A stretch of 62,224 nt of DNA from Alphaproteobacteria bacterium (GTDB lineage Bacteria; Pseudomonadota; Alphaproteobacteria; Rs-D84; CASDRH01): NCBI GenBank assembly GCA_025210155.1, contig JAOASE010000008.1, forward strand, positions 1 to 62,224, read 5' to 3'. The notes under the pieces were generated by a model, which was not told the DNA's origin, searched no databases, and was given only the letters and a program-made list of their open reading frames with translations. The position numbers were made by a program, and so were the translations under genes. Below are positions 1 through 62,224 of this stretch, piece by piece (position 1 is the stretch's first letter; every line of letters starts with the position of its first letter).

Positions 1-762
1 AAGAAAGCTGCTGTTGCTAAACCTGTAGCTAAGAAAGCTCCAGTTAAGACTGTTAAGAAAACTACTACTGTGGCTAAAAAAGCAGTTGTTAAGAAGGCTA
101 CTGTTAAAGTTGCTGCTCCTAAAAAAGCAGCTAAGAAAGTTGCCACTAAAACTGTGAAAAAAGCTACTGTGAAAACAGTTGCTAAAAAGACTGTTAAGAG
201 AACTGTTTCAGTTAAAACTACTCCTGTTAGCAAAGAAAGTTTCAACGATAGACTTTTAAGAAAATGGTTAGTTGGAAATTCTAATGAAGTTCTTTCTGAA
301 AATAAATTTAACTATTTCAAAAAAATGATTACTAAATTTGAGCAAAGAGATGGTAAATTTGCATTTTCATGGAATATATTTGCTGCTCTTTATAACTTCT
401 TATATAGTTTCTTTAGAAAAGACTATGTTGGTGGTTTAGTTGTTGTTGCCGTATTAAAACTTATTGATATTCTTGCTACTATGTATGCAGTTGAAGCCGG
501 TGTTACTTATTATGGTGCATTTAGCTTTGTTCATCTTTTTGTTCTTGCTATGGTTGGTTCATCTCTTGTTAATTATAGATTGTTCCACAAGTTTGAAGCA
601 GATAAAAAAGTTATTTCTTCTGTTTCAGATAAAGAGCAAGCTTTAAAAGTTATGCAAGACCTTGGTGGTGTTCATAGCTTCTGGAGAATTGCTATGATTG
701 CAATAACTATTGCTTTAGTTTTATTGTCTATTGCAGTTAATACTGGATATATTGGTATTTAA
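1..762 (+). CDS. DUF2628-like inner-membrane protein with Lys/Ala-rich N-terminal tail (5' partial)
   Basis: The reading frame is open from the first base, so the true start lies outside the window; a GTG at 70 is only an internal codon. The first ~75 visible codons are a repetitive Lys/Ala/Val/Thr tail resembling histone H1-like tails (AKKA, VKKA units). The body has a FAFSWNIFAALYNFLYSFFR stretch like the FSWNWAAFFFGPFW-type signature of DUF2628 proteins, followed by three hydrophobic segments (GGLVVVAVLKLIDILATM, FVHLFVLAMVGSSLV and AMIAITIALVLLSIAV). It is probably an inner-membrane protein with a cationic cytoplasmic tail. Function is unknown. A terminator follows directly. Confidence 0.6.
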   Translation, partial: KKAAVAKPVAKKAPVKTVKKTTTVAKKAVVKKATVKVAAPKKAAKKVATKTVKKATVKTVAKKTVKRTVSVKTTPVSKESFNDRLLRKWLVGNSNEVLSENKFNYFKKMITKFEQRDGKFAFSWNIFAALYNFLYSFFRKDYVGGLVVVAVLKLIDILATMYAVEAGVTYYGAFSFVHLFVLAMVGSSLVNYRLFHKFEADKKVISSVSDKEQALKVMQDLGGVHSFWRIAMIAITIALVLLSIAVNTGYIGI

Positions 763-787
763 TTAACTACCTTTAGGGAAAGATAAT

Positions 788-824
788 AATCCGCTTTTCG
801 TAAATACGTTTAGCGGATTTTTTA
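788..824 (+). terminator. Intrinsic terminator
   Basis: AATCCGCT and AGCGGATT form an 8-bp stem followed by a T run, just after the DUF2628-like gene. Confidence 0.8.
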
Positions 825-832
825 TTATTATC

Positions 833-861
833 TTGACTTAGGAAACAATTCGCTATAGTCT
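833..861 (+). promoter_or_regulatory. Promoter of sRNA A
   Basis: TTGACT at 833-838; at 17-bp spacing the -10 is TAGTCT (856-861), with TATAGT at 854-859 as an alternative. It starts immediately after the preceding terminator. Confidence 0.5.
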
Positions 862-865
862 GACA

Positions 866-975
866 TTAACAACAATTTAAAATTTTAGGGTTGCCCTACT
901 CCTTAATAGGGCTACAAATTAAACTTTCCATAAAAAGGCCTTTCTTTCGAGACTTGTTCAAAGGGCCTTTTTTTA
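866..975 (+). ncRNA. sRNA A (first unit of the small-RNA array)
   Basis: Short transcription unit without an ORF. It lies between a TTGACT promoter (833-861) and an intrinsic terminator (AAAGGCC at 934-940 pairing with GGCCTTT at 964-970, then a T run). It contains a second hairpin, GCCCTA (893-898) with TAGGGC (907-912). Unlike its downstream neighbours it lacks AGGTTTAAATT. I do not recognise it as 6S, SRP, tmRNA or RNase P RNA. The 5' end is inferred from promoter spacing. Confidence 0.5.
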
Positions 976-995
976 TTCAGATCTAGTTACTTTTA

Positions 996-1060
996 TATAA
1001 TTGAGTTTTTTTATTAATCCACCATTTTATACAACGGTATAACTAAGGTGGATTTTTTAT
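996..1060 (+). terminator. Terminator-like hairpin, possibly a ~50-nt RNA
   Basis: AATCCACC (1016-1023) pairs with GGTGGATT (1047-1054) and is followed by a T run; an inner TTATAC/GTATAA stem lengthens the hairpin. A TATAAT lies at 996-1001 with only a weak -35, so this could be a tiny RNA or a second terminator for sRNA A. Confidence 0.4.
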
Positions 1061-1064
1061 TATA

Positions 1065-1093
1065 TTGACTCTAAAAAAAAAGGGTTATATAAT
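1065..1093 (+). promoter_or_regulatory. Promoter of sRNA B, with GANTC site in the -35
   Basis: TTGACT (1065-1070), 17 bp, TATAAT (1088-1093). The base after the -35 box makes GACTC at 1067-1071, a CcrM-type GANTC site. Confidence 0.7.
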
Positions 1094-1099
1094 GTTCTT

Positions 1100-1345
1100 T
1101 AAGTCTACATTTAAACTATTCCAAGCTGTGTTTCTTGGCGAAACAGTGTCAGCTTAGGAAGATTAGCTTACAACTTGGAATGTCACCGCCAAAGGACATT
1201 TCATTAAGGGAGTTGGGAACAAAACCTATGAATGCATTGAGAAAAATCATTCATTAGAAATTCCATGTGGATTTAAATTAGGTTTAAATTTAAGGGGGCA
1301 TATAGTTGGAGAAACGTCTAGTGATGAAGATTGTGCCCCCTTTTC
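1100..1345 (+). ncRNA. sRNA B, ~245-nt structured RNA with AGGTTTAAATT seed
   Basis: No ORF with a ribosome site. The 5' part is rich in nested stems: ATTCCAAG (1118-1125) with CTTGGAAT (1174-1181), AAGCTG (1123-1128) with CAGCTT (1150-1155) enclosing TGTTTC/GAAACA, AATGTC (1179-1184) with GACATT (1195-1200), and TGAATG (1229-1234) with CATTCA (1248-1253). AGGTTTAAATT (1280-1290) then precedes a terminator hairpin, AAGGGGGCA (1292-1300) with TGCCCCCTT (1334-1342). The 33-nt loop carries GTTGGAGAAACGTCTA and ATGAAGATT and is nearly identical to that of sRNA E. The seed is the reverse complement of the leader element of many small genes here. Family not recognised. Confidence 0.6.
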
Positions 1346-1370
1346 CTTTATTAAAAATAACAAATAAAAT

Positions 1371-1438
1371 ATTTCAGGTTTAAGTTAGTGTAAAAAACCT
1401 CTTGGTGGCTAGTCATAGTTTATCTAAGAGGTTTTTTT
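1371..1438 (+). ncRNA. sRNA C with AGGTTTAAGTT seed
   Basis: AGGTTTAAGTT at 1376-1386 is followed by an intrinsic terminator, AAACCTCTT (1395-1403) with AAGAGGTTT (1426-1434) plus a T run. Layout and length match sRNA D. A clear -35 box is missing (TAAAAT at 1365-1370 could be a -10), so it may instead arise by read-through and processing from sRNA B. Confidence 0.45.
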
Positions 1439-1439
1439 G

Positions 1440-1468
1440 TTGACTCTCATATTTTTATATAATATAAA
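1440..1468 (+). promoter_or_regulatory. Promoter of sRNA D, with GANTC site in the -35
   Basis: TTGACT (1440-1445), 17 bp, TATAAA (1463-1468). GACTC at 1442-1446 overlaps the -35 box. Confidence 0.65.
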
Positions 1469-1474
1469 TACACC

Positions 1475-1543
1475 ACTAAAGGTTTAAATTAAGATTAAAA
1501 ACCTCTCGACTACTTAGAAAAGTTTGTTTGAGAGGTTTTTTTC
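1475..1543 (+). ncRNA. sRNA D, ~68 nt, seed near the 5' end
   Basis: From the promoter spacing, transcription should start near 1475. AGGTTTAAATT (1480-1490) would then lie about 5 nt from the 5' end, as seeds often do in trans-acting sRNAs. The rest is a terminator hairpin, AAAACCTCTC (1497-1506) with GAGAGGTTTT (1530-1539), plus a T run. No ORF. Confidence 0.6.
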
Positions 1544-1572
1544 TTGACTATAGATAGAAAAGATACTATACT
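1544..1572 (+). promoter_or_regulatory. Promoter of sRNA E
   Basis: TTGACT (1544-1549), 17 bp, TATACT (1567-1572). It begins within a few bases of the sRNA D terminator. Confidence 0.65.
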
Positions 1573-1578
1573 TTCAAT

Positions 1579-1683
1579 TGTTAGTTGTATTTTTAAACAA
1601 TTAATAAATTAGGTTTAAATTTGGAGTGCCCTATATGTTGGAGAAACGTCTAACAATGAAGATTGGGGCACTCCTTCCTTTTT
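1579..1683 (+). ncRNA. sRNA E, ~100 nt, with AGGTTTAAATTT seed and conserved-loop terminator
   Basis: The 5' part can fold as AATTGTT/AACAATT (1576-1602). AGGTTTAAATTT follows at 1611-1622. The terminator is GGAGTGCCC (1623-1631) with GGGCACTCC (1666-1674). Its stem sequence differs completely from that of sRNA B, while the loop (GTTGGAGAAACGTCTA, then ATGAAGATT) is nearly identical. This is compensatory change in the stem with a conserved loop, good evidence for a functional RNA. No ORF with a credible ribosome site. Confidence 0.6.
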
Positions 1684-1792
1684 ATTTGTAACTATTTTTG
1701 ATGCATAAAAGACTTGTTTCTTGAATCGTTTTGTGCTATATTTGTTTTGTTTTAGGAAAAGGATATTTAAAGCAAAATTTAGGTTAGAACTT

Positions 1793-3955
1793 ATGATAAA
1801 TAATTACTTAAATACTGATTTAAAATTTATCAAAGGTGTTGGCGAAAAAACTGCTGATAAGTTTTATACCTTATTAAATGGAGGACAAATTGTTAGAGAA
1901 ATCTTGTACCACTTTCCTGTGGATTTTTTGGATAGGACGTATAATCCTAAAATATCTTCCCTTTTAGATGGCACCTCACCTGTTGGGAAAGTTGCTACTT
2001 TAAAAGTTGAAATTCTTCAACATAAGAAAGGTTATAAAAGATCTCCCTATAAAGTTATTTGTTCTGATGGAACTGGCAGAATTGCTATTCCTTTTTTTAA
2101 TGTTAAATATGCCGATTGGATTAGAGAAAAGTTGCCTACTGGGCAGGTTCGTGTTATTTCAGGAAAAGTAGATAAGTTTCGTGGTGAGTTGAGCATGTCT
2201 CATCCTGATTATGTATTAAATGAAAAGTATTTTAACGACATTCTTATTATGGAAACTATTTATCCACTAACAGCTGGACTACCTAATAAATCCGTTAGAG
2301 GTGCCATTACAAGGATTCTAAATCATTTAGATAGATTGGCTGGAATGCCAAAGTCTTCCGATAGAAAAGAAGCTGATATTACTGATGAATGGATAGATAA
2401 AAGAATGATTGGGCAAGATGATTTTCCATCTTGGTTGGAAGCTATGAAAGCTATGCATTTTGCTAAAGATAGAGATGCCTTAGAACCTGACTTTTTACCT
2501 AGAAAAAGATTGGCTTATGATGAAATTCTTGCATCTCAGTTGGCACTAGCGTTATTACATAGAGATGAGAGGGAGCTTAAGGGTATTTCTACTCATGGAG
2601 ATGGTAGATATGTTAAAAAGTTATTGGATGCCCTACCCTTTGATTTGACTACAGCTCAGAAAAGATCTGTTGATGATATTTTTCAAGATATGGCCACACC
2701 TAAGAGAATGTTGCGTTTGTTACAAGGAGATGTTGGAAGTGGTAAGACTGTTGTGGCTTTAATGTCACTTCTAAATGCTGTTGAGGCTGGTGGTCAAGCA
2801 GTTTTAATGGCTCCAACAGATTTACTTGTTAGGCAGCATTTTAAAGATTTGTTTGAGCTATTGAATAAGGCTGGATTATTAGATGAAGTTCCTATTGAGC
2901 TTATTACAGGTAAGGATAAGGCTGCTGTTAAGAGAGAAAAATTAGGTAAATTAGCTTCTGGTCAGGTTAAGATTGCTGTTGGTACGCATTCATTATTCCA
3001 AGATAAAGTTGAGTTTGAGAATCTTACTTTAGCGGTGATTGACGAACAACATCGATTCGGAGTTGGGCAAAGATTAAATTTAGTAAGTAAAGCAAAAGAA
3101 AATCCTGCAGATGTTTTGGCTATGTCAGCTACACCGATTCCAAGGACATTAACTATGACTATTTATGGGGATATGGATCTTTCTATTATTGATGAGTTAC
3201 CTCCTGGAAGACAGCCAATTACTACCACGACTGTATCTGTTGAGAAATTAGATGAATTAACTTTATCATTGAAGAGTAAGATTGCTGAAGGTGAAAAGAT
3301 TTATTGGGTTTGCCCTCTTATTGAGGAAAGTGATAAGATGGATTTTGCAGCAGTTGAAACTCGTTTTAGATATTTGCAAGAGAGGCTTGGCGGGCAAGTT
3401 GCGTTTGTTCATGGGAAGACTGAAAAAGAAGAACGTGATGCTATAATGCAGAACTTTAAAAATCCAAATGGAACTGTGAAAGTGCTTGTTTCTACTACAG
3501 TTATTGAGGTTGGCGTTAATGTTCCTGATGCTACTATTATGGTTATAGAAAACTCTGAGAGATTCGGATTGTCTCAGTTACATCAGTTGAGAGGAAGAAT
3601 TGGTAGAGGTGATAAAAAATCTACTTGTGTACTACTTTTCGGAAGTAATGTAACCCCTATTGCAAAGCAAAGGTTGATAGCTATGAAAGAAACTCAAGAC
3701 GGTTTTGTGTTAGCTGAAGAAGATTTGAAGCTTCGTGGTGCTGGAGAGATTTTAGGAACTAAGCAGTCTGGCTTCCCTCGTTTTAAAGTTGCAGATTATG
3801 GAAATGATAAAGAGCTATTTTATGCTGCTAAAGATGATGTGAAGATGATTCTTCATAAAGATCCTTACTTACAGACAGATCGTGGTAGAGCTTTGAGATG
3901 TCTTCTTAAGCTGTTTGGAAAGGATAAGGATTTAATAAATATTATTGCCGGATAA
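1793..3955 (+). CDS. recG: ATP-dependent DNA helicase RecG
   Basis: RecG remodels stalled forks and branch-migrates Holliday junctions. The 720-aa protein has the N-terminal wedge/OB region (FIKGVGEKTADKFYTLL near the start), a Walker A (GDVGSGKT), a DEQH box (VIDEQHRFGVGQR), motif III (AMSATPIPRTLTM) and a C-terminal helicase half ending in QLHQLRGRIGRG and an LKLRGAGEILGTKQSG region, all typical of RecG. The ATG at 1793 is preferred over the upstream in-frame ATG at 1721, because conserved RecG sequence begins there and the extension is hydrophobic and unrelated. Monocistronic; a bidirectional terminator follows. Confidence 0.95.
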   Translation: MINNYLNTDLKFIKGVGEKTADKFYTLLNGGQIVREILYHFPVDFLDRTYNPKISSLLDGTSPVGKVATLKVEILQHKKGYKRSPYKVICSDGTGRIAIPFFNVKYADWIREKLPTGQVRVISGKVDKFRGELSMSHPDYVLNEKYFNDILIMETIYPLTAGLPNKSVRGAITRILNHLDRLAGMPKSSDRKEADITDEWIDKRMIGQDDFPSWLEAMKAMHFAKDRDALEPDFLPRKRLAYDEILASQLALALLHRDERELKGISTHGDGRYVKKLLDALPFDLTTAQKRSVDDIFQDMATPKRMLRLLQGDVGSGKTVVALMSLLNAVEAGGQAVLMAPTDLLVRQHFKDLFELLNKAGLLDEVPIELITGKDKAAVKREKLGKLASGQVKIAVGTHSLFQDKVEFENLTLAVIDEQHRFGVGQRLNLVSKAKENPADVLAMSATPIPRTLTMTIYGDMDLSIIDELPPGRQPITTTTVSVEKLDELTLSLKSKIAEGEKIYWVCPLIEESDKMDFAAVETRFRYLQERLGGQVAFVHGKTEKEERDAIMQNFKNPNGTVKVLVSTTVIEVGVNVPDATIMVIENSERFGLSQLHQLRGRIGRGDKKSTCVLLFGSNVTPIAKQRLIAMKETQDGFVLAEEDLKLRGAGEILGTKQSGFPRFKVADYGNDKELFYAAKDDVKMILHKDPYLQTDRGRALRCLLKLFGKDKDLINIIAG

Positions 3956-3958
3956 GAA

Positions 3959-3994
3959 AAAGGAGTGGATTAAAACCACTCCTGTATTTTTTTA
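3959..3994. terminator. Bidirectional intrinsic terminator
   Basis: AGGAGTGG/CCACTCCT stem with T runs on both strands, between recG and the convergent 4005-4454 gene. Confidence 0.8.
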
Positions 3995-4004
3995 ACAATT
4001 AGTA

Positions 4005-4454
4005 TTAATTTACTTTTTTAAGCTCCGGCATTATTGCTATTCTATAGCTTTTTCCCCAGATATAATCTAGAGAATTTTTGAATGCTTCTAGGTGATCGCT
4101 TGCCTCACCTCTTAAATTTCCGTAAACTATGAAATTTACGATTGCTTCAATAAATTCCTCTGAAAATTGAACTTTGTTAAAGCTTAGTCCTCGCCTCCTA
4201 TGAATGTCATCCAAATGTGATTTGTAGATATAGTAGACTTCTGTGCTATCAGAATCTGGCAGGATAAAATCGTATTTTTTTAATACCAATCTTAACTCTG
4301 CACTTAGTAGACTATTAAATGTCTTAAGAAAACTTTTACTACAATTACTATTGATGTCATCACTCAAAACTTCTGCAGTGAATTGAACATTGCTATTTGT
4401 AGATAGAAAATTAACAATTTTATCCGCTACTGGCTTTACTAACTTTGTTTCCAT
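4005..4454 (-). CDS. Orphan protein, IWG-motif family member 1
   Basis: A 149-aa soluble, acidic, mainly helical protein of unrecognised family. Its C-terminal third (FKNSLDYIWGKSY) matches the protein at 5099-5554 (FHSLVDIIWGESY) and more weakly the one at 4582-4944 (FEKLFLSIWGEE), so the three tandem genes are diverged paralogues. It has its own promoter (4496-4524) and no Shine-Dalgarno. The leader carries only a rearranged form of the element (AAAACCTTTTTTAAATC). No signal peptide or membrane segment. Function unknown. Confidence 0.7.
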   Translation of the reverse strand: METKLVKPVADKIVNFLSTNSNVQFTAEVLSDDINSNCSKSFLKTFNSLLSAELRLVLKKYDFILPDSDSTEVYYIYKSHLDDIHRRRGLSFNKVQFSEEFIEAIVNFIVYGNLRGEASDHLEAFKNSLDYIWGKSYRIAIMPELKKVN

Positions 4455-4524
4455 ATTATTGATTTAAAAAAGGTTTTATAAATATTGATAAAAACAATAT
4501 AGTTGGTTGACTTTATTTTGTCAA
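4455..4524 (-). promoter_or_regulatory. Promoter and degenerate leader element
   Basis: Minus strand: TTGACA (4524-4519), 17 bp, TATATT (4501-4496), then a leader with AAAACCTTTTTTAAATC before the ATG at 4454. Confidence 0.6.
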
Positions 4525-4539
4525 GAATTCTTTCCTGAA

Positions 4540-4573
4540 ATAAAAAAAGGTGAGATATAATAAATCCCACCTT
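4540..4573 (-). terminator. Intrinsic terminator of the 4582-4944 gene
   Basis: Minus strand AGGTGGGA/TATCTCACCT imperfect stem followed by seven T. Confidence 0.7.
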
Positions 4574-4581
4574 AAATTCTT

Positions 4582-4944
4582 TTATACAGCAGCGGCTGTT
4601 GTAGCAACGGCAACCTCTTCGGATACCTGAACTTCCTCACCCCAAATACTTAAAAATAGTTTTTCAAATATAATGGCTTCTTTTTTCGAATGAACATATC
4701 CATCGATATATCCTGTTCTGAAAAAAGATTGTACTGCAAGCTTTACATCCATATCAACGTCTACCTCTCTTAATTCTTCATTAACAAAAGAAATTAGTCT
4801 ACTTAGAAAAACATTTAACATAAGTGTCATGTTTTTATTTGAACTAAGACCTTTGTAAACCATTGAGGCGATGGCCGATAAATATGTATTTTCTTCTATT
4901 GATTCGATTAATTTATAAATTAATCTTCTTTCCCGTGTTTTCAT
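4582..4944 (-). CDS. Orphan protein, IWG-motif family member 2
   Basis: A 120-aa protein starting MKTRERRLIYKLIES. An in-frame ATG at 4974 exists, but translating from it would read through the leader element (TTTAAACCTA, 4962-4953) and the start would sit next to the -10 box, so 4944 is chosen. The C-terminus has LFLSIWGEE, shared with both neighbours, and ends in an Ala/Thr/Val tail. Predicted helical and cytoplasmic; function unknown. Its own terminator follows. Confidence 0.7.
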   Translation of the reverse strand: MKTRERRLIYKLIESIEENTYLSAIASMVYKGLSSNKNMTLMLNVFLSRLISFVNEELREVDVDMDVKLAVQSFFRTGYIDGYVHSKKEAIIFEKLFLSIWGEEVQVSEEVAVATTAAAV

Positions 4945-5005
4945 AAATATTTTAGGTTTAAACTTTCTATACATAAATTATAGTCAAATCAAATATATTT
5001 GTCAA
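4945..5005 (-). promoter_or_regulatory. Promoter and TTTAAACCTA leader element
   Basis: Minus strand: TTGACA (5005-5000), 17 bp, TATAAT (4982-4977), 12 nt, AGTTTAAACCTA, then the ATG at 4944. Confidence 0.75.
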
Positions 5006-5021
5006 GTAAAAAGTTGTAAAA

Positions 5022-5052
5022 TTAAAAAAGATGGGGTATAAAAACCTCATCT
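5022..5052 (-). terminator. Intrinsic terminator of the 5099-5554 gene
   Basis: Minus strand GATGAGGT/ACCCCATC imperfect stem followed by TTTTTT. Confidence 0.7.
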
Positions 5053-5098
5053 CTCTTAAAATTTTGCTAAAAAATAGATATTTTTAAAACACCTTATT

Positions 5099-5554
5099 TT
5101 ACATCTCTACCTCTGCGGTAGATTGTGAATTCACTATTTCCAATAAGTAATTTAAATAACTTTCTCCCCAGATTATATCTACTAAGGAATGAAATGTTTT
5201 CTCGTATGATTTAAAATCTCTTTCCTCCCAGGCACCCCTTGTTAGAAAAGTATAAATCGCGCTCTTAGCTTCCTTACCAATAAACCCATCTTTCTTTTCA
5301 TCTACGGGATGAATGGCACTGAAAATAATGGTTAACATATCTTCATGTACAATGTCAAACTCATATCTATCGAATACAACATTCAGATTGGATATTATTA
5401 GCTCTTGAAGCTCGGATAAAGACGAAATCTCAGTTTTATTTAAAATTGCATCTCTAGCGACTAATTGTAAATTGTAATCGCTCATTAGAAATGTTTCTGC
5501 TATAAGCTCTGCTACTGTTTTTATAGCATCGGACTCAAATAAAAATGTTTTCAT
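5099..5554 (-). CDS. Orphan protein, IWG-motif family member 3
   Basis: A 151-aa acidic helical protein. It aligns along much of its length with the 4005-4454 product: a middle RYEFDI versus KYDFIL, an EAKSAIYTFLTRG versus EAIVNFIVYG segment, and SLVDIIWGESY versus SLDYIWGKSY. It was not recognised as a known family. It is a single unit with its own promoter and leader element (AAATTTAAACTTA directly before the ATG), and has no Shine-Dalgarno. Confidence 0.7.
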   Translation of the reverse strand: MKTFLFESDAIKTVAELIAETFLMSDYNLQLVARDAILNKTEISSLSELQELIISNLNVVFDRYEFDIVHEDMLTIIFSAIHPVDEKKDGFIGKEAKSAIYTFLTRGAWEERDFKSYEKTFHSLVDIIWGESYLNYLLEIVNSQSTAEVEM

Positions 5555-5613
5555 TAAGTTTAAATTTAATTTTTTATGAATATAAAGCTATAATATATTT
5601 TTTTAACTGTCAA
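5555..5613 (-). promoter_or_regulatory. Promoter and leader element (AAATTTAAACTT)
   Basis: Minus strand: TTGACA (5613-5608), 17 bp, TAGCTT (5590-5585), then AAATTTAAACTT (5567-5556) abutting the ATG at 5554. Confidence 0.7.
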
Positions 5614-5614
5614 T

Positions 5615-6355
5615 CTAAACGTTGAAAATTTTCTTAGCATCTTCTGTATAGTCCTCTGTGCTTTTATCTCCTACTTCAGAAGTTTTATATATGTATAGAG
5701 GTTTGTGAAGTTTAGTAGGTGTTTTTGAAACTTTTTGAGCTTTAATAACAATTCTTTTTGCGAAATCATCTCCGATTTTTGAAAATATTGGGAATACTTC
5801 TATTGCTCCGCCCTGCTCGTTCTTTATACTTTGTATGATAGTATCAAGGCGTTCTGCTTGATGGATGATATAAAAACTTCCGTTGCTCTTTAGTTTTTTC
5901 ATACTTGCTGAAATCCATTTTTCTAATGGAAATTCTTTATTCTCTGTATGCGCTATAGATCTTCCATTGTCTGGAGATGTTTCACCTAAGTAATATGGAG
6001 GGTTTGTCATTACTGTATCAAAAAGTTTTTTCTTAAAATCTGAAGATTGTTTGCTTAAATCTTCTTTTATAACACTAAAGTTATTTTCGAAATTGTTTTC
6101 CTCTATTGAAAGTTTAAGTAGATTTAGTTGGCTTTCTTGTATATCTATAGATGTGAAGTTCTTATTATTCACTCTTGATGCTAGGCACAAAGTAGCTCCG
6201 CCATTGCCACAACCTATATCTAATATTTCTTTATCTTTGGATCTTAATTCTACGAAATGAGATAGAATTACGGCATCTTGAGAAACTTTCCAACCCTTTG
6301 AATTTTGCCAAATTTTTACCTTTTCTCCCAGTAGAGAGTTTAAAACTTTGTCCAT
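5615..6355 (-). CDS. tRNA1(Val) (adenine(37)-N6)-methyltransferase-like (TrmN6/YfiC family)
   Basis: A 246-aa class I SAM-dependent methyltransferase. It has the SAM-binding DIGCGNGGATLCLA motif, an acidic SAM-ribose position after beta-2 (SIDIQESQL) and the catalytic N6-adenine motif NPPYYLGE. The overall layout matches TrmN6/YfiC enzymes that modify A37 of tRNA1(Val). A Shine-Dalgarno (AAAGGA) precedes the ATG. Its 3' end nearly touches the promoter of the next minus-strand gene. It is a housekeeping-type gene and lacks the TTTAAACCT leader. Confidence 0.8.
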   Translation of the reverse strand: MDKVLNSLLGEKVKIWQNSKGWKVSQDAVILSHFVELRSKDKEILDIGCGNGGATLCLASRVNNKNFTSIDIQESQLNLLKLSIEENNFENNFSVIKEDLSKQSSDFKKKLFDTVMTNPPYYLGETSPDNGRSIAHTENKEFPLEKWISASMKKLKSNGSFYIIHQAERLDTIIQSIKNEQGGAIEVFPIFSKIGDDFAKRIVIKAQKVSKTPTKLHKPLYIYKTSEVGDKSTEDYTEDAKKIFNV

Positions 6356-6452
6356 AAGATTTTTCCTTTACTTTCAATATGTTTTATATATAATGTTTTA
6401 TAATTTATTTTATAACAGTTTGCAATTAAATTTTGCTTAGAGATGAATAATA

Positions 6453-7037
6453 ATGCTAGAAGAAAACGAAGAAATTATTGTTGAAGAACTTGATGAAAAC
6501 CTTGTCGTTGAAGATGATTACGATGAAATCATTGTAGAAGAAGATACTGAAGAAGAAGTTCTTATTGAAGATAATAACACTCTTACATTCAAAAAAGAAG
6601 CTGATATAGCAGTGAAAACTTCCATTGTGAAGGATATTTCTATTACAAATATTTTTAGAGGAATAAATAATTTTCTTGCTAATGATTATTTATTTTTAGT
6701 TGCTACTGTTTTTGTTTATATGTTCCTTAAAAAGGATAAGTTATCAAAAAGAGAATTTTCATCTGATAAAATTAGATTTAGTGCTTTGATGATGTTTTTC
6801 ATTATAATGGCAATATCTTTACCTATGCAATTTAAGAATGGTATGTTTTATTATCTATACCTGATTATAGCTTTTGTATTCTTTGCTGAATTGAAAAAGA
6901 GTTATAAGAGAATGAAATTTGATGAAGCTATTAAGGATAGTTTTAATATCACTAAAGAAGAAAAAAAATCTGGTGATTTTAATAGCATTGTTAGAACTAT
7001 TATTGAAAATATAAAAAATGAAAAAGGAGAAAAATAG
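6453..7037 (+). CDS. Membrane protein with acidic N-terminus
   Basis: A 194-aa protein. About 45 N-terminal residues are almost all Glu/Asp and hydrophobic (EEIIVEEL, EEDTEEEVLIED). Three hydrophobic segments follow (around YLFLVATVFVYMFL, ALMMFFIIMAISLPM and YYLYLIIAFVFFAEL), then a charged cytoplasmic tail. It forms an operon with 7041-7865 (3-bp gap). The family is not recognised. Confidence 0.7.
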   Translation: MLEENEEIIVEELDENLVVEDDYDEIIVEEDTEEEVLIEDNNTLTFKKEADIAVKTSIVKDISITNIFRGINNFLANDYLFLVATVFVYMFLKKDKLSKREFSSDKIRFSALMMFFIIMAISLPMQFKNGMFYYLYLIIAFVFFAELKKSYKRMKFDEAIKDSFNITKEEKKSGDFNSIVRTIIENIKNEKGEK

Positions 7038-7040
7038 AAT

Positions 7041-7865
7041 ATGTTAAAGTTTTTGGAAAATATTTTTGTAAATAACTTTCATATCTTTTCCACTTTAATT
7101 AGTGCTCTTTCTGCTGTGTATTTATATAGAAGATTTGATATAAGTTCTTTTAAAGAAAAATTAACTGTTATTGTTGGTACTATTTTCTTTATATATTTAT
7201 TGTCGTTTTTATTTGGTGTTTGGCAGCCAATAACTTGGAAGACTTTTGTTGGCATAGCTGTGGCTATATTCCTTGAAAAGAAATGGGGTAAGGTAAATCA
7301 TGTTTGGGAGAGACCTCTTGAAATGGTTGCTATTTCTATGCTTTTCTTTGCTATGTTCTTGAATATTAAACTACATTCTTTTATAGATCTTGCTGATATG
7401 TCTGCAGTGAAAATGGGAATATTCATCTTTGTTGCTATTCTTACTGGATTTCTTACCGGAGTTTATACAAAGCCAGCTCTTAGAAGTAGAAGAATATCTA
7501 CATTCCATTTCAAAAGAGGTCATAGAATTCTTTTAAATAAAATTGCATTGTTAGCTATATTTGATTTAATAATTTTAATGATATTTACTGGATCTGAAAT
7601 GATATACTTATTCCTATATATTGGTGGATTTGGAATTGGTCTAATCAACTCTATGTGTGAGAAAATCAACCTTAAGAGACTTTGGGATGAGACATATATT
7701 TTCTTTTTATCAATTTTACTTGTATTTGCCGGACAGATAACTCATAATGTGTTAATCATGTTTTGCTCAGTTATGTTTTTACTTCACTCTATCAAGAAGG
7801 TTGAGCAAGGTGGTAAGTATAAATTAGCGGATATAAAAACTGTGCTTTTGTCTTACATTAAGTAA
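7041..7865 (+). CDS. Polytopic inner-membrane protein, second gene of operon
   Basis: A 274-aa protein with about eight hydrophobic segments and short Lys/Arg-rich loops (KPALRSRRIS, FHFKRGHR). It starts 3 bp after 7037, and the upstream gene ends in AAAGGAGAAAAATAG, which gives it a good Shine-Dalgarno. No catalytic motifs or known family recognised. Probably works with the preceding acidic membrane protein. Confidence 0.7.
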   Translation: MLKFLENIFVNNFHIFSTLISALSAVYLYRRFDISSFKEKLTVIVGTIFFIYLLSFLFGVWQPITWKTFVGIAVAIFLEKKWGKVNHVWERPLEMVAISMLFFAMFLNIKLHSFIDLADMSAVKMGIFIFVAILTGFLTGVYTKPALRSRRISTFHFKRGHRILLNKIALLAIFDLIILMIFTGSEMIYLFLYIGGFGIGLINSMCEKINLKRLWDETYIFFLSILLVFAGQITHNVLIMFCSVMFLLHSIKKVEQGGKYKLADIKTVLLSYIK

Positions 7866-7894
7866 TAGCTTTTTATCTTAGAATTTTTTTTATT

Positions 7895-7905
7895 TTTTAA
7901 ACTAA
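7895..7905 (+). promoter_or_regulatory. Degenerate leader element (TTTTAAACTAA)
   Basis: A variant of the TTTAAACCTA element, 8 nt before the ATG at 7914. No clear promoter is seen, so the gene may be read from the upstream operon. Confidence 0.4.
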
Positions 7906-7913
7906 CATATACA

Positions 7914-8135
7914 ATGGAAAAATTTTTAATAGACGTTTGGAGAAACTGGAGACTATATTTAATTTTAGTGTCAGGTAACATTTTAATTACCTTTAGCACT
8001 TTTTTAACGTCTCTACACACCCGATTGGACTTTCTGTCCTCAGTAGCTATGCATGCCGTTATTGCAGTGTTTTTAAACATCATTATGATACTGTATATCA
8101 GGATGCAAAATAAATTGAATTCAGAAAAATCCTAA
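7914..8135 (+). CDS. Small two-TM orphan protein
   Basis: A 73-aa protein with two hydrophobic stretches (LYLILVSGNILITFSTFL and MHAVIAVFLNIIMILYI) and a basic C-terminus. It follows the membrane operon by 48 bp, has no Shine-Dalgarno, and carries a degenerate leader element. No homologue recognised. Confidence 0.6.
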   Translation: MEKFLIDVWRNWRLYLILVSGNILITFSTFLTSLHTRLDFLSSVAMHAVIAVFLNIIMILYIRMQNKLNSEKS

Positions 8136-8184
8136 AATTGTTTTTATTTAGAATTGGAATAATTCCATATTCTTTAGATTATCA

Positions 8185-8199
8185 AGTTTAAACCTAATT
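8185..8199 (+). promoter_or_regulatory. Leader element AGTTTAAACCTAATT
   Basis: Exact TTTAAACCTAATT, complementary over 13 nt to the seed region of sRNA B. It lies 18 nt before the ATG at 8218. A -10-like GATTAT lies just upstream; the -35 is unclear. Confidence 0.6.
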
Positions 8200-8217
8200 A
8201 AATTATTTTAACCATCG

Positions 8218-8463
8218 ATGAAAAAAATTATTATTTTATCATTGTTAACCTTAGTGTTAATTGTAATCAATGTTGGCCTTGTTTTTATTACGGATAAAAC
8301 AATCAATTTATTTGGCGTTGTTGAAACAACCTTTTCTGGTTGGAAATTCATCGCCTCATGGGTTGTAATTGATTTTACTGGGATAATTTTTATCCTTTTA
8401 AGAGATGTAAACATATCTATAGAAGAGGCTTTTGATTTTAGTAATTGGAAATTGGGCTTGTAA
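8218..8463 (+). CDS. Small two-TM orphan protein
   Basis: An 81-aa protein with TM segments around residues 3-25 (IIILSLLTLVLIVINVGLVF) and 43-60 (FIASWVVIDFTGIIFILL), and an acidic C-terminus. Single unit: leader element upstream, terminator downstream, no Shine-Dalgarno. Function unknown. Confidence 0.65.
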   Translation: MKKIIILSLLTLVLIVINVGLVFITDKTINLFGVVETTFSGWKFIASWVVIDFTGIIFILLRDVNISIEEAFDFSNWKLGL

Positions 8464-8487
8464 TATATAAGCCTTGAAATGACTGTG

Positions 8488-8519
8488 AAAAAAGAGGTAA
8501 GAATTTAACCTCTTTTTTT
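8488..8519 (+). terminator. Intrinsic terminator
   Basis: AAAGAGGT and ACCTCTTT stem with seven T after the 8218-8463 gene. Confidence 0.8.
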
Positions 8520-8523
8520 GTTG

Positions 8524-8703
8524 TTGACTTTTAAAGGGAAAGAATTATCTTATGGTTGATTACAAATTTAAATCCAATATATTTTTAAATTTAGATAAAG
8601 GTGTTGATATTATAGTTTATACCTATTTTGGAAAGATCAATAATTAGTTGATACGAGAGATAAACCTAGAAAGAGGTTCCAAGATTATGGGGCCTCTTTT
8701 ATT
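8524..8703 (+). other. Orphan transcription unit without a convincing ORF (RNA or decayed cassette)
   Basis: This 301-base gap holds a complete unit: TTGACT (8524-8529), 16 bp, TATCTT (8546-8551), a leader-element variant AAATTTAAATCC (8564-8575) and a terminator (AAAGAGG 8669-8675 with CCTCTTT 8692-8698, plus T run). No start codon lies where the neighbouring cassettes have theirs; AATATATTT occupies the place of the ATG. A 31-codon frame begins at 8552 but overlaps the -10 box. The unit is either an RNA or a former small gene whose start was lost. Confidence 0.5.
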
Positions 8704-8706
8704 TTA

Positions 8707-8764
8707 TTGACTTTTTACTTTATGTGATTATGTTTTATCTAAATTACAAATTTAAATCTAAAAA
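8707..8764 (+). promoter_or_regulatory. Promoter and leader element variant (AAATTTAAATCTA)
   Basis: TTGACT (8707-8712), 17 bp, ATGTTT (8730-8735), 12 nt, AAATTTAAATCTA (8748-8760), 4 nt, ATG at 8765. Confidence 0.65.
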
Positions 8765-9043
8765 ATGCAAAATTTAAAAAATTTAAAAACTAAGAAGTTC
8801 TATCAAGAGTTAAGAATTATCCTTATTGTGGATGTAGTTCTTTCCGTTATTTTTAGTTTGATGTATATCTTCTTTGATATAAAAGATAAGTTTAAAGAAG
8901 AATATTTCTGGAGTATTTTGGGCATCATAGTAGTAATTGATCTGCTATATTTTATACCAACAAAATTTATTCCAGGATTTTCCAAAGAAGAATGGGACGA
9001 GTTTCTGGCTAAAAATGGGAAGTCAGGCCCTAAAGAAAGATAA
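8765..9043 (+). CDS. Small two-TM orphan protein, MQNLKNLK family (copy 1)
   Basis: A 92-aa protein beginning MQNLKNLKTKKFYQELR, with two hydrophobic segments (IILIVDVVLSVIFSLMYIF and FWSILGIIVVIDLLYFI) and an acidic C-terminus (KEEWDEFLAKNG). The 9155-9442 product shares the MQNLKNLKxK start, TM layout and xKEExxxxL tail, so the two are tandem paralogues. Own promoter, leader and terminator; no Shine-Dalgarno. Function unknown. Confidence 0.7.
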   Translation: MQNLKNLKTKKFYQELRIILIVDVVLSVIFSLMYIFFDIKDKFKEEYFWSILGIIVVIDLLYFIPTKFIPGFSKEEWDEFLAKNGKSGPKER

Positions 9044-9057
9044 TTATTAATTTATTA

Positions 9058-9090
9058 AAAAAGCTCCATTATTATGGGGCTTTATATTTT
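9058..9090 (+). terminator. Intrinsic terminator
   Basis: AAAAGCTCC/GGGGCTTT imperfect stem followed by a T-rich run; the next promoter starts at 9095. Confidence 0.7.
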
Positions 9091-9094
9091 TTTA

Positions 9095-9154
9095 TTGACT
9101 CTTATTTTTTTTTTGGCTATTATTTTAATGAAATATTCATTTAAACCTAATAAA
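9095..9154 (+). promoter_or_regulatory. Promoter and leader element, with GANTC in the -35
   Basis: TTGACT (9095-9100; GACTC 9097-9101), 17 bp, TATTAT, 15 nt, ATTTAAACCTAAT (9139-9151), ATG at 9155. Confidence 0.75.
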
Positions 9155-9442
9155 ATGCAAAATTTAAAAAATTTAAAAGCTAAAGAGAGAGGAAAAAATC
9201 TTCGCAAGAAATTAATTGCTACATTAATTTTTAGTGTCGCGTACATCCTAATATCTCTTATCTGTTACCAACTATTTAATGTGACAGATTCATTTAAATA
9301 TCTTTTCTTCGCGGGTATATTCTTTGCGATACCAAATGTTGCTTTTTGGATACCATCAAGATACATACTGTTTCTTGAAAAGGAAGAAATCAATCAAGTG
9401 CTTGAAGAGCGTTTTGAAAAGTTTCAATGGGCGAGACTTTAA
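9155..9442 (+). CDS. Small two-TM orphan protein, MQNLKNLK family (copy 2)
   Basis: A 95-aa paralogue of 8765-9043. An upstream in-frame start at 9074 exists, but the frame would then run through the promoter and leader element. The paralogue also begins exactly at MQNLKNLK, so 9155 is the start. TM segments are near LIATLIFSVAYILISLICY and LFFAGIFFAIPNVAFWI; the tail is acidic (EKEEINQVLEERF). Ends in a bidirectional terminator shared with ccrM. Confidence 0.7.
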   Translation: MQNLKNLKAKERGKNLRKKLIATLIFSVAYILISLICYQLFNVTDSFKYLFFAGIFFAIPNVAFWIPSRYILFLEKEEINQVLEERFEKFQWARL

Positions 9443-9461
9443 AACACTAATCAAAAATATT

Positions 9462-9488
9462 AAAAAGGAGGCTTTTGCCTCCTTATTT

Positions 9489-9490
<2 letters not shown>
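9462..9490. terminator. Bidirectional terminator between orphan gene and ccrM
   Basis: AAAGGAGGC ttttGCCTCCTT stem-loop flanked by A and T runs; serves both converging genes. Confidence 0.8.
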
Positions 9491-10736
<1,246 letters not shown>

Positions 10737-11018
10737 ATGAAAGAAAAAGAAGATATTTTACTCAGAAAGTTAGATGCTATATCTGGGCCAATTGATTTAA
10801 TTTCATTTTTAAATGATGGGATTAATGGAAAATTAGATGAATATGGCTCTCATATGAAAGATTTATGCTTTAATATTAGAGAGTCCGCCATGAGAACGGC
10901 TGACTGGGAAGGTATTGTCGAAAAATCTAAATTTTTATTTGGACTAGAAGAGAATAATTTTAAATTTATAGAGCCTCCTATAGACCTGCTACTTTCAATC
11001 AATACATCATTAAACTAA
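10737..11018 (+). CDS. Orphan small soluble protein
   Basis: A 93-aa, mostly helical acidic protein with no signal peptide, TM segment or recognised motif. Single unit with leader element upstream and a terminator (11022-11048) downstream, and no Shine-Dalgarno. Divergent from ccrM. Function unknown. Confidence 0.65.
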   Translation: MKEKEDILLRKLDAISGPIDLISFLNDGINGKLDEYGSHMKDLCFNIRESAMRTADWEGIVEKSKFLFGLEENNFKFIEPPIDLLLSINTSLN

Positions 11019-11021
11019 TTA

Positions 11022-11048
11022 TAAGCTCCAAACTGGAGCTTTTTTATT
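11022..11048 (+). terminator. Intrinsic terminator
   Basis: AAGCTCCA/TGGAGCTT stem with T run; the next TTGACT begins at 11051. Confidence 0.85.
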
Positions 11049-11050
11049 TG

Positions 11051-11113
11051 TTGACTTAAAACTTTTAATAGTTTATTTTATTTTCAGTATTAATAATTTA
11101 AACCTATTTAGAT
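11051..11113 (+). promoter_or_regulatory. Promoter and leader element AATTTAAACCTAT
   Basis: TTGACT (11051-11056), 17 bp, TATTTT (11074-11079), 15 nt, AATTTAAACCTAT (11095-11107), ATG at 11114. Confidence 0.75.
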
Positions 11114-11461
11114 ATGTGTAAAATTTTATCTACTGAAGAAAAGGATAATATCCTTATTATTAAATATGAGGATGGATTGTCTCTTTCTTTATTTAAAAGA
11201 AATGAAAAAGCTGTTATTGCTCCTATAGCTACATATAGCATTGGAGATGATGCAGGGTTTGTAAAGCTTGGCTTTGATACAAATCTGGATCCTTTATCTG
11301 AAGAATTCAGAAATTCTTTTGACCTAAATCGAAAAGTTATAGAAGAAAGAAATCTTAGAAATGAGATTGAAACTTTAAACCTCCTTGAGGATGAAAAAGA
11401 TCTTTTACTATCTGTTATCGATACATTTGAGAGCCTTGAAGATATATGCGCTCTTAATTAA
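11114..11461 (+). CDS. Orphan protein, SKEF/SEEF family (copy 1)
   Basis: A 115-aa acidic protein. Its segment PLSEEFRNSFDLNRKVIEE resembles ALFSKEFENRIFNSNEAIP of the next gene product, and both have an N-terminal beta-like region with a (K)xxxPI/L segment, so they are probably tandem paralogues. Soluble; no recognised family. Single unit with leader element, no Shine-Dalgarno. Confidence 0.65.
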   Translation: MCKILSTEEKDNILIIKYEDGLSLSLFKRNEKAVIAPIATYSIGDDAGFVKLGFDTNLDPLSEEFRNSFDLNRKVIEERNLRNEIETLNLLEDEKDLLLSVIDTFESLEDICALN

Positions 11462-11477
11462 ACTTTTTAACTGGACC

Positions 11478-11532
11478 TTGACTTTATTGTTAAGGTTTAG
11501 TTTTTACTAATACTTTTAAATAACCTTAAAAA
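11478..11532 (+). promoter_or_regulatory. Promoter and interrupted leader element
   Basis: TTGACT (11478-11483), 17 bp, TTTTTA (11501-11506), CTTTTAAATAACCTTA (11513-11528), ATG at 11533. The element looks split by two extra bases. The -35 lies in the loop of an AAAC/GTTT-type hairpin that may terminate the previous gene. Confidence 0.5.
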
Positions 11533-11922
11533 ATGAAAACAATTACTGTCACAGAGGATAATATTCTTTTTTATAAATCTATTAAAGGAAGGATGTTAAG
11601 TGCATATCGGGAAAATGAAAACTGCAAAATCTCTCCGTTATGCATTTTATTCATGAATGGAGAAATTATTTTTCAGGAAGTATATGCTTCTGGTAAAGAA
11701 TTAGCTTTATTTTCCAAGGAATTTGAAAATAGAATTTTTAATTCCAATGAAGCAATTCCTATAATGGAAGAAGATTTCGAGGAAAAGATTTATCATCCAA
11801 CACTACCCATAAAGGAAAAAAGACTTTTTTCAAAATGCTTGGATGCTATTAGACTTAATCGGAGTTCCTCTACTCCATTTCAAATTTTTGATATTATCGA
11901 AGAAGAAATCAAAAAGGAGTAA
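11533..11922 (+). CDS. Orphan protein, SKEF/SEEF family (copy 2)
   Basis: A 129-aa soluble protein resembling 11114-11461 in the SKEFENRIFNSNEAIP region and general layout, ending in an acidic Glu/Lys tail. No recognised domain. Own promoter and terminator (11940-11967). Confidence 0.65.
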   Translation: MKTITVTEDNILFYKSIKGRMLSAYRENENCKISPLCILFMNGEIIFQEVYASGKELALFSKEFENRIFNSNEAIPIMEEDFEEKIYHPTLPIKEKRLFSKCLDAIRLNRSSSTPFQIFDIIEEEIKKE

Positions 11923-11939
11923 TTTAATAATTAACAATT

Positions 11940-11967
11940 TAAAGGAGTTCGTAATGAACTCCTTTTT
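11940..11967 (+). terminator. Intrinsic terminator, GGAGTTC type (copy 1 of 3)
   Basis: AAAGGAGTTC gtaat GAACTCCTTTTT. Near-identical terminators follow the next two genes at 13104 and 13703. Confidence 0.85.
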
Positions 11968-11976
11968 GCTTTATGC

Positions 11977-12044
11977 TTGACAAAAACATTTTTACGAAAT
12001 AAAGTTATTATTATTGAAATTGTAAACTCTTAAATTATATATCT
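11977..12044 (+). promoter_or_regulatory. Promoter and degenerate leader element
   Basis: TTGACA (11977-11982), 17 bp, TAAAGT (12000-12005), then AATTGTAAACTCTTAAATT (12019-12037) in place of the usual element, ATG at 12045. Confidence 0.55.
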
Positions 12045-13088
12045 ATGAAAAGTAAAAAAAATCATTACACTGAATTTCTTGATAAAATTCTTACTGCAAC
12101 TCGTGAAGAATTAAAAAATTACAGTCCTAGAAGAATTCTTTTTGATGCCGATCACGATGTTGGTTGCTATGATAGCCCTATCTTAACAGAGAAAGAGGAT
12201 TACCTTAGTGTTTTCTTCTCTTACTTGATTAAGCATCCTGAGAATAAAAATCTTCAGATTTTCTTCACTGAGATTTTTCACGACTATGAGCACCCTAATC
12301 TTCATTACACTAAACCTAAAAACTTTCCTTATAATAGGATTGTGGAAGAAGTTATTAAAAATCCGGAACATAAATTCCTTGGAGAGTTTTTGCTTGATCA
12401 GGAAATATTCTGCTGTTTATTGCGTGACTGTTTTGAATTGATAATTTCTCATTATTTGGAGAATAAAGATCCTGATAGTTACATAACTAAGATTTTAGGA
12501 AAGTTCCTATATGATGGGGCTTATCCTGAAAGGAATCAAATTATTGTAAATTTTGAGAAGTCGGAGGTTTTAATTAAGGCTTGTCATGAAAATCCTGACG
12601 ATAAATTCTTGGGAGAAGCTGTGGTTAATATCATTAATTTTGGATGTGACGACTACCTTCTATTAATTGATTGCCTTGATGAAAAACCTGGAAACGAGTT
12701 CTTTATGAGAGCATTAACAAAAGAAGAAGACTCTTTTGCTTTTAAATATGGTCCTCCGTGGAAAAAGATCTGTGAAAAATCTGGAACTAATGTTTCTTTA
12801 ATAAAAGTTCTTATTTCTAGATTTAATTATCTTGCAAAGATCAAAAAATTTGAATCTTTTGAATTCGAACTATCGTATTTAAAACAATATTCAAAGAATG
12901 AGGCTTTGATAGCGTCTTTAAGTGATATACTTAAAAGATACAAAGATACCGAAGCTTTGATTGAGGAACTTAAGAACAAGGATTTTCACATCGATAAAAA
13001 AGAAGAAAAAAAGGTTTGGGGTAAAGTAAATAGATTTAACAACAAACTCATTGCTGCTAAGGCTGCTGAAGAAGATGTACCTTTCTAA
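12045..13088 (+). CDS. Orphan repeat protein with P-[ND]-x-K-F-L-G-E motifs
   Basis: A 347-aa helical protein with imperfect internal repeats of about 40-50 aa marked by HPENKNLQIF, NPEHKFLGEF, NPDDKFLGEA and KPGNEFFMRA. It resembles an alpha-solenoid, perhaps a protein-binding scaffold; this is inference. No signal peptide. The C-terminus is Lys/Glu-rich. It is the largest member of the leader-element group, although its own element is degenerate. No Shine-Dalgarno. Confidence 0.7.
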   Translation: MKSKKNHYTEFLDKILTATREELKNYSPRRILFDADHDVGCYDSPILTEKEDYLSVFFSYLIKHPENKNLQIFFTEIFHDYEHPNLHYTKPKNFPYNRIVEEVIKNPEHKFLGEFLLDQEIFCCLLRDCFELIISHYLENKDPDSYITKILGKFLYDGAYPERNQIIVNFEKSEVLIKACHENPDDKFLGEAVVNIINFGCDDYLLLIDCLDEKPGNEFFMRALTKEEDSFAFKYGPPWKKICEKSGTNVSLIKVLISRFNYLAKIKKFESFEFELSYLKQYSKNEALIASLSDILKRYKDTEALIEELKNKDFHIDKKEEKKVWGKVNRFNNKLIAAKAAEEDVPF

Positions 13089-13103
13089 GTTTTAATTTAA
13101 TAA

Positions 13104-13131
13104 GAGGGAGTTTGTAATGAACTCCTTTTTG
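13104..13131 (+). terminator. Intrinsic terminator, GGAGTTC type (copy 2 of 3)
   Basis: AGGGAGTTtgtaatGAACTCCTTTTT, nearly the same sequence as 11940-11967 including the T-rich tail leading into the next TTGAC box. Confidence 0.85.
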
Positions 13132-13139
13132 TTTTTTGT

Positions 13140-13205
13140 TTGACTCTATGAAATTCTTTTGCTTATATGTTTTTAGAAAATAAATAAACTTTAAATACAC
13201 TATCT
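13140..13205 (+). promoter_or_regulatory. Promoter and degenerate leader element, with GANTC in the -35
   Basis: TTGACT (13140-13145; GACTC 13142-13146), 17 bp, TTATAT (13163-13168), leader with AACTTTAAATACAC, ATG at 13206. Confidence 0.55.
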
Positions 13206-13685
13206 ATGAAAACTAATAATGAAGTAATAAATGATTTTGTAATCTATATTACCTTTGGTGAATATAGACGTTTCTTTTCTTGTTTAAGAAAGGATATTCT
13301 TGTTCCCATCGGTATTGCCCTTGATGAAGAAGGAAATATTAGGTATCTTGACCTCACTGAAATTATGAGCGAAAGAACTACTACCTCTAATTTCGAAGCT
13401 ATATTATTTGATGTAGAAGGAACTGAGTTTGATTCAATCGGGGCTAGGAAACTGACTAGAGATGAATTTAATAACATATTAAATGATAGGCTTTCAATTG
13501 AGGAATATGAGCGAAATGTTTTTAAGGAGTTTTTAAAACTACTTGATGAGCAAGTCGCCGACGCTTCTGAGAAAGATTTCAAGGAATATGAAAATGGGAA
13601 ACCTGAGTTTTTCAAATTTCAGTTTGACTATGCATTTGAAAAGATTGGCCCTTTTTGCGATAATATTGAAAAGGGAAACAACTAA
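13206..13685 (+). CDS. Orphan soluble protein
   Basis: A 159-aa acidic protein, perhaps distantly related to 11114 and 11533 (VPIGIALDEEGNIRYLDL region). No recognised domain or signal peptide. The ATG context TATCTATGAAA is the same as that of 12045. Ends in a terminator shared with dnaK. Confidence 0.65.
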   Translation: MKTNNEVINDFVIYITFGEYRRFFSCLRKDILVPIGIALDEEGNIRYLDLTEIMSERTTTSNFEAILFDVEGTEFDSIGARKLTRDEFNNILNDRLSIEEYERNVFKEFLKLLDEQVADASEKDFKEYENGKPEFFKFQFDYAFEKIGPFCDNIEKGNN

Positions 13686-13702
13686 AAGAATTCATACATA
13701 AT

Positions 13703-13735
13703 AAAAAGGAGTTCGTTTTGAACTCCTTTTTGTTT
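13703..13735. terminator. Bidirectional terminator, GGAGTTC type (copy 3 of 3)
   Basis: AAAAGGAGTTC gtttt GAACTCCTTTTT between converging 13206-13685 and dnaK. Confidence 0.85.
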
Positions 13736-13755
13736 TTTGCTTGAAGATAAGTATC

Positions 13756-15663
13756 TTACTTTTTCTCTTCAAATTCGGCATCAACTACGTTTTCGTCTTT
13801 TTTGCCTTCTTCTGGTTTAGCTTCAGCTCCTGCTGCAGCGCCTGCTTGTTGAGCTTGTTGCTCTTTGTACATAGCTTCGCCTAATTTCATTGCAGAGTTA
13901 GAAAGTTTTTCTTGAGCTGCATCTAAGTCTTCTTTTGAAGCACCTTCTTTTTTCAATACTTCTTGAGCTGCTTTTAGATCATCTTCAATTGCTTTCTTTT
14001 CATCAGCTGATACTTTGTCGCCATATTCTTTCAAAGATTTTTCAGTTGAGTTAACTAACATTTCTAATTTGTTTTTAGATTCGATTAGTTCTTTCTTCTT
14101 TTTATCTTCTTCTGAATGAGCTTCAGCGTCTTTAACCATTTGATCGATTTCGTCATCTTTTAAACCACCGTCTGATTTAATAGAGATAGTTTGTTCTTTA
14201 CCAGTACCTTTATCTTTAGCAGATACGTGAACGATACCGTTAGCGTCTATGTCGAAAGTAACTTCGATTTGTGGTACGCCTCTTGGAGCTGATGGGATAC
14301 CAGTTAAGTCGAATTGACCTAGAAGTTTGTTGTCAGCTGCCATTGGTCTTTCACCTTGGAAAACTCTGATTGTAACTGCTGTTTGGTTATCTTCGGCAGT
14401 TGAGAACACTTGAGATTTCTTAGTAGGTATAGTTGTGTTTCTTTCTATTAATGGAGTTGATACGCCACCTAAAGTTTCGATACCTAATGTCAATGGAGTT
14501 ACGTCTAATAGAAGAACGTCTTTAACATCTCCTTTAAGCACACCACCTTGGATAGCAGCACCGATTGCAACTACTTCGTCAGGGTTAACACCTTTGTGTG
14601 GTTCTTTGTTAAAGAATTTTTTAACTTCTTCTATTACTTTAGGCATACGAGTTTGTCCACCAACTAAAATTACGTCGTGAATTTCACTTGCTGAGATACC
14701 AGCGTCTTTTAATGCTTTCTTACAAGGTTCTAAAGATCTTGTGATTAAATCTTCTACAAGCGATTCTAGTTTACCTCTTGAAAGTTTAATGTTTAAGTGT
14801 TTTGGACCTGTTGCGTCAGCTGTGATGAATGGAAGATTAATATCTGTTTCCATTGCTGAAGATAATTCAATCTTAGCTTTTTCAGCAGCTTCTTTAACTC
14901 TTTGTAGAGCCATGCTGTCTTGTCTAACGTCAACGCCCTGCTCTTTTTTGAATTCGTCTGCGATGTAGTCTATAATTCTTTTGTCGAAGTCAGCACCACC
15001 TAAGAATGTGTCTCCGTTAGTTGATTTAACTTCAAATACGCCATCACCGATTTCTAAGATAGATACGTCGAATGTACCACCACCTAAGTCGTATACAACT
15101 ACCATACCTTCTTTTTCTTTATCAAGACCGTAAGCAAGAGCGGCTGCAGTTGGTTCGTTGATAATTCTTAGAACGTTTAGACCTGCGATTTTACCTGCGT
15201 CTTTAGTTGCTTGTCTTTGAGAGTCATTAAAGTATGCAGGAACTGTGATTACAGCGTCTGTTACTGTTTCACCTAAGAATGCTTCTGCGTCTTTTTTAAT
15301 TTTTTGTAAAGTGAATGCTGACACTTGTGCTGGTGCATATTTTTCATTGTGAGCTTCTACCCATGCGTCACCGTTGTCAGCTTTAACGATTTGGTATGAT
15401 ACTAAATCTTTATCTTTAGACACGATCTTGTCATCAAATCTTCTACCGATAAGTCTTTTAACTTCGTATACTGTGTTTTGAGGATTTGTAACTGCTTGGT
15501 TTTTAGCCGTTTGACCAACTAATTTTTCTTTATCTGTGAATGCTACGATTGAAGGCGTAGTTCTTTTACCTTCTGCATTTTCAATTACTTTTGCATCTTT
15601 TCCATCCATGAATGCAAAACAAGAGTTTGTTGTACCTAAGTCAATACCTATTACTTTACCCAT
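13756..15663 (-). CDS. dnaK: Chaperone DnaK (Hsp70)
   Basis: ATP-dependent chaperone, 635 aa. The N-terminus [14 protein letters not shown], the ATPase signatures ([26 protein letters not shown]) and the substrate-binding domain are canonical. The C-terminus has the Gln/Ala/Gly-rich linker and ends in the DAEFEE motif. The ATG at 15663 is chosen because GKVIGID follows it and GAAGG precedes it; the upstream ATG at 15687 adds a charged extension. The start abuts an inverted-repeat element (15673-15791). No dnaJ or grpE is adjacent. Confidence 0.97.
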
Positions 15664-15672
15664 TTTTTTATC

Positions 15673-15791
15673 CTTCGTCTTTTGCACAATTGATTGTAAG
15701 AAGTACTTTTGATTTTTGACAATCGAGTATTATCTATACACGACACCAAAATTCTCAAGCACGTTTACCTCCACTTGCACAAAATACTTGG
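15673..15791. repeat. Dispersed inverted-repeat element, copy A
   Basis: One end reads CTTCGTCTTTTGCAC, the other GCACAAAATACTTGG. The ends are imperfect inverted repeats of each other (GTCTTTTGCGCGA and GTATTTTGTGCGAG in consensus). The same end pair bounds copies at 28902-29019 and 59711-59776, with unrelated interiors. Here it lies directly upstream of dnaK and its end supplies the GAAGG ribosome site. Confidence 0.6.
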
Positions 15792-16065
15792 AAAAAATAA
15801 TAGTGCTGTGGCTCGATCTGTGCTTCATAATCTTAATTTTAGAGCTTTTTAATAGTTTCGCTTATATTTAAAGAGACTATCCTAAAGCCTAAGAATTGAG
15901 TTTTTTATTTTGTTATTTTGCTAAAATTTATAATTTTATTTTAGCGGTTTTATCTTTCGATTATTTTTTTAGTCGCAATAAATTAAAAATCAAGTTTTTT
16001 TTCTTATATAATTTATGATTGTAATTTAAATTGTTTTTTTGCTTTTTTTTTACTTTTTTTTATAG

Positions 16066-16104
16066 TATAATTTTTGGGAGAGAAATCATTTTTTTAAGGA
16101 GAGT
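16066..16104 (+). promoter_or_regulatory. -10 box and ribosome site of the 16110 gene
   Basis: TATAAT at 16066-16071 and AAGGAGAG just before the ATG at 16110. No clear -35 in the T-rich stretch. The 446-base gap from 15664 otherwise holds only repeat copy A and AT-rich DNA. Confidence 0.5.
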
Positions 16105-16109
16105 TTAAA

Positions 16110-19100
16110 ATGAATATATTTTTATTAGTTATCTTATCGTTCTTTATCGGTATCTTTCAGTACATAAGTTATGTGAAAAATGATGACGTTGCTAAGACTA
16201 GGCAAGACCAAGTTTTAACACCTGAACAAAACCGATTAAAACTTAAGTTAAACTGTTTAAAACAACAACATGCTAACATACTTAATAATTATTTGACTAG
16301 TGCGGCATATAGTGGTGCTGGTGGCGGAAGTTCAGTTGTAAATCTTACTAACAGTGATGAAACTTGTGGTGATGAACTAGGCTCTGGAAATGATATAAAC
16401 TCTAAGATGGTATGTGTGGCAAATGGCGCTACTGCTCCTTGTAATGTAGTATTATGTGAAGATTTCTCTGGATTTGGTACTAAAGAAGATTGTCTTGATG
16501 ATAGAAGGTCTAACTCTGATAATTATAAAGTTTATTTCGTTTCTACATCTACAAACTCTGTTGACAATACAGATTACTCTCTTTTATTAGATTCTGGTGT
16601 TGGATATTATGATAATGATGGAGGCGATTCTTCTTTCTATTCTCCTTCTGGAAAGATTGATGTTCAAGGGTTGTCTAGTCAAATCCAATCAAATTCTCCT
16701 ACTATGGTTTATGACATTGCGGCATTTAAGGTTGCTAATTCTAAAGAAAGATGTTGGAATGATGTTCCTGAAATAACTGCATGGTGTAATAAACCTGAAA
16801 ATGACCATCCTGTTTGTGATGACTCAGATGAAGATAAGAAAAAGTTTGTTTGTCGTGATGAAAAGGAAGAAGTTGGTAAATTCCAAATTTGTGAAGCTCA
16901 AAAAGTTTTGTCTACAGGAGCTGCTACAACTACAGATTCTCAAAGAAAGAATGAATTTGATTTGTGTGAATCTGGATCTGCTAAATACTTCAAAACATTC
17001 GATTTAGCGAAAGATTGTTGGACTTGTAATAAAGAAAAAGAAGTTGAAGTTAGTGAGCTTTGTAAGCCTGATGGTAGTAATGCGGCTACTTGTGTTAGAT
17101 GTAAAGGTGAGCAAATAAGATATTCTTTCAATGGTGCTGAAATAGAACATGATAGTGATATAAAGATTAATACTAGATGTGGTAATATGAGTGACGCAAG
17201 AGAGTCTTGTGATAATAATCCAAATCCTAGAGCCAAGTTCCCTACTTGGATGGCTGTAGGTCAAAGTATTTTACCTCATGAAAAAGGATATTACTATTGT
17301 TCTGAAAAAAATCCTGAGGAATTTGGGTGTTCTCCTTGTGAAAAAATTAATTCTACTTGGGATGGATGTGAAAACTTTTATGCTGATACATCTACATCTT
17401 CTGAGTGGAAAGATATATCTGGCACAGGTTCTCTTAAAGAAGTTGATGACTTAGGTATTTATGATAGTAGAGCTGGAACTAGTGGCGCTACAAGTAGAGG
17501 ATGTGCTACAACTTCTTGTGCTGGTGGTGAAGAAGCTCATATGGTTTGGGATGGATCTGCGAAAGTATTTAAGAAATTCTGCTGTGCTCCAGGCGAAACA
17601 TTTGTTTGTGACGGGGATGACGCTGCTAATTGTAGTTGTGAAAAAAGATGTAAAACTTCTGACGGAAATACATTGCTTCCAGGACAATCTAATGGTTTTG
17701 AAATTTGCCCAAGTGGTGAAGATGTTAGAGCTTGTCTTGTTAGTGAAGTTAAGAGTTCTGGACACGTTGCTTTAACTCCTGGTTCAGACGACTGTCCTGG
17801 TGGATTTTTTAGTAAAGTATATAACCCTGTGTTAAAATGTTACTATTGCTTAATACCATCACCTCTTCCTATGACTTATAATGAAGATAAAAATAGCTTC
17901 TTTGAAGATGTGTTTGAATTTGTTAAAAACATAGATTTTTCAATAGTTTCTACTGCAAATGCAGCTGATGAAGGAGAGGTTAATGAAGCTGTTAACGTGT
18001 CTGTTCAACCTATTTGTTTAAAAGACATGAATTTAGGTAGTAATGGAGTTTGTTCTAGAGATAATCTTTATAATGGTGGAATTAGATTTGACTTTTTATC
18101 TTCTGACTATTCTGCTGCTAATGTGAATTCAATATCTCATAAACATAGAGATGCTGATGACACTGTAACTAATAACTGTAAAGGTACATCTGGATGTATT
18201 GATGGTGGTAATACTACTGAGAAAAATGGTATAAAATATTTTTCCAATAAAAATTATGATACTGTCAATGGTTTCTTTAAACAACCTGCATTTAAATCTG
18301 CAACTACAGATTACGCTAATGCTTGCTATATTTACTGTCAAGATAATGCATCTTGTGGTTTGACAAATTCAAATAAGGGTTATGTTAGAATATTCAAGAG
18401 TTTTGAAAGTTCTTGTTCTTCTCAATTCTCAAACTACAGTAAAGGTTGGTCAGGAGCCGTTCCTAACTGGTGTCCTGGAATAAATCCTGCCTCAGGTGGA
18501 GTTGTTGCTAAAGATGGATTAAGAGTACCTTCTTTTGCTAGCAAATCTTCTGAAAATAACTACTTAGTTAAGATGGAATGGGCTACGTCTGGAAACAATA
18601 AATCTCTTAGATGGGATGGTAATGGTATCTGGTCTACTGGAGATAGATATGTTAATAGTGCCAATAAAAGAGATTATCTTCCTGATGCTGCAGAAGAAGC
18701 TTATACGTCTTCTTCTAATGGAAACTTCTGTAGAGAATTCCAAATAGCTAGACCTGAGGAGATGTTATATTATAATGGTACTGGTGGAAATATCTCTGGC
18801 CGTTTAGGTAAGAATGTTTATGGGTCTAAGACTCATGATAGTGCTTATTACAGCAACGTTGGTGTAAATGATGCTCTTAAAGAGTATGGATTCCGTAGTG
18901 TTGGTGAAACTGAGCAACTTTATGAGTTTAAATTGGATAGTAAATATGGATATCATTGGTTTACAAAACCTGATAATCCTACAAAAACAACTGATTGTCC
19001 TACTAGTGCTATAACTGAAATGGATTTAAAATATGGTCCAAATAACTTCAGTCCTGTTTCTGGTTCAGGTATTAAATCTACAACTTTCTTGGTAGAAAAA

Positions 19101-20123
19101 GTTAGATATAGAGATGTTAACGGAAATGGAAATCCTGATTGGGAATGGCAACCATATAAGAGCTGTCACTTTGAAGTTCCTAAACTATTCTGTTCTAACA
19201 ATGAATTCTGGGCATCAGCTCCTAACTTCTTAGGACACGGTCACCCAGCTGGTACAGCAGCTTCTGAAGAAGTTAAGAAAGTACTTACTAGAGAGGCTTT
19301 GAAAGTTTACGATAATGGAGATATGTCTACTGTAAGCACTAGCTTGTTATGTCCTAATGGAATGAAAGCTGTGAAGAACTCTACAGGTAACTGCTTTACT
19401 TGTGAAATTAATTTCAATAGCAATGTTAGAAAAGCAAGAAGCTTTGTTTCTTCTCCTGACATGGGAAGTTGTGATGGTGGAGCTCAATCTATTAATTTTG
19501 GAATGTGTGATAAATCTTCTAGATCATTAAATTCTAAAGGTATAATTGATGTTTCTTCTAATCCTGATAGCGTATCTAATTACACATCTAGATTTGGAGA
19601 GTACTCTACAGAACCTTGTCCTATGACTTGTAAAGAAGGAGAAGCTATTGTTTATACAACTGGTGGAGAATATAGATGTGCAACTCCAAACGGAGCATCA
19701 AATCCTACTTGTGTACCTGGCTATGAAAAGAAGATTGTTAAAATCACTAAAGGTAGTGGATCTTCAGAATATCATGTCCCTTCATATCTTTGTGTAGAAA
19801 TTTCTAAAAAAGGAAATAGTTCTGATAATTTAGATTCTGTTAGCTTTGCTGGTGGCGGATACTGTCCTTCAAGTTTTGGGGTTAGTTATGGACTATCTAC
19901 TGCAAGTTTTGTTGGCGAAATAAATTCTGAAAAAGAAATTGCTTCAGGAAACGGAGGAAGTAAATCTGGATGTAGTGAGGTATATATTGATATACAAGGA
20001 AATGTATCTAGAGCTACTGATAGTGGATCTAAATCTTCTATGGACTCTAAAAATATACCATATATAAAGTATTACCCTACTCCGGTTAGATCGGCATATG
20101 GAAACTGTTTAATATGTATATAA
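16110..20123 (+). CDS. Large Cys-rich surface or secreted protein
   Basis: A 1337-aa protein. The N-terminus is one uncleaved-looking hydrophobic segment (residues 2-22) followed by a charged helical stretch (YVKNDDVAKTRQDQVLTPEQ), a pilin-like layout. The remainder is Ser/Thr/Asn/Gly-rich with dozens of Cys, often as CxxC (CWTC, CYYC, CLIC) or close pairs, suggesting disulfide-bonded extracellular domains. An internal SIVSTANAADEG stretch resembles a processing site. There are no recognised catalytic motifs and the family is unknown. It has a strong AAGGAGAG ribosome site and its own terminator. Confidence 0.7.
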   Translation: MNIFLLVILSFFIGIFQYISYVKNDDVAKTRQDQVLTPEQNRLKLKLNCLKQQHANILNNYLTSAAYSGAGGGSSVVNLTNSDETCGDELGSGNDINSKMVCVANGATAPCNVVLCEDFSGFGTKEDCLDDRRSNSDNYKVYFVSTSTNSVDNTDYSLLLDSGVGYYDNDGGDSSFYSPSGKIDVQGLSSQIQSNSPTMVYDIAAFKVANSKERCWNDVPEITAWCNKPENDHPVCDDSDEDKKKFVCRDEKEEVGKFQICEAQKVLSTGAATTTDSQRKNEFDLCESGSAKYFKTFDLAKDCWTCNKEKEVEVSELCKPDGSNAATCVRCKGEQIRYSFNGAEIEHDSDIKINTRCGNMSDARESCDNNPNPRAKFPTWMAVGQSILPHEKGYYYCSEKNPEEFGCSPCEKINSTWDGCENFYADTSTSSEWKDISGTGSLKEVDDLGIYDSRAGTSGATSRGCATTSCAGGEEAHMVWDGSAKVFKKFCCAPGETFVCDGDDAANCSCEKRCKTSDGNTLLPGQSNGFEICPSGEDVRACLVSEVKSSGHVALTPGSDDCPGGFFSKVYNPVLKCYYCLIPSPLPMTYNEDKNSFFEDVFEFVKNIDFSIVSTANAADEGEVNEAVNVSVQPICLKDMNLGSNGVCSRDNLYNGGIRFDFLSSDYSAANVNSISHKHRDADDTVTNNCKGTSGCIDGGNTTEKNGIKYFSNKNYDTVNGFFKQPAFKSATTDYANACYIYCQDNASCGLTNSNKGYVRIFKSFESSCSSQFSNYSKGWSGAVPNWCPGINPASGGVVAKDGLRVPSFASKSSENNYLVKMEWATSGNNKSLRWDGNGIWSTGDRYVNSANKRDYLPDAAEEAYTSSSNGNFCREFQIARPEEMLYYNGTGGNISGRLGKNVYGSKTHDSAYYSNVGVNDALKEYGFRSVGETEQLYEFKLDSKYGYHWFTKPDNPTKTTDCPTSAITEMDLKYGPNNFSPVSGSGIKSTTFLVEKVRYRDVNGNGNPDWEWQPYKSCHFEVPKLFCSNNEFWASAPNFLGHGHPAGTAASEEVKKVLTREALKVYDNGDMSTVSTSLLCPNGMKAVKNSTGNCFTCEINFNSNVRKARSFVSSPDMGSCDGGAQSINFGMCDKSSRSLNSKGIIDVSSNPDSVSNYTSRFGEYSTEPCPMTCKEGEAIVYTTGGEYRCATPNGASNPTCVPGYEKKIVKITKGSGSSEYHVPSYLCVEISKKGNSSDNLDSVSFAGGGYCPSSFGVSYGLSTASFVGEINSEKEIASGNGGSKSGCSEVYIDIQGNVSRATDSGSKSSMDSKNIPYIKYYPTPVRSAYGNCLICI

Positions 20124-20137
20124 TCCTAAAAAATGAT

Positions 20138-20168
20138 TAAAAGCTCTCAATCGAGAGCTTTTTTTTAT
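20138..20168 (+). terminator. Intrinsic terminator
   Basis: AAAGCTCTC aatc GAGAGCTTT followed by a T run. Confidence 0.9.
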
Positions 20169-20326
20169 TAAAAAATCAATTTTTGGACGGGAAAATTTTA
20201 GATTGTAAGTATCTGTTTTTTCTGCTAAGAAATAGACTCAGACTCTGTTTTAAGATTTTTTTTCGAAAATTCTTGACAAAAATTTTTTCAATTGCTAAAG
20301 TCGAATCATACAAATTAAAAATATAT

Positions 20327-20355
20327 TTGTATTGTAAAAAAGACTATGATATAAT
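20327..20355 (+). promoter_or_regulatory. Promoter of the coiled-coil lipoprotein gene
   Basis: TTGTAT (20327-20332), 17 bp, TATAAT (20350-20355). A further TTGACA lies at 20273. The 316-base gap from 20124 holds the terminator, this promoter and an ~80-nt leader with a small AGCTT/AAGCT hairpin. Confidence 0.6.
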
Positions 20356-20439
20356 TTAGTTACTTTCTAAAAGAAGCTTGAGAAGCTCATGATGGATTCG
20401 AGTGAAGGACAGGCCCAAATAGAAAAAAGGGGAAAAAAT

Positions 20440-23400
20440 ATGAAAAAAAACTACTTACTTAAATATGCGAAATACTTAGGTTTTTCAGCAAGTCTTCTTT
20501 TAGCAGTATCTTGCCAAAAAGATGACCCTATCACTCCAGAAAAAAGTGAAAAATTTGATCTTACAGATAGTATGATTGAAACTAATACTGAGAATGTGGT
20601 AGATGATCAAGAAAAAATTTCAAACACAGAAAATGCTACATCTAAAAGCACTTCTCTTAAAAAATCTGATATAGGTACTTTATTAGAAGAAATTGAAAAT
20701 AATATCGAGACATACAAATCAAATATTAAAATTATTAAAAGCTATATGAATAGTTTTTCTGATGCTGAAAAGAAAGAGCTTGAACCAAAGCTTGAAACTT
20801 TAGAAGACGAGCTAGAAGAATTAATCAGATTACATACTGAAGCGGTAGCTGAATATGAATTAGATAAAACTATCAATAAAATTAGTGAAGAAGCTAATGG
20901 TGTTGAGAGCAAATTCGCAGCTCTTTTAGAGCAAGATAAGAAGGTAAAAGATTTACTTGATGATTTAGAAGTAAACTCACCTACTCTATCTGATGAAAAA
21001 TTCTCAGCAGATTCTCTTGTTATTACTGTAGAAAATGGAAAACTAGTAACTGGCTTAGAAGAAGCTGATGCTACATTAGAAGAAGTATTAGCTAAAGCTG
21101 AAAACTTAAAAGAAACCGTTGAAGATGAAAGACTTGACGGTGAATTAGCTAGATTAAATGGCTTAAAAGAAGATTCTAAAAGTTTAGAAGATGCCATTGA
21201 TGAAAACAATTTAGATCTTGGTGCTATTTCTTTTGATAGAAATGAAACTAACTTAGTTAAAACTATTAATTCTTTAAAAGAAGCTAACGAAGCAGACATG
21301 AACTATTTAAATAGTGATGAAGCTGACCCAACTAAAATGACTGATGAAGAATTAACTGAACTATTAACTACTTATAATGAAAAGGTGAATGCTTCTCAAA
21401 AGAAAATTGATGATGCTCTTGCTCTTATAGTTTCTCTAAAAGAAGTTTTTGCTGATGATGAAGAAAAGTTAAATACTTTAGCTGAGCTTGAAAAAACTCT
21501 TGGTGAAGCTCAAACAAGTCTTGATGCTACTAAAGATAAATTAAATGAAATTAAAGAAGGTTTTGCTCAAAATGTTACTAAATTAGTTAATGATTTTGAA
21601 GCCGATGTAAATGCATTTGTATCGACTACTTCTAGTGAATTAAGCAATGAAGTTACAGATATTAATGAAAAGATTCAAGACATAAAAACTTCTATTGCTA
21701 GCGCTTCGACTGTTGAAGAGCTAAATCAAATAAATTTTGATGAACTTAAAGCTATGATTGAAGCTTTTGAGGCAAATAGATTAGAAGGCACTGCTGAATA
21801 TGGTCAATTGGTAGACTCTTATAACAGTATATTTGCGATAATGCCAGAAGGAGATTCTAATGCTGACAAACTTAATAATGCAAATGAATTATTAAATAAG
21901 AATAATCCTAATGATCTATCTCCAGAAGATAATGTATCTAACTTAGAAATATTAAAAGAAGATAGAGTTAAAGAAATACAATATGAGTTAAATGCTGCTG
22001 AAGATGATAAAAAGGTTGCTGAAGCTCAAACTGAAATTGAAAACTTGAAAAAATTAATTGAAGATATTACTACTGAGGTTAATTCTGTTGATAATACAGT
22101 TACTCAAATTGAAAATTCAGTTAATTCTGGTACTGCTGTTACTCAAGCTGAGATAGATAATGCAAGAACTGCTGCTGAAGATATAAGTTTTGCAAATATA
22201 GATGCTAAAATTTCAGCTATTGAAGCTATTATAGCTCAAATTTCTAATGATGAAAAATCTGATGGTGCCACTGAAGAGTTGGAAACTGCTACTGAAGAAG
22301 CTGGTCTAATGGCTACAAGAACTAAAGCAAATGGATTAAAATCTAGAGTTAATTCTGCGGAAGAAAAGAATAATGAACTTGGAAATGGTAATGAAGGCTT
22401 TACTCTTGAAGATTTGAAATCTGCTGATTTTGATGGAACTTCTGTAACAATTACCGCAGATAATAATGTTTGCTCTATTTCTGGCAATGAATTTGCTATA
22501 TTCATGGATAACTTGAGAAAAGTTACTTTTGAAAATCCTGCAAACTTACAAGTTTCATTAGAAATAAACGGAAGTACTTTAACTATATCTGATTTATCTG
22601 ATTTATCTGATAGAAATATTAGAATTGATGAATTAAATAGCTCCACTCTTTCTAATTCTGGAACTTTAACTTTGACTCAACTTCTTAACCTATTTGACCT
22701 TGATAAAGAAAATGGGGGATATGTAGATAAATATGGAAGATGGATTGATGGTGAGAAATTACCTTATAACACAAGTAATAATTTTGAAAATCTAAGAATT
22801 GATTTTGAAGGATTATCTACCAAAGATAATGATACTAGATATAGAGTACCTAACATCCTTCACTTTATTGGAAAAACTGGAACTCCTAAAAATATTGAAT
22901 TATCTCACTCTCCTTCTGTTGATTATGATAATTCATCGTCTCTTGAAGTTTCTTTGAAAGATATGTTTACATCTATCAATGATCCTTCTATAAACTATGA
23001 GACTCATGTTAGTGGAAGTTTGAGAGAAATGACTGATGATATGAATAGTGTTGATGCTTGGATACATATAGATAATATAACATTTGCAGATATTAGTGGA
23101 ACTTTTTTTGGAGATGTTGTTGATAGCAATTTAGACTTATTACCTGGTGTAGAAGATATTCTTAAGAAAATGGCTGCTGATGGTAATGAACTTGGCGTTG
23201 TTGGTAGTGATTATAATGGAAGAGTTAAATCTGAGACATTTAATAAACTTGGTGAATTGGGAATAAGAAAAGGTGCTTTTGAAAATGGAACCATAGTTAC
23301 TGGTAACGAACCGATTGTATTTGAAAAAAATACCCCTAATAAGGGTATCATCTCTCATGTTCATATGACGTTTAAAGAATATGGTGATGTATCTGGATCT

Positions 23401-23856
23401 ATATTCTATAAAGGAGTTCAAGGTGCTTCTGCTGATTATATGGCCAATGTTTATGTAGGAGATAATTACTCTGCTGATATTAAAGGCGGTAAAATTGTTA
23501 AACTTTCTGATGCATCTACTAAAATTATAACAACAGGTAATGGTGAAAAAGTTAAAGTTGTTGATGATGAAGTTGTAAGAGATGTTTACAGAGATCCTTC
23601 TAATGGATATATACCTACTAAATTAGAGGATTGGGGTAAACTTCCTTTACCTAAATATTCAAATCCTAATGATCAAGCTTTTAATTACCTACCTAAAGAG
23701 TTTAACGTAGAAAGCGTTGATAGCTTTATGGCAAGTATTGAAAATGATATGGGTAACAGTAAAGCTGCACTTAGAAGCATCGATGAAGAATTTGAAAAGA
23801 ACGAGTTCGAAAAAATGGCTGCTCTTACAAGAGAAAACCAAAGAACGAGAGCTTAA
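20440..23856 (+). CDS. Large coiled-coil lipoprotein
   Basis: A 1138-aa protein starting MKKNYLLKYAKYLGFSASLL, with a lipoprotein signal ending LLAVSC (Cys near residue 25). The ATG at 20440 follows AAAAGGGG; a frame start at 20389 precedes the signal and is not used. Residues ~65-650 are Glu/Lys/Leu/Asp-rich heptad-like helix, with spaced LEELEELI-like segments, probably a long periplasmic or surface coiled coil. The last ~450 residues are globular, beta-rich and Asp/Asn/Gly-rich. No known domain recognised. Adhesin, spacer or cell-wall tether are possible roles; this is inference. Confidence 0.7.
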   Translation: MKKNYLLKYAKYLGFSASLLLAVSCQKDDPITPEKSEKFDLTDSMIETNTENVVDDQEKISNTENATSKSTSLKKSDIGTLLEEIENNIETYKSNIKIIKSYMNSFSDAEKKELEPKLETLEDELEELIRLHTEAVAEYELDKTINKISEEANGVESKFAALLEQDKKVKDLLDDLEVNSPTLSDEKFSADSLVITVENGKLVTGLEEADATLEEVLAKAENLKETVEDERLDGELARLNGLKEDSKSLEDAIDENNLDLGAISFDRNETNLVKTINSLKEANEADMNYLNSDEADPTKMTDEELTELLTTYNEKVNASQKKIDDALALIVSLKEVFADDEEKLNTLAELEKTLGEAQTSLDATKDKLNEIKEGFAQNVTKLVNDFEADVNAFVSTTSSELSNEVTDINEKIQDIKTSIASASTVEELNQINFDELKAMIEAFEANRLEGTAEYGQLVDSYNSIFAIMPEGDSNADKLNNANELLNKNNPNDLSPEDNVSNLEILKEDRVKEIQYELNAAEDDKKVAEAQTEIENLKKLIEDITTEVNSVDNTVTQIENSVNSGTAVTQAEIDNARTAAEDISFANIDAKISAIEAIIAQISNDEKSDGATEELETATEEAGLMATRTKANGLKSRVNSAEEKNNELGNGNEGFTLEDLKSADFDGTSVTITADNNVCSISGNEFAIFMDNLRKVTFENPANLQVSLEINGSTLTISDLSDLSDRNIRIDELNSSTLSNSGTLTLTQLLNLFDLDKENGGYVDKYGRWIDGEKLPYNTSNNFENLRIDFEGLSTKDNDTRYRVPNILHFIGKTGTPKNIELSHSPSVDYDNSSSLEVSLKDMFTSINDPSINYETHVSGSLREMTDDMNSVDAWIHIDNITFADISGTFFGDVVDSNLDLLPGVEDILKKMAADGNELGVVGSDYNGRVKSETFNKLGELGIRKGAFENGTIVTGNEPIVFEKNTPNKGIISHVHMTFKEYGDVSGSIFYKGVQGASADYMANVYVGDNYSADIKGGKIVKLSDASTKIITTGNGEKVKVVDDEVVRDVYRDPSNGYIPTKLEDWGKLPLPKYSNPNDQAFNYLPKEFNVESVDSFMASIENDMGNSKAALRSIDEEFEKNEFEKMAALTRENQRTRA

Positions 23857-23877
23857 TTGATGATTATCATAAAAAAC

Positions 23878-23913
23878 TTAAAGCACCTACAAAATTATGT
23901 GGGTGCTTTTAAA
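23878..23913 (+). terminator. Intrinsic terminator
   Basis: AAAGCACC/GGTGCTTTT stem with imperfect loop after the lipoprotein gene. Confidence 0.75.
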
Positions 23914-24044
23914 AATTACTACTAGAAGTAGGTAAAGAGCAAAAAAAGTTTATTAAAAGTTGTTTTTTACTTGAAAAACGTTTTTAAATAATGTATGGTT
24001 GTATTATAAAAGATAATCAATTCATAAAAAAGGGGAAGTTTAAA

Positions 24045-24281
24045 ATGTCTTTTAGTCATGAAGAAATTTGGGAAGCAATTTATAAGGTTGCTAAAGCTAA
24101 TGGGTTGAGTGCATCTGGATTAGCTAAAAAAGCTGGATTAAATCCTACTACATTCAATAAAAGTAAGAGGTTTAATAAAGACGGTAGAGAAAGATGGCCT
24201 TCTATGGAAAGTATCAGTAAAGTTCTTAGCGTAACAAATACATCGATGGAAGACTTTTCTAAATTTTTCCACAGTAAATAG
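24045..24281 (+). CDS. Small XRE-type helix-turn-helix protein
   Basis: A 78-aa protein consisting almost only of a helix-turn-helix: HEEIWEAIYKVAKANGLSAS, GLAKKAGLNPTTFNKSKR. This matches the N-terminal DNA-binding part of alphaproteobacterial S24/LexA-like repressors (LSPSGLARRAGLDPTTFNKSKR type), but the peptidase domain is absent. The ATG at 24045 follows AAGGGGAA. It could be a stand-alone regulator or a truncated repressor. Own terminator downstream. Confidence 0.75.
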   Translation: MSFSHEEIWEAIYKVAKANGLSASGLAKKAGLNPTTFNKSKRFNKDGRERWPSMESISKVLSVTNTSMEDFSKFFHSK

Positions 24282-24317
24282 TTTTTCTTTTTATTAATAT
24301 TTATTATTCTCGTTTTA

Positions 24318-24347
24318 AAACAACCCTTTGATTTTGGGTTGTTTTTT
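24318..24347 (+). terminator. Intrinsic terminator
   Basis: AAACAACCC/GGGTTGTTT stem with T run. Confidence 0.85.
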
Positions 24348-24348
24348 A

Positions 24349-24377
24349 TTGACTACCCTTCTCTAAAAAGTTATAAT
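24349..24377 (+). promoter_or_regulatory. Consensus promoter upstream of serS
   Basis: TTGACT (24349-24354), 17 bp, TATAAT (24372-24377), directly after the preceding terminator. Confidence 0.7.
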
Positions 24378-24383
24378 TTAACT

Positions 24384-24460
24384 ATGTTAGTTCTAATGAA
24401 ACAAATTTCGAAAATTTCTAAAGTATCCCACTAAGGTGGGTTGCTATTATTGTTTCTTGT
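24384..24460 (+). ncRNA. Possible sRNA or long serS leader
   Basis: A consensus promoter starts here, 175 nt before the serS ATG. A CCCAC taag GTGGG hairpin (24427-24440) is followed by a T-rich but interrupted stretch. A second -10-like TAATTAT near 24481-24489 may serve serS itself, which would leave this as a separate short RNA. Confidence 0.35.
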
Positions 24461-24558
24461 TTTTTACAAACTCTTATTATATAATTATCATGAATTTCTC
24501 AATTGGCGCCTTATGGATTGGATAGGCATGGGAAATCGTAGAGAAAGGAATTTATCAA

Positions 24559-25839
24559 ATGTTAGATATTAAATTTATTTTAGAAAATAAAGATAAAGTT
24601 AAATGGGCGAGCGAAGTTAAATCTATACCTTGTGATGTAGATAGAATATGTGAGCTTTATGAAGAAATTAAAATATTAAAAGTTAAGCATGAAGAAGCTC
24701 TTGCGTTAAAAAATAAATTTTCTAAAGCAATTCCTACTGCTTCGCCAGAAGAAAGACCAGAAATGATTGCTAAATCTAAAGATGCTGGTGCTGAGGCTAA
24801 AGAACATGGAGAAAAGATTGAAGCTCTTCAACCTGAGTTTAATGATCTTATGCTTAGAGTACCACAAATTCCTTTAGAAACTTCTCCTATTGGTGGTGAA
24901 GAAGCTAATACTGTTATTAAAACCATTGGTGAGCCAACTAAATTTGATTTTGATGCTTTGGGTCATTATGAATTATTAGAAAAAAATGATTGGGCTGAAT
25001 TTACAAGATTAACTAAAATTACTGGACCTAGAACTTATGCTACTAAAGGTGAATGTGCTAGACTTGAGTTAGCTATTCAAACTTTTGTTATAGATAAGTT
25101 GATTGAAAAAGGATTTAATTATATTACTGTTCCTGCTTTAGTTAAGCCTGAAGCTATTATGGATGCCGGTCATTTCCCTGGCTCTAGTACAGATGTTATG
25201 ATTGATGATGTGTTCCAACTTGAAGGAACTGGAAAGTGTCTAGCTGGTACTGCTGAAATTATCTTGAATTCGCTTCATAAGGATGAGATTCTTAAGGAAG
25301 ATGATTTGCCTATTATGTATGCTGGTTATTCTCCATGTTATAGAAAAGAAGCTGGAGCGGCTGGTAAAGATACTAGAGGTTTAATAAGAGTTCATCAATT
25401 CCATAAAGTTGAACAATTTATCATATGTAAAAACTCTGCTGAAGAAAGTGCTAAAATGCATGAATTATTAAGAAATACTCTTGAAGAAGTTATGCAAGAT
25501 TTAGAGCTTCCATATCAAGTTCTTGAAACAGCTACTGGTGATATGGGTATCAATAAGATTCGTATGCAAGACGTAGAAGCTTGGATGCCTTCAGAAGGTA
25601 AATATAGAGAGCTAGGAAGTTGTTCTACTATTCATGATTACCAAGCAAGAAGAACTAATACTAGATATAGAGAAAATGGATCTAATGAAGTTAAGTTCTG
25701 TCATACATTAAATAATACTGGTATAGCTTTGCCTCGTGCTTTAGCTCCAGTTTTAGAAAATCATCAAACTGCTGATGGGAAGGTTAGAATTCCTGAAAAA
25801 CTTAGACCTTATATGGGTGGAAAAGAATTTTTAGGATAA
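24559..25839 (+). CDS. serS: Seryl-tRNA synthetase
   Basis: Class II aminoacyl-tRNA synthetase charging tRNA-Ser, 426 aa. The N-terminal two-helix arm (residues ~25-105) is followed by the catalytic core with motif 2 (CYRKEAGAAGKDTRGLIRVH, then QFHKVE) and motif 3 (GIALPRALAPVLENHQ), ending in IPEKLRPYMGG as usual. Ribosome site GAAAGGAA. Monocistronic with a terminator at 25861. Confidence 0.96.
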   Translation: MLDIKFILENKDKVKWASEVKSIPCDVDRICELYEEIKILKVKHEEALALKNKFSKAIPTASPEERPEMIAKSKDAGAEAKEHGEKIEALQPEFNDLMLRVPQIPLETSPIGGEEANTVIKTIGEPTKFDFDALGHYELLEKNDWAEFTRLTKITGPRTYATKGECARLELAIQTFVIDKLIEKGFNYITVPALVKPEAIMDAGHFPGSSTDVMIDDVFQLEGTGKCLAGTAEIILNSLHKDEILKEDDLPIMYAGYSPCYRKEAGAAGKDTRGLIRVHQFHKVEQFIICKNSAEESAKMHELLRNTLEEVMQDLELPYQVLETATGDMGINKIRMQDVEAWMPSEGKYRELGSCSTIHDYQARRTNTRYRENGSNEVKFCHTLNNTGIALPRALAPVLENHQTADGKVRIPEKLRPYMGGKEFLG

Positions 25840-25860
25840 TTTTACTTCGTATTTGAAATT

Positions 25861-25889
25861 AAAAGCCCCCGCGAAGGGGCTTTTCTTTT
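25861..25889. terminator. Terminator after serS
   Basis: AAAAGCCCC cgcgaa GGGGCTTTT; also usable from the convergent 25916 gene. Confidence 0.9.
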
Positions 25890-25915
25890 GGGCTAGGAGG
25901 GCATCAAAGACTTGG

Positions 25916-26329
25916 TCAGTTCTTTAATGCCAAAAATCTTTCCTCCTTAAATGGATTCTCAGGTTTTTCGTAGAGGTTTATTGCTAACATCTCTACATCT
26001 GAGTTTTTGTGTGGCTCCAATAATACCACATAACCATCTAAAACATAAGTCACATCGAGACTAATTTCTTCATTAGTATCTGTGCATTTTAGAATACATC
26101 TCTTATAAAAGATGCTTCCCTCAAATAGCCGCTCACATTCTATTAGGTTCATTTCGTTAAACTTCGTCTTCATTTCCTTCCAATTGCTTGGAGTCGCAGA
26201 GTATTCAAAGGAATTTTCAAGAACTGAAAAAATATCTTTTCCGTTTAATGTCGATTCCACTTTCCCTTTCTGGGCGGATGCCCAGGTAACTACGAATAGA
26301 AGCGCAGCCACTAAAATCAGACTTCTCAT
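25916..26329 (-). CDS. Orphan secreted protein
   Basis: A 137-aa protein with a classical signal peptide (SLILVAALLFVVTWASA, cleavage likely after ASA), then a small domain with three to four Cys (IECERLF, YKRCILKCTD). Probably periplasmic. No recognised family. The leader has TTTATAAACCAATAC, a degenerate form of the shared element, and no Shine-Dalgarno. Confidence 0.65.
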   Translation of the reverse strand: MRSLILVAALLFVVTWASAQKGKVESTLNGKDIFSVLENSFEYSATPSNWKEMKTKFNEMNLIECERLFEGSIFYKRCILKCTDTNEEISLDVTYVLDGYVVLLEPHKNSDVEMLAINLYEKPENPFKEERFLALKN

Positions 26330-26391
26330 TTTGTATTGGTTTATAAATTGGTTATATAAAAATATTACAACTGTTTTGATTTAAATGTCAA
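26330..26391 (-). promoter_or_regulatory. Promoter and degenerate leader element
   Basis: Minus strand: TTGACA (26391-26386), 18 bp, TAATAT, then TTTATAAACCAATAC before the ATG at 26329. Confidence 0.5.
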
Positions 26392-26418
26392 TAGAGAATG
26401 GTTTCTTAGACTTTTTTA

Positions 26419-26480
26419 TTGACAAAAATAAAATTTTCAATTATTATTGTTTGTGTTAGTATTAATTTAAACCTAATTCT
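26419..26480 (+). promoter_or_regulatory. Promoter and leader element AATTTAAACCTAATT
   Basis: TTGACA (26419-26424), 17 bp, TATTAT (26442-26447), 16 nt, AATTTAAACCTAATT (26464-26478), ATG at 26481. The 15-nt element is perfectly complementary to sRNA B at 1276-1290. Confidence 0.8.
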
Positions 26481-26771
26481 ATGAAAAACAAAAATGAATT
26501 AACAGTTGAAACTGTAGTAGAAAAGAAAAAATATGGATTTTTGTTAAATCTATTAAATATTGCTTTTGGGGTAATTGTTCTTTACTTATTATTAGAGCAC
26601 TACCAAGATAATATTGGTAGACTGGAGAAGCTTATTTGCATATTTGCAATTCTAGGATCCCCGCTCTATAATGCTATATTCCATATATTTAATGTGAAAT
26701 ACAGCTATTTTTCAATCGCAATTCAGATGATACTATCCTGTGTCATTTTAGGAAATTTATATTACTTTTAG
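26481..26771 (+). CDS. Small orphan membrane protein (three TM)
   Basis: A 96-aa protein with a charged N-terminus and three hydrophobic stretches (FLLNLLNIAFGVIVLYLLL, LEKLICIFAILGSPLYNAIF, YFSIAIQMILSCVILGNLYY). Single unit with leader element and terminator. Function unknown. Confidence 0.7.
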   Translation: MKNKNELTVETVVEKKKYGFLLNLLNIAFGVIVLYLLLEHYQDNIGRLEKLICIFAILGSPLYNAIFHIFNVKYSYFSIAIQMILSCVILGNLYYF

Positions 26772-26774
26772 AAT

Positions 26775-26798
26775 TTAGCCTCCTTTGGGGGCTATTTT
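26775..26798 (+). terminator. Intrinsic terminator
   Basis: TAGCCTCC tttg GGGGGCTA stem followed by TTTT. Confidence 0.65.
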
Positions 26799-26822
26799 CG
26801 TATATATGGGAATATTTTATTC

Positions 26823-26889
26823 TTGACAAAAATATCTTTATTATTAATATCTCATCTGGAAAGTAAATTTGAACCTAAAGAATTTAAAA
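26823..26889 (+). promoter_or_regulatory. Promoter and leader element AAATTTGAACCTA
   Basis: TTGACA (26823-26828), 16 bp, TAATAT (26845-26850), AAATTTGAACCTA (26866-26878), ATG at 26890. Confidence 0.65.
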
Positions 26890-27447
26890 ATGTTAGAAAG
26901 TAGAAAAATTGAAATTTTAGAGAGGCAACTATTATTGAAAAGAGATGAGCTCTCTGCCAATGATTTTGCATTTCTATTATCTGAAAGCATGAACAGAAAA
27001 GATATTTTATTTCCAACTGTAAGGAAATCTGTTTTTTCTCTTGGTGTAAGTCAAAAACCTATTGATCAAATCGAATTTGAGACTGTAGTTGATCTTTTTT
27101 CTAAAGAAAAGATCAGCCTAGAATGTGACGTAGAAAAAATAAGAAGTTTATCTAAGGAATTGTTTTATGAAGGTAAAATATTTTGCCCTATTAAAAATTC
27201 TACTAGAGAAGGAGCATATAATAATCTTAGTATTGAGAATGCTACCAAAATTTTAGTTTCTACGAGACTTGATCTGAGACTTATGAAGATAGAAGAGGAA
27301 GAAAGATTTTCTTTTATAAGTAGTGCTTATAAAAGAGCTAGAATTGAAACTAATCTTAGAAAGGAAATTGAAGAAGAACTTTCTAAAGACCAAATCTTAA
27401 AACAGGCAATTGAGATCATGGATAAAAAACATGGTGTCAGAAAATAA
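26890..27447 (+). CDS. Orphan helical cytoplasmic protein
   Basis: A 185-aa Glu/Lys/Arg/Leu-rich helical protein. A TTG at 26869 gives a longer frame but lies inside the leader element, so the ATG at 26890 is used. No recognised motif. Own promoter and terminator (27463-27495). Confidence 0.65.
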   Translation: MLESRKIEILERQLLLKRDELSANDFAFLLSESMNRKDILFPTVRKSVFSLGVSQKPIDQIEFETVVDLFSKEKISLECDVEKIRSLSKELFYEGKIFCPIKNSTREGAYNNLSIENATKILVSTRLDLRLMKIEEEERFSFISSAYKRARIETNLRKEIEEELSKDQILKQAIEIMDKKHGVRK

Positions 27448-27462
27448 AAAAAATTCTTTATT

Positions 27463-27495
27463 AAAAACCCCCTTTAACGAGGGGGTTGTTTTTTT
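27463..27495 (+). terminator. Intrinsic terminator
   Basis: AACCCCC/GGGGGTT stem with T run, between the orphan gene and convergent ffh. Confidence 0.85.
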
Positions 27496-27519
27496 CGAAA
27501 TTGGAAGTGAACTATGAGA

Positions 27520-28893
27520 TTATAAATCTCCGTTTTTCTTTAGATCTTTCATCATAGACATCATACCTTCTAATCCACCCATGCTTTGCATTTGTTTCAT
27601 CATGCCACGAGTTTTATCTAATTGCTTAAGAAGTTTGTCCACATCAGATACAGAAACCCCTGCTCCCTTTGCGATTCGTTTCTTTCTTGCCATTAGGATC
27701 AAATCAGGATTTTTTCTTTCTTTTGGTGTCATAGAAAGGATTATTGCCTCTTGTCTTTTGATAGCGTTATCATCTACGTTGGCATTGTTCATCATATCCT
27801 GTAGCTTACTTGCTCCTGGTATGAATTTCATTATCCCCTTAATGTTACCCATTTTTTTCATTTGGTTTATTTGAGAAAGCATATCAGTGAAGTCGAATTG
27901 ACCTGAGAACATTCTGTCCATTAATCTTGTCGCATCTTTTTCATCTATTTTCTCTTGGGCTTTTTCAACTAGAGAAACTACGTCACCCATACCAAGGATA
28001 CGAGATGCCATTCTGTCCGGATAGAAAGCTTCGAAGTCTTCTAGCTTTTCACCTACACCCATGAATTTTATTGGCGCACCTGTTTCGTGTCTCATAGATA
28101 GTGCAGCACCACCACGGGCATCACCATCGATTCTTGTCATAACTATTCCGCTTATGCCAACTTTATCGTTGAAGGCTTTTGCTATATTAACAGATTCTTG
28201 ACCTATCATTGCGTCAACACATAAAAGTGCTTCATCTGGATTAGCCAATCTTTCTATTTCTATGATTTCTTTCATTAGGTCTTCGTCTAAGTGAGTTCTA
28301 CCCGCTGTATCTATTATAAGAACGTCTACACCTGCGTTTTTAGCCTCTGACACACCTCTTTTAACGGTTGCTAGAGGTTGTTCATCTTTTATGATTGGAA
28401 GATGCTCACAACCTATTTTTTCAGCTAGGATTTGAAGTTGTTCTTTGGCGGCTGGTCTATAGATGTCTGTAGATAGTACCATAACTTTCTTTCCTTCTTT
28501 TTCTTGAAGGTGTTTTGCTAGTTTACCTGCTGATGTTGTTTTACCAGAACCTTGAAGACCTAGCATAAGGATTGTGTGAATACCGTGGGAGTTTTTTGTA
28601 GATCCTGAAATTGATAGACCTTCTGAAGTTTCACCTAGAAGTTTTGTAAGTTCATCATTTGTGATTTTAATAATTTGCTCTGCAGGAGAAACTGATTTTA
28701 TGATTTTCTCCCCTACTGCTTTTTCTTTTATAGCTCCGATGAAATCCTTTATAACAGGAAGAGATACGTCGGCTTCTAGTAAAGCTATACGTATTTCACG
28801 GACAGCAGTGTTTACATCGTCCTCTGTTATGTGCTTTTTGAATGATAATTTATCAAAAGCGGAATTAATCTTTTTAGTCAAACCTTCAAACAT
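27520..28893 (-). CDS. ffh: Signal recognition particle protein Ffh (SRP54)
   Basis: The 457-aa SRP GTPase delivers nascent membrane proteins to FtsY and the Sec translocon. It has the N domain, G domain with GLQGSGKTT (G1), DTAGRTHLD (G3) and [10 protein letters not shown] motifs, and a Met-rich M domain ([20 protein letters not shown]). The start follows GAAGG contributed by repeat copy B (28902-29019). No SRP RNA was recognised in the window. Confidence 0.96.
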
Positions 28894-28901
28894 TTTTTTA
28901 C

Positions 28902-29019
28902 CTTCGTCTTTTGCACGAATTTAATTCGAAATTACGATTATTAATTCTCGGTCACGTATTACTTATACGCTCCCTACTAATTATAATCTATTTCAAATTC
29001 CTTCGCAAAAAATACTTGG
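28902..29019. repeat. Dispersed inverted-repeat element, copy B
   Basis: Ends CTTCGTCTTTTGCACGAAT and CGCAAAAAATACTTGG match copies A and C; the interior is unrelated. It lies immediately upstream of ffh, as copy A does for dnaK. Confidence 0.6.
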
Positions 29020-29100
29020 TTAAAATGCAAAGGTTATTTATCGTGGATTATAAAATTTTCTTTTTTATTTTTTCGTATAATATATAGTTAAAATTTCTTT

Positions 29101-29131
29101 AATTTCCATAGAAAAAGTTATTATGGAAATT
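29101..29131. repeat. Perfect 9-bp inverted repeat
   Basis: AATTTCCAT (29101-29109) and ATGGAAATT (29123-29131). An operator or hairpin in the intergenic gap; no gene assigned. Confidence 0.4.
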
Positions 29132-29213
29132 TTAAAACATGATAACAAGTCACCCCAACCTTTTCAAGCAGAAATCAATAGATTTAAATATATTTTATTT
29201 ATTACGTTTTTTC

Positions 29214-29242
29214 TTGACAAAAGATTTTGAGATTGTTAATAT
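29214..29242 (+). promoter_or_regulatory. Promoter of the 29276 gene
   Basis: TTGACA (29214-29219), 17 bp, TAATAT (29237-29242). Confidence 0.65.
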
Positions 29243-29275
29243 TTGTCTATGAGATAACAACAAAAGGTGTTAGAT

Positions 29276-30298
29276 ATGAAAAAATTTATTAAAAATATAG
29301 TGAATTTTCTTAGATATAGGATTGTTCGCAAGGAAGATTTTGAAATGTTTTTTGCTAAAGTGAGAAACTTTTTTGCTAGTATTGAGCATTATCTAGAAAC
29401 TCATTCTTTGTCTGAAATGCTTAAGATTTTCTTTAGATCTACTTTGTTTCAAGCTGGTTTGATAACAATTACTTTATTAGCAATGATAAAGCTATTTTCT
29501 TTTCAGTTTAATAGAATGAAGACTGTAGATAGAACTCAAGAAAATATTTTGACTAATGCGAACTTGAATTATTATGATTATGTTAGAGCTCCAAATGGCA
29601 AATATGTTTTACTTAAGAGAAAGCAAATTGTTGATGGAAAGAGCTATATACAAACTAAGGATGTTAACAAAATTTTCTTAGATATAATTAAAGAAGATTT
29701 AGGTATTGAAGAAGAACAAGAAGTTGTTGAGAACAAAACTGCAGAGCCTTGTGATTTAGGTCAATACAAAGTTAGAAGAAATATAGATAGAGAAGTTGAG
29801 ATGGGTTATAAGTATGAAATAGATACTTTGAGTAAAAACAGATCTAAACCTAAAAAAATAAAAGTATCATACGTTGAAGATACCCCTGCTATTGAAGCAC
29901 CTTATGGAAAATATGATCCTGATGCTGAGAACGTAGACTTTACTAGAGATGAATATAGACCTGAAGATCATTATAGAACTGTAGAGCTAGATTCTTATGG
30001 AAACACTTATGATGCTAAGTTTGAGAAGAAAGAAAAAGTTTATATTTCTACTGAAAATGTGAAGTACTTAGACGGTCACAAAGATATTAAATCTGATATT
30101 TATATTGAAAATGTTAGAAGATTTAAAACTCCTGAAGGGGTTAAAATCAGAGGAAATATTTATTTAAGGAATGTTTCTAAATTTGAAGTTGGTGATAGAA
30201 ATAATATTGATGGAAATATTATTGTAGTGGAAAATTCTTCTATAGCTCCTATCGACACTGATAATACTAGATTTAATGGAAATATTGTAATTCAATAA
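29276..30298 (+). CDS. Single-pass envelope protein with bactofilin-like beta-helix C-terminus
   Basis: A 340-aa protein: ~60-residue cationic cytoplasmic N-terminus, one TM segment (LFQAGLITITLLAMIKLF), a charged linker, and a C-terminal region of regularly spaced short strands (SDIYIENV, GNIYLRNV, GNIIVVEN, GNIVIQ) with ~24-residue period, like one face of a right-handed beta helix. A bactofilin gene lies 1.6 kb away. The ATG at 29276 is preferred to the in-frame GTG at 29267 for its AAAAGG spacing. The family is unrecognised. Confidence 0.6.
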   Translation: MKKFIKNIVNFLRYRIVRKEDFEMFFAKVRNFFASIEHYLETHSLSEMLKIFFRSTLFQAGLITITLLAMIKLFSFQFNRMKTVDRTQENILTNANLNYYDYVRAPNGKYVLLKRKQIVDGKSYIQTKDVNKIFLDIIKEDLGIEEEQEVVENKTAEPCDLGQYKVRRNIDREVEMGYKYEIDTLSKNRSKPKKIKVSYVEDTPAIEAPYGKYDPDAENVDFTRDEYRPEDHYRTVELDSYGNTYDAKFEKKEKVYISTENVKYLDGHKDIKSDIYIENVRRFKTPEGVKIRGNIYLRNVSKFEVGDRNNIDGNIIVVENSSIAPIDTDNTRFNGNIVIQ

Positions 30299-30316
30299 AT
30301 TGCGTTAAATTATATT

Positions 30317-30348
30317 AAGGACTTACAGAAATGTAGGTTCTTTTTTTA
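30317..30348 (+). terminator. Intrinsic terminator
   Basis: AGGACTTACA gaaa TGTAGGTTCT imperfect stem with T run. Confidence 0.75.
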
Positions 30349-30415
30349 TTATTTTTATTTTACAAAAACCTAAAATAATGTTATAATTTATAAAAAATTA
30401 TGGTTAGGAAAAGAT

Positions 30416-31342
30416 ATGATAAATAAAAAAATTCTTATTGGTTTTTCTGCAATAGCTTCTTTAATTTTCGTTAATGACTTTTCAGAAGCTTCTGGACAAG
30501 CTCAAATGCAAATGATGATTAAAAGAGCTGGTAGCGCTTCTCAAAATAGAGGCCATTTCAGAGCTACTACAACATCGGCAGTAAACACAGTTGTTTCAAA
30601 TAAAGTTGAAACATCTAGCTTTGGGCAATGTTTTAAGGCTTACAAAGGCTGTATGGATGGAAGAGCCGTTGCTACTTTAAGTAAATATCCTGATTTCTTA
30701 AATATATCTAGAGATATGGTTTTAAAATATTATAATGAAAATAACCCTCCTCAATTTAGATGTATATTTGATAAATCTGCAAAAGGTATTTATCTTAATA
30801 ATTATTATAAAAATTCTTCTGCTAGTTTAGATAGGCCAACTGTGCCTAGAGATGGCGCTGTTAATTATTTTCAAAGTTTAATTGATCAAATGGAAGCGTT
30901 TAATAAAGGTAAATTAGCTGTAGAAAATCTTTCTAAAGAAATATTTAAAGACCTTAGATTAAAAGCACCTAAGAAAGGTGACGAATATGAGCTCAAAGGT
31001 TTGACTTTAAGAATTAGAGATTTGGATTCTGAGTTGGAATATGATATTTCTAGTAAGTTCTGTGCTAATCCTGAAAACCCATCTTCTAAGTTAAGATCTG
31101 AGTGTGAGGACCACCTTTACTCTATGCAAAAATTATATTTTGATGTTGAAGATAATGAAATGATGGTTAGTCAGTTAGCGGCTGAGGATGTTGGATTCAT
31201 TTCTGTAAAACAATCTTGTAAGGATTTCTTAACTTACTCTAAAGGAAAAGCTATTACTTTAGAAAAAGATTATAAGAGATTACTTAAAGCTAATAAAGCT
31301 AGTATTAAGAAAAAGTTGGAAAGATATAACAACGAACTATAA
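30416..31342 (+). CDS. Secreted protein of unknown function
   Basis: A 308-aa protein with an N-terminal signal (KKILIGFSAIASLIFVNDFSEA). The mature part has a Gln/Met-rich segment, six Cys (FGQCFKAYKGCMDGRA, QFRCIF, FCANPEN, SECEDH, SCKDF) and a basic helical C-terminus. Probably periplasmic or surface-exposed and disulfide-bonded. No recognised family. Followed by a bidirectional terminator. Confidence 0.65.
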   Translation: MINKKILIGFSAIASLIFVNDFSEASGQAQMQMMIKRAGSASQNRGHFRATTTSAVNTVVSNKVETSSFGQCFKAYKGCMDGRAVATLSKYPDFLNISRDMVLKYYNENNPPQFRCIFDKSAKGIYLNNYYKNSSASLDRPTVPRDGAVNYFQSLIDQMEAFNKGKLAVENLSKEIFKDLRLKAPKKGDEYELKGLTLRIRDLDSELEYDISSKFCANPENPSSKLRSECEDHLYSMQKLYFDVEDNEMMVSQLAAEDVGFISVKQSCKDFLTYSKGKAITLEKDYKRLLKANKASIKKKLERYNNEL

Positions 31343-31359
31343 ATAAATTATCTAGAAAC

Positions 31360-31391
31360 GAATAAGCTCCTCATTTAAGAGGAGCTTATTT
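31360..31391. terminator. Bidirectional terminator
   Basis: AATAAGCTCCTC atttaa GAGGAGCTTATT between converging genes. Confidence 0.85.
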
Positions 31392-31756
31392 TATGTTACC
31401 CTAAGGGGTCTGAATAGCTCTTTAGCGGCCCCTACAGTTTCTTCAAAGAATTTCCTATTCCTTGTGTATTGACCTTCTTTGTAATCCTCTATTCCTGAAA
31501 AAAACCTAGCAATCAAATTGCTATAGTCAAAATCTTTAAAGTCTTCCTCAAAAATTGATTTTAGCCCCTCTATTGAGGGTTTTAGTTTTTTTTCTTTACA
31601 GATAATGAAATAATAAAAAAAATGATTTGGATCAGATTCAAAAAGATTTTTCAGACTTGTTTCCAATTCTTCATCTAATTTTTTTATGATATTTCTAAAT
31701 AGACAAGCTTGCGTTATAAAGAGAAGCTTTTCTTTGGTTAATGTATTGTTTTCCAT
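31391..31756 (-). CDS. Orphan helical protein
   Basis: A 121-aa protein rich in Phe, Glu and Lys, with no signal peptide and no recognised motif. The leader element AAATTTAAACCT directly abuts the ATG, leaving no room for a Shine-Dalgarno. Single unit. Confidence 0.65.
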   Translation of the reverse strand: MENNTLTKEKLLFITQACLFRNIIKKLDEELETSLKNLFESDPNHFFYYFIICKEKKLKPSIEGLKSIFEEDFKDFDYSNLIARFFSGIEDYKEGQYTRNRKFFEETVGAAKELFRPLRVT

Positions 31757-31813
31757 AGGTTTAAATTTGAAAGTTGATGAATAAAAGCTACTCCTAAATA
31801 TTTAAAGTGTCAA
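31757..31813 (-). promoter_or_regulatory. Promoter and leader element abutting the start codon
   Basis: Minus strand: TTGACA (31813-31808), 17 bp, TAGCTT (31790-31785), CAAATTTAAACCTATG. Complementary over 14 nt to sRNA E. Confidence 0.8.
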
Positions 31814-31826
31814 GGAGTTTAGATTA

Positions 31827-31856
31827 AAAAAATCCCACAATGTATATGGGATTTAT
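31827..31856 (-). terminator. Terminator of the bactofilin gene
   Basis: Minus strand AAATCCCA/TGGGATTT followed by a T run. Confidence 0.75.
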
Positions 31857-31878
31857 TAACTTATTGAAAAAACTAATT

Positions 31879-32502
31879 TTATTTTTTCTTAGAAGATGCT
31901 TTTTTAGCAGTTTTCTTTGCTGTTGGTTTTACCTTAGCTTTTGTTTTAGATGCAGGTTTCTTCGCTGCAGACTTCTTTTTAGCTGGAGCTTTTTTCACTA
32001 GATTAACTTCTTCAGATAATTCTTCTAAAACTTTTTTAGAAATCTTTTTAAGAGTACCTAATACTTCAGCACCTCTTTCTGTAATGATATTGTTATATAT
32101 TACTTTACCTTTAACTCTTGCACCGTTATAAACAAAAAGATTTTCTCTAACTGTTAAGTTTCCTTCGAAATTTCCGTATACGAATGCTTCATCACAAACT
32201 GCATCACCTTTGAAGCTTCCTTCTGGTGAAATGTCTAATATTTTTGCATCTTTTAATGTAGCTTCGAAAGTACCTTCTACTGTAAGAGTTTCACAAGTGT
32301 CTATACCACCGCTCATTTTGATACCTTGACCAATAATAACTTGTTTACCATCGCTTGATGAGCTTCCTGAGTGTCTACCTTTTGGTGTTGGTTGTGCTGC
32401 CATAGGAGTTGATGGAGACATTGATCCGCTTGCTTTAATTGCAGAATTTGAGGCTTTGTTTAGCCTATCTAGCATTAACTTGATATCTTTCTTACTACTC
32501 AT
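31879..32502 (-). CDS. Bactofilin with Lys/Ala-rich C-terminal tail
   Basis: A 207-aa protein. The central ~110 residues (VIIGQGIKMSGGIDTCETLT, then GTFEATL, GSFKGDA, GNFEGNL, GARVKGKV) are the bactofilin beta-helix, which polymerises into membrane-associated filaments scaffolding cell-wall enzymes. Residues ~170-207 are a KKSAAKKPASKTKAK-type tail, longer and more cationic than usual and similar to tails on two unrelated proteins in this window. Monocistronic. Confidence 0.88.
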   Translation of the reverse strand: MSSKKDIKLMLDRLNKASNSAIKASGSMSPSTPMAAQPTPKGRHSGSSSSDGKQVIIGQGIKMSGGIDTCETLTVEGTFEATLKDAKILDISPEGSFKGDAVCDEAFVYGNFEGNLTVRENLFVYNGARVKGKVIYNNIITERGAEVLGTLKKISKKVLEELSEEVNLVKKAPAKKKSAAKKPASKTKAKVKPTAKKTAKKASSKKK

Positions 32503-32617
32503 GATGAATTCCTCTTTAATTATTTCCTTTTGAATTTATGTAATGATACAATATTTTTATAAATTCATCAAGATGTTTTTTTGTGATATTTTAGATACTT
32601 CCATATGTATAAATAAA

Positions 32618-32644
32618 GATCCTCAGAATAGTTTCCAAGGATCT
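32618..32644 (-). terminator. Terminator-like hairpin after gpsA
   Basis: Minus strand AGATCC/GGATCT with weak T-rich tail (TTTATTT). Confidence 0.5.
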
Positions 32645-32669
32645 ATAATATTAGAATAATTTATATCTA

Positions 32670-33632
32670 TTAAAATTCGTCTTTGATTGGACGAGAGAAT
32701 AATTCATCCAACACTTTTTTATAATCTGCTTTTTCGAATATTACCTTATAAAGGCTTGAGCAGATTGGAGTTTCTAAATCATATTCTTTAGATATTTTTA
32801 GGATAGCTTTTAGAGTTTCTACGCCTTCTGCTGTTTTATCCATTTTAATTCCTTTTATGAAGTCTTCTCCGAATAATCTGTTGTTGCTGTATTTAGAGAA
32901 TAATGTAGCTTCATAATCACCTAGATGAGATAAGCCGTATGCTGAATTACCATTACCACCGCATGCTTCTATTATTCTGCTAACTTCAGTAGAACCTCTA
33001 GTCATTAGAGCTCCTTTAAGCTCACTTAGATTTAAACCGTCTAGCATTCCAGCTGCTATACCTATGATGTTTTTAGTTGCAGCCCCTATTTCGTTACCAA
33101 TAAGGTCTGTACCTTTATATATTCTTATTAGAGATGATGAGAAGTTTTCTACTATTTCATTTTTAACTACTTCATTATCTGAATCTATTACCATACATGT
33201 TGGAATTTTATTAGTTATACTTTGGGCATGTCCTGGACCTGTGAATATAGCTATATTAGGTTCGTTACCTAACTCTTCTCTTACTATTTCGGTAAGTCTT
33301 TTTCCTGTAGAGTTTTCAAGCCCCTTCATAGAAAGTATGAATGTTTTATTATTTAGAGATATGTCTAAGCCTCTGATATCTTTACAAAGACTTCTAAGTT
33401 TTTGACATGGGATAGATATTAATATCATATCATTTTTAAGTGCATCTGATAGAGATGTTGTAAATTCTACATCGTTTTGTAATGTCAGATATTCGTTTTT
33501 TCTTGTTTTGATAAGTTCTTGGAAACTACTGCTATTTTCTCTTCCCAAAAGTAAGGCTGAATTGCCAATAAAAGACTGGTACCATGCGTTTAGAGTTCCC
33601 CAACGCCCTGCTCCTAGTATACTTATATTCAT
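32670..33632 (-). CDS. gpsA: Glycerol-3-phosphate dehydrogenase (NAD(P)+)
   Basis: Reduces dihydroxyacetone phosphate to sn-glycerol-3-phosphate for phospholipids. The 320-aa protein has the N-terminal Rossmann GAGRWGT motif, the substrate/catalytic segment around KNIIGIAAGMLDGL (catalytic Lys) and the C-terminal MTRGSTEVSRII and GLSHLGDYEATLFS (family LxGxGDLxxT region, altered to LSHLGDYEAT). Ribosome site AAAGGAG. The altered motif is unusual but the assignment is firm. Confidence 0.88.
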   Translation of the reverse strand: MNISILGAGRWGTLNAWYQSFIGNSALLLGRENSSSFQELIKTRKNEYLTLQNDVEFTTSLSDALKNDMILISIPCQKLRSLCKDIRGLDISLNNKTFILSMKGLENSTGKRLTEIVREELGNEPNIAIFTGPGHAQSITNKIPTCMVIDSDNEVVKNEIVENFSSSLIRIYKGTDLIGNEIGAATKNIIGIAAGMLDGLNLSELKGALMTRGSTEVSRIIEACGGNGNSAYGLSHLGDYEATLFSKYSNNRLFGEDFIKGIKMDKTAEGVETLKAILKISKEYDLETPICSSLYKVIFEKADYKKVLDELFSRPIKDEF

Positions 33633-33726
33633 CTTAACTCCTTTAGTTTCTGTCCTTGTATCTTAGCGTGTTGCTATAATTTTTGCAAGTGTAATTTAAA
33701 TATAGGCTGTAATATGAATTTTTTCA

Positions 33727-33788
33727 TTGACTAACAAGATTCAATCTGCAATAGTTTATTCTTATTACTAATTTAAACCTAGTTTTAT
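33727..33788 (+). promoter_or_regulatory. Promoter and leader element AATTTAAACCTAG
   Basis: TTGACT (33727-33732), 17 bp, AATAGT (33750-33755), 14 nt, AATTTAAACCTAG (33770-33782), ATG at 33789. Confidence 0.8.
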
Positions 33789-34307
33789 ATGAATGCAAAT
33801 TCGAAAAATGCTAAAATTTTAATTATTGAAGATCCCGCTACCATTTTGAAAAATGGAGAGTTTAAACTTTTTTTAGAAAACGGAGACGTTAAACCTTGTG
33901 AAGCCTCTTGTAGAAGAGAATGTACGGCTTCGGATGAAATTGTTTTTAAATGTTTTAAAAGAGCGTGTAAAAATGATAATACCGAACTTGTTCAGGACAT
34001 CCTTACAAGACTTTTGAGAAATCGTGAGTTCAAACATTTATTCATTGTTAAGCTTATTAATTATCAAAGGAAATATCTCTGCAAAGAGAGCTCTAAAAAA
34101 GTTGATGAACTGCTGAAATATGCATACAATCAATATGCATTGGATACTATTTATCAAGAAGAAAATCTTGAAGAAGATATGGATCCTGAAGAAGTTCTAG
34201 CTAAATACTTTGGCGATGATGAATTTCTGGTTGGCGGAAGAAATAATATTTTTTCTGAGGTGCGTGCTGGAATAAATCCATTCAATACCGTTGAATTAAG
34301 TAATTAA
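33789..34307 (+). CDS. Orphan soluble protein
   Basis: A 172-aa protein with an N-terminal strand-rich part (AKILIIEDPATILKNGEFKL), a Cys cluster (PCEASCRRECTA) and a helical C-terminal half with acidic LEEDMDPEEVLAKYFGDDEF. No recognised family. Single unit with leader element and terminator. Confidence 0.65.
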   Translation: MNANSKNAKILIIEDPATILKNGEFKLFLENGDVKPCEASCRRECTASDEIVFKCFKRACKNDNTELVQDILTRLLRNREFKHLFIVKLINYQRKYLCKESSKKVDELLKYAYNQYALDTIYQEENLEEDMDPEEVLAKYFGDDEFLVGGRNNIFSEVRAGINPFNTVELSN

Positions 34308-34310
34308 AAT

Positions 34311-34346
34311 ACAGGTGCTGTTTCTCTTTGAAATAGCACCTTTTTT
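34311..34346 (+). terminator. Intrinsic terminator
   Basis: AGGTGCT/AGCACCT stem with TTTTTT; the next -35 starts 3 bp later. Confidence 0.8.
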
Positions 34347-34348
34347 AA

Positions 34349-34411
34349 TTGACAATACTGTTCCAGTATTTTAATATTTCGACATGTTTTAGAAATTTAA
34401 ACCGTCACAAT
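34349..34411 (+). promoter_or_regulatory. Promoter and leader element AAATTTAAACCGT
   Basis: TTGACA (34349-34354), 17 bp, TAATAT (34372-34377), 15 nt, AAATTTAAACCG, ATG at 34412. Confidence 0.75.
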
Positions 34412-34951
34412 ATGAAAAAAATAATTTGTTTTTTGATTTCATTTTTATCAATTTCGATTTCTGTTTTGGCAGATTTGAATAAAGAAAAAAATGAAGAACG
34501 TGTCATTATGACAGGAAAAGAATTAGATGATTTTTCCTTGAAGATATTCCAAATAGTAAGGTCGCTTAGCGATAAAGAAAAAAGTGTTGATTACTTTGAA
34601 TCCAACTTCAGCAATTCAATTAGGCAATTTTCTTTAAATTCTAAATGGGAGTTAACCTGGGAAGAATTCAGAGACGATTTCGCCGTTATTATCTTTTTAA
34701 ATAAGGATGCTAAAATAGAATATGATCCTCTTAAGGACATGGAAAATGCGCCCAAGTCATTGAGAATTTCTGCAGAATGGCAGGACCATGAAAATTCTTG
34801 GAGAATTTATATGGGGCCGACAGATGCCTTTTCTCTACTATTAGACACAGCTTCTGGAACTACCCCGGAAGATTTATTTAAAATTTTTAATAAGAGAAGT
34901 ACTGGAGCTAAATTTGTAAAGAAACTTCAAAAGAAAGTATCTTCACTGTAA
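34412..34951 (+). CDS. Orphan secreted protein
   Basis: A 179-aa protein with a signal peptide (KKIICFLISFLSISISVLA, cleavage likely after VLA) and a mature acidic domain with several Trp (WELTWEEF, AEWQDHENSW). Probably periplasmic. The longer frame starts inside the -35 box (TTG of TTGACA), so 34412 is the start. No recognised family. Confidence 0.65.
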   Translation: MKKIICFLISFLSISISVLADLNKEKNEERVIMTGKELDDFSLKIFQIVRSLSDKEKSVDYFESNFSNSIRQFSLNSKWELTWEEFRDDFAVIIFLNKDAKIEYDPLKDMENAPKSLRISAEWQDHENSWRIYMGPTDAFSLLLDTASGTTPEDLFKIFNKRSTGAKFVKKLQKKVSSL

Positions 34952-34986
34952 TTGAATTCTACTTAATAGTAAGAATAATTCCCAAT

Positions 34987-35021
34987 AAAGGACCTTGTGA
35001 TTTTCAAGGTTCTTTTTTTTT
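34987..35021 (+). terminator. Intrinsic terminator
   Basis: AAGGACCTTG/CAAGGTTCTT stem with T run. Confidence 0.85.
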
Positions 35022-35022
35022 G

Positions 35023-35078
35023 TTGAATAAACTTTTTATATCTGCAATAGTATTTAGAGAAACTAATAAATATGAACT
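35023..35078 (+). promoter_or_regulatory. Promoter; leader element barely recognisable
   Basis: TTGAAT (35023-35028), 17 bp, AATAGT (35046-35051); AATAAATATGAACT precedes the ATG at 35079. Confidence 0.45.
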
Positions 35079-35393
35079 ATGGCAAAAAAAGAAACTTCCA
35101 TATTAGAAAAACGATTTAAATTTGTTCTTGATGACTTTAAATTGGCCCTTAGAAGAGAGGATAAAAAAACTGTCGTCGAGATATTTGAAACTATTTTCAA
35201 AAGAGATATTGAAAGCGATAGCTGTGCTGAGGAGGTTTGGGAATTATTAAAATGTATGGAAGAACATTTTAAAGAAACTCCAAATAAAATCAGATTCTTT
35301 GAAAGCAATGCTATAAGTTTTTGTTGGTGGATTAGCAAACATAAAGCTGATTATCTAAAGGAACAAACCAATAAATTTTGGAAATACCTTTAA
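35079..35393 (+). CDS. Orphan helical protein
   Basis: A 104-aa helical protein rich in Phe, Lys and Glu, with WELLKCMEEHF and CWWISKHK segments; no signal peptide and no recognised family. Same single-gene layout as its neighbours. Confidence 0.6.
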   Translation: MAKKETSILEKRFKFVLDDFKLALRREDKKTVVEIFETIFKRDIESDSCAEEVWELLKCMEEHFKETPNKIRFFESNAISFCWWISKHKADYLKEQTNKFWKYL

Positions 35394-35399
35394 TCTTTT

Positions 35400-35439
35400 T
35401 AAGATGTGTTTTTTCTTCGGAAATTGCACATCTTTTTTT
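35400..35439 (+). terminator. Intrinsic terminator
   Basis: AAGATGTG/GCACATCTT stem with T run. Confidence 0.75.
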
Positions 35440-35528
35440 ATAGGAAATTTCTCACTTTTTTACTTGTCTTTAGCTCAAATAGTACTATATTATATGTTAT
35501 AAAAATTATTTTGAGAAAGGATGGAAAA

Positions 35529-38216
35529 GTGATTAATAAAATTGCGAAGAAATTATTTGGGACTGAGAACGAGAGAGATTTAAAAAAGTATCAAAAATTT
35601 GTTGATGAAATTAATTCTAAGAAAGAGTTTTTTAATAAACTTTCTGATGATGAGCTTAAGGCTTATACACCTAAACTTCAAAAAATGTTGAAAGATGGAT
35701 CTTCGCTGAATGATATCATGTGTGATGCGTTTGCTGTTGCTCGTGAAGCATCTACTCGTGTGCTGGGTATGACTCCGTTTGATGTTCAAGTTATGGGTGC
35801 TATTGTTCTTCACAAAGGTAAAATCACTGAAATGAGAACTGGTGAGGGTAAGACATTGGTTGCTACTATGGCTGTTTATCTTAATGCATTAGAAGGTAAA
35901 GGTGTGCATGTTGTTACTGTGAATGATTACTTGGCTAAGAGAGACGCTGAATGGATGGGTAAACTTTATGAATGGTTAGGTCTATCTTGGGCTTATTTGA
36001 CTAATGAAGTTTCTGATGAAGATAGAAAAGCTGCTTACCAAGCTGACATCCTTTATGCTACGAATAATGAATTGGGTTTCGACTACCTAAGAGATAATAT
36101 GAAATTCACTCAAGAGAGTATGGTTCAAAGAGAATTTAATTTCGCGATTGTCGACGAAGTTGATTCTATTTTGATTGACGAAGCTAGAACTCCTTTGATT
36201 ATTTCTGGTCCTACGGAAGATACTTCTGAAATGTATCAAAAAATTAATTCTGTTATTGGGCAAGTTAAACCTGCTCATTATAAAATGGATGAGAAACATA
36301 AAAATGTTATTCTTAATGAAGAAGGTATGGAATTCATGGAGAAGTTACTTCATGAAAACGGCATAACTTCTGTTAAAAATCTTTATGATATTCAAAACGC
36401 TGCGATAGTTCATTACATGGATAAATCTTTGACTGCTAATCTTATGTTTAAGAGAGACGTAGATTATCTTGTAAATAATGGTGAAGTTATGATTATTGAT
36501 GAGTTCACTGGTAGAGCTATGGAAGGTAGACGTTATTCAAATGGTTTACACCAAGCTATTGAGGCTAAAGAAGGTGTGACTATTCAAAATGAAAATCAAA
36601 CTTTGGCTAGTATTACTTATCAAAACTTATTCAGACTTTATCCAAAGCTAGCTGGTATGACTGGTACTGCTGCAACTGAAGCTGCTGAATTTGAAGAAAT
36701 TTATAGCTTGAAGGTTCTTGAAATTCCTACGAACTTACCAGTTCAAAGAGTTGATCATGATGATGAAATTTATGTAAATGTTAAAGACAAGTTTAAAGCT
36801 GTTGCTGAGCTTATTAAAGACTGTCAAAGACGTGGACAACCGGTTCTTGCTGGTACTATCTCTATTGAGAAGTCTGAACTATTAGCCGATATACTTAAAA
36901 ATGAACATGGTATTGATGCGGCTGTATTGAATGCTAAGCAACACGAAAGAGAAGCTTATATAGTTGCTCAAGCAGGTGTTCCTGGTTCTGTTACTATTGC
37001 GACTAATATGGCTGGTAGAGGTACAGATATTAAGCTTGGTGGTAATATTGACATGATCATGAGAGATGAGATGGAAAAGCTTGGTAAAGATGAGCTTACT
37101 GGTGAAGAAGTTGCTGCTATCGAAGCTAGAGTTGCTGAACAAAAAGATGCTGCTTTAAAAGCTGGTGGCCTTTATGTGATTGGTACAGAAAGACATGAAT
37201 CTCGTAGAATTGATAATCAGTTAAGAGGTAGATCTGGAAGACAAGGTGATCCTGGAGATTCTAAATTCTTCTTGTGTCTTGAAGATGATTTGATGAGAAT
37301 TTTTGGTGGAGATAGATTGAAAAATATGCTTTCTACTTTCGGATTTAAAGAAGGTGAAATGATTAAACATAAATGGATTTCTAAGGCTCTTGAGAGATCT
37401 CAAAGAAAAGTTGAAGAACATCACTTTGATACTAGAAAAGAAATTCTTAAGTATGATGATGTTATGAATGAACAAAGAAAAGTTGTTTATGCTCAAAGAA
37501 AAGATATTATGAAGACAGATGATAACTCTGCTCTAGCCGCTGAAATGGCTGCTAATATTGTAGAAAAAATCTGTGAGCAAAATATTCCTTTCAAAGCTGA
37601 GGCGTCTCAATGGAATTATGAAAATATAGATGCTAATTATTTTGAAAGATTTGGTATTAGAATTGATTCTAAATCTCTTAGAACTATTGGTGAGAAAGAA
37701 TTCTTTGATGATTTATATGATATTTATCAAAAGCATATGGCTGAGAAAGAAGCTAATTATGGTGCTGGTTTGATTAGATATGCTGAAAAAGTTATTCTAT
37801 TGCAAGAACTTGATACTGAGTGGAAGGATCACCTTCTTAACTTGGATCACTTGAGAAGTGGTATTAACTTGAGAAGTTATGGTCAAAAGAAACCTATTGA
37901 TGAATATAAGAAAGAAGCTTTTGTTATGTTTAAGGATTGCTTAGAAAAGTTTGAAGCTAGAAGTATTGAAATACTTTCTAAGAGTGAATTTAAACGTAAT
38001 GAGATTTCTGATATAGAAGAAGAAAATGCTGCTAGTGCTGTTGCGGATGAGCATCCTACTGATGGTCAAGGATCTGTGGATGAAGCTCCTGTAGCTGGCA
38101 GTCCTGTAAATGCTAGTGCTACGCCCTCTTCTACTGATATGAAGAATGTTGGTAGAAATGAACCATGTCCTTGTGGAAGTGGTAAAAAGTTTAAGCACTG
38201 TCATGGAAAGATCTAA
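35529..38216 (+). CDS. secA: Preprotein translocase ATPase SecA
   Basis: Motor of the Sec translocon, 895 aa. Walker A is MRTGEGKT, Walker B is VDEVDSILIDEARTPLIISG, and helicase motifs NMAGRGTDIKLGG and QLRGRSGRQGDPG are present. The C-terminal SEC-C zinc motif CPCGSGKKFKHCH is complete. The GTG at 35529 is preferred: GATGG lies upstream and the normal N-terminus (INKIAKKLFG) follows. The in-frame extension to 35406 would overlap the previous gene's terminator and is hydrophobic. Confidence 0.97.
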   Translation: MINKIAKKLFGTENERDLKKYQKFVDEINSKKEFFNKLSDDELKAYTPKLQKMLKDGSSLNDIMCDAFAVAREASTRVLGMTPFDVQVMGAIVLHKGKITEMRTGEGKTLVATMAVYLNALEGKGVHVVTVNDYLAKRDAEWMGKLYEWLGLSWAYLTNEVSDEDRKAAYQADILYATNNELGFDYLRDNMKFTQESMVQREFNFAIVDEVDSILIDEARTPLIISGPTEDTSEMYQKINSVIGQVKPAHYKMDEKHKNVILNEEGMEFMEKLLHENGITSVKNLYDIQNAAIVHYMDKSLTANLMFKRDVDYLVNNGEVMIIDEFTGRAMEGRRYSNGLHQAIEAKEGVTIQNENQTLASITYQNLFRLYPKLAGMTGTAATEAAEFEEIYSLKVLEIPTNLPVQRVDHDDEIYVNVKDKFKAVAELIKDCQRRGQPVLAGTISIEKSELLADILKNEHGIDAAVLNAKQHEREAYIVAQAGVPGSVTIATNMAGRGTDIKLGGNIDMIMRDEMEKLGKDELTGEEVAAIEARVAEQKDAALKAGGLYVIGTERHESRRIDNQLRGRSGRQGDPGDSKFFLCLEDDLMRIFGGDRLKNMLSTFGFKEGEMIKHKWISKALERSQRKVEEHHFDTRKEILKYDDVMNEQRKVVYAQRKDIMKTDDNSALAAEMAANIVEKICEQNIPFKAEASQWNYENIDANYFERFGIRIDSKSLRTIGEKEFFDDLYDIYQKHMAEKEANYGAGLIRYAEKVILLQELDTEWKDHLLNLDHLRSGINLRSYGQKKPIDEYKKEAFVMFKDCLEKFEARSIEILSKSEFKRNEISDIEEENAASAVADEHPTDGQGSVDEAPVAGSPVNASATPSSTDMKNVGRNEPCPCGSGKKFKHCHGKI

Positions 38217-38239
38217 TTAGATTTTTTGATGAATAAATT

Positions 38240-38272
38240 TAAAACTCCCTACTTTTGATAGGGAGTTTTTAT
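38240..38272. terminator. Terminator after secA
   Basis: AAAACTCCCTA cttttga TAGGGAGTTTTT. Confidence 0.9.
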
Positions 38273-38295
38273 TATTAAAAGAATTAAATATTCTA

Positions 38296-38541
38296 TTATT
38301 CATTCACTTCTATAACTTTAATTTTTCTTTTTGAAGTAAAGTAAAAGAATAAAGGAAAATAAAAAACAGATGATATTAATATAAATTTTAAATACCCTAC
38401 GTCTAAAGGATCCAATCCAAATAAATGTAAAACGTATTTATCTAAAATAGACATTAATATCATAGTTAAGACAATTACTCCAACATATTTCAGTGTAGTT
38501 ATTAATCTATGCTTTAAAATAGCTTTTTGCTTATAATCCAT
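38296..38541 (-). CDS. Small two-TM orphan protein (second gene of small operon)
   Basis: An 81-aa protein with two hydrophobic segments (YVGVIVLTMILMSILDKYVL, FILISSVFYFPLFFYF) and basic ends. It starts 19 bp after the 48-aa gene 38561-38707 and probably shares its promoter. No recognised family. Confidence 0.6.
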   Translation of the reverse strand: MDYKQKAILKHRLITTLKYVGVIVLTMILMSILDKYVLHLFGLDPLDVGYLKFILISSVFYFPLFFYFTSKRKIKVIEVNE

Positions 38542-38560
38542 AGTAAATAATTAAGTTGAT

Positions 38561-38707
38561 TTAATACATGTATTTATGCTCTACTCTTCGAAACTTTATC
38601 CAAAGTATTACAAAGGGAGAAAGAATAATTATTAATATCAAAGTAGATATTAAAGACCATACTAATGAAAAGCCTCCTTTTATAAGGATAATAATTATGT
38701 TTATCAT
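38561..38707 (-). CDS. 48-aa hydrophobic peptide gene
   Basis: A small ORF beginning MINIIIILIKGG, almost wholly hydrophobic except near its basic end (KFRRVEHK). It sits 5 nt after a perfect leader element with the usual promoter spacing, and its stop codon is followed after 19 bp by the 81-aa gene. Coding status rests on this context; membrane location is likely. Confidence 0.6.
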   Translation of the reverse strand: MINIIIILIKGGFSLVWSLISTLILIIILSPFVILWIKFRRVEHKYMY

Positions 38708-38766
38708 AGTTTATAGGTTTAAATTTTTACTACTTTAAATAGTATATTTAAAAATTTTATTGTCAA
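38708..38766 (-). promoter_or_regulatory. Promoter and leader element AAATTTAAACCTAT
   Basis: Minus strand: TTGACA (38766-38761), 17 bp, ACTATT (38743-38738), AAATTTAAACCTAT (38726-38713), ATG at 38707. Confidence 0.75.
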
Positions 38767-38868
38767 TGATTTAGTTTTTTGTTTTATTAAATATATAGTT
38801 TTTTCAATAATATATGTAATTACTACTTATACTATATGAAAAAAAAATTAAAAAAGGTGAAAAAATGC

Positions 38869-38896
38869 TTGCAATTGTAAATTTTGTACGTATAAT
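38869..38896 (+). promoter_or_regulatory. Promoter of tRNA-Asp
   Basis: TTGCAA (38869-38874), 16 bp, TATAAT (38891-38896). Confidence 0.6.
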
Positions 38897-38913
38897 TCTG
38901 AGTATTGTTGGAC

Positions 38914-38990
38914 GCGGGTGTAGCTCAGTTGGTTAGAGCGCCTGCCTGTCACGCAGGAGGTCGCCGGTTCGAGTCCGGTCACTCGCGCCA
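38914..38990 (+). tRNA. tRNA-Asp (GTC)
   Basis: A 77-nt cloverleaf: acceptor GCGGGTG/CACTCGC, D-arm, anticodon stem CCTGC/GCAGG with loop CTGTCAC (anticodon GTC), T-arm CCGGTTCGAGTCCGG, and encoded CCA. Confidence 0.97.
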
Positions 38991-39031
38991 CTCAATTTAA
39001 GATGAAGGTTTTTACCTTCTTTTTTTATTTC
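38974..39031 (+). repeat. Direct repeat 1: tRNA-Asp 3' end plus terminator
   Basis: TCCGGTCACTCGCGCCA plus the ~40 following bases, which contain a terminator (GAAGGT ttt ACCTTC, T run), recur at 39171-39229 with one substitution and a T-run length change. Confidence 0.9.
39003..39028 (+). terminator. Terminator of tRNA-Asp
   Basis: GAAGGTttttACCTTC then T run. Confidence 0.85.
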
Positions 39032-39170
39032 AAATTTTTATTAATAACCGTTCTCGAACAAGTTCGGGTCTGCCGCTGGCGAAACAAGTTTCTTGCTTGC
39101 AGTAGCAGTAACACGTAAACGAACTGTTGCGATTTCTGTAAACTTCGAAATCTTTCAGTTCTACTTTGTT
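39032..39170. other. ~139-bp segment between tRNA-Asp repeats
   Basis: No ORF of note. It is less AT-rich than its surroundings and carries short inverted repeats (CGAACAAGTTCG, GAAACaaGTTTC). It may be what is left of a small element that inserted at the tRNA 3' end. Confidence 0.4.
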
Positions 39171-39229
39171 TCCGGTCACTCGCGCCACTCAATTTAAGAT
39201 GAAAGTTTTTACCTTCTTTTTTTTATTTA
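39171..39229 (+). repeat. Direct repeat 2: copy of tRNA-Asp 3' end
   Basis: Starts TCCGGTCACTCGCGCCA and repeats the sequence at 38974-39031, offset by 197 bp. Here the terminator stem is damaged (GAAAGT against ACCTTC). Confidence 0.9.
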
Positions 39230-39238
39230 AAAATCGTT

Positions 39239-39309
39239 TTGACAAATTGGGATTGGCGTTCTATGATAGTTTTAGATATTAAAAAATAAATGTTGTAAAA
39301 TTTGAAGCT
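39239..39309 (+). promoter_or_regulatory. Promoter and degenerate leader element
   Basis: TTGACA (39239-39244), 17 bp, TATGAT (39262-39267); AAATTTGAAGCT directly before the ATG at 39310. Confidence 0.6.
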
Positions 39310-39690
39310 ATGAATGAAGAATTCAGAAAATTAGCTAAAAAATATAATACTGATCCGCAGAAGTTAGAAAAGGTTTTCCAAAATATTTTCAATGAACTAG
39401 ATAATTGCAGAAGCAATTTAAAATGTTTCTTTTATAGAATAATTGTTATGAGGTGTACTCATGATATAGAAGATGCAGAAAAGTTAGAAGAGATATGCTT
39501 TAATAGCGATAGTTTAATTGATATAATTATTAAACTTGAAGATAATAAAACATCTTTTTCAGAAATTTCATTTTTATATTTTATATTAAATGAAAAGTTT
39601 AAGGATATATCCTTTATCGATTCTGATTTAATAGAGAAGGTTTTTGGTATGAAATCTAAGGAAAAAAGTATTATAGATTTTTGTTTTTAA
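39310..39690 (+). CDS. Orphan helical protein
   Basis: A 126-aa helical acidic protein with four Cys (NCRSNLKCFF, RCTHD, EICFN) and no signal peptide. No recognised family. Layout as other leader-element genes. It lies just beyond the duplicated tRNA-Asp end. Confidence 0.65.
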   Translation: MNEEFRKLAKKYNTDPQKLEKVFQNIFNELDNCRSNLKCFFYRIIVMRCTHDIEDAEKLEEICFNSDSLIDIIIKLEDNKTSFSEISFLYFILNEKFKDISFIDSDLIEKVFGMKSKEKSIIDFCF

Positions 39691-39694
39691 ATTA

Positions 39695-39726
39695 AAGAGC
39701 CCTTACCTAAATTGGGTTCTTTTTTA
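39695..39726 (+). terminator. Intrinsic terminator
   Basis: AAGAGCCC/GGGTTCTT imperfect stem with T run. Confidence 0.75.
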
Positions 39727-39863
39727 TTTTCTATATATATTTTCCTATTATTACAACTTATTTGTTGACAAAATTGTTTTCGTTATATAGAGTCGTTAAG
39801 TATATGAAAAATGTGAACATATTTTTAATCTAATATATTTATTAATCTAAAATCGTTAAAATT

Positions 39864-41399
39864 ATGAAAAGCGAAAATCAAAATCCGTTTGATCTATTGA
39901 TGGAAAACATCAAGAAAACTGGATCATTTCTTTGTGCGGGTATGGATCCCACAAATATCAAGGAAGATGAAGTTTATGACTGGGCGATGAAAACTGTTAA
40001 TGTATTAAAACCGCACGTGGCCTGCTTCAAGCCTAACTTCTCATTTTACGAAGGATTAGGTTCCGAAGGCTTAAGAGCTTTAAAATACATCTGTGAAAAT
40101 ACCATATCTATTCTGGACATTAAGGCCGGAGATATTGGTAAAACTCAAAGATTCAGAGCTGCTGCCGTGAAGAAAATGTACAATCCTAAGTTTGTTACCA
40201 TAACAGATTATATGGGTGGGTGTGCACTTCCTTTTATTGAACTTGGGATTGGAACCTTTGTGGTTGCTCGTTCGACTAATGAAGAAGGAACCTCATTCCA
40301 GGAAAGACATTCAGGTGGACTTTCTAATTCTGAGTGGATTGCTCATGAAATTAAGAAATCACAGCATGATAATATGACAGGTATTGTTGTTGGTGCTGGA
40401 GATGATGTTGAAGCCGTAAGAAGAATTCGTGCTTTATTCCCTGATGGGTGGTGGTTAATGCCGGGTGTTGGAACTCAAGAAAAGCCTAACAGCTTGAAAA
40501 CACTTGCGTACCTAAATGGAAAAGGCATTGTTAATTCCAGTAGTTCATTCACCGGAGTTCCTGACGACATGGACTGGAGATCTGAGGACTACGACATGCT
40601 GTTGATAGGCCGTGCCAATGAGCTGAATGCAAGGATTGGAGATCACGCTGGTACTACCGTAGAAACGCCGAAGGATATTGCTGTTGATATTCTTATCAGA
40701 AATCAGCTGGCACTAGTTTCCGGATATGTAGAGGAAAATTCAGAAGAGCGTGCATTCGAATATAAGAATGATCACCCTCGCCTGAAACGTAAAGACTTTA
40801 CTACATTCTGCCAAATCAGACATTTGACCGGGGTTTCGGATAGAGACAAAGAGTTCTGCTCGTTTGTAATCGCCGAAAAGTACAAAAAAATGCTTGATGA
40901 AAAGTTGGATGCTGTTGTGCCAGTTCCTATGGGTGCTATGGGTTTCCTCAATATTTTGAGCAAAGCATTGAGCACTACCGATTGGATTTTGCGACCTGCG
41001 AAAGAAGGCCCTGGTAATCAGGATCAAATAATCGGATTACCGGTTATTCCTAAAGGAGCCTTGCAGCGAAGTGGTTACACCATTCGTGAACAGGAAGAAA
41101 AAGATGTTAAAATTCTTATGGTGGAAGATATATTCTCTTCGGGAGGTTCTTCTATCAAAGAAGCCGACAGATTGAAAGAAGTACTTGCTAATCATTACCA
41201 TATGAATGCAGATATTTCAATCATTGCTCTTGGAACAAACACATTGGAGGCTCCTGGAAAGGTTAATGATGCTGGCTATAAAGCTTATGCATGCATTGAT
41301 ATTCCTGATATTGCAAAAGCGGCGTTGAAGTTTGTTGCAGAAGATGAGCGCGAGGCTGTTAAGCAAGATATGCTTGAGCGCTTTAATGTTGCCATTTAA
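39864..41399 (+). CDS. Fused orotidine-5'-phosphate decarboxylase / orotate phosphoribosyltransferase (PyrF-PyrE)
   Basis: A 511-aa bifunctional UMP synthase. The N-terminal half (~1-280) is a type-2 OMP decarboxylase: SFLCAGMDP, the catalytic LDIKAGDIGKT (Asp-Lys-Asp) and MPGVGTQ. The C-terminal half is a phosphoribosyltransferase with the PRPP motif ILMVEDIFSSGGSS. This order is opposite to animal UMP synthase. The DNA is visibly richer in G+C (about 40% by eye) than its neighbours and uses CTG, GGC and GCC codons more, consistent with transfer. A TTGACA lies at 39765-39770. The long leader lacks both Shine-Dalgarno and TTTAAACCT. Confidence 0.88.
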   Translation: MKSENQNPFDLLMENIKKTGSFLCAGMDPTNIKEDEVYDWAMKTVNVLKPHVACFKPNFSFYEGLGSEGLRALKYICENTISILDIKAGDIGKTQRFRAAAVKKMYNPKFVTITDYMGGCALPFIELGIGTFVVARSTNEEGTSFQERHSGGLSNSEWIAHEIKKSQHDNMTGIVVGAGDDVEAVRRIRALFPDGWWLMPGVGTQEKPNSLKTLAYLNGKGIVNSSSSFTGVPDDMDWRSEDYDMLLIGRANELNARIGDHAGTTVETPKDIAVDILIRNQLALVSGYVEENSEERAFEYKNDHPRLKRKDFTTFCQIRHLTGVSDRDKEFCSFVIAEKYKKMLDEKLDAVVPVPMGAMGFLNILSKALSTTDWILRPAKEGPGNQDQIIGLPVIPKGALQRSGYTIREQEEKDVKILMVEDIFSSGGSSIKEADRLKEVLANHYHMNADISIIALGTNTLEAPGKVNDAGYKAYACIDIPDIAKAALKFVAEDEREAVKQDMLERFNVAI

Positions 41400-41427
41400 C
41401 ATTTTGGATTAGAATTTAAAATTAATA

Positions 41428-41455
41428 GACCCGTTGTTTTTGCAGCGGGTTTTTC
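41428..41455 (+). terminator. Intrinsic terminator
   Basis: CCCGTTG/CAGCGGG stem with TTTTT after pyrFE. Confidence 0.8.
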
Positions 41456-41527
41456 AATATCAAAAAAAGTGCCTTGATACTTCTATCAATGACACTTTTC
41501 TCTACAAATATGGAAAAATTTATTTTA

Positions 41528-41974
41528 TTAATTTCTACAAACTATCGCTGGGTAGATTTTTTGCAGAAATCTTTTGTTATCCATCTGAACCTCTAAAACC
41601 TTATTTATAAAGCTTATAGGTTCTCGCACATTTGTTTTAATGCCAAACATTAAGCAATTAAGGAAGTTAATAATTTTATCTATATTTCGAATTAAAAACT
41701 CTTCGTCTTTAACTTTTAATAAAATCTTTTCTTCCCAGAAAAAACCAATACTTGCAAATGAAATAAGATTCCTTTCTGTCAGCTCTTTGTCTGTTGCCTT
41801 TCTTTCTTCTTCAGAAAGTTCATAGTAGAAACGACTTAAGTACAACAGATTATTTATTCTTCCGGAACTTAGATTTGCTTCAAAACTCTTTGTCGTTTTT
41901 CTTGAGAAAAAATATTTCTCAAACCACTCTACTCTAGTATCTAGAGGATGGTTTAAATTGTAATTGTATAACAT
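41528..41974 (-). CDS. Orphan soluble protein
   Basis: A 148-aa protein starting MLYNYNLNHPLDTRVEWF, with Phe/Tyr-rich helices; no recognised family. The frame extends to 42001, but that start lies inside the leader element. Single unit, no Shine-Dalgarno. Confidence 0.65.
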   Translation of the reverse strand: MLYNYNLNHPLDTRVEWFEKYFFSRKTTKSFEANLSSGRINNLLYLSRFYYELSEEERKATDKELTERNLISFASIGFFWEEKILLKVKDEEFLIRNIDKIINFLNCLMFGIKTNVREPISFINKVLEVQMDNKRFLQKIYPAIVCRN

Positions 41975-42035
41975 TATCTCAGGTTTAAATTTAATACTCA
42001 ATATTAATCTTAATATAGCTAAGTCATTGAGTCAA
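41975..42035 (-). promoter_or_regulatory. Promoter and leader element, with GANTC in the -35
   Basis: Minus strand: TTGACT (42035-42030), followed by C to make GACTC (42029-42033), 17 bp, TAAGAT (42012-42007), AAATTTAAACCTGA (41992-41979), ATG at 41974. TTAAATTTAAACCT is 14-nt complementary to sRNA B. Confidence 0.8.
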
Positions 42036-42156
42036 CTACAAACTTTCTTTCATAATATTTCATTATTATTTATAATTGCAAGGATTGTTTCTCAATACCT
42101 TTAATTCGTTGATTTATTTTTATAAAAACATATAATCTTTATAAAGGAGATACTTT

Positions 42157-43170
42157 ATGAAATTCTTGAAAAAAATTACATATATTTTTTGTTTAACTTC
42201 TCATATTAGATATATAAAACTTCTATTTTCTATTATGAAAATGAGAAGGGAAAATCCTAAGAAAAAACTTATATTAATAAAATCTCCTCATCCAGATAAT
42301 AAAAGAAAGTCTAGATATGGAGATCTTTATTTATCTACCGATTTGGCTGAAGGTATAAATAATCATGGAGAGTTTATTTCTGTTGTAGCTCCTAGACATT
42401 ATTGGAATAGATTTTTTATAAATATGATATCTGATTATTTTATAGTTTTTAGAGGCTTACATAATCTTAAACTATCGAAGAAACAAATGAAGACTCATTT
42501 TATGTATTTCATATCACACCCTGAAAGAACTTCTTTGGAAGAATTCAATTCATATAAAGCTGTTATAGTTGCTAGTGAAAAACACTATAAAACTTTGAAA
42601 GACAGTAATGTCAATGCGTTCTATGTTCCTCAATTTACTAATATGGATAAGTTTTACTATATTAAAGATGATACTAAAAAACATGATGTGTTGTTTATAG
42701 GAAACTCTCGTGGAGTTTATAGAGAAACTGTTAAGTACTGTATTAATAACGGTATAGACGTTGCTGTTTATGGTAAAGGTTGGGAGAACGTTATACCGAA
42801 GAAATTTATAAAATCTAGGTTTGTTAAGAATGATGAACTTAATAGATATTATTCTAATGCTAAGATAGTTCTTAACGACCATTGGGAATTTATGAAAAAG
42901 AATGGATTTATGGCAAACAGAGTTTTTGATGTTGCTGCGTGCAAAGGCTTTATGATTTCTGATTATATATCTGATATAGAAAGTATCTTTAAGGGAAATA
43001 TTGAGACTTATAAAGATGAAGAAGACTTCGTTAAAAAAATTATATATTATTTAGATAATGATAAAGAAAGAATTAAAAAAGCTGAGAAAGCCTATGAGAT
43101 AACTTCCAATAAATTTACTAAGGAATCTATTGCAAAATCTTTTGTAGATATAATTAAAAAAAGTAGCTAA
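42157..43170 (+). CDS. CgeB-like glycosyltransferase
   Basis: A 337-aa protein resembling the C-terminal, nucleotide-sugar-binding half of CgeB/GT-B type transferases: HDVLFIGNSRGVYRE, YGKGWENVIP, YYSNAKIVLNDHW and NRVFDVAACKGFMISD. Nearly every block recurs in the C-terminal half of the 43197-44960 product on the opposite strand. It probably adds a sugar to a surface glycan or glycoprotein in the cytoplasm. Ribosome site AAAGGAGAT. Convergent with the next gene. Confidence 0.75.
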   Translation: MKFLKKITYIFCLTSHIRYIKLLFSIMKMRRENPKKKLILIKSPHPDNKRKSRYGDLYLSTDLAEGINNHGEFISVVAPRHYWNRFFINMISDYFIVFRGLHNLKLSKKQMKTHFMYFISHPERTSLEEFNSYKAVIVASEKHYKTLKDSNVNAFYVPQFTNMDKFYYIKDDTKKHDVLFIGNSRGVYRETVKYCINNGIDVAVYGKGWENVIPKKFIKSRFVKNDELNRYYSNAKIVLNDHWEFMKKNGFMANRVFDVAACKGFMISDYISDIESIFKGNIETYKDEEDFVKKIIYYLDNDKERIKKAEKAYEITSNKFTKESIAKSFVDIIKKSS

Positions 43171-43190
43171 GTTAGCTACTTTTTATTTTC
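43158..43190. terminator. Terminator between convergent glycosyltransferase genes
   Basis: AAAAAGTAGCT aagtt AGCTACTTTTT. Confidence 0.85.
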
Positions 43191-43196
43191 TTTAGG

Positions 43197-44960
43197 TTAA
43201 GATGACTTTATTATATCTAACATCTTCTTTCCGATTCTATCTTCTGTAAATTCTTTAAGAGTGATTTCTTTGGCAGCTTTTGCTTTAGCCTTTCTATCTT
43301 TCTCGTTATTCAAGAAGAAATTAATTTTATCTACAAATTCCTTTTCGGTTTTGTATGTAACAACATTACCTTTGTAGTTCTCTTCTATTTCATTAATATG
43401 ATCACTTATTATGAAACTTCCACATGCTGTTGCATCGAAGATTCTATTAGAAACAAAACCATATCTCTTCATATCATCCCAATGATCGTTAAGAACTATT
43501 TTTGAATTACAATAATGCTTTGCAAGGTCTGTGTTTTTTATAAATTTCCCTTTATAATTTTCAGCTGGGATAAATTTTTTCCAGCCTTTACCATAGACGT
43601 CTACATTTATGTTATTATCTATACACATTTTAACTATCTCTCTGTAAACCTGTCTTGTGTTGCCTACAAATAGAATGTCATGCTTAAAGTTATCGTCTTT
43701 TTCTTCTTTAAACTTATTTGGATTTGTGAACTGTGGTACGTAGAAAGCATTCACACCTACTTTTCTTAAGTCCTCTGCATAGTTTTTACTTGCTACGAAA
43801 ACTCCCTTATAATTCTTCATTTCAGATATCATAACGTCTTCTGGATGAGATATTAAATACATGTAATGATTATCTCTACTCAATTTAGAAAAGTCCATTT
43901 CAAATAAACCTCTAAATACTATAGAATAGTTTGATAACTTATTTATAAGTCCTCTACTCCAATAATTTAAAGGCACTGGAAATGCTTTGTTTCCATCTAT
44001 AGACATTCCTTTGCAAAGGTCTTCTGCTAGATATAAATCTCCGCAATTTAATCTTCTTTTGTCATCTGGATATGTGGATTTGATAAGGATTATAGAACCT
44101 TGCTTTTTTATTTTTGCCTTCCAAATCTTAAAGCATAGGGCAAAATATTTTAGATTAGATCCCCTTTGAGAATTTATTATATTCATTCCAAAAACTTTTA
44201 ACAACCTTTGATATCTTTTAAGTCTAATTTTTATTAAAAATCTTCTAAACCTTTTTATAGGTTTAACTTTTTTATTATTCACTTTATGATTTATAATCTT
44301 AAAACCTTTATGATTTCTTACACTATGATTTTCACCTAATATCTTGTGGCATTCAATATTGCTTTTCCATAAAGAGTAAGGAAATGTTAGTTGATCTCTT
44401 TTAGAATATTTCTCTATTAATGACCACCAAAGATTATCAAGCTCTTGGATCTTAGTATTATTATGCTCTCTAAACATTAGTCCTGTTTCAAATGATCCCA
44501 TATCTTTAGGAAGCTTTTCTTTCTTTAAAAAAGATTTAACCTTTCTAAGGTTTGAGAATGTATCTTTACCAAATTTAAAACAAGCTTTAATTTCTTTATA
44601 TGAACATTTTCTATCTGGGTGTTTTACACTAGATATTTTTATTTCTTTATTTATAAGTTCTTCAACTTTTTTTTCTAAAGTATCATTTTCTACCGATATA
44701 TTAGAATCTATCCAAATAGAATATTTATAATCTGGAAATAGCTTATGCGGGTGTGTTTTATGCCATCTTGCAGATTTTGTTTTATAGTCGATATCTGGCT
44801 TTACATTACTTTGTAGAGGTTTTACTTTCCAACCTTTAAAAGTTCCTTTATCTACGCTATCTGAAAATAAAATATAGTCCCAGCCTTTCATTCTATATTT
44901 GATTTCTGGGATAATATCATAGCCACCGACTATTGCTGTATATATAACTTTTTTATTCAT
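43197..44960 (-). CDS. Two-domain glycosyltransferase: DUF616-like plus CgeB-like
   Basis: A 587-aa protein. Residues ~1-225 resemble DUF616 glycosyltransferases (YTAIVGGYDIIPEI, ILFSDS, ARWHKTHPHKLFPDYKYSIW, IDSN acidic metal/sugar-binding motif). After a basic linker, residues ~290-587 are a CgeB-like domain paralogous to 42157-43170 (HDILFVGNTRQVYRE, YGKGWKKFIP, NRIFDATACGSFIISD). The first domain is also present as a separate protein in the next gene. Probably makes surface glycan; acceptor unknown. Confidence 0.75.
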   Translation of the reverse strand: MNKKVIYTAIVGGYDIIPEIKYRMKGWDYILFSDSVDKGTFKGWKVKPLQSNVKPDIDYKTKSARWHKTHPHKLFPDYKYSIWIDSNISVENDTLEKKVEELINKEIKISSVKHPDRKCSYKEIKACFKFGKDTFSNLRKVKSFLKKEKLPKDMGSFETGLMFREHNNTKIQELDNLWWSLIEKYSKRDQLTFPYSLWKSNIECHKILGENHSVRNHKGFKIINHKVNNKKVKPIKRFRRFLIKIRLKRYQRLLKVFGMNIINSQRGSNLKYFALCFKIWKAKIKKQGSIILIKSTYPDDKRRLNCGDLYLAEDLCKGMSIDGNKAFPVPLNYWSRGLINKLSNYSIVFRGLFEMDFSKLSRDNHYMYLISHPEDVMISEMKNYKGVFVASKNYAEDLRKVGVNAFYVPQFTNPNKFKEEKDDNFKHDILFVGNTRQVYREIVKMCIDNNINVDVYGKGWKKFIPAENYKGKFIKNTDLAKHYCNSKIVLNDHWDDMKRYGFVSNRIFDATACGSFIISDHINEIEENYKGNVVTYKTEKEFVDKINFFLNNEKDRKAKAKAAKEITLKEFTEDRIGKKMLDIIKSS

Positions 44961-44970
44961 TTTATGCTTT

Positions 44971-45783
44971 CTACTTAAATCTTGCTTTGTAAAATATCTT
45001 TAATAATTTTAGGTATAGACCTTGTGCTTGTAACATTATAATGTTCAGCTCGTGTAGAACCTTGTTTCTACCCTTGAATCTATATTTTCTTTTTCTTGGA
45101 TGTTTGCTCCACTTAAAATCATCAGATGTTTTACAACATTTCCCATCCTTCCAGAACATTTCTATTTTTAGATCATGTTTCCATGCACTATAAACTAAAG
45201 ATAACTGATCTCTTTTTGAAAGATTTGGATCTGAAAGAACTTTCCACCATGTATTCATAACTTCTATGCATTTTTTATTATTATGCCTTCTCCAAGTAAA
45301 TCCATTTTCAAATAAACCATTTTTTTCTGGATACCCTTCTCGAATTAAAAACTTAAGAGAGTTTTTAACTTTACCCAATTTATCTTTATTATTAATAATA
45401 ACACCTGAAATCTCTTCATAAACACATTTTCTTTCTGGGTGTTTTGGTATTGAAATTATTTCTTTACCTCCTAATAATTCATTATGTCTATCCTTTATAT
45501 AATCAGTATTCATTATCTGTATATTTGAGTCTATGTATATAGATGCTTCATAATCAGATAAAAACTTATGAGGATGTACTTTATAATATCTATTTATAAA
45601 GTGAGAGTCTCTTGCAACAGTACTATCTATTTGCCTAAACTCCCAATTACTATCCTTTGGTAATTTATCTTTCGGAGTATCTGTAAACATAACAAAATCT
45701 ATATTATTATCTTTTGGAACTGGAAGGATATCATCATATCCTCCTGTCATGCATGAATAGATTACTAATTTTTGATTTTTCAT
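44971..45783 (-). CDS. DUF616-like glycosyltransferase (stand-alone)
   Basis: A 270-aa protein with the same blocks as the N-terminal part of 43197-44960: YSCMTGGYDDILPV, VMFTDTPKD, RYYKVHPHKFLSDYEASIYI, DSN, PKHPERKCVYEE. Ten bp separate the two genes, so they form an operon. Its Shine-Dalgarno (AAGGAGG) lies in the 3' arm of a possible hairpin (45791-45835). Confidence 0.75.
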   Translation of the reverse strand: MKNQKLVIYSCMTGGYDDILPVPKDNNIDFVMFTDTPKDKLPKDSNWEFRQIDSTVARDSHFINRYYKVHPHKFLSDYEASIYIDSNIQIMNTDYIKDRHNELLGGKEIISIPKHPERKCVYEEISGVIINNKDKLGKVKNSLKFLIREGYPEKNGLFENGFTWRRHNNKKCIEVMNTWWKVLSDPNLSKRDQLSLVYSAWKHDLKIEMFWKDGKCCKTSDDFKWSKHPRKRKYRFKGRNKVLHELNIIMLQAQGLYLKLLKIFYKARFK

Positions 45784-45790
45784 AACTATA

Positions 45791-45835
45791 AAGGCCTCCT
45801 TTTAAAGTTAAAATCAATATAACATGGAGACCTTT
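45791..45835 (-). promoter_or_regulatory. Hairpin sequestering the Shine-Dalgarno of the DUF616 gene
   Basis: Minus strand AAAGGTCTCC pairs imperfectly with GGAGGCCTTT, which contains the ribosome site 8 nt before the ATG. The T tract is short, so translational control or a weak terminator for the upstream gene are both possible. Confidence 0.4.
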
Positions 45836-45868
45836 AATTTTCAACTATTTAAATGTATATAATTGAAC

Positions 45869-47119
45869 TTATCTTCTGATGTCTGTGTACCCAAGAGTTT
45901 GAACGTATAAGCTTCCTATGTTGTTGTTTTCAGAATTTCTTATACCTATCTTGCTATCTGAAATTTTAAGTGAAAAATCCGTTATAAAATCACTATTATT
46001 AGTTGAATATATTTGACCTATAAATTCATTATTATCGCCAGAAATTTTATCTACAGAAAAATCAGGTTGTGATGATGATGTAAATAATATTGCATCTCCA
46101 CTACCATCCATAACTCTAGATCTAAAATCAGATAGCATGTTCGCTCCTTCAGGTATAGATACTTTAGATAAAAATCTAGCTAAAGAATAATTAAATGCAG
46201 CTGAAGAGATATCCATTACTTTGCTCATATATTCTGTTTTAACCCCACCACCGCAAATCTCATATGCATTGAAAGGAATTATGTTTGCATTAGAATCTGT
46301 TATTATTGAATATACCCTTCTATAGTAAGTGTATCCTTCTGCGTCAGATAATAAGTTTTCTGCTGTTAATGAGGTATCAAAACCAGCATCTACCTCACCA
46401 CTTTCTTTTGATATTATAAATAAATGATATGTTGTTTCTGATGAAATGCTAAGAGCACTTGCTAATCCCCCTACTTCACTTCCTTCGTTCCAGCTTGTAT
46501 CTAATTTTTTAGTTATTGGAGTTGTTAATAATATGTCTATAGAATTATTCGCATCTCTGCAGCTTCCTACTGATATGGTTATATCATGACCTGTATCTTC
46601 ATTGAAATTTGAGGCTATAAATCCCTCTATATATTTAGGAGGTAGAGATGGCTTGAATTCTGAATTTATTGAAAAGAATGAATTTATATATTCTTTTAGA
46701 GTTTTTGGAGTTATTGCCTTGTTTATATCCTGACCTTTTATAGTTTCTTCTTTAGATGCTAGAGATATGGCCCCTTGTTTTTCTTCCGTGGCTGATTGTG
46801 CTGATATAAGATCATTCTTCGCTAATTCAAATTGGATGAACGCTCCTGGTTCAACGTTGCTTAAATCTACCTTGGCAATATTTTCTAAATTATCCATATC
46901 TAGGTTTGATAAATCTGATTTGGCAATTCCCTTATTAGATATTGTTTCCTGACTTACATTTGATAAATCTTCTCTTGCTAAAGCTTTCCCTCCAGCATTT
47001 GTCCCGTTATGTACTATGGCTGTTTGTTTTGTTGTATCTATTGTCACCTCCCCCTCACTACCTGTGAAAGTTAAATGTTCTGTTGTAGTACCTCTTCTTA
47101 GTTGTAATGTTTTACTCAT
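45869..47119 (-). CDS. Phage tail-fibre-like protein (Mtd-type N-terminal domain)
   Basis: A 416-aa protein. The first ~45 residues (LQLRRGTTTEHLTFTGSEGE, VTIDTTKQTAIVHNG) match the N-terminal attachment domain of phage tail fibres such as the major tropism determinant. A repetitive helical segment follows (DLSNVSQETISNKGIAKSDL, DLSNLDMDN), then beta-rich receptor-binding regions. No capsid, tail or integrase genes are nearby, so it is a stray fibre gene or a co-opted adhesin. No variable-repeat/reverse-transcriptase pair is seen. Ribosome site AAAGGA. Confidence 0.7.
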   Translation of the reverse strand: MSKTLQLRRGTTTEHLTFTGSEGEVTIDTTKQTAIVHNGTNAGGKALAREDLSNVSQETISNKGIAKSDLSNLDMDNLENIAKVDLSNVEPGAFIQFELAKNDLISAQSATEEKQGAISLASKEETIKGQDINKAITPKTLKEYINSFFSINSEFKPSLPPKYIEGFIASNFNEDTGHDITISVGSCRDANNSIDILLTTPITKKLDTSWNEGSEVGGLASALSISSETTYHLFIISKESGEVDAGFDTSLTAENLLSDAEGYTYYRRVYSIITDSNANIIPFNAYEICGGGVKTEYMSKVMDISSAAFNYSLARFLSKVSIPEGANMLSDFRSRVMDGSGDAILFTSSSQPDFSVDKISGDNNEFIGQIYSTNNSDFITDFSLKISDSKIGIRNSENNNIGSLYVQTLGYTDIRR

Positions 47120-47136
47120 ATTTTTTCCTTTTTATA

Positions 47137-47170
47137 ATAAAAAAGCCCCTCCCAGATTGGGAAAGGCTGT
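47137..47170 (-). terminator. Intrinsic terminator upstream of the tail-fibre gene
   Basis: Minus strand AGCCTTTCCC aatct GGGAGGGGCT followed by TTTTTTA. Confidence 0.8.
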
Positions 47171-47216
47171 GTGATTTTAATTAAATAAGAAGCAGATATA
47201 GTTCTCCCTCTTCATA
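47140..47216 (-). ncRNA. sRNA or attenuated leader before the tail-fibre gene
   Basis: A promoter at 47223-47251 (TTGACT, 17 bp, ATATAT) lies ~75 bp before a strong terminator, which itself lies before the tail-fibre ATG. The RNA has a GTTCT/AGAAC hairpin and a possible 12-codon leader peptide (ATGAAGAGGGAGAAC...). The promoter's TTGACTATAGATA equals that of sRNA E. Either an sRNA or a termination-controlled leader. Confidence 0.45.
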
Positions 47217-47222
47217 TAGAAC

Positions 47223-47251
47223 ATATATAGAATATTTTTATCTATAGTCAA
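47223..47251 (-). promoter_or_regulatory. Promoter upstream of the tail-fibre gene
   Basis: Minus strand TTGACT (47251-47246), 17 bp, ATATAT (47228-47223). Confidence 0.55.
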
Positions 47252-47260
47252 GAAAAAAAA

Positions 47261-48316
47261 TTATTTTTTTGCTTTTCTTTTATTTCTTTTTCTAATTGTA
47301 TTTAAAATGTGAGCCACATATATTACTGCTAAAGTATTGAACGTTACTTTTAATGCAAAGGCTGTATTGGCTGTGTTTGCTATATACAATAAAGAAAGTA
47401 ATACTATGTTAAGAAGGTTTTTCTTTATATGGAAAAGTGTTTTATATATATAGAAAGTTTTTGTTAATCCTTCTCTCGCAATCATGTCTAAATATTCGTT
47501 TTTAAATCTTGCTGAAAGATCAGACCTTAATTGTCTTCTAGTATTAAAATATGTTTTGAAAAGAGTTTTGAAAAGAGCTCTATTATATCTTTTATCACCT
47601 ATTAAATTCTTTTCTTTAAATAGTTTTATTTGGGCTTCACTTAAAACTGTTTTTGTTAAGAATTTTTCATTAAATACAGTTGAAAGAGATCCGTCTTGTT
47701 TGATGTATGTATAAACGATAGTTGGTTCTTTTGAAATTTTATCGGTATTGAAAATACATGTTGTATTGAATACCCAATCTTGACCTGTTAGTACGCCTTC
47801 ATGATAAGTTATATTATTGTTATCTAGGAATGATTTTTTATATAAAACTCCGTGGATTACACTGATTTTATTAAAGTTTTTCTTGAAGTCTTCTGGCTTA
47901 TTACATTTGAATAGCACACCATATGTTTTCAAACTACCTTTTCTTGCTGAAAGACCATAAACTATGTCTGTTTTATTTAACAGCGCATTGTCTATTAATT
48001 TTTCCACTAGGAATGGTTGAGCAATATCGTCAGCGTCTATGAATGTGATGTATTCTCCTGTAGCTTTTTTAATACCTAAGTTTCTTGCTGCGCCAACACT
48101 TTGTTTATCATTTTCTTGATATACTTTAATTTTTTTATCTTTTTTCTCATAAGCTTTAATTATTTCCAAACTTTTATCTTTAGACTTATTATCAACTAAT
48201 AATATTTCTATATTATCATATGTTTGACATAGCACTGAATCTACTGTTTGATTTATGAATTTTTCAGCATTATAAACTGGTATTATTATTGAAATTTTTG
48301 GAGAATTTTTAGACAT
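47261..48316 (-). CDS. Family 2 glycosyltransferase
   Basis: A 351-aa GT-A enzyme: ISIIIPVYNAEKFINQTVDS start, ILLVDNKSKDKSLEII, GAARNLGIKKATGEYI, and the FIDADD metal/sugar-binding motif. A C-terminal hydrophobic stretch (LLNIVLLSLLYIANTANTAF) and Arg/Lys tail suggest membrane association. Likely makes a surface polysaccharide or modifies fimbriae or fibres encoded nearby. Confidence 0.85.
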   Translation of the reverse strand: MSKNSPKISIIIPVYNAEKFINQTVDSVLCQTYDNIEILLVDNKSKDKSLEIIKAYEKKDKKIKVYQENDKQSVGAARNLGIKKATGEYITFIDADDIAQPFLVEKLIDNALLNKTDIVYGLSARKGSLKTYGVLFKCNKPEDFKKNFNKISVIHGVLYKKSFLDNNNITYHEGVLTGQDWVFNTTCIFNTDKISKEPTIVYTYIKQDGSLSTVFNEKFLTKTVLSEAQIKLFKEKNLIGDKRYNRALFKTLFKTYFNTRRQLRSDLSARFKNEYLDMIAREGLTKTFYIYKTLFHIKKNLLNIVLLSLLYIANTANTAFALKVTFNTLAVIYVAHILNTIRKRNKRKAKK

Positions 48317-48375
48317 TGCAAGTTCCTATTCTTATTTTTTGATTTTATAACATATGTAAAAATTATTTTAAAGGA

Positions 48376-51300
48376 TTAAATTTCTATCTTTGGCATTTCA
48401 AGATATAGCTTATCACTATTTATATTTATATGCCTTCCTATACTCTTTAGATCAACTTCAAGATTCCTTAATTGACCTTTGTCTAATCTTATATCATACT
48501 CACCCTTATCAAGTTCATCGAAAGAGTATATACCCATATTATCAGAGATAGTTTCTCTTATAATTTCATCATCTCTATATAGGTTTATTTTTATTCCTTC
48601 GGCTGGAAGAGTTGGCTCACCTTCTCTTTTCTTTTCAATCCTACCTATTATGAAAGACTCTTCTGAATTTTTTAATTCTTCTTTCTTTATAAGTTTATCT
48701 TTTTCTAAAAATACTTCTAACTTTTTATATTTAGCTGTCATTCCTAGATCTTTTATAACAGGAATGTTTTGATCAATAGATTCTATATCTTTTTCTAATT
48801 CAATTTCGATATCATCTTCTTGTCTTAAGCCTCTAATTATTAAATCTGGCGTTGATAGTCTTACTTCGTATTCACCGGCTTTAACATTATTAAATTTATA
48901 GTTTCCATAATCATCTGTTTTTGTTATTCCGAATAAGATTCCTTCTTTAATAAGATTTACTCTTATTCCAGCAATTTTATTTCTACATCCAGTGAAAGGA
49001 CATTCTACCTTACCTTTAACATAGTTTTTAAATTTAGTTTTTTCAGGTTTGTAGACTTCTAATTTTCTTCTTTGAGGTTTGTATCCTGGTTTTAGAATTA
49101 TATTATCTAATGTCATAAATAGATTGTCTTCATGGACTCTAAATATTTGATTTTTTTCAACCCTTAAATCTAGATCTTTTAGCTGTTGTTCATCAAATAT
49201 AACTTGATATTTACCTTTTCTTATATTTTCAAAACTGAAATAACCGTCAGAGTCAGAAATAAGTTCATGTATTTCTTCAGAACCTTCTTTTATTAATGAA
49301 ATTTTCATACCTTTTTGAGTTCTTTTTCTTCCATTTACTTTAGTAATAACTGTTCCGTCTACTATACCAGCTAAAACAACTGGATAACTTATCTCAACCC
49401 AACTTCCTGGTTTACCTCTAATAGGGATGTTCTTTATTGATGGTACCATTGATATATCTGGAAGAGTTTCTTCGTTTATAGTAACTAAACCTGCTTTATA
49501 AGTTGATATAGACGGCACAAATACATTTCCATCTTTATCACTTAGTTCATCTCTTTCCGAACCATTTAATTTTACGGATACATATTCTAACTTTTCTTCG
49601 TCTTCATCCATTATACCATTTTCATTATCATCTAAGAAAATGTTGGCCGAAAGCGAAGATGTACTAGAAACATTCCCATTAAATGAATGATATTTTCTTG
49701 TGGTAGGATTTCTTCTTAATCCAAAATTATATCTTATTCCTATAGAATAATCATCTGTATCTGTTACCTGTCCTGTAAAACTAAGTGTACCAAATGAAAA
49801 CATTTTATTTAAACTTGCAGAGAATGAATCTGAAGAGGTGGAAGTTGTTTTAGTTTTATATCTGTGTTGCCATCTAAATGATGTGCTAATAGTATCGTTA
49901 AGATCTATATCAGCACTAATATTATTACTTGTTAATTCATCTCTACTATTACTATAAGATGCCTCTGCTCTCAGATCGGCTCCAAGATAATTAGCACTAA
50001 GCCTTATTGTACTATAGCTTTCTTTATCTCTTGAAAATGTATCTCTTTCTGATAACTCATATGTTAATGATAATTTTGATAATAAGTTATAACTTATATT
50101 ACCTGAAAGCTCTGTTTCTTTTTTATCATCTACTGTTTTACCCTCTCTATAATTAATCCAGAATGGAAGCCTCTTTATCCCAAAGTTCATTGCACCTCCT
50201 AATCTTAGTTCTGTTAAGGTTTCAACATGCTCTGTGTTTAGGTAAGATTCTTCTGTTTTTAATTTTCCAAAATCACTATATTCAGCTAATAAATTTAGGT
50301 TTAATAACTTTGTTTCAAATGATGTTTGGATTGCCTGCTCTTTACTATCAAGACCTTGAGCTAAATACAAACCTAAGGCGTTTGAATTTATATTGGCTTT
50401 AAAACCCGTTAAAAATAGATTTTCTTCTTCTTCCAGTTCAGATTGCGTACTTTTATCAGTTATGTCTTTCAAAGATAACCCTGTTACTAAAGATAAGTTA
50501 TCTGTAATACCATATTCTGTTTCCAATGCTATCTTATCAGTATAATAGTCTTTATTTTCTAGATCAAAAAGTGGTTTGTTTGTTTGTAGCATAGAAAATT
50601 TAAAACCTAGCTCTCCCTCATCAACTGCCGTTGGAGAAATGTATACTATTTTTTCTTTTTCTTCTTTTTGACCAAATGGACCATGTAAAGTAATTTTAAA
50701 TATATTAAGACCTAGATTAACTGGCTGATCTAAGAATTCGTATTGACCATCTTTGTTTTCTCTTTGGAAAGCTAAAATTGTTCCATTTTTAGATAACTCT
50801 GCCTCCCATCCGAACGGAAGACTTCCTACTATATCCACACTTTTCTTATCACTAGATTTTAACCTATCAAACGTTGTGAATTGTAAACCTCTACCAAGCC
50901 CTCCATTACTTATCAAAGCAGATTTATGAGCTGAAATATCTCCAAATTCAAGGTATTTTATTTTATCCTCTTCATCAGGATAGTACTCTGATAAATTAAA
51001 TCTTAAAAAATCTTTCTTTGATTCTGTGTCATTATAGTAATTAAATTGATTATCAAATCCTAAAAATCTTCCGCCTCCATAAATGGATGTGTTTAAGCTA
51101 TCTTTAATCTCTTCAGTATCACTACTTTCGTTTGTGATTTTTCTATGAGTAAAACCTAAACTAAAATCGACAGCTGGAACTGTAAAATTTTCCTCATTTG
51201 AAATTACATCTTCATTTTTAATACCAGCTAAAACATTAGTTCTTTCATAAGATGAAAAGTTATCGTAAGCATTTCTTCTTATTATATTTTCTTCGACAGG

Positions 51301-51858
51301 AAGTATTTCATCAGATTCTATTAGAACTGATGATCTTTCATCTTTGATAGTAAATCTTATGTTGAATAATTTAGATAATAAAGCTGATTTAATAAAAATC
51401 TCACTATCATATAAATGAACATCAGTAGCATCTAACTTCACAGTTGTGCCATTTACTTCCGCAGTCCCTTTGGATAAATCTATTAGAAATTCTCTATTTT
51501 TGTTTATAAACCAACCTTTAACTATTCCACTTGTAGCATTTACAGATATTGGAAATTCTAAGGCATATACTATATCTGACATCGGTAAATAAGTGTTTGT
51601 ATCTTCTTGGTAAATCATGAAGCCATCTAATAGTTCATATCTTTTTAATTTTAAGTTATAAATACCATATTCTTCTGGATAATCTTCTCTTATTATAAAT
51701 TTTCCAACTTTCCTAATACTAAAAGATTGTATTGAAACATCATCTACTGACGATTGAGCTACACCATTATTTTCTTCTGAAAAAGATACAGAAGAAGAAG
51801 TTATTATAAAATAACATGCAAATAAAGCTAATATTTTATATAATATCCTTCCCCTCAT
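48376..51858 (-). CDS. Outer-membrane usher-like protein with C-terminal beta-sandwich repeats
   Basis: A 1160-aa protein with a signal peptide (IITSSSVSFS). The usher-type central barrel includes the GWEAELSKNGTILAFQ and FLDQPVNLGLNIFKITLHGP region typical of chaperone-usher pores. After ~residue 755 it carries a calcium-binding-like FLDDNENGIMDEDEE segment and three carboxypeptidase-regulatory-like repeats (consensus SDxxGYFSFENIRKGKYxV). It is longer than usual ushers (~800-900 aa). It follows the chaperone gene by 25 bp in one operon. Confidence 0.8.
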   Translation of the reverse strand: MRGRILYKILALFACYFIITSSSVSFSEENNGVAQSSVDDVSIQSFSIRKVGKFIIREDYPEEYGIYNLKLKRYELLDGFMIYQEDTNTYLPMSDIVYALEFPISVNATSGIVKGWFINKNREFLIDLSKGTAEVNGTTVKLDATDVHLYDSEIFIKSALLSKLFNIRFTIKDERSSVLIESDEILPVEENIIRRNAYDNFSSYERTNVLAGIKNEDVISNEENFTVPAVDFSLGFTHRKITNESSDTEEIKDSLNTSIYGGGRFLGFDNQFNYYNDTESKKDFLRFNLSEYYPDEEDKIKYLEFGDISAHKSALISNGGLGRGLQFTTFDRLKSSDKKSVDIVGSLPFGWEAELSKNGTILAFQRENKDGQYEFLDQPVNLGLNIFKITLHGPFGQKEEKEKIVYISPTAVDEGELGFKFSMLQTNKPLFDLENKDYYTDKIALETEYGITDNLSLVTGLSLKDITDKSTQSELEEEENLFLTGFKANINSNALGLYLAQGLDSKEQAIQTSFETKLLNLNLLAEYSDFGKLKTEESYLNTEHVETLTELRLGGAMNFGIKRLPFWINYREGKTVDDKKETELSGNISYNLLSKLSLTYELSERDTFSRDKESYSTIRLSANYLGADLRAEASYSNSRDELTSNNISADIDLNDTISTSFRWQHRYKTKTTSTSSDSFSASLNKMFSFGTLSFTGQVTDTDDYSIGIRYNFGLRRNPTTRKYHSFNGNVSSTSSLSANIFLDDNENGIMDEDEEKLEYVSVKLNGSERDELSDKDGNVFVPSISTYKAGLVTINEETLPDISMVPSIKNIPIRGKPGSWVEISYPVVLAGIVDGTVITKVNGRKRTQKGMKISLIKEGSEEIHELISDSDGYFSFENIRKGKYQVIFDEQQLKDLDLRVEKNQIFRVHEDNLFMTLDNIILKPGYKPQRRKLEVYKPEKTKFKNYVKGKVECPFTGCRNKIAGIRVNLIKEGILFGITKTDDYGNYKFNNVKAGEYEVRLSTPDLIIRGLRQEDDIEIELEKDIESIDQNIPVIKDLGMTAKYKKLEVFLEKDKLIKKEELKNSEESFIIGRIEKKREGEPTLPAEGIKINLYRDDEIIRETISDNMGIYSFDELDKGEYDIRLDKGQLRNLEVDLKSIGRHININSDKLYLEMPKIEI

Positions 51859-51883
51859 ACCTCTTATGAAACTTTATTCTCCT

Positions 51884-52732
51884 TTACTCAATCTCCATGC
51901 TTTTTTCTACAGAAATATCTTTTTTATTAAATCTTTTTTCAGTAGTATAAACGACTGTAATATTTTCTCCTTTAAGAGATTCATAGGAAATATTTTCTTT
52001 AGTTTTTCTATCTTTTAATTCTTTTTCCAAAGAAATATGGCCCATTTCTGGGTAGATAGCCAATCCATTTTGAATAGCAATAACTTCATCATCTTTCAAC
52101 ACTTCTAACTTACCTTTAAATGAAATGTCTCCGGTTCTTTCTAGAGATAATAAAAGCTTAGATCCTCCATCTTCCGTTTTAACTATTCTAAAATTAGAAA
52201 TTTTTACATCTCCTGTTAAATTACCTTTTCTAACAACAAGTGGAATTGATATTCCTGGATCAACACCAATTGTCATGCTCAAAGTACCTTCTTTGGCTTT
52301 TTTATTAGAAATAGCTTTTTTTACTTTAGATGTTTCTTTTACATAAAGATGAGATCTATATTCTCCATCTGGTTTATCAGAAGTCATATGCTTACTTTGA
52401 ATTCTAATAGTCTTACTTTCTTTAGGTTGTAATGAAAATGATTTTGGACCATACATTAAAAAATCATCTGCAAACTTAACACCTTGACTTTCGTCATCTT
52501 GAATTTTTTCGTAACCACCACTTTTTGTTTGTTTTAGATGCTTCAAAGAAACCTTATAAGACTTTTCTTCATTACCATTATTTCTTACTGTAAATGTTTG
52601 AATTCTTGTCCTGCCCTCAAATACTAAATAATATGGATTAATCGTAAAAGCAGACGAAACTCCCCTAACACCCGCTAAGATTAAAACTGTTAAAGTTAGT
52701 AGTTTAAATATATTTATCCCTTTATAGTTCAT
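51884..52732 (-). CDS. Periplasmic fimbrial chaperone (PapD-like)
   Basis: A 282-aa protein with signal peptide. An Ig-like N-terminal domain (FTINPYYLVFEGRTRIQTFT, VRNNG, LQPKESKTIRIQSK) fits periplasmic pilus chaperones that cap subunits by donor-strand complementation. A second beta domain follows. Its place between usher and subunit genes supports the call. Confidence 0.75.
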   Translation of the reverse strand: MNYKGINIFKLLTLTVLILAGVRGVSSAFTINPYYLVFEGRTRIQTFTVRNNGNEEKSYKVSLKHLKQTKSGGYEKIQDDESQGVKFADDFLMYGPKSFSLQPKESKTIRIQSKHMTSDKPDGEYRSHLYVKETSKVKKAISNKKAKEGTLSMTIGVDPGISIPLVVRKGNLTGDVKISNFRIVKTEDGGSKLLLSLERTGDISFKGKLEVLKDDEVIAIQNGLAIYPEMGHISLEKELKDRKTKENISYESLKGENITVVYTTEKRFNKKDISVEKSMEIE

Positions 52733-52776
52733 TTTTGTTTTTTACTCCTCTTTTTGTTTTGTTTTATTATATCATA

Positions 52777-53664
52777 TTAATAGTTAACATCAAAGCTAAA
52801 ATTGCCAGAATAATTACCTGGTTCAACTCCAGCTGGTATTGTTATTATCGCACCTATATCTCTATCTAAATACCCATCTATTCCAATGTTATCTGTATCA
52901 CTATCCAAGACAGTTTCCATATCTATTTTTTTACCAGATGAATTCGTTAACTGAGATTTTCTACGTACGAATATAATAGATTTATTTGGTTGCCCCCTAA
53001 GACGCACCCTACCTTTCTTAGGGGTTCCCATTATAGTTGCATTACCTGACATAACGGTAGATGTTCCATCTAAATTAACACCAACTATAACTCCGTTGTC
53101 ATCTTCTAAAAGTATAGTTCCAACATCTATATCAGCATCTTCTACTTCAATTCCTATAGCTATTTCTTTTACAACAACCTTGATTTTTAACTTTTGCTTT
53201 TTCCACTTTCTATCATTCCGATCTCTATATCTAATTTTTATGGTCTTCCTATAAGTCCCTGCCTCAATTCCTGGTGACGCACTTATAACTTTTCCCCCTA
53301 TATAAAGGTCCAAATAATAATCTGGGTCTCCATATTCCGTAACAGATAACTCTACATCCAAACTACTACCATTACTTTTTAGAGTTACGTTTTTAGGATA
53401 TTTATATCTAATTCCACCTACACTACTATCAATGCTTACCCCACCTGAATAAGGATTCCCTCCCAATAAAACATCACCCAATATAACAATAGGATTACTA
53501 GACAAACCATCCATATCTATTGTAAATTTAGTAGGAGAACTTGGTATAACATTGCCAAAATCTAAATCTGAAATCTTATAGGCTGAAGACCTCGAATAAG
53601 ATTTATTTCCTATGCTTAGAGCAACAAAAAAAACTAGCAAAATTGTTAGTAATTTCTTTTTCAT
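52777..53664 (-). CDS. Two-domain fimbrial subunit (DUF4402-like), possible tip protein
   Basis: A 295-aa secreted protein: signal peptide (LLTILLVFFVALSIGNKSYS), two Ig-like beta domains (DFGNVIPSSP and DVGTILLEDD start strands), ending PAGVEPGNYSGNFSFDVNY. The NY/SY terminus and GNYSG block recur in all subunits of the locus. Two domains instead of one suggest a tip or adaptor role. Confidence 0.7.
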   Translation of the reverse strand: MKKKLLTILLVFFVALSIGNKSYSRSSAYKISDLDFGNVIPSSPTKFTIDMDGLSSNPIVILGDVLLGGNPYSGGVSIDSSVGGIRYKYPKNVTLKSNGSSLDVELSVTEYGDPDYYLDLYIGGKVISASPGIEAGTYRKTIKIRYRDRNDRKWKKQKLKIKVVVKEIAIGIEVEDADIDVGTILLEDDNGVIVGVNLDGTSTVMSGNATIMGTPKKGRVRLRGQPNKSIIFVRRKSQLTNSSGKKIDMETVLDSDTDNIGIDGYLDRDIGAIITIPAGVEPGNYSGNFSFDVNY

Positions 53665-53676
53665 TTAGGTCCTTTC

Positions 53677-54557
53677 TTAGTAATTAGCATCCACCGTGTA
53701 ATTACCACTGTAGCTTCCCATAGGTGTTCCTGCTGGGATATTTAATTTCATACCAACTGTTGAACTTAAGGTTCCTGAGGCATCTAGACTGGCATCATCA
53801 ACTATTGGAGTTGCTGTGATGAAATTTCCATTACCATCTCCAATACTTACTGCACTTGAATTAAAATTAATTGTTTGATTTGGTTGCCCAGAAACATCAA
53901 ATGTAGCTAAACTAGGACTTCCTTCTATTGAGAAATCACCTCTAACAATTGATGTACTTCCATCTTGCAACATACTAAAGGTAACCCTTTTACCATCATT
54001 TATTATTATAGCCCCCATATTAACATCGCTTTTAGTCATAGTAACACTTACGGGAATTGGATCAACCCTAACATCAAACCTTATATTTTTACTTCTTGGA
54101 CCCCATGTGTCATCCCAAATTTGAAGAGCCATAGTCCCTCTATACCTTCCTGTTTCTAAATCTACTCCTGAATTAGTGATTACACCCCCTATATACAAGT
54201 CTATTGTTGTATCTGGATCTCCTACCGCAGTAGCTGTCGGAGCAAAATCTATCACGGAACTATTTCTAATAAGTTGAACATTGGCTGGTAAAGAATAAGC
54301 TATCCCTGTTTTATTTGTTGTAAGAGTCACATGACCTAGAACTGGACTTCCCAACATAGTAACATCTCCCGATATCACCGATACATTCGGAGAACTTGTT
54401 CCAGACATACTCACATTAAAAAATGAAGGACTTGATGGCTGAAGATTTCCAAAATTACCTTGAGAATTTCTATTGTAAGAAATCCTGGCAAAAGATGTAT
54501 TGCTAATGAATACGCAGATGAAGAAAATAACATTACCTTAAATACTTTTAAAATCAA
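53677..54557 (-). pseudogene. Two-domain fimbrial subunit with frameshifted signal peptide
   Basis: The 245-codon frame from 54414 encodes two beta domains paralogous to 52777-53664 (ending PAGTPMGSYSGNYTVDANY) but has no signal peptide. Upstream, GGGAGAGGA precedes a TTG start at 54557 (MILKVFKV). A hydrophobic signal-like stretch (VIFFICVFISNTSFA) lies in another frame, in line with the body. One indel near 54525-54535 separates them. It is inactive, phase-variable, or a sequence error; no other start in the body frame would supply a signal. Confidence 0.65.
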
Positions 54558-54579
54558 TCCTCTCCCTTCAAAAATAATA

Positions 54580-55080
54580 TTAATAAGATATATCTATTAA
54601 CATTGGGACTCCACCTGTATTAGATGTTGAATAAGTATCAGATTCTTGATTTGCACCAACAGATAAATCTCCTCCAATTTCTAAAGTATGACTACCTGTT
54701 CCATCTAATGTTCTTGCCTCTCCCAAACCTACATTAGGTGTAAAATCCATAGTTTCTGTACCAGCACTGTTGGATAAAGTTGATTCATGAACATCTAAGC
54801 TAATTTCTGCATTTGGAGCTCCTGAAATAGTATACTTACCAGACTGAGGTATCCCATCACAATGCATAGTTGGGGGACATGTTACATTGCCTGAAGAGTC
54901 TATTGATACTGTTTCTGCAGTACCATCTGTAGAGATAGTTCCCATATATATTGAATTACTTTCTGACACTTCTAGCTCAGAAACAATCTCTGCTTCTACT
55001 ATACCATTAATAGAAACTGCGAAGCAATTCGTAGAAATAAATGTTAAAAAACTAAAAAATAATGTTAAAAAAAACTTCAT
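54580..55080 (-). CDS. Fimbrial subunit (DUF4402-like)
   Basis: A 166-aa secreted protein: signal peptide (FFLTLFFSFLTFISTNCFA), then a single DUF4402-like beta domain (IVSELEVSESNSIYMGTIST), a Cys pair (TCPPTMHCDG), and the ISY terminus. It is about the same length as, and colinear with, the next subunit, including identical DGTAETV/DGTPETV and LDGTG blocks. Confidence 0.8.
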   Translation of the reverse strand: MKFFLTLFFSFLTFISTNCFAVSINGIVEAEIVSELEVSESNSIYMGTISTDGTAETVSIDSSGNVTCPPTMHCDGIPQSGKYTISGAPNAEISLDVHESTLSNSAGTETMDFTPNVGLGEARTLDGTGSHTLEIGGDLSVGANQESDTYSTSNTGGVPMLIDISY

Positions 55081-55148
55081 AAATCCCCTCTTTCCTTATT
55101 TATAAAACTCTTTTGATATTTTAACACAAAAGATTTTCTATTTCAAAT

Positions 55149-55178
55149 TAAAAAAGGGAGAAAAAATTCTCCCTTTTT
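55149..55178 (-). terminator. Terminator between first and second fimbrial subunit genes
   Basis: Minus strand AAAAAGGGAGAA ttt TTCTCCCTTTTTT. Partial read-through here would make the first subunit the most abundant. Confidence 0.85.
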
Positions 55179-55198
55179 AAATAATTAAGTTTACTAAA

Positions 55199-55699
55199 TT
55201 AATAGTTAACGTCAATAGTCATTGCAGTACCACCAACGCTTGATGTTGAATAAATACCTGTAGCTTGATCACCTGCAACAGCTAATTCTCCACCTACATT
55301 GATTACTAACTCACCAGTACCATCTAAAGTTTCTCCAGCTTTAATTCCATAATCATTAGTTAGTGACATTGTGTTACCACTACCATCAGATAAAACAGCG
55401 TCTGAAACTGTAACATCAACAGAACCGTTAGGAGCACCTGTAATTGTATATACACCTGCGTCTGTAGAACCATCACAATACATAGTTGAAGGACATGTAA
55501 CACTTCCTGCATTGTCCATAACAACAGTTTCTGGAGTACCATCTGTAGATAAAGTACCAAAGTCCATTTGAGTATCTTCTACGATTTCTAGTGGAGCAAC
55601 AATTTCAGCATTAACAACACCGTTGATTGAAGCTGCTCTTGATTCAGCTGTAACTAAAACACCAGCCAAAGCTAGCAATGATAAAGATATTTTTTTCAT
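55199..55699 (-). CDS. Major fimbrial subunit (DUF4402-like)
   Basis: A 166-aa secreted protein: signal peptide (ISLSLLALAGVLVTAESRA), DUF4402-like domain (IVAPLEIVEDTQMDFGTLST), a Cys pair (TCPSTMYCDG) and the C-terminal DVNY. First gene of the minus-strand fimbrial operon, with a consensus promoter and AGGAGA ribosome site, and followed by a strong terminator, as expected for the main pilin. Confidence 0.82.
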   Translation of the reverse strand: MKKISLSLLALAGVLVTAESRAASINGVVNAEIVAPLEIVEDTQMDFGTLSTDGTPETVVMDNAGSVTCPSTMYCDGSTDAGVYTITGAPNGSVDVTVSDAVLSDGSGNTMSLTNDYGIKAGETLDGTGELVINVGGELAVAGDQATGIYSTSSVGGTAMTIDVNY

Positions 55700-55754
55700 T
55701 TTATTCTCCTCGTTATTTTAAACTATATGAATTTTTTTTATATCCACGTTGGTT

Positions 55755-55783
55755 ATTATAGCATAAATTGGGATTTCTTTCAA
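55755..55783 (-). promoter_or_regulatory. Promoter of the fimbrial operon
   Basis: Minus strand TTGAAA (55783-55778), 17 bp, TATAAT (55760-55755). Confidence 0.75.
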
Positions 55784-55941
55784 ACTTTTTTTGAGAAAAT
55801 AAATTGTTTTTGTCCTAAAACCAAGATTTTTATTGATATTTTTTTTAAATTGTTTATGATGTTTTCGATAAAAAAAGTTATATATTTTGATACAAATTTA
55901 ATTAAGAAAAGAATCTTAAACGATTCTTAAAAGGCTCAGAA

Positions 55942-57426
55942 ATGTTAGAGATTAAAAATTTAGAATTATCGTTCGGAAAACAAAAAATATTTGATAAAAG
56001 TTCATTTAAAATCAATTCTGGTGAGAGAGTTGGTCTAGCTGGATTGAATGGATCTGGTAAATCCACTCTATTTAGAATACTTACTGGTGAGTTAGAAAAC
56101 TATGATGGAGAGATAAATACTCCTTCAGGCTATAAGATTGGTCACTTAGAGCAGCATTTGAACTTTACCAAACCTACTGTTTTAGAAGAAGCATGCTTAG
56201 GTTTAAGAGAAGAAGATTATTATAACGAGTGGAAAGTTGAAAAAATCCTTTCTGGATTAGGCTTTACAATAGAAGATTTTTATAGAGATCCAAATGAATT
56301 TTCTGGTGGATTTCAAGTTAGATTAAACTTGGCTAAATGTTTGGCTGGCGAACCAGATTTGCTTCTTTTGGACGAACCTACAAACTATTTGGATATCGTT
56401 TCAATCCGTTGGTTAGTTTCATTCTTAAAGAAATGGCCTAATGAACTTATACTTATTACCCATGATAGAAATAACATGAATAGTATCACAACTCATTCTA
56501 TGGCAATACATAGACAAAAGATGGTTAAGTGCGAAGGTAATACTGTTAAGCTTTATGAACAAATTGCATTAGAAGAAGAAATGTATATGAGAGAAGTTGC
56601 TAACGATGCTAGAAGACGTGAAGAAATTGAGAAGTTCGTTAATAGGTTTAGATCTAAGGCAAGTTTGGCATCTCGTGTACAATCTAGAATTAAACAATTA
56701 GATAAAATGGGCAAGAAAGAAGAGTTGTCTCAAATTAAAACTCTTGGATTTACTTTTAATGAAGAAGAGTTCAGAGCAAGAAACTTGATGAAATTTGAAA
56801 ATCTTACTTTTGGATATGAAGATGGTGAAAACCTTATTGAGAATTTATCTTTACATATAGAAAAAGATGATAGAGTTTGTATCATTGGTAGAAACGGTAA
56901 AGGTAAATCTACTTTAATGAAGGTATTGGTTGGTGAATTAGAAGCTAAATCTGGAGAAGTTACTTACCACCCTAACTGTAAAATTGGTTACTTCGGACAA
57001 ACCAATATTGAAAGATTAGATCCTAACAACAATATTATTGATGAGCTTTTCACTGCTAGAGGTGGATTGACTAATACTGAAGTTTACAGTACTGCAGGTG
57101 CGATGCTATTCTCTGGAGAATTAGCTAAGAAAAGAATATCTGTACTGTCAGGTGGAGAGAAATCTCGTGTATCTCTTGGAAAGATTTTACTTAACACAAC
57201 AAATCTTCTTATGTTGGACGAACCTACAAACCACTTAGACGCAGATTCTTGTGATTCATTAATCAATGCTATAGATAATTTTGATGGTGGATGTGTTATA
57301 GTTACCCACAATGAAATGTTCTTACATCATTTAGCAACAAAACTTGTTGTATTCGATGATGGAAAAGTTAGCGTATTTAATGGAACTTATAAAGAATGGC
57401 TAGATAAAGTTGGCTGGGCTGAATAA
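55942..57426 (+). CDS. ABC-F family ATPase
   Basis: A 494-aa cytoplasmic protein with two ATP-binding cassettes and no membrane domain: Walker A GLNGSGKST and GRNGKGKST, signatures FSGGFQVRLNLAKCLA and LSGGEKSRVSLGKILL, Walker B LLLLDEPTNYLD and LLMLDEPTNHLD, and the charged ABC-F linker between (residues ~215-280). ABC-F proteins act on the ribosome. The exact subfamily (Uup, YbiT, YheS) is not certain. Confidence 0.9.
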   Translation: MLEIKNLELSFGKQKIFDKSSFKINSGERVGLAGLNGSGKSTLFRILTGELENYDGEINTPSGYKIGHLEQHLNFTKPTVLEEACLGLREEDYYNEWKVEKILSGLGFTIEDFYRDPNEFSGGFQVRLNLAKCLAGEPDLLLLDEPTNYLDIVSIRWLVSFLKKWPNELILITHDRNNMNSITTHSMAIHRQKMVKCEGNTVKLYEQIALEEEMYMREVANDARRREEIEKFVNRFRSKASLASRVQSRIKQLDKMGKKEELSQIKTLGFTFNEEEFRARNLMKFENLTFGYEDGENLIENLSLHIEKDDRVCIIGRNGKGKSTLMKVLVGELEAKSGEVTYHPNCKIGYFGQTNIERLDPNNNIIDELFTARGGLTNTEVYSTAGAMLFSGELAKKRISVLSGGEKSRVSLGKILLNTTNLLMLDEPTNHLDADSCDSLINAIDNFDGGCVIVTHNEMFLHHLATKLVVFDDGKVSVFNGTYKEWLDKVGWAE

Positions 57427-57434
57427 AACTAAAT

Positions 57435-57463
57435 TACCCTCACCTTTCGTGGGGGTATTTTTT
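57435..57463 (+). terminator. Intrinsic terminator
   Basis: TACCCTCAC/GTGGGGGTA imperfect stem with T run. Confidence 0.8.
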
Positions 57464-57541
57464 ATTATATTTTTAATTGTAATATTAAATTTTCTATGCA
57501 TAATTAATATAAAGTTTTTCAATGAAAAAAGGAGTTAAAAT

Positions 57542-58816
57542 ATGAATAAAAAAGTTGAAGAAAAAAAGGTAGCTAAAAAAGCACCTGCTAAAAAGAAAAC
57601 TGTAGCTAAAAAACCAGCTGTTAAAAAAGTTGTTAAACCAACTAAAACTGTTGCAAAAAAAGTTGCACCTAAAAAAGCTGCTGAGCCTGTTAAGGAAACT
57701 ACATCTTGCACTATGGGATCTTGCAAAATTGGTGGCAAATGTCCTTGCGTTAGATTCTTCAGAGGTTGTGGATGTAAAGGTAAAGCAATAATTCTTGCTG
57801 TTATCGCATTAATTGCTACTTTCCTAGTTGTACAAAGCATTGAAAACAAAGTTGCTGATAAAGCTGTTAAAGAAATTGAAAAAGCTGCTAAAGAAAGTGG
57901 GTTTATGTTTGAAGTTGAAGAAGTTGGTTATAGCCTGTTCTCTAAAAACTTTTATTTAGAAAATGTAACTCTTTCTCTTGTTCAAGCACCTGGAGTTAAT
58001 TTATTTGTAGCTGAAGCTTCTATAGACTCTGAACTTGTAAAAATGTTTGATAAAGATTTTAAATATGAACTTCCTACAAAAAGCGGTTCTTCTGAAAATT
58101 ACATCAAAGGTTTAACTGTTAATAAAGATCTTTTATTTGCTATGGGTCTTCCTGAAGATACTTACTTAGATATAGTTTCTTACGATCAAGTTTCTAAAGA
58201 AGCTGTGTTCTCTCAAGTTACTTTACATCTTAACAACTTTGCTGAAGTTGCTATTAGCACAAACATTACTGACTTAGAAAAATATATCTCAGGTCTTAAC
58301 ACTTTTGTTAAAAACAGTGAAGCACATCAAAATGACCAAGCTGCTTTAGAAAAAGATTTTGAAGAATTCTTTGCTTCATTATATATGGACTTTGCAAGCT
58401 TCTCTTATAAAGATAAAGGTCTTGATGAATTTATGAAAAAAATTAATCCTAATTACGAATATGAAAAAGACTTAAAACTTGTTGATATTAAACATGCTAA
58501 GGATTTAACTGAAGAACAAAGAACTGTTCTTAGAGATTTCGTTGCTAAACCTGAAAGCGTTAATATTAGCTGGAATAATAACTCAAATATTTCTGTAAAA
58601 GAATTAATCGACTCTATGAAAGCTAAAAAGAAATCAATCGATAAATTAAATTCTGGATTTACAGTTCAATTTAACGGACAACCTCTTTTCACTGAAGAAG
58701 TTCCTGTAGTTGAAACTAAAAAAGCTGAACCAGTTAAAGTTGAAGCTAAAGAAGAAGTAAAAATAAAAGTTACCCCTGAAGCTGAAGCACCTAAAACTGA
58801 AGAAGTTAAAAAATAA
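57542..58816 (+). CDS. Single-pass envelope protein with Lys/Ala-rich N-terminal tail
   Basis: A 424-aa protein. Residues 1-55 are a KKAPAKKKTVAKKPAVKK-type cationic tail; a short Cys-rich stretch follows (SCTMGSCKIGGKCPCVRFF), then a TM helix (IILAVIALIATFLVV). About 300 mixed alpha/beta residues lie in the periplasm, and the C-terminus is Glu/Lys/Pro/Val-rich. The start of the periplasmic part (KEIEKAAKESGFMFEVEEVG, then NVTLSL) vaguely recalls AsmA/DUF945-type proteins; this is uncertain. Ribosome site AAGGAG. Confidence 0.65.
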   Translation: MNKKVEEKKVAKKAPAKKKTVAKKPAVKKVVKPTKTVAKKVAPKKAAEPVKETTSCTMGSCKIGGKCPCVRFFRGCGCKGKAIILAVIALIATFLVVQSIENKVADKAVKEIEKAAKESGFMFEVEEVGYSLFSKNFYLENVTLSLVQAPGVNLFVAEASIDSELVKMFDKDFKYELPTKSGSSENYIKGLTVNKDLLFAMGLPEDTYLDIVSYDQVSKEAVFSQVTLHLNNFAEVAISTNITDLEKYISGLNTFVKNSEAHQNDQAALEKDFEEFFASLYMDFASFSYKDKGLDEFMKKINPNYEYEKDLKLVDIKHAKDLTEEQRTVLRDFVAKPESVNISWNNNSNISVKELIDSMKAKKKSIDKLNSGFTVQFNGQPLFTEEVPVVETKKAEPVKVEAKEEVKIKVTPEAEAPKTEEVKK

Positions 58817-58841
58817 TTCCAAAGATTATTGAGAACTTTAA

Positions 58842-58875
58842 GAGCTGGGTTTATTGCCTAGCTTTTTCTTTTAAA
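58842..58875 (+). terminator. Intrinsic terminator
   Basis: AGCTGGG/CCTAGCT imperfect stem with T-rich tail. Confidence 0.7.
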
Positions 58876-58939
58876 TTTTTGTTTGTAATTATACATATTA
58901 AAAACCTAGAATTTCATAGCTAATTTTGAATCTTTTTGT

Positions 58940-58968
58940 TTGATTTTTTTAGGAATTTTGTATATAAT
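58940..58968 (+). promoter_or_regulatory. Promoter of tolQRA
   Basis: TTGATT (58940-58945), 17 bp, TATAAT (58963-58968). Confidence 0.7.
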
Positions 58969-59008
58969 GTTTATCGAATATTAATGCGAAATTTTATGGA
59001 GAATTATT

Positions 59009-59707
59009 ATGCAAGCATCAACTTTTTCAATATTACACTTATTTACTGAAGCAGATTTCATTGTTAGAACAATTTCTGTTCTTTTGCTTTTTGCTTCTAT
59101 CTATGCATGGTCAATTATTATAGAAAAAATCTTTATGATGAAGAGAGTTAAACATGCTACAAAATTATTTGAAGATGCGTTTTGGTCAGGTGGTGACTTA
59201 GATGCGCTTTACAAAAAGTTAGAAGGTAAAGCTTTCGATCCTATGTCAGTTGTGTTTACAGCTGCTATGAAAGAATGGAAAAGATCTTCTAAGATATTAT
59301 TAAAAAGCATAACAGATTCTAAAGTTAATAACCTTTATCAAAGAGTTGATAGAATTATGGGCATGACTGTTGAACAAGAATCTGAAAAATTAGAAAAGAA
59401 AATGACTTTCTTAGCGTCAGTTGGTTCAGTGGCTCCTTTCGTTGGGTTATTCGGTACTGTTTGGGGTATTATGGAATCTTTCTCCGCAATAGGTTCTGCT
59501 AAATCTACATCTATTGGTGTTATCGCACCTGGTATTGCTACTGCGTTATCAACAACTGCTTTAGGTTTGATTGCTGCGATACCTGCTGTTATTGGATTTA
59601 ACAAACTTATGGATTCTATTAGCAGATATGAAATGAGATTAGAAAACTTCGCTTCAGAATTTTTTACAATAATATCTCGTCAGATTGATGAAAAAGTAAA
59701 GAAGTAA
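59009..59707 (+). CDS. tolQ: TolQ/ExbB-type proton channel protein
   Basis: A 232-aa inner-membrane protein with three TM segments. The C-terminal two form the conserved VGSVAPFVGLFGTVWGIMES and ATALSTTALGLIAAIPAV block of MotA/TolQ/ExbB channels. With TolR it uses the proton gradient to energise TolA for outer-membrane constriction at division. Ribosome site GGAGAA. First of three colinear genes; repeat copy C follows its stop codon. Confidence 0.92.
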   Translation: MQASTFSILHLFTEADFIVRTISVLLLFASIYAWSIIIEKIFMMKRVKHATKLFEDAFWSGGDLDALYKKLEGKAFDPMSVVFTAAMKEWKRSSKILLKSITDSKVNNLYQRVDRIMGMTVEQESEKLEKKMTFLASVGSVAPFVGLFGTVWGIMESFSAIGSAKSTSIGVIAPGIATALSTTALGLIAAIPAVIGFNKLMDSISRYEMRLENFASEFFTIISRQIDEKVKK

Positions 59708-59710
59708 ACT

Positions 59711-59776
59711 GCGTCTTTTGCGCGATTAATTGGAAGAAAATCTTTTAATTTTCCTTCCACTCGCACAAAATACTTG
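59711..59776. repeat. Dispersed inverted-repeat element, copy C
   Basis: GCGTCTTTTGCGCGATTAA at one end and CTCGCACAAAATACTTG at the other. The shortest copy (66 bp) and the one with clearest inverted ends; it lies between tolQ and tolR. An inner GGAAGAAAA/TTTTCCTTCC match lets it fold into one long hairpin. Confidence 0.6.
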
Positions 59777-59832
59777 TTTATTCAAAACAATATTAAAATT
59801 GAAGATAAAATAGATTTAAGATGGATTAGAAA

Positions 59833-60255
59833 ATGGTTTATAAAAACGGTAGAAGAAGAACATCTAGAAAAGATAGAAAGTTCATGAATGAAATGAACAT
59901 GACGCCATTGATTGACGTTATGACTGTATTGCTAACTGTATTTATGGTTACTGCCCCATTACTTACTTCTGGTATAGATCTTGATTTGCCAGATGGTGGT
60001 GCTTCTACAATAAATAAAAATGCTAAAGCGATTAATATTTCTATAGATCAAGAAGGTAATCTTTATCTTTCAAACAAAGTTATTTCAAAGAGAAATCTTA
60101 TGGTAAAGCTTAATGCTATTTTGAAAAAGAATAATAAAGCTTCTATTGTGATTAGTGCTGATCAAGGTGTTAGTTATGGTAAAGTTATTGAAGTTATGGG
60201 ACTAGCAAAGGATATGGGCTTTAAAGAAGTTGCTTTGAAGACTACGGATAAGTAA
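59833..60255 (+). CDS. tolR: TolR/ExbD-type protein
   Basis: A 140-aa protein with one TM helix containing the functional Asp (MTPLIDVMTVLLTVFMVTAP), then a periplasmic domain with QEGNLYLSN and VVISADQGVSYGKVIEVM. Partner of TolQ. Confidence 0.92.
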   Translation: MVYKNGRRRTSRKDRKFMNEMNMTPLIDVMTVLLTVFMVTAPLLTSGIDLDLPDGGASTINKNAKAINISIDQEGNLYLSNKVISKRNLMVKLNAILKKNNKASIVISADQGVSYGKVIEVMGLAKDMGFKEVALKTTDK

Positions 60256-60273
60256 TTTTGGGTTGAGTTGTAG

Positions 60274-61314
60274 ATGAGTTATTTAAAAAAGAAATATGGA
60301 TATAGTTTTAAAGAGATTTGTAGTGATTGCAAAAATGACTTCTTTATTAGAGTTAAAGATTTATCTCGTGATGAGAAAGACTCTTTGATTATATCTTCAG
60401 TTCTGCACTTCTTAATCTTCATACTTATATTGGTTGCTCCTTACACAACAAATATGAATAGACTTAAGAGTGTTAAAAAAGATACTGTTGTTATATTTGA
60501 TTTAGAGAATTTAAAATTAACTGAAAAAGACAATCTACCCTCTTCTCCTGTTAAGCCAAAAGTAGAAAAGAAAAAAGAAGTTGCTAAGAAGCAAGAGCCT
60601 AAGAAAGTTGAACAACCTAAAAAAGTGGCTAAGAAAGCAGTTCCTGCTACTCCAGTTAAGACGCCTAAGGTTGAGCAAAAACCTTCTAATAATGTAAAAG
60701 GTGGTAGCGTAGATATTGCAAATAATTCTTCTAATAAAAAAGGTGAAACTAAGGTTGATGAAAAATCTAAAAAGCTTTTGAAAAAAGCTGATGTGAAGAC
60801 TGGTTCTATGGAAGATTTATTCAAATCTATAGATGATATAAAATCAAATGTAGCTGAGAGAGAAATTGCTCAGAAGAAGGAAGCTGAAAAGCAAGCTGCC
60901 GTAGATAATCTTTTAAAAGAACTTGTTGAAGTTGAGAAGCTTGAGGAAGCTCCTAAAAAAGCATTTACTGAATCTGACAATGGTAAAACTGTTGCGGACA
61001 AGGAAGTTTCTGTTTCATATATTAATGCAATTAAATATAAGATTAAAGGTTGTTGGAATATTGATCCGGGTGCAAAAGGCATTCAAGATCTTTCTATTGA
61101 GATTGATAGTGTTTTAACACCTGATGGAAGCATACAAAGTGTTAACATAGTTGATATGAGGTCTTACAACTCTAATCCTCACTTTAAGGCTGCCGCAGAT
61201 AGTGCTAGAAGAGCTTTGATTGATTGCGCACCGTATAACTTGCCTATGGAAAGATACAGTATTTGGAAAGATATTAGATTTAATTTCCGCCCTTCTCGTG
61301 GTGCAATTGAATAA
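60274..61314 (+). CDS. tolA: TolA-like energy-transducing protein
   Basis: A 346-aa protein with one N-terminal TM segment (FLIFILILVAPYTTNM), a long Lys/Pro/Glu/Ala-rich helical region (KKKEVAKKQEPKKVEQPKKV), and a TonB/TolA C-terminal domain (YINAIKYKIKGCWNIDPGAK, then SARRALIDCAPYNLP). It should bridge the inner membrane to Pal/TolB. It follows tolR by 18 bp. tolB and pal are not adjacent; a terminator ends the operon. Confidence 0.87.
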   Translation: MSYLKKKYGYSFKEICSDCKNDFFIRVKDLSRDEKDSLIISSVLHFLIFILILVAPYTTNMNRLKSVKKDTVVIFDLENLKLTEKDNLPSSPVKPKVEKKKEVAKKQEPKKVEQPKKVAKKAVPATPVKTPKVEQKPSNNVKGGSVDIANNSSNKKGETKVDEKSKKLLKKADVKTGSMEDLFKSIDDIKSNVAEREIAQKKEAEKQAAVDNLLKELVEVEKLEEAPKKAFTESDNGKTVADKEVSVSYINAIKYKIKGCWNIDPGAKGIQDLSIEIDSVLTPDGSIQSVNIVDMRSYNSNPHFKAAADSARRALIDCAPYNLPMERYSIWKDIRFNFRPSRGAIE

Positions 61315-61321
61315 AAATAGA

Positions 61322-61353
61322 TAAGCCTTCAAAACGAATTGGAGGCTTTTTTA
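61322..61353 (+). terminator. Intrinsic terminator
   Basis: AAGCCTTC/GGAGGCTT imperfect stem with T run after tolA. Confidence 0.85.
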
Positions 61354-61426
61354 TTATAAAATTTTTAGATAAATCAATTGGATAAATTCTCTTGAAATAA
61401 ATATTTAAAAAAGTTGAAAAAAAGTG

Positions 61427-61455
61427 TTGACTTTATTTTTTACTAATATTATAAT
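61427..61455 (+). promoter_or_regulatory. Promoter of tRNA-Glu
   Basis: TTGACT (61427-61432), 17 bp, TATAAT (61450-61455). Confidence 0.75.
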
Positions 61456-61496
61456 GTCCGCAGTTCTGATTGAGTTTCATCTCAGTCTTGCGAGAC

Positions 61497-61571
61497 GACC
61501 CCATCGTCTAGCGGTTAGGACTCGGCCCTTTCAAGGCCGCAACACGGGTTCGAATCCCGTTGGGGTCGCCA
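61497..61571 (+). tRNA. tRNA-Glu (TTC)
   Basis: A 75-nt cloverleaf: acceptor GACCCCA/TGGGGTC, anticodon stem GGCC/GGCC with loop CTTTCAA (anticodon TTC), T-arm CGGGTTCGAATCCCG, encoded CCA. Confidence 0.97.
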
Positions 61572-61582
61572 AATTTTTAATG

Positions 61583-61618
61583 AAGTCTCTTTCTTTTATA
61601 GAAGAGATTTTTTTGTTT
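61583..61618 (+). terminator. Terminator of tRNA-Glu
   Basis: TCTCTT/AAGAGA stem with seven T. Confidence 0.75.
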
Positions 61619-61674
61619 TTATAATCTTAAAAATGAATCGTTTTATATACTTATTTTTTAATATAATAAAATTG

Positions 61675-62224
61675 TTAGTTACAATAACTTATATCAACAT
61701 ATCCTAAGCTACATGCCTTTTCAACAAAAGCTGCACCGGCATCTCCGCTTTCAACTAATGACTTACAAGCATCTTTGTTATTAATGCAAGTTCTTTCTAC
61801 CATATGACTTGGAACATCTTCTTTTTTCATTGATGCTTCACAAGCTGATGTAGCTGAATAATTTGTGTAGAAACAAGAGTGTACTAATTGACTTCCTGTA
61901 GCGTTTGGATCTTCTGCTAATGTATCACAAACCTTTTCATTGGAAGAAGCATTACATGAGGAATATAAATTATTAGTAGAGACCCCTTCATAATCTGCTA
62001 ACGTATCGCAAATTGATTTGGAAGAAGACCCCTGACACGCCTCACTTAACATATTGTCATTATAGTTATCTCTCTCTAATATACTTTCACAACTTGAGGA
62101 TTCTACATATTTTTTAAGACATGCTTTTGCAATAAAAGCTGTACCGGCATCTCCGCTTTCAACTAACGACTTGCAAGCTTCTTCGTTATTAACGCAAGTT
62201 CTTTCTACCATATGAGCTGGAACA
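61675..62224 (-). CDS. Cys-repeat protein (5' partial)
   Basis: The frame is open to the right edge, so the N-terminus is missing. The visible ~182 residues consist of ~23-28-aa units with paired Cys (CKSLVESGDAG...KAC, CDTLADYEGV...SSC, CDTLAEDPNA...HSC, CEASMKKEDV...RTC), suggesting a disulfide-stapled helical solenoid outside the cytoplasm. A higher-order repeat of 136 aa is present: VERTCVNNEEACKSLVESGD recurs as VERTCINNKDACKSLVESGD. The family is unrecognised. Confidence 0.65.
   Translation of the reverse strand, partial: VPAHMVERTCVNNEEACKSLVESGDAGTAFIAKACLKKYVESSSCESILERDNYNDNMLSEACQGSSSKSICDTLADYEGVSTNNLYSSCNASSNEKVCDTLAEDPNATGSQLVHSCFYTNYSATSACEASMKKEDVPSHMVERTCINNKDACKSLVESGDAGAAFVEKACSLGYVDISYCN
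61726..61815. repeat. Intragenic direct repeat, copy 1
   Basis: ~90 bp nearly identical to 62134-62224, offset by 408 bp (136 codons), within the Cys-repeat gene. Confidence 0.85.
62134..62224. repeat. Intragenic direct repeat, copy 2
   Basis: Second copy of the 61726-61815 repeat, running into the window edge. Confidence 0.85.

Follow-up and report, generated by a model that had tools for sequence, protein, structure and literature searches.

What is encoded in the gap between the DUF2628 gene and recG, and why does it carry the complement of a short element that stands in front of scattered small genes? The window is the whole stretch of DNA that was analysed (62,224 nt) and represents one contig of a 1.03 Mb draft genome of 12 contigs with an estimated completeness of 97%. 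Genome-wide analyses covered 1.017 Mb of sequence, all but ~9 kb of contig ends, and a crude set of 1006 genes, the start-codon calls of which are also crude. A sequence-only reading had proposed that the gap is free of genes and harbors four units with a tag antisense to the leader element, at 1280, 1376, 1480 and 1611. Indeed, not a single credible ORF was obtained within positions 763-1720 (~950 bp), and all four tags, here termed seeds, are located on the plus strand. They belong to units B, C, D and E (1099-1682), which are preceded by the seedless units A0 and A1 on the same strand:

70-762, DUF2628 gene (PF10947), flanking the array, with recG on the other side
833 and 854, promoter-like TTGACT and TATAGT of unit A0, 15-nt spacer (sub-optimal)
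866-976, plus strand, unit A0 without a seed, two hairpins and a T-run after the second one (z -2.4)
1000-1063, plus strand, unit A1, seedless hairpin with a T-run (z -3.2)
1065-1093, plus strand, promoter of unit B, TTGACT-17-TATAAT (11/12 matches)
1099-1274, plus strand, folded 5' domain of unit B with a 12-bp closing stem (whole-unit z -3.6)
1280-1290, plus strand, seed of unit B, AGGTTTAAATT (unpaired 0.81)
1292-1342, plus strand, terminal hairpin of unit B, sharing a conserved loop with unit E
1376-1386, plus strand, seed of unit C, AGGTTTAAGTT, the change keeping a G-U pair (unpaired 0.98)
1392-1437, plus strand, terminator hairpin of unit C (z -5.0)
1440-1468, plus strand, promoter of unit D, TTGACT-17-TATAAA, identified by eye (TTGACT 1440, TATAAA 1463)
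1480-1490, plus strand, seed of unit D, AGGTTTAAATT (unpaired 0.86)
1497-1541, plus strand, terminator hairpin of unit D (z -3.2)
1544-1572, plus strand, promoter of unit E, TTGACT-17-TATACT (10/12 matches)
1578-1607, plus strand, 5' hairpin of unit E (unit z -5.6)
1611-1621, plus strand, seed of unit E, AGGTTTAAATT (unpaired 0.85)
1623-1674, plus strand, terminal hairpin of unit E

Promoter and terminator signals, as read from the sequence, are present for most units. In the array, earlier described as promoter-to-terminator units, promoters were recognized for B, D and E and clear terminators, consisting of a hairpin followed by a T-run, for C and D, whereas A1 and C are devoid of a clear -35 box and both B and E have an imperfect T-run past the hairpin (TTTTCCTTT and TTCCTTTTT). 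Unit C may rely on read-through from B for its transcription. The predicted 5' end of unit D would lie ~5 nt away from the start of its seed, in agreement with the sequence-only reading. The seed of unit B follows a 176-nt domain with a closed, multi-branched predicted fold, for which neither an Rfam family nor a match to 6S was found, and unit E is arranged as hairpin, seed, hairpin. The N-terminus of the neighboring DUF2628 protein (window 1-250) is lysine-alanine-rich and shows a weak match to histone-like HC2.

The seed comprises 11 nt, with an extended form (ATTAGGTTTAAATT) in B and E. For an intergenic stretch of 853 nt, read on a single strand, chance predicts ~0.002 exact copies, and the probability of at least three is ~2e-9. 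In predicted folds the seeds of B-E are mostly unpaired (0.81-0.98, compared to unit means of 0.40-0.46), and in all four units a strong hairpin starts 1-6 nt past the seed. Units B and E have a common loop in their terminal hairpins, while 6 of the 11 outer stem pairs are altered on both sides, which argues that the structure of these RNAs is under selection. As this loop (GTTGGAGAAACGTCTA...ATGAAGATTG, 1303-1331 and 1634-1663) is kept while the stem is swapped by compensatory changes, it may bind something of its own; it had no match among viral contigs. Three extra seed copies were detected outside the array (L115:3455, L116:12552 and L122:16179, the last being AGGTTTAAATA), each immediately after a stop codon and immediately before a terminator hairpin, thus in 3' UTRs. 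These three elements match the layout of 3'-UTR-derived sRNAs and could feed the same pool. A literature search with the seed string returned unrelated papers only.

The element to which the seed is antisense, AATTTAAACCT, is found in 37 copies genome-wide on both strands, where a Markov model predicts 3.6, and thereby ranks with the most over-represented 11-mers of the genome; for the backward-read pattern the count is 5. Exact copies are located 0-15 nt upstream of the ATG of a called gene in 26 cases, mostly at 6-9 nt, and within the 1006-gene set none was found 16-49 nt before an ATG and none reversed. The supposed antisense relation between the array tag and the leaders of scattered small genes was thereby confirmed. 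With one mismatch permitted, 57 genes carry the element within 24 nt of their ATG. In addition, TTTAAACCT is the top enriched leader 9-mer (39 vs 1.06 expected). A chance origin of the match between seed and leader is excluded, and its function is what we infer from it. The following leaders were found in the window:

10720-10730, plus strand, target leader AATTTAAACCT, ATG 10737, 93 aa
11095-11105, plus strand, target leader AATTTAAACCT, ATG 11114, 115 aa
26464-26474, plus strand, target leader AATTTAAACCT, ATG 26481, 96 aa
31757-31767, minus strand, target leader AATTTAAACCT, ATG 31756, 121 aa
33770-33780, plus strand, target leader AATTTAAACCT, ATG 33789, 172 aa
38715-38725, minus strand, probable target leader, 48-aa ORF 7 nt downstream, outside the crude gene set
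41981-41991, minus strand, target leader AATTTAAACCT, ATG 41974, 148 aa
4954-4964, minus strand, probable one-mismatch leader AGTTTAAACCT, in-frame ATG ~10 nt downstream
5556-5566, minus strand, one-mismatch leader AATTTAAACTT, G-U-compatible, ATG 5554
8185-8195, plus strand, one-mismatch leader AGTTTAAACCT, G-U-compatible, ATG 8218
8749-8759, plus strand, one-mismatch leader AATTTAAATCT, G-U-compatible, ATG 8765
26866-26876, plus strand, one-mismatch leader AATTTGAACCT, G-U-compatible, ATG 26890
34394-34404, plus strand, one-mismatch leader AATTTAAACCG, end mismatch, ATG 34412

Because of the in-frame ATG ~10 nt past the leader at 4954-4964, the true start of the ORF listed at 4582-4974 is probably inside that ORF.

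The most over-represented 11-mers of the genome belong to a second dispersed element of ~120 nt, which runs from CAAGTATTTTGTGCGA to CGTGCAAAAGACGAAGG and is present in the window at 15679, 28908 and 59761 (all minus strand) and at ~20 other genomic sites. Some copies stand 20-27 nt upstream of an ATG, as in front of a dnaK-like gene and of a gene for 457 aa, and other copies have no following gene. The window further encodes a DNA methyltransferase (9489-10673, minus strand) with an N6_N4_Mtase and a RAMA domain, a layout known from Caulobacter CcrM.

The number of leader copies might be explained by a functionless repeat that spreads, or by a copied promoter cassette, in a genome that does contain another dispersed element (the one of ~120 nt). 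Such an origin is hardly credible, as the target leaders share almost nothing outside ~15 nt and the -35 box, the downstream proteins are unrelated except for one pair, and position and strand of the element are strictly kept.

Given its spacing like that of a Shine-Dalgarno (SD) sequence, with a peak at 6-9 nt, the element could stand in for the SD as a different ribosome-binding signal, for example by rRNA pairing, and the array complements would then be decoys or coincidence. In the 16S loci of two relatives (the organism's own 16S is absent from the assembly), exact matches to the seed extended over no more than 7-8 nt. Decoys would moreover be sense, whereas the array copies are antisense, and coincidence is opposed by the P of ~2e-9 for the three exact copies in 853 nt, so that this explanation is regarded as highly improbable.

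To the pairing of array RNAs with the leaders, a specific expectation is attached: if the element pairs with AGGUUUAAAUU, the leader should tolerate A-to-G and C-to-U changes but no others. Among one-mismatch leaders 20 of 31 carried such G-U-tolerable changes, compared to 20 of 87 one-mismatch sites elsewhere (Fisher p=5e-5), and the change in unit C, the sole altered seed of the four, is likewise G-U-compatible. This bias fits RNA-RNA pairing. The wobble core TTTAAATTT is palindromic, and a regex search on the reverse complement is thus uninformative as a control. In an unbiased scan, in which the complement of every 9-mer over 940 nt of the array was counted in leaders for both strands, strong peaks were obtained solely at the four seeds on the plus strand, and unit A0 showed no complement to leaders. 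Mean predicted duplex energies were -13 to -16 kcal/mol with the exact leaders, whereas other genes gave about -5 to -10. A duplex energy of -11 kcal/mol was reached by 59 leaders and 1 control region, and -10 kcal/mol by 71 leaders and 4 control regions; from these counts a regulon of about 60-75 genes is predicted.

The distance between element and -35 box is narrow (41-47 nt in 36-39 of the 57 leaders); the predicted 5' UTR is ~28 nt long and the element begins near +9, both based on predicted start points. A DNA operator just past the start point would explain the narrow distance, and unit D, with a reversed copy at a similar -35 distance (40 nt), would fit array promoters that bear the reversed operator as autoregulation. 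Nevertheless, an operator is very unlikely. The orientation is strict at the genes and opposite in the array, the copies in B, E and the three 3' UTRs go with a hairpin instead of a promoter, some element copies are internal to likely operons, where they have no promoter, and the mismatch spectrum suits G-U pairing.

The target genes are short (median 133 aa vs 223 aa for other genes), and an SD-like sequence is absent in 56 of the 57, compared to 264 of 650 long non-target genes. At a threshold of 1e-5, Pfam matches were obtained for about 5 of 55 scanned targets, namely two acyltransferase types, an amino-acid kinase, a NADAR protein and a hexapeptide transferase, with an acyl carrier protein just above this limit. 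A length-matched random set matched 54 Pfam families, with at least 20 proteins among the 25 families listed, and by this comparison the predicted regulon consists mainly of lineage-specific orphan genes. The targets do not form one protein family, as a single weak pair was found among them, nor a phage cassette, as they gave few PHROG matches. Their spread is uneven, with 21 on contig C10, 11 in the window, 1 on C6 (240 kb) and none on C4. Taken together, C4 and C6 hold 1 target leader in 340 kb, in contrast to the rich contig C10 and the window.

The relatives of this organism are uncultured alphaproteobacteria, often gut-derived. Synteny upstream of recG had been named as a check and turned out to be lacking: the recG loci of 29 other relatives, one of them the sole further genome found for the family, contained neither the seed nor the conserved loop. 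The leader element was not enriched in 40 relatives, again including that genome, and array and element are thus restricted to one genome among 41 of the order. The view that the units belong to no known RNA family stood up, since Rfam 15 at gathering score returned two tRNAs only in the window and nothing in the array, and the best hit of a lax search of the array reached 24.5 bits against a cut-off of 80.4. A housekeeping RNA, the finding that would have spoken against the sequence-only reading, was rejected, with no match to the array in Rfam or by ARAGORN; 6S was not found in the genome, and no tmRNA was detected by ARAGORN in the draft assembly. Hfq was found neither in this genome nor in the 40 relatives, with positive control genomes including a match to Caulobacter Hfq, and ProQ and CsrA were not found in this genome with positive controls. 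Assignment to the Hfq-dependent sRNAs is therefore not supported in these 41 genomes, and for a sponge of the CsrB/RsmZ type no CsrA to be titrated was found in the genome. In type I toxin-antitoxin systems an antisense RNA lies opposite or beside one small hydrophobic toxin. The targets here lie scattered, with enzymes and an acyl carrier protein among them, which does not agree with such a system. The array does show one mark of trans-acting base-pairing sRNAs in general, namely a seed, accessible in predicted folds, that is complementary to many initiation regions.

The array resembles several known systems in its proposed way of working. The LhrC1-5 sRNAs of Listeria monocytogenes are multicopy, and a single-stranded stretch between two stem-loops pairs over the initiation region and impedes translation (PMC4132741). 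The array shares with LhrC the several sibling copies and the unpaired stretch aimed at the mRNA initiation region, but LhrC copies are near-identical, 111-114 nt long and block the SD with CU-rich motifs (PMC4132741), whereas the array units differ in length and sequence save for the seed AGGTTTAAATT, which is no CU-rich motif, and their targets have no SD. In cyanobacterial Yfr1 an 11-nt conserved unpaired motif is positioned between two stem-loops, the second being the terminator (PMC2190773); unit E has the same architecture, likewise in a small genome. Yfr1, however, is a single gene conserved across cyanobacteria with the motif ACUCCUCACAC (PMC2190773), while the array has several copies of another motif in one genome and dozens of exact leader complements. 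The array would work like LhrC, Yfr1 and other sibling sRNAs and belongs to neither the LhrC nor the Yfr1 family, being set apart by the lack of an Rfam match and of the defining motifs. Qrr, OmrA/B, AbcR1/2 and the csRNAs are related sRNAs, some in tandem, with a common pairing region for several mRNAs (PMC4211561), in other hosts and with other sequences than the array; OmrA/B and others bind Hfq (PMC4211561), which was not found here. A report on Caulobacter crescentus describes an alphaproteobacterial sRNA that acts post-transcriptionally and independently of Hfq (PMC6237742), as supposed for the array, but Caulobacter has Hfq.

Large sRNA regulons are usually experimental discoveries, and their seeds match the targets imperfectly. 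The array is unusual in how many addresses it has and how exact they are, in targets that lack an SD, in a background apparently free of Hfq and in being confined to one lineage.

The pattern of tag and complement points to one RNA-based switch governing ~60 mostly unknown small genes. We consider it probable that the array gives rise to trans-acting, Hfq-independent sibling sRNAs, which base-pair at the initiation regions of the mRNAs in a large regulon and most likely block their translation. The array would encode at least four such sRNAs, each presenting an unpaired 11-nt seed just 5' of its terminal hairpin. The seed would pair with AATTTAAACCT(AAT) near the mRNA 5' end, 0-15 nt before the start codon at the usual place of the SD, and the landing site of the 30S subunit would lie under the duplex, so that translation would most likely be prevented and decay perhaps hastened. 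Transcription of the array would then silence ~60-75 mostly short mRNAs together. Several copies with separate promoters may provide a higher dosage against dozens of targets, and the seed-terminator elements in the 3' UTRs of other genes could join the sRNA pool. Transcription, pairing in the cell, repressive sign and trigger are all what we infer from the sequence.

Pairing inside the 30S footprint normally blocks initiation. Repression is favored as the sign because of the duplex position, 0-15 nt before the ATG, and the LhrC precedent (PMC4132741). The same pairing with the sign reversed, a sub-case of this model, would activate or stabilize: a duplex ~9 nt from the 5' end could shield SD-less mRNAs from 5'-end-dependent decay, or make them usable only together with the sRNAs. 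The predicted 5' UTRs of ~28 nt with the element near +9 and the missing SD of the targets would suit activation, which in view of the duplex position within the 30S footprint appears rather unlikely. Several observations count against pairing of either sign: no RNA chaperone is known in this genome for a seed duplex with three G-C pairs, B and E have no ideal T-run and unit C no clear promoter, a DNA operator could explain the narrow -35 distance, predicted folds leave the 3'-UTR seeds unpaired only in part (0.36-0.67), and with array and element in one genome among 41 there is no cross-species covariation.

A broader reading is put forward tentatively, and it may well not hold. Here, chaperone-free antisense addressing would operate on a genome scale, with ~6-7% of the called genes, mostly orphans, having their SD region turned into a common RNA address, and the sRNA cluster and some 3' UTRs would act as one control that replaces a shared transcription factor. 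What this organism presents is a 1 Mb genome in which dozens of genes bear an exact 11-nt address, the complement of which is located in a tandem RNA cluster. If the pairing model is true, nature would here offer a clear case of RNA control over many targets without Hfq, an illustration of how a seed and its regulon arise inside one lineage, and a handle on dozens of orphan genes under joint control.
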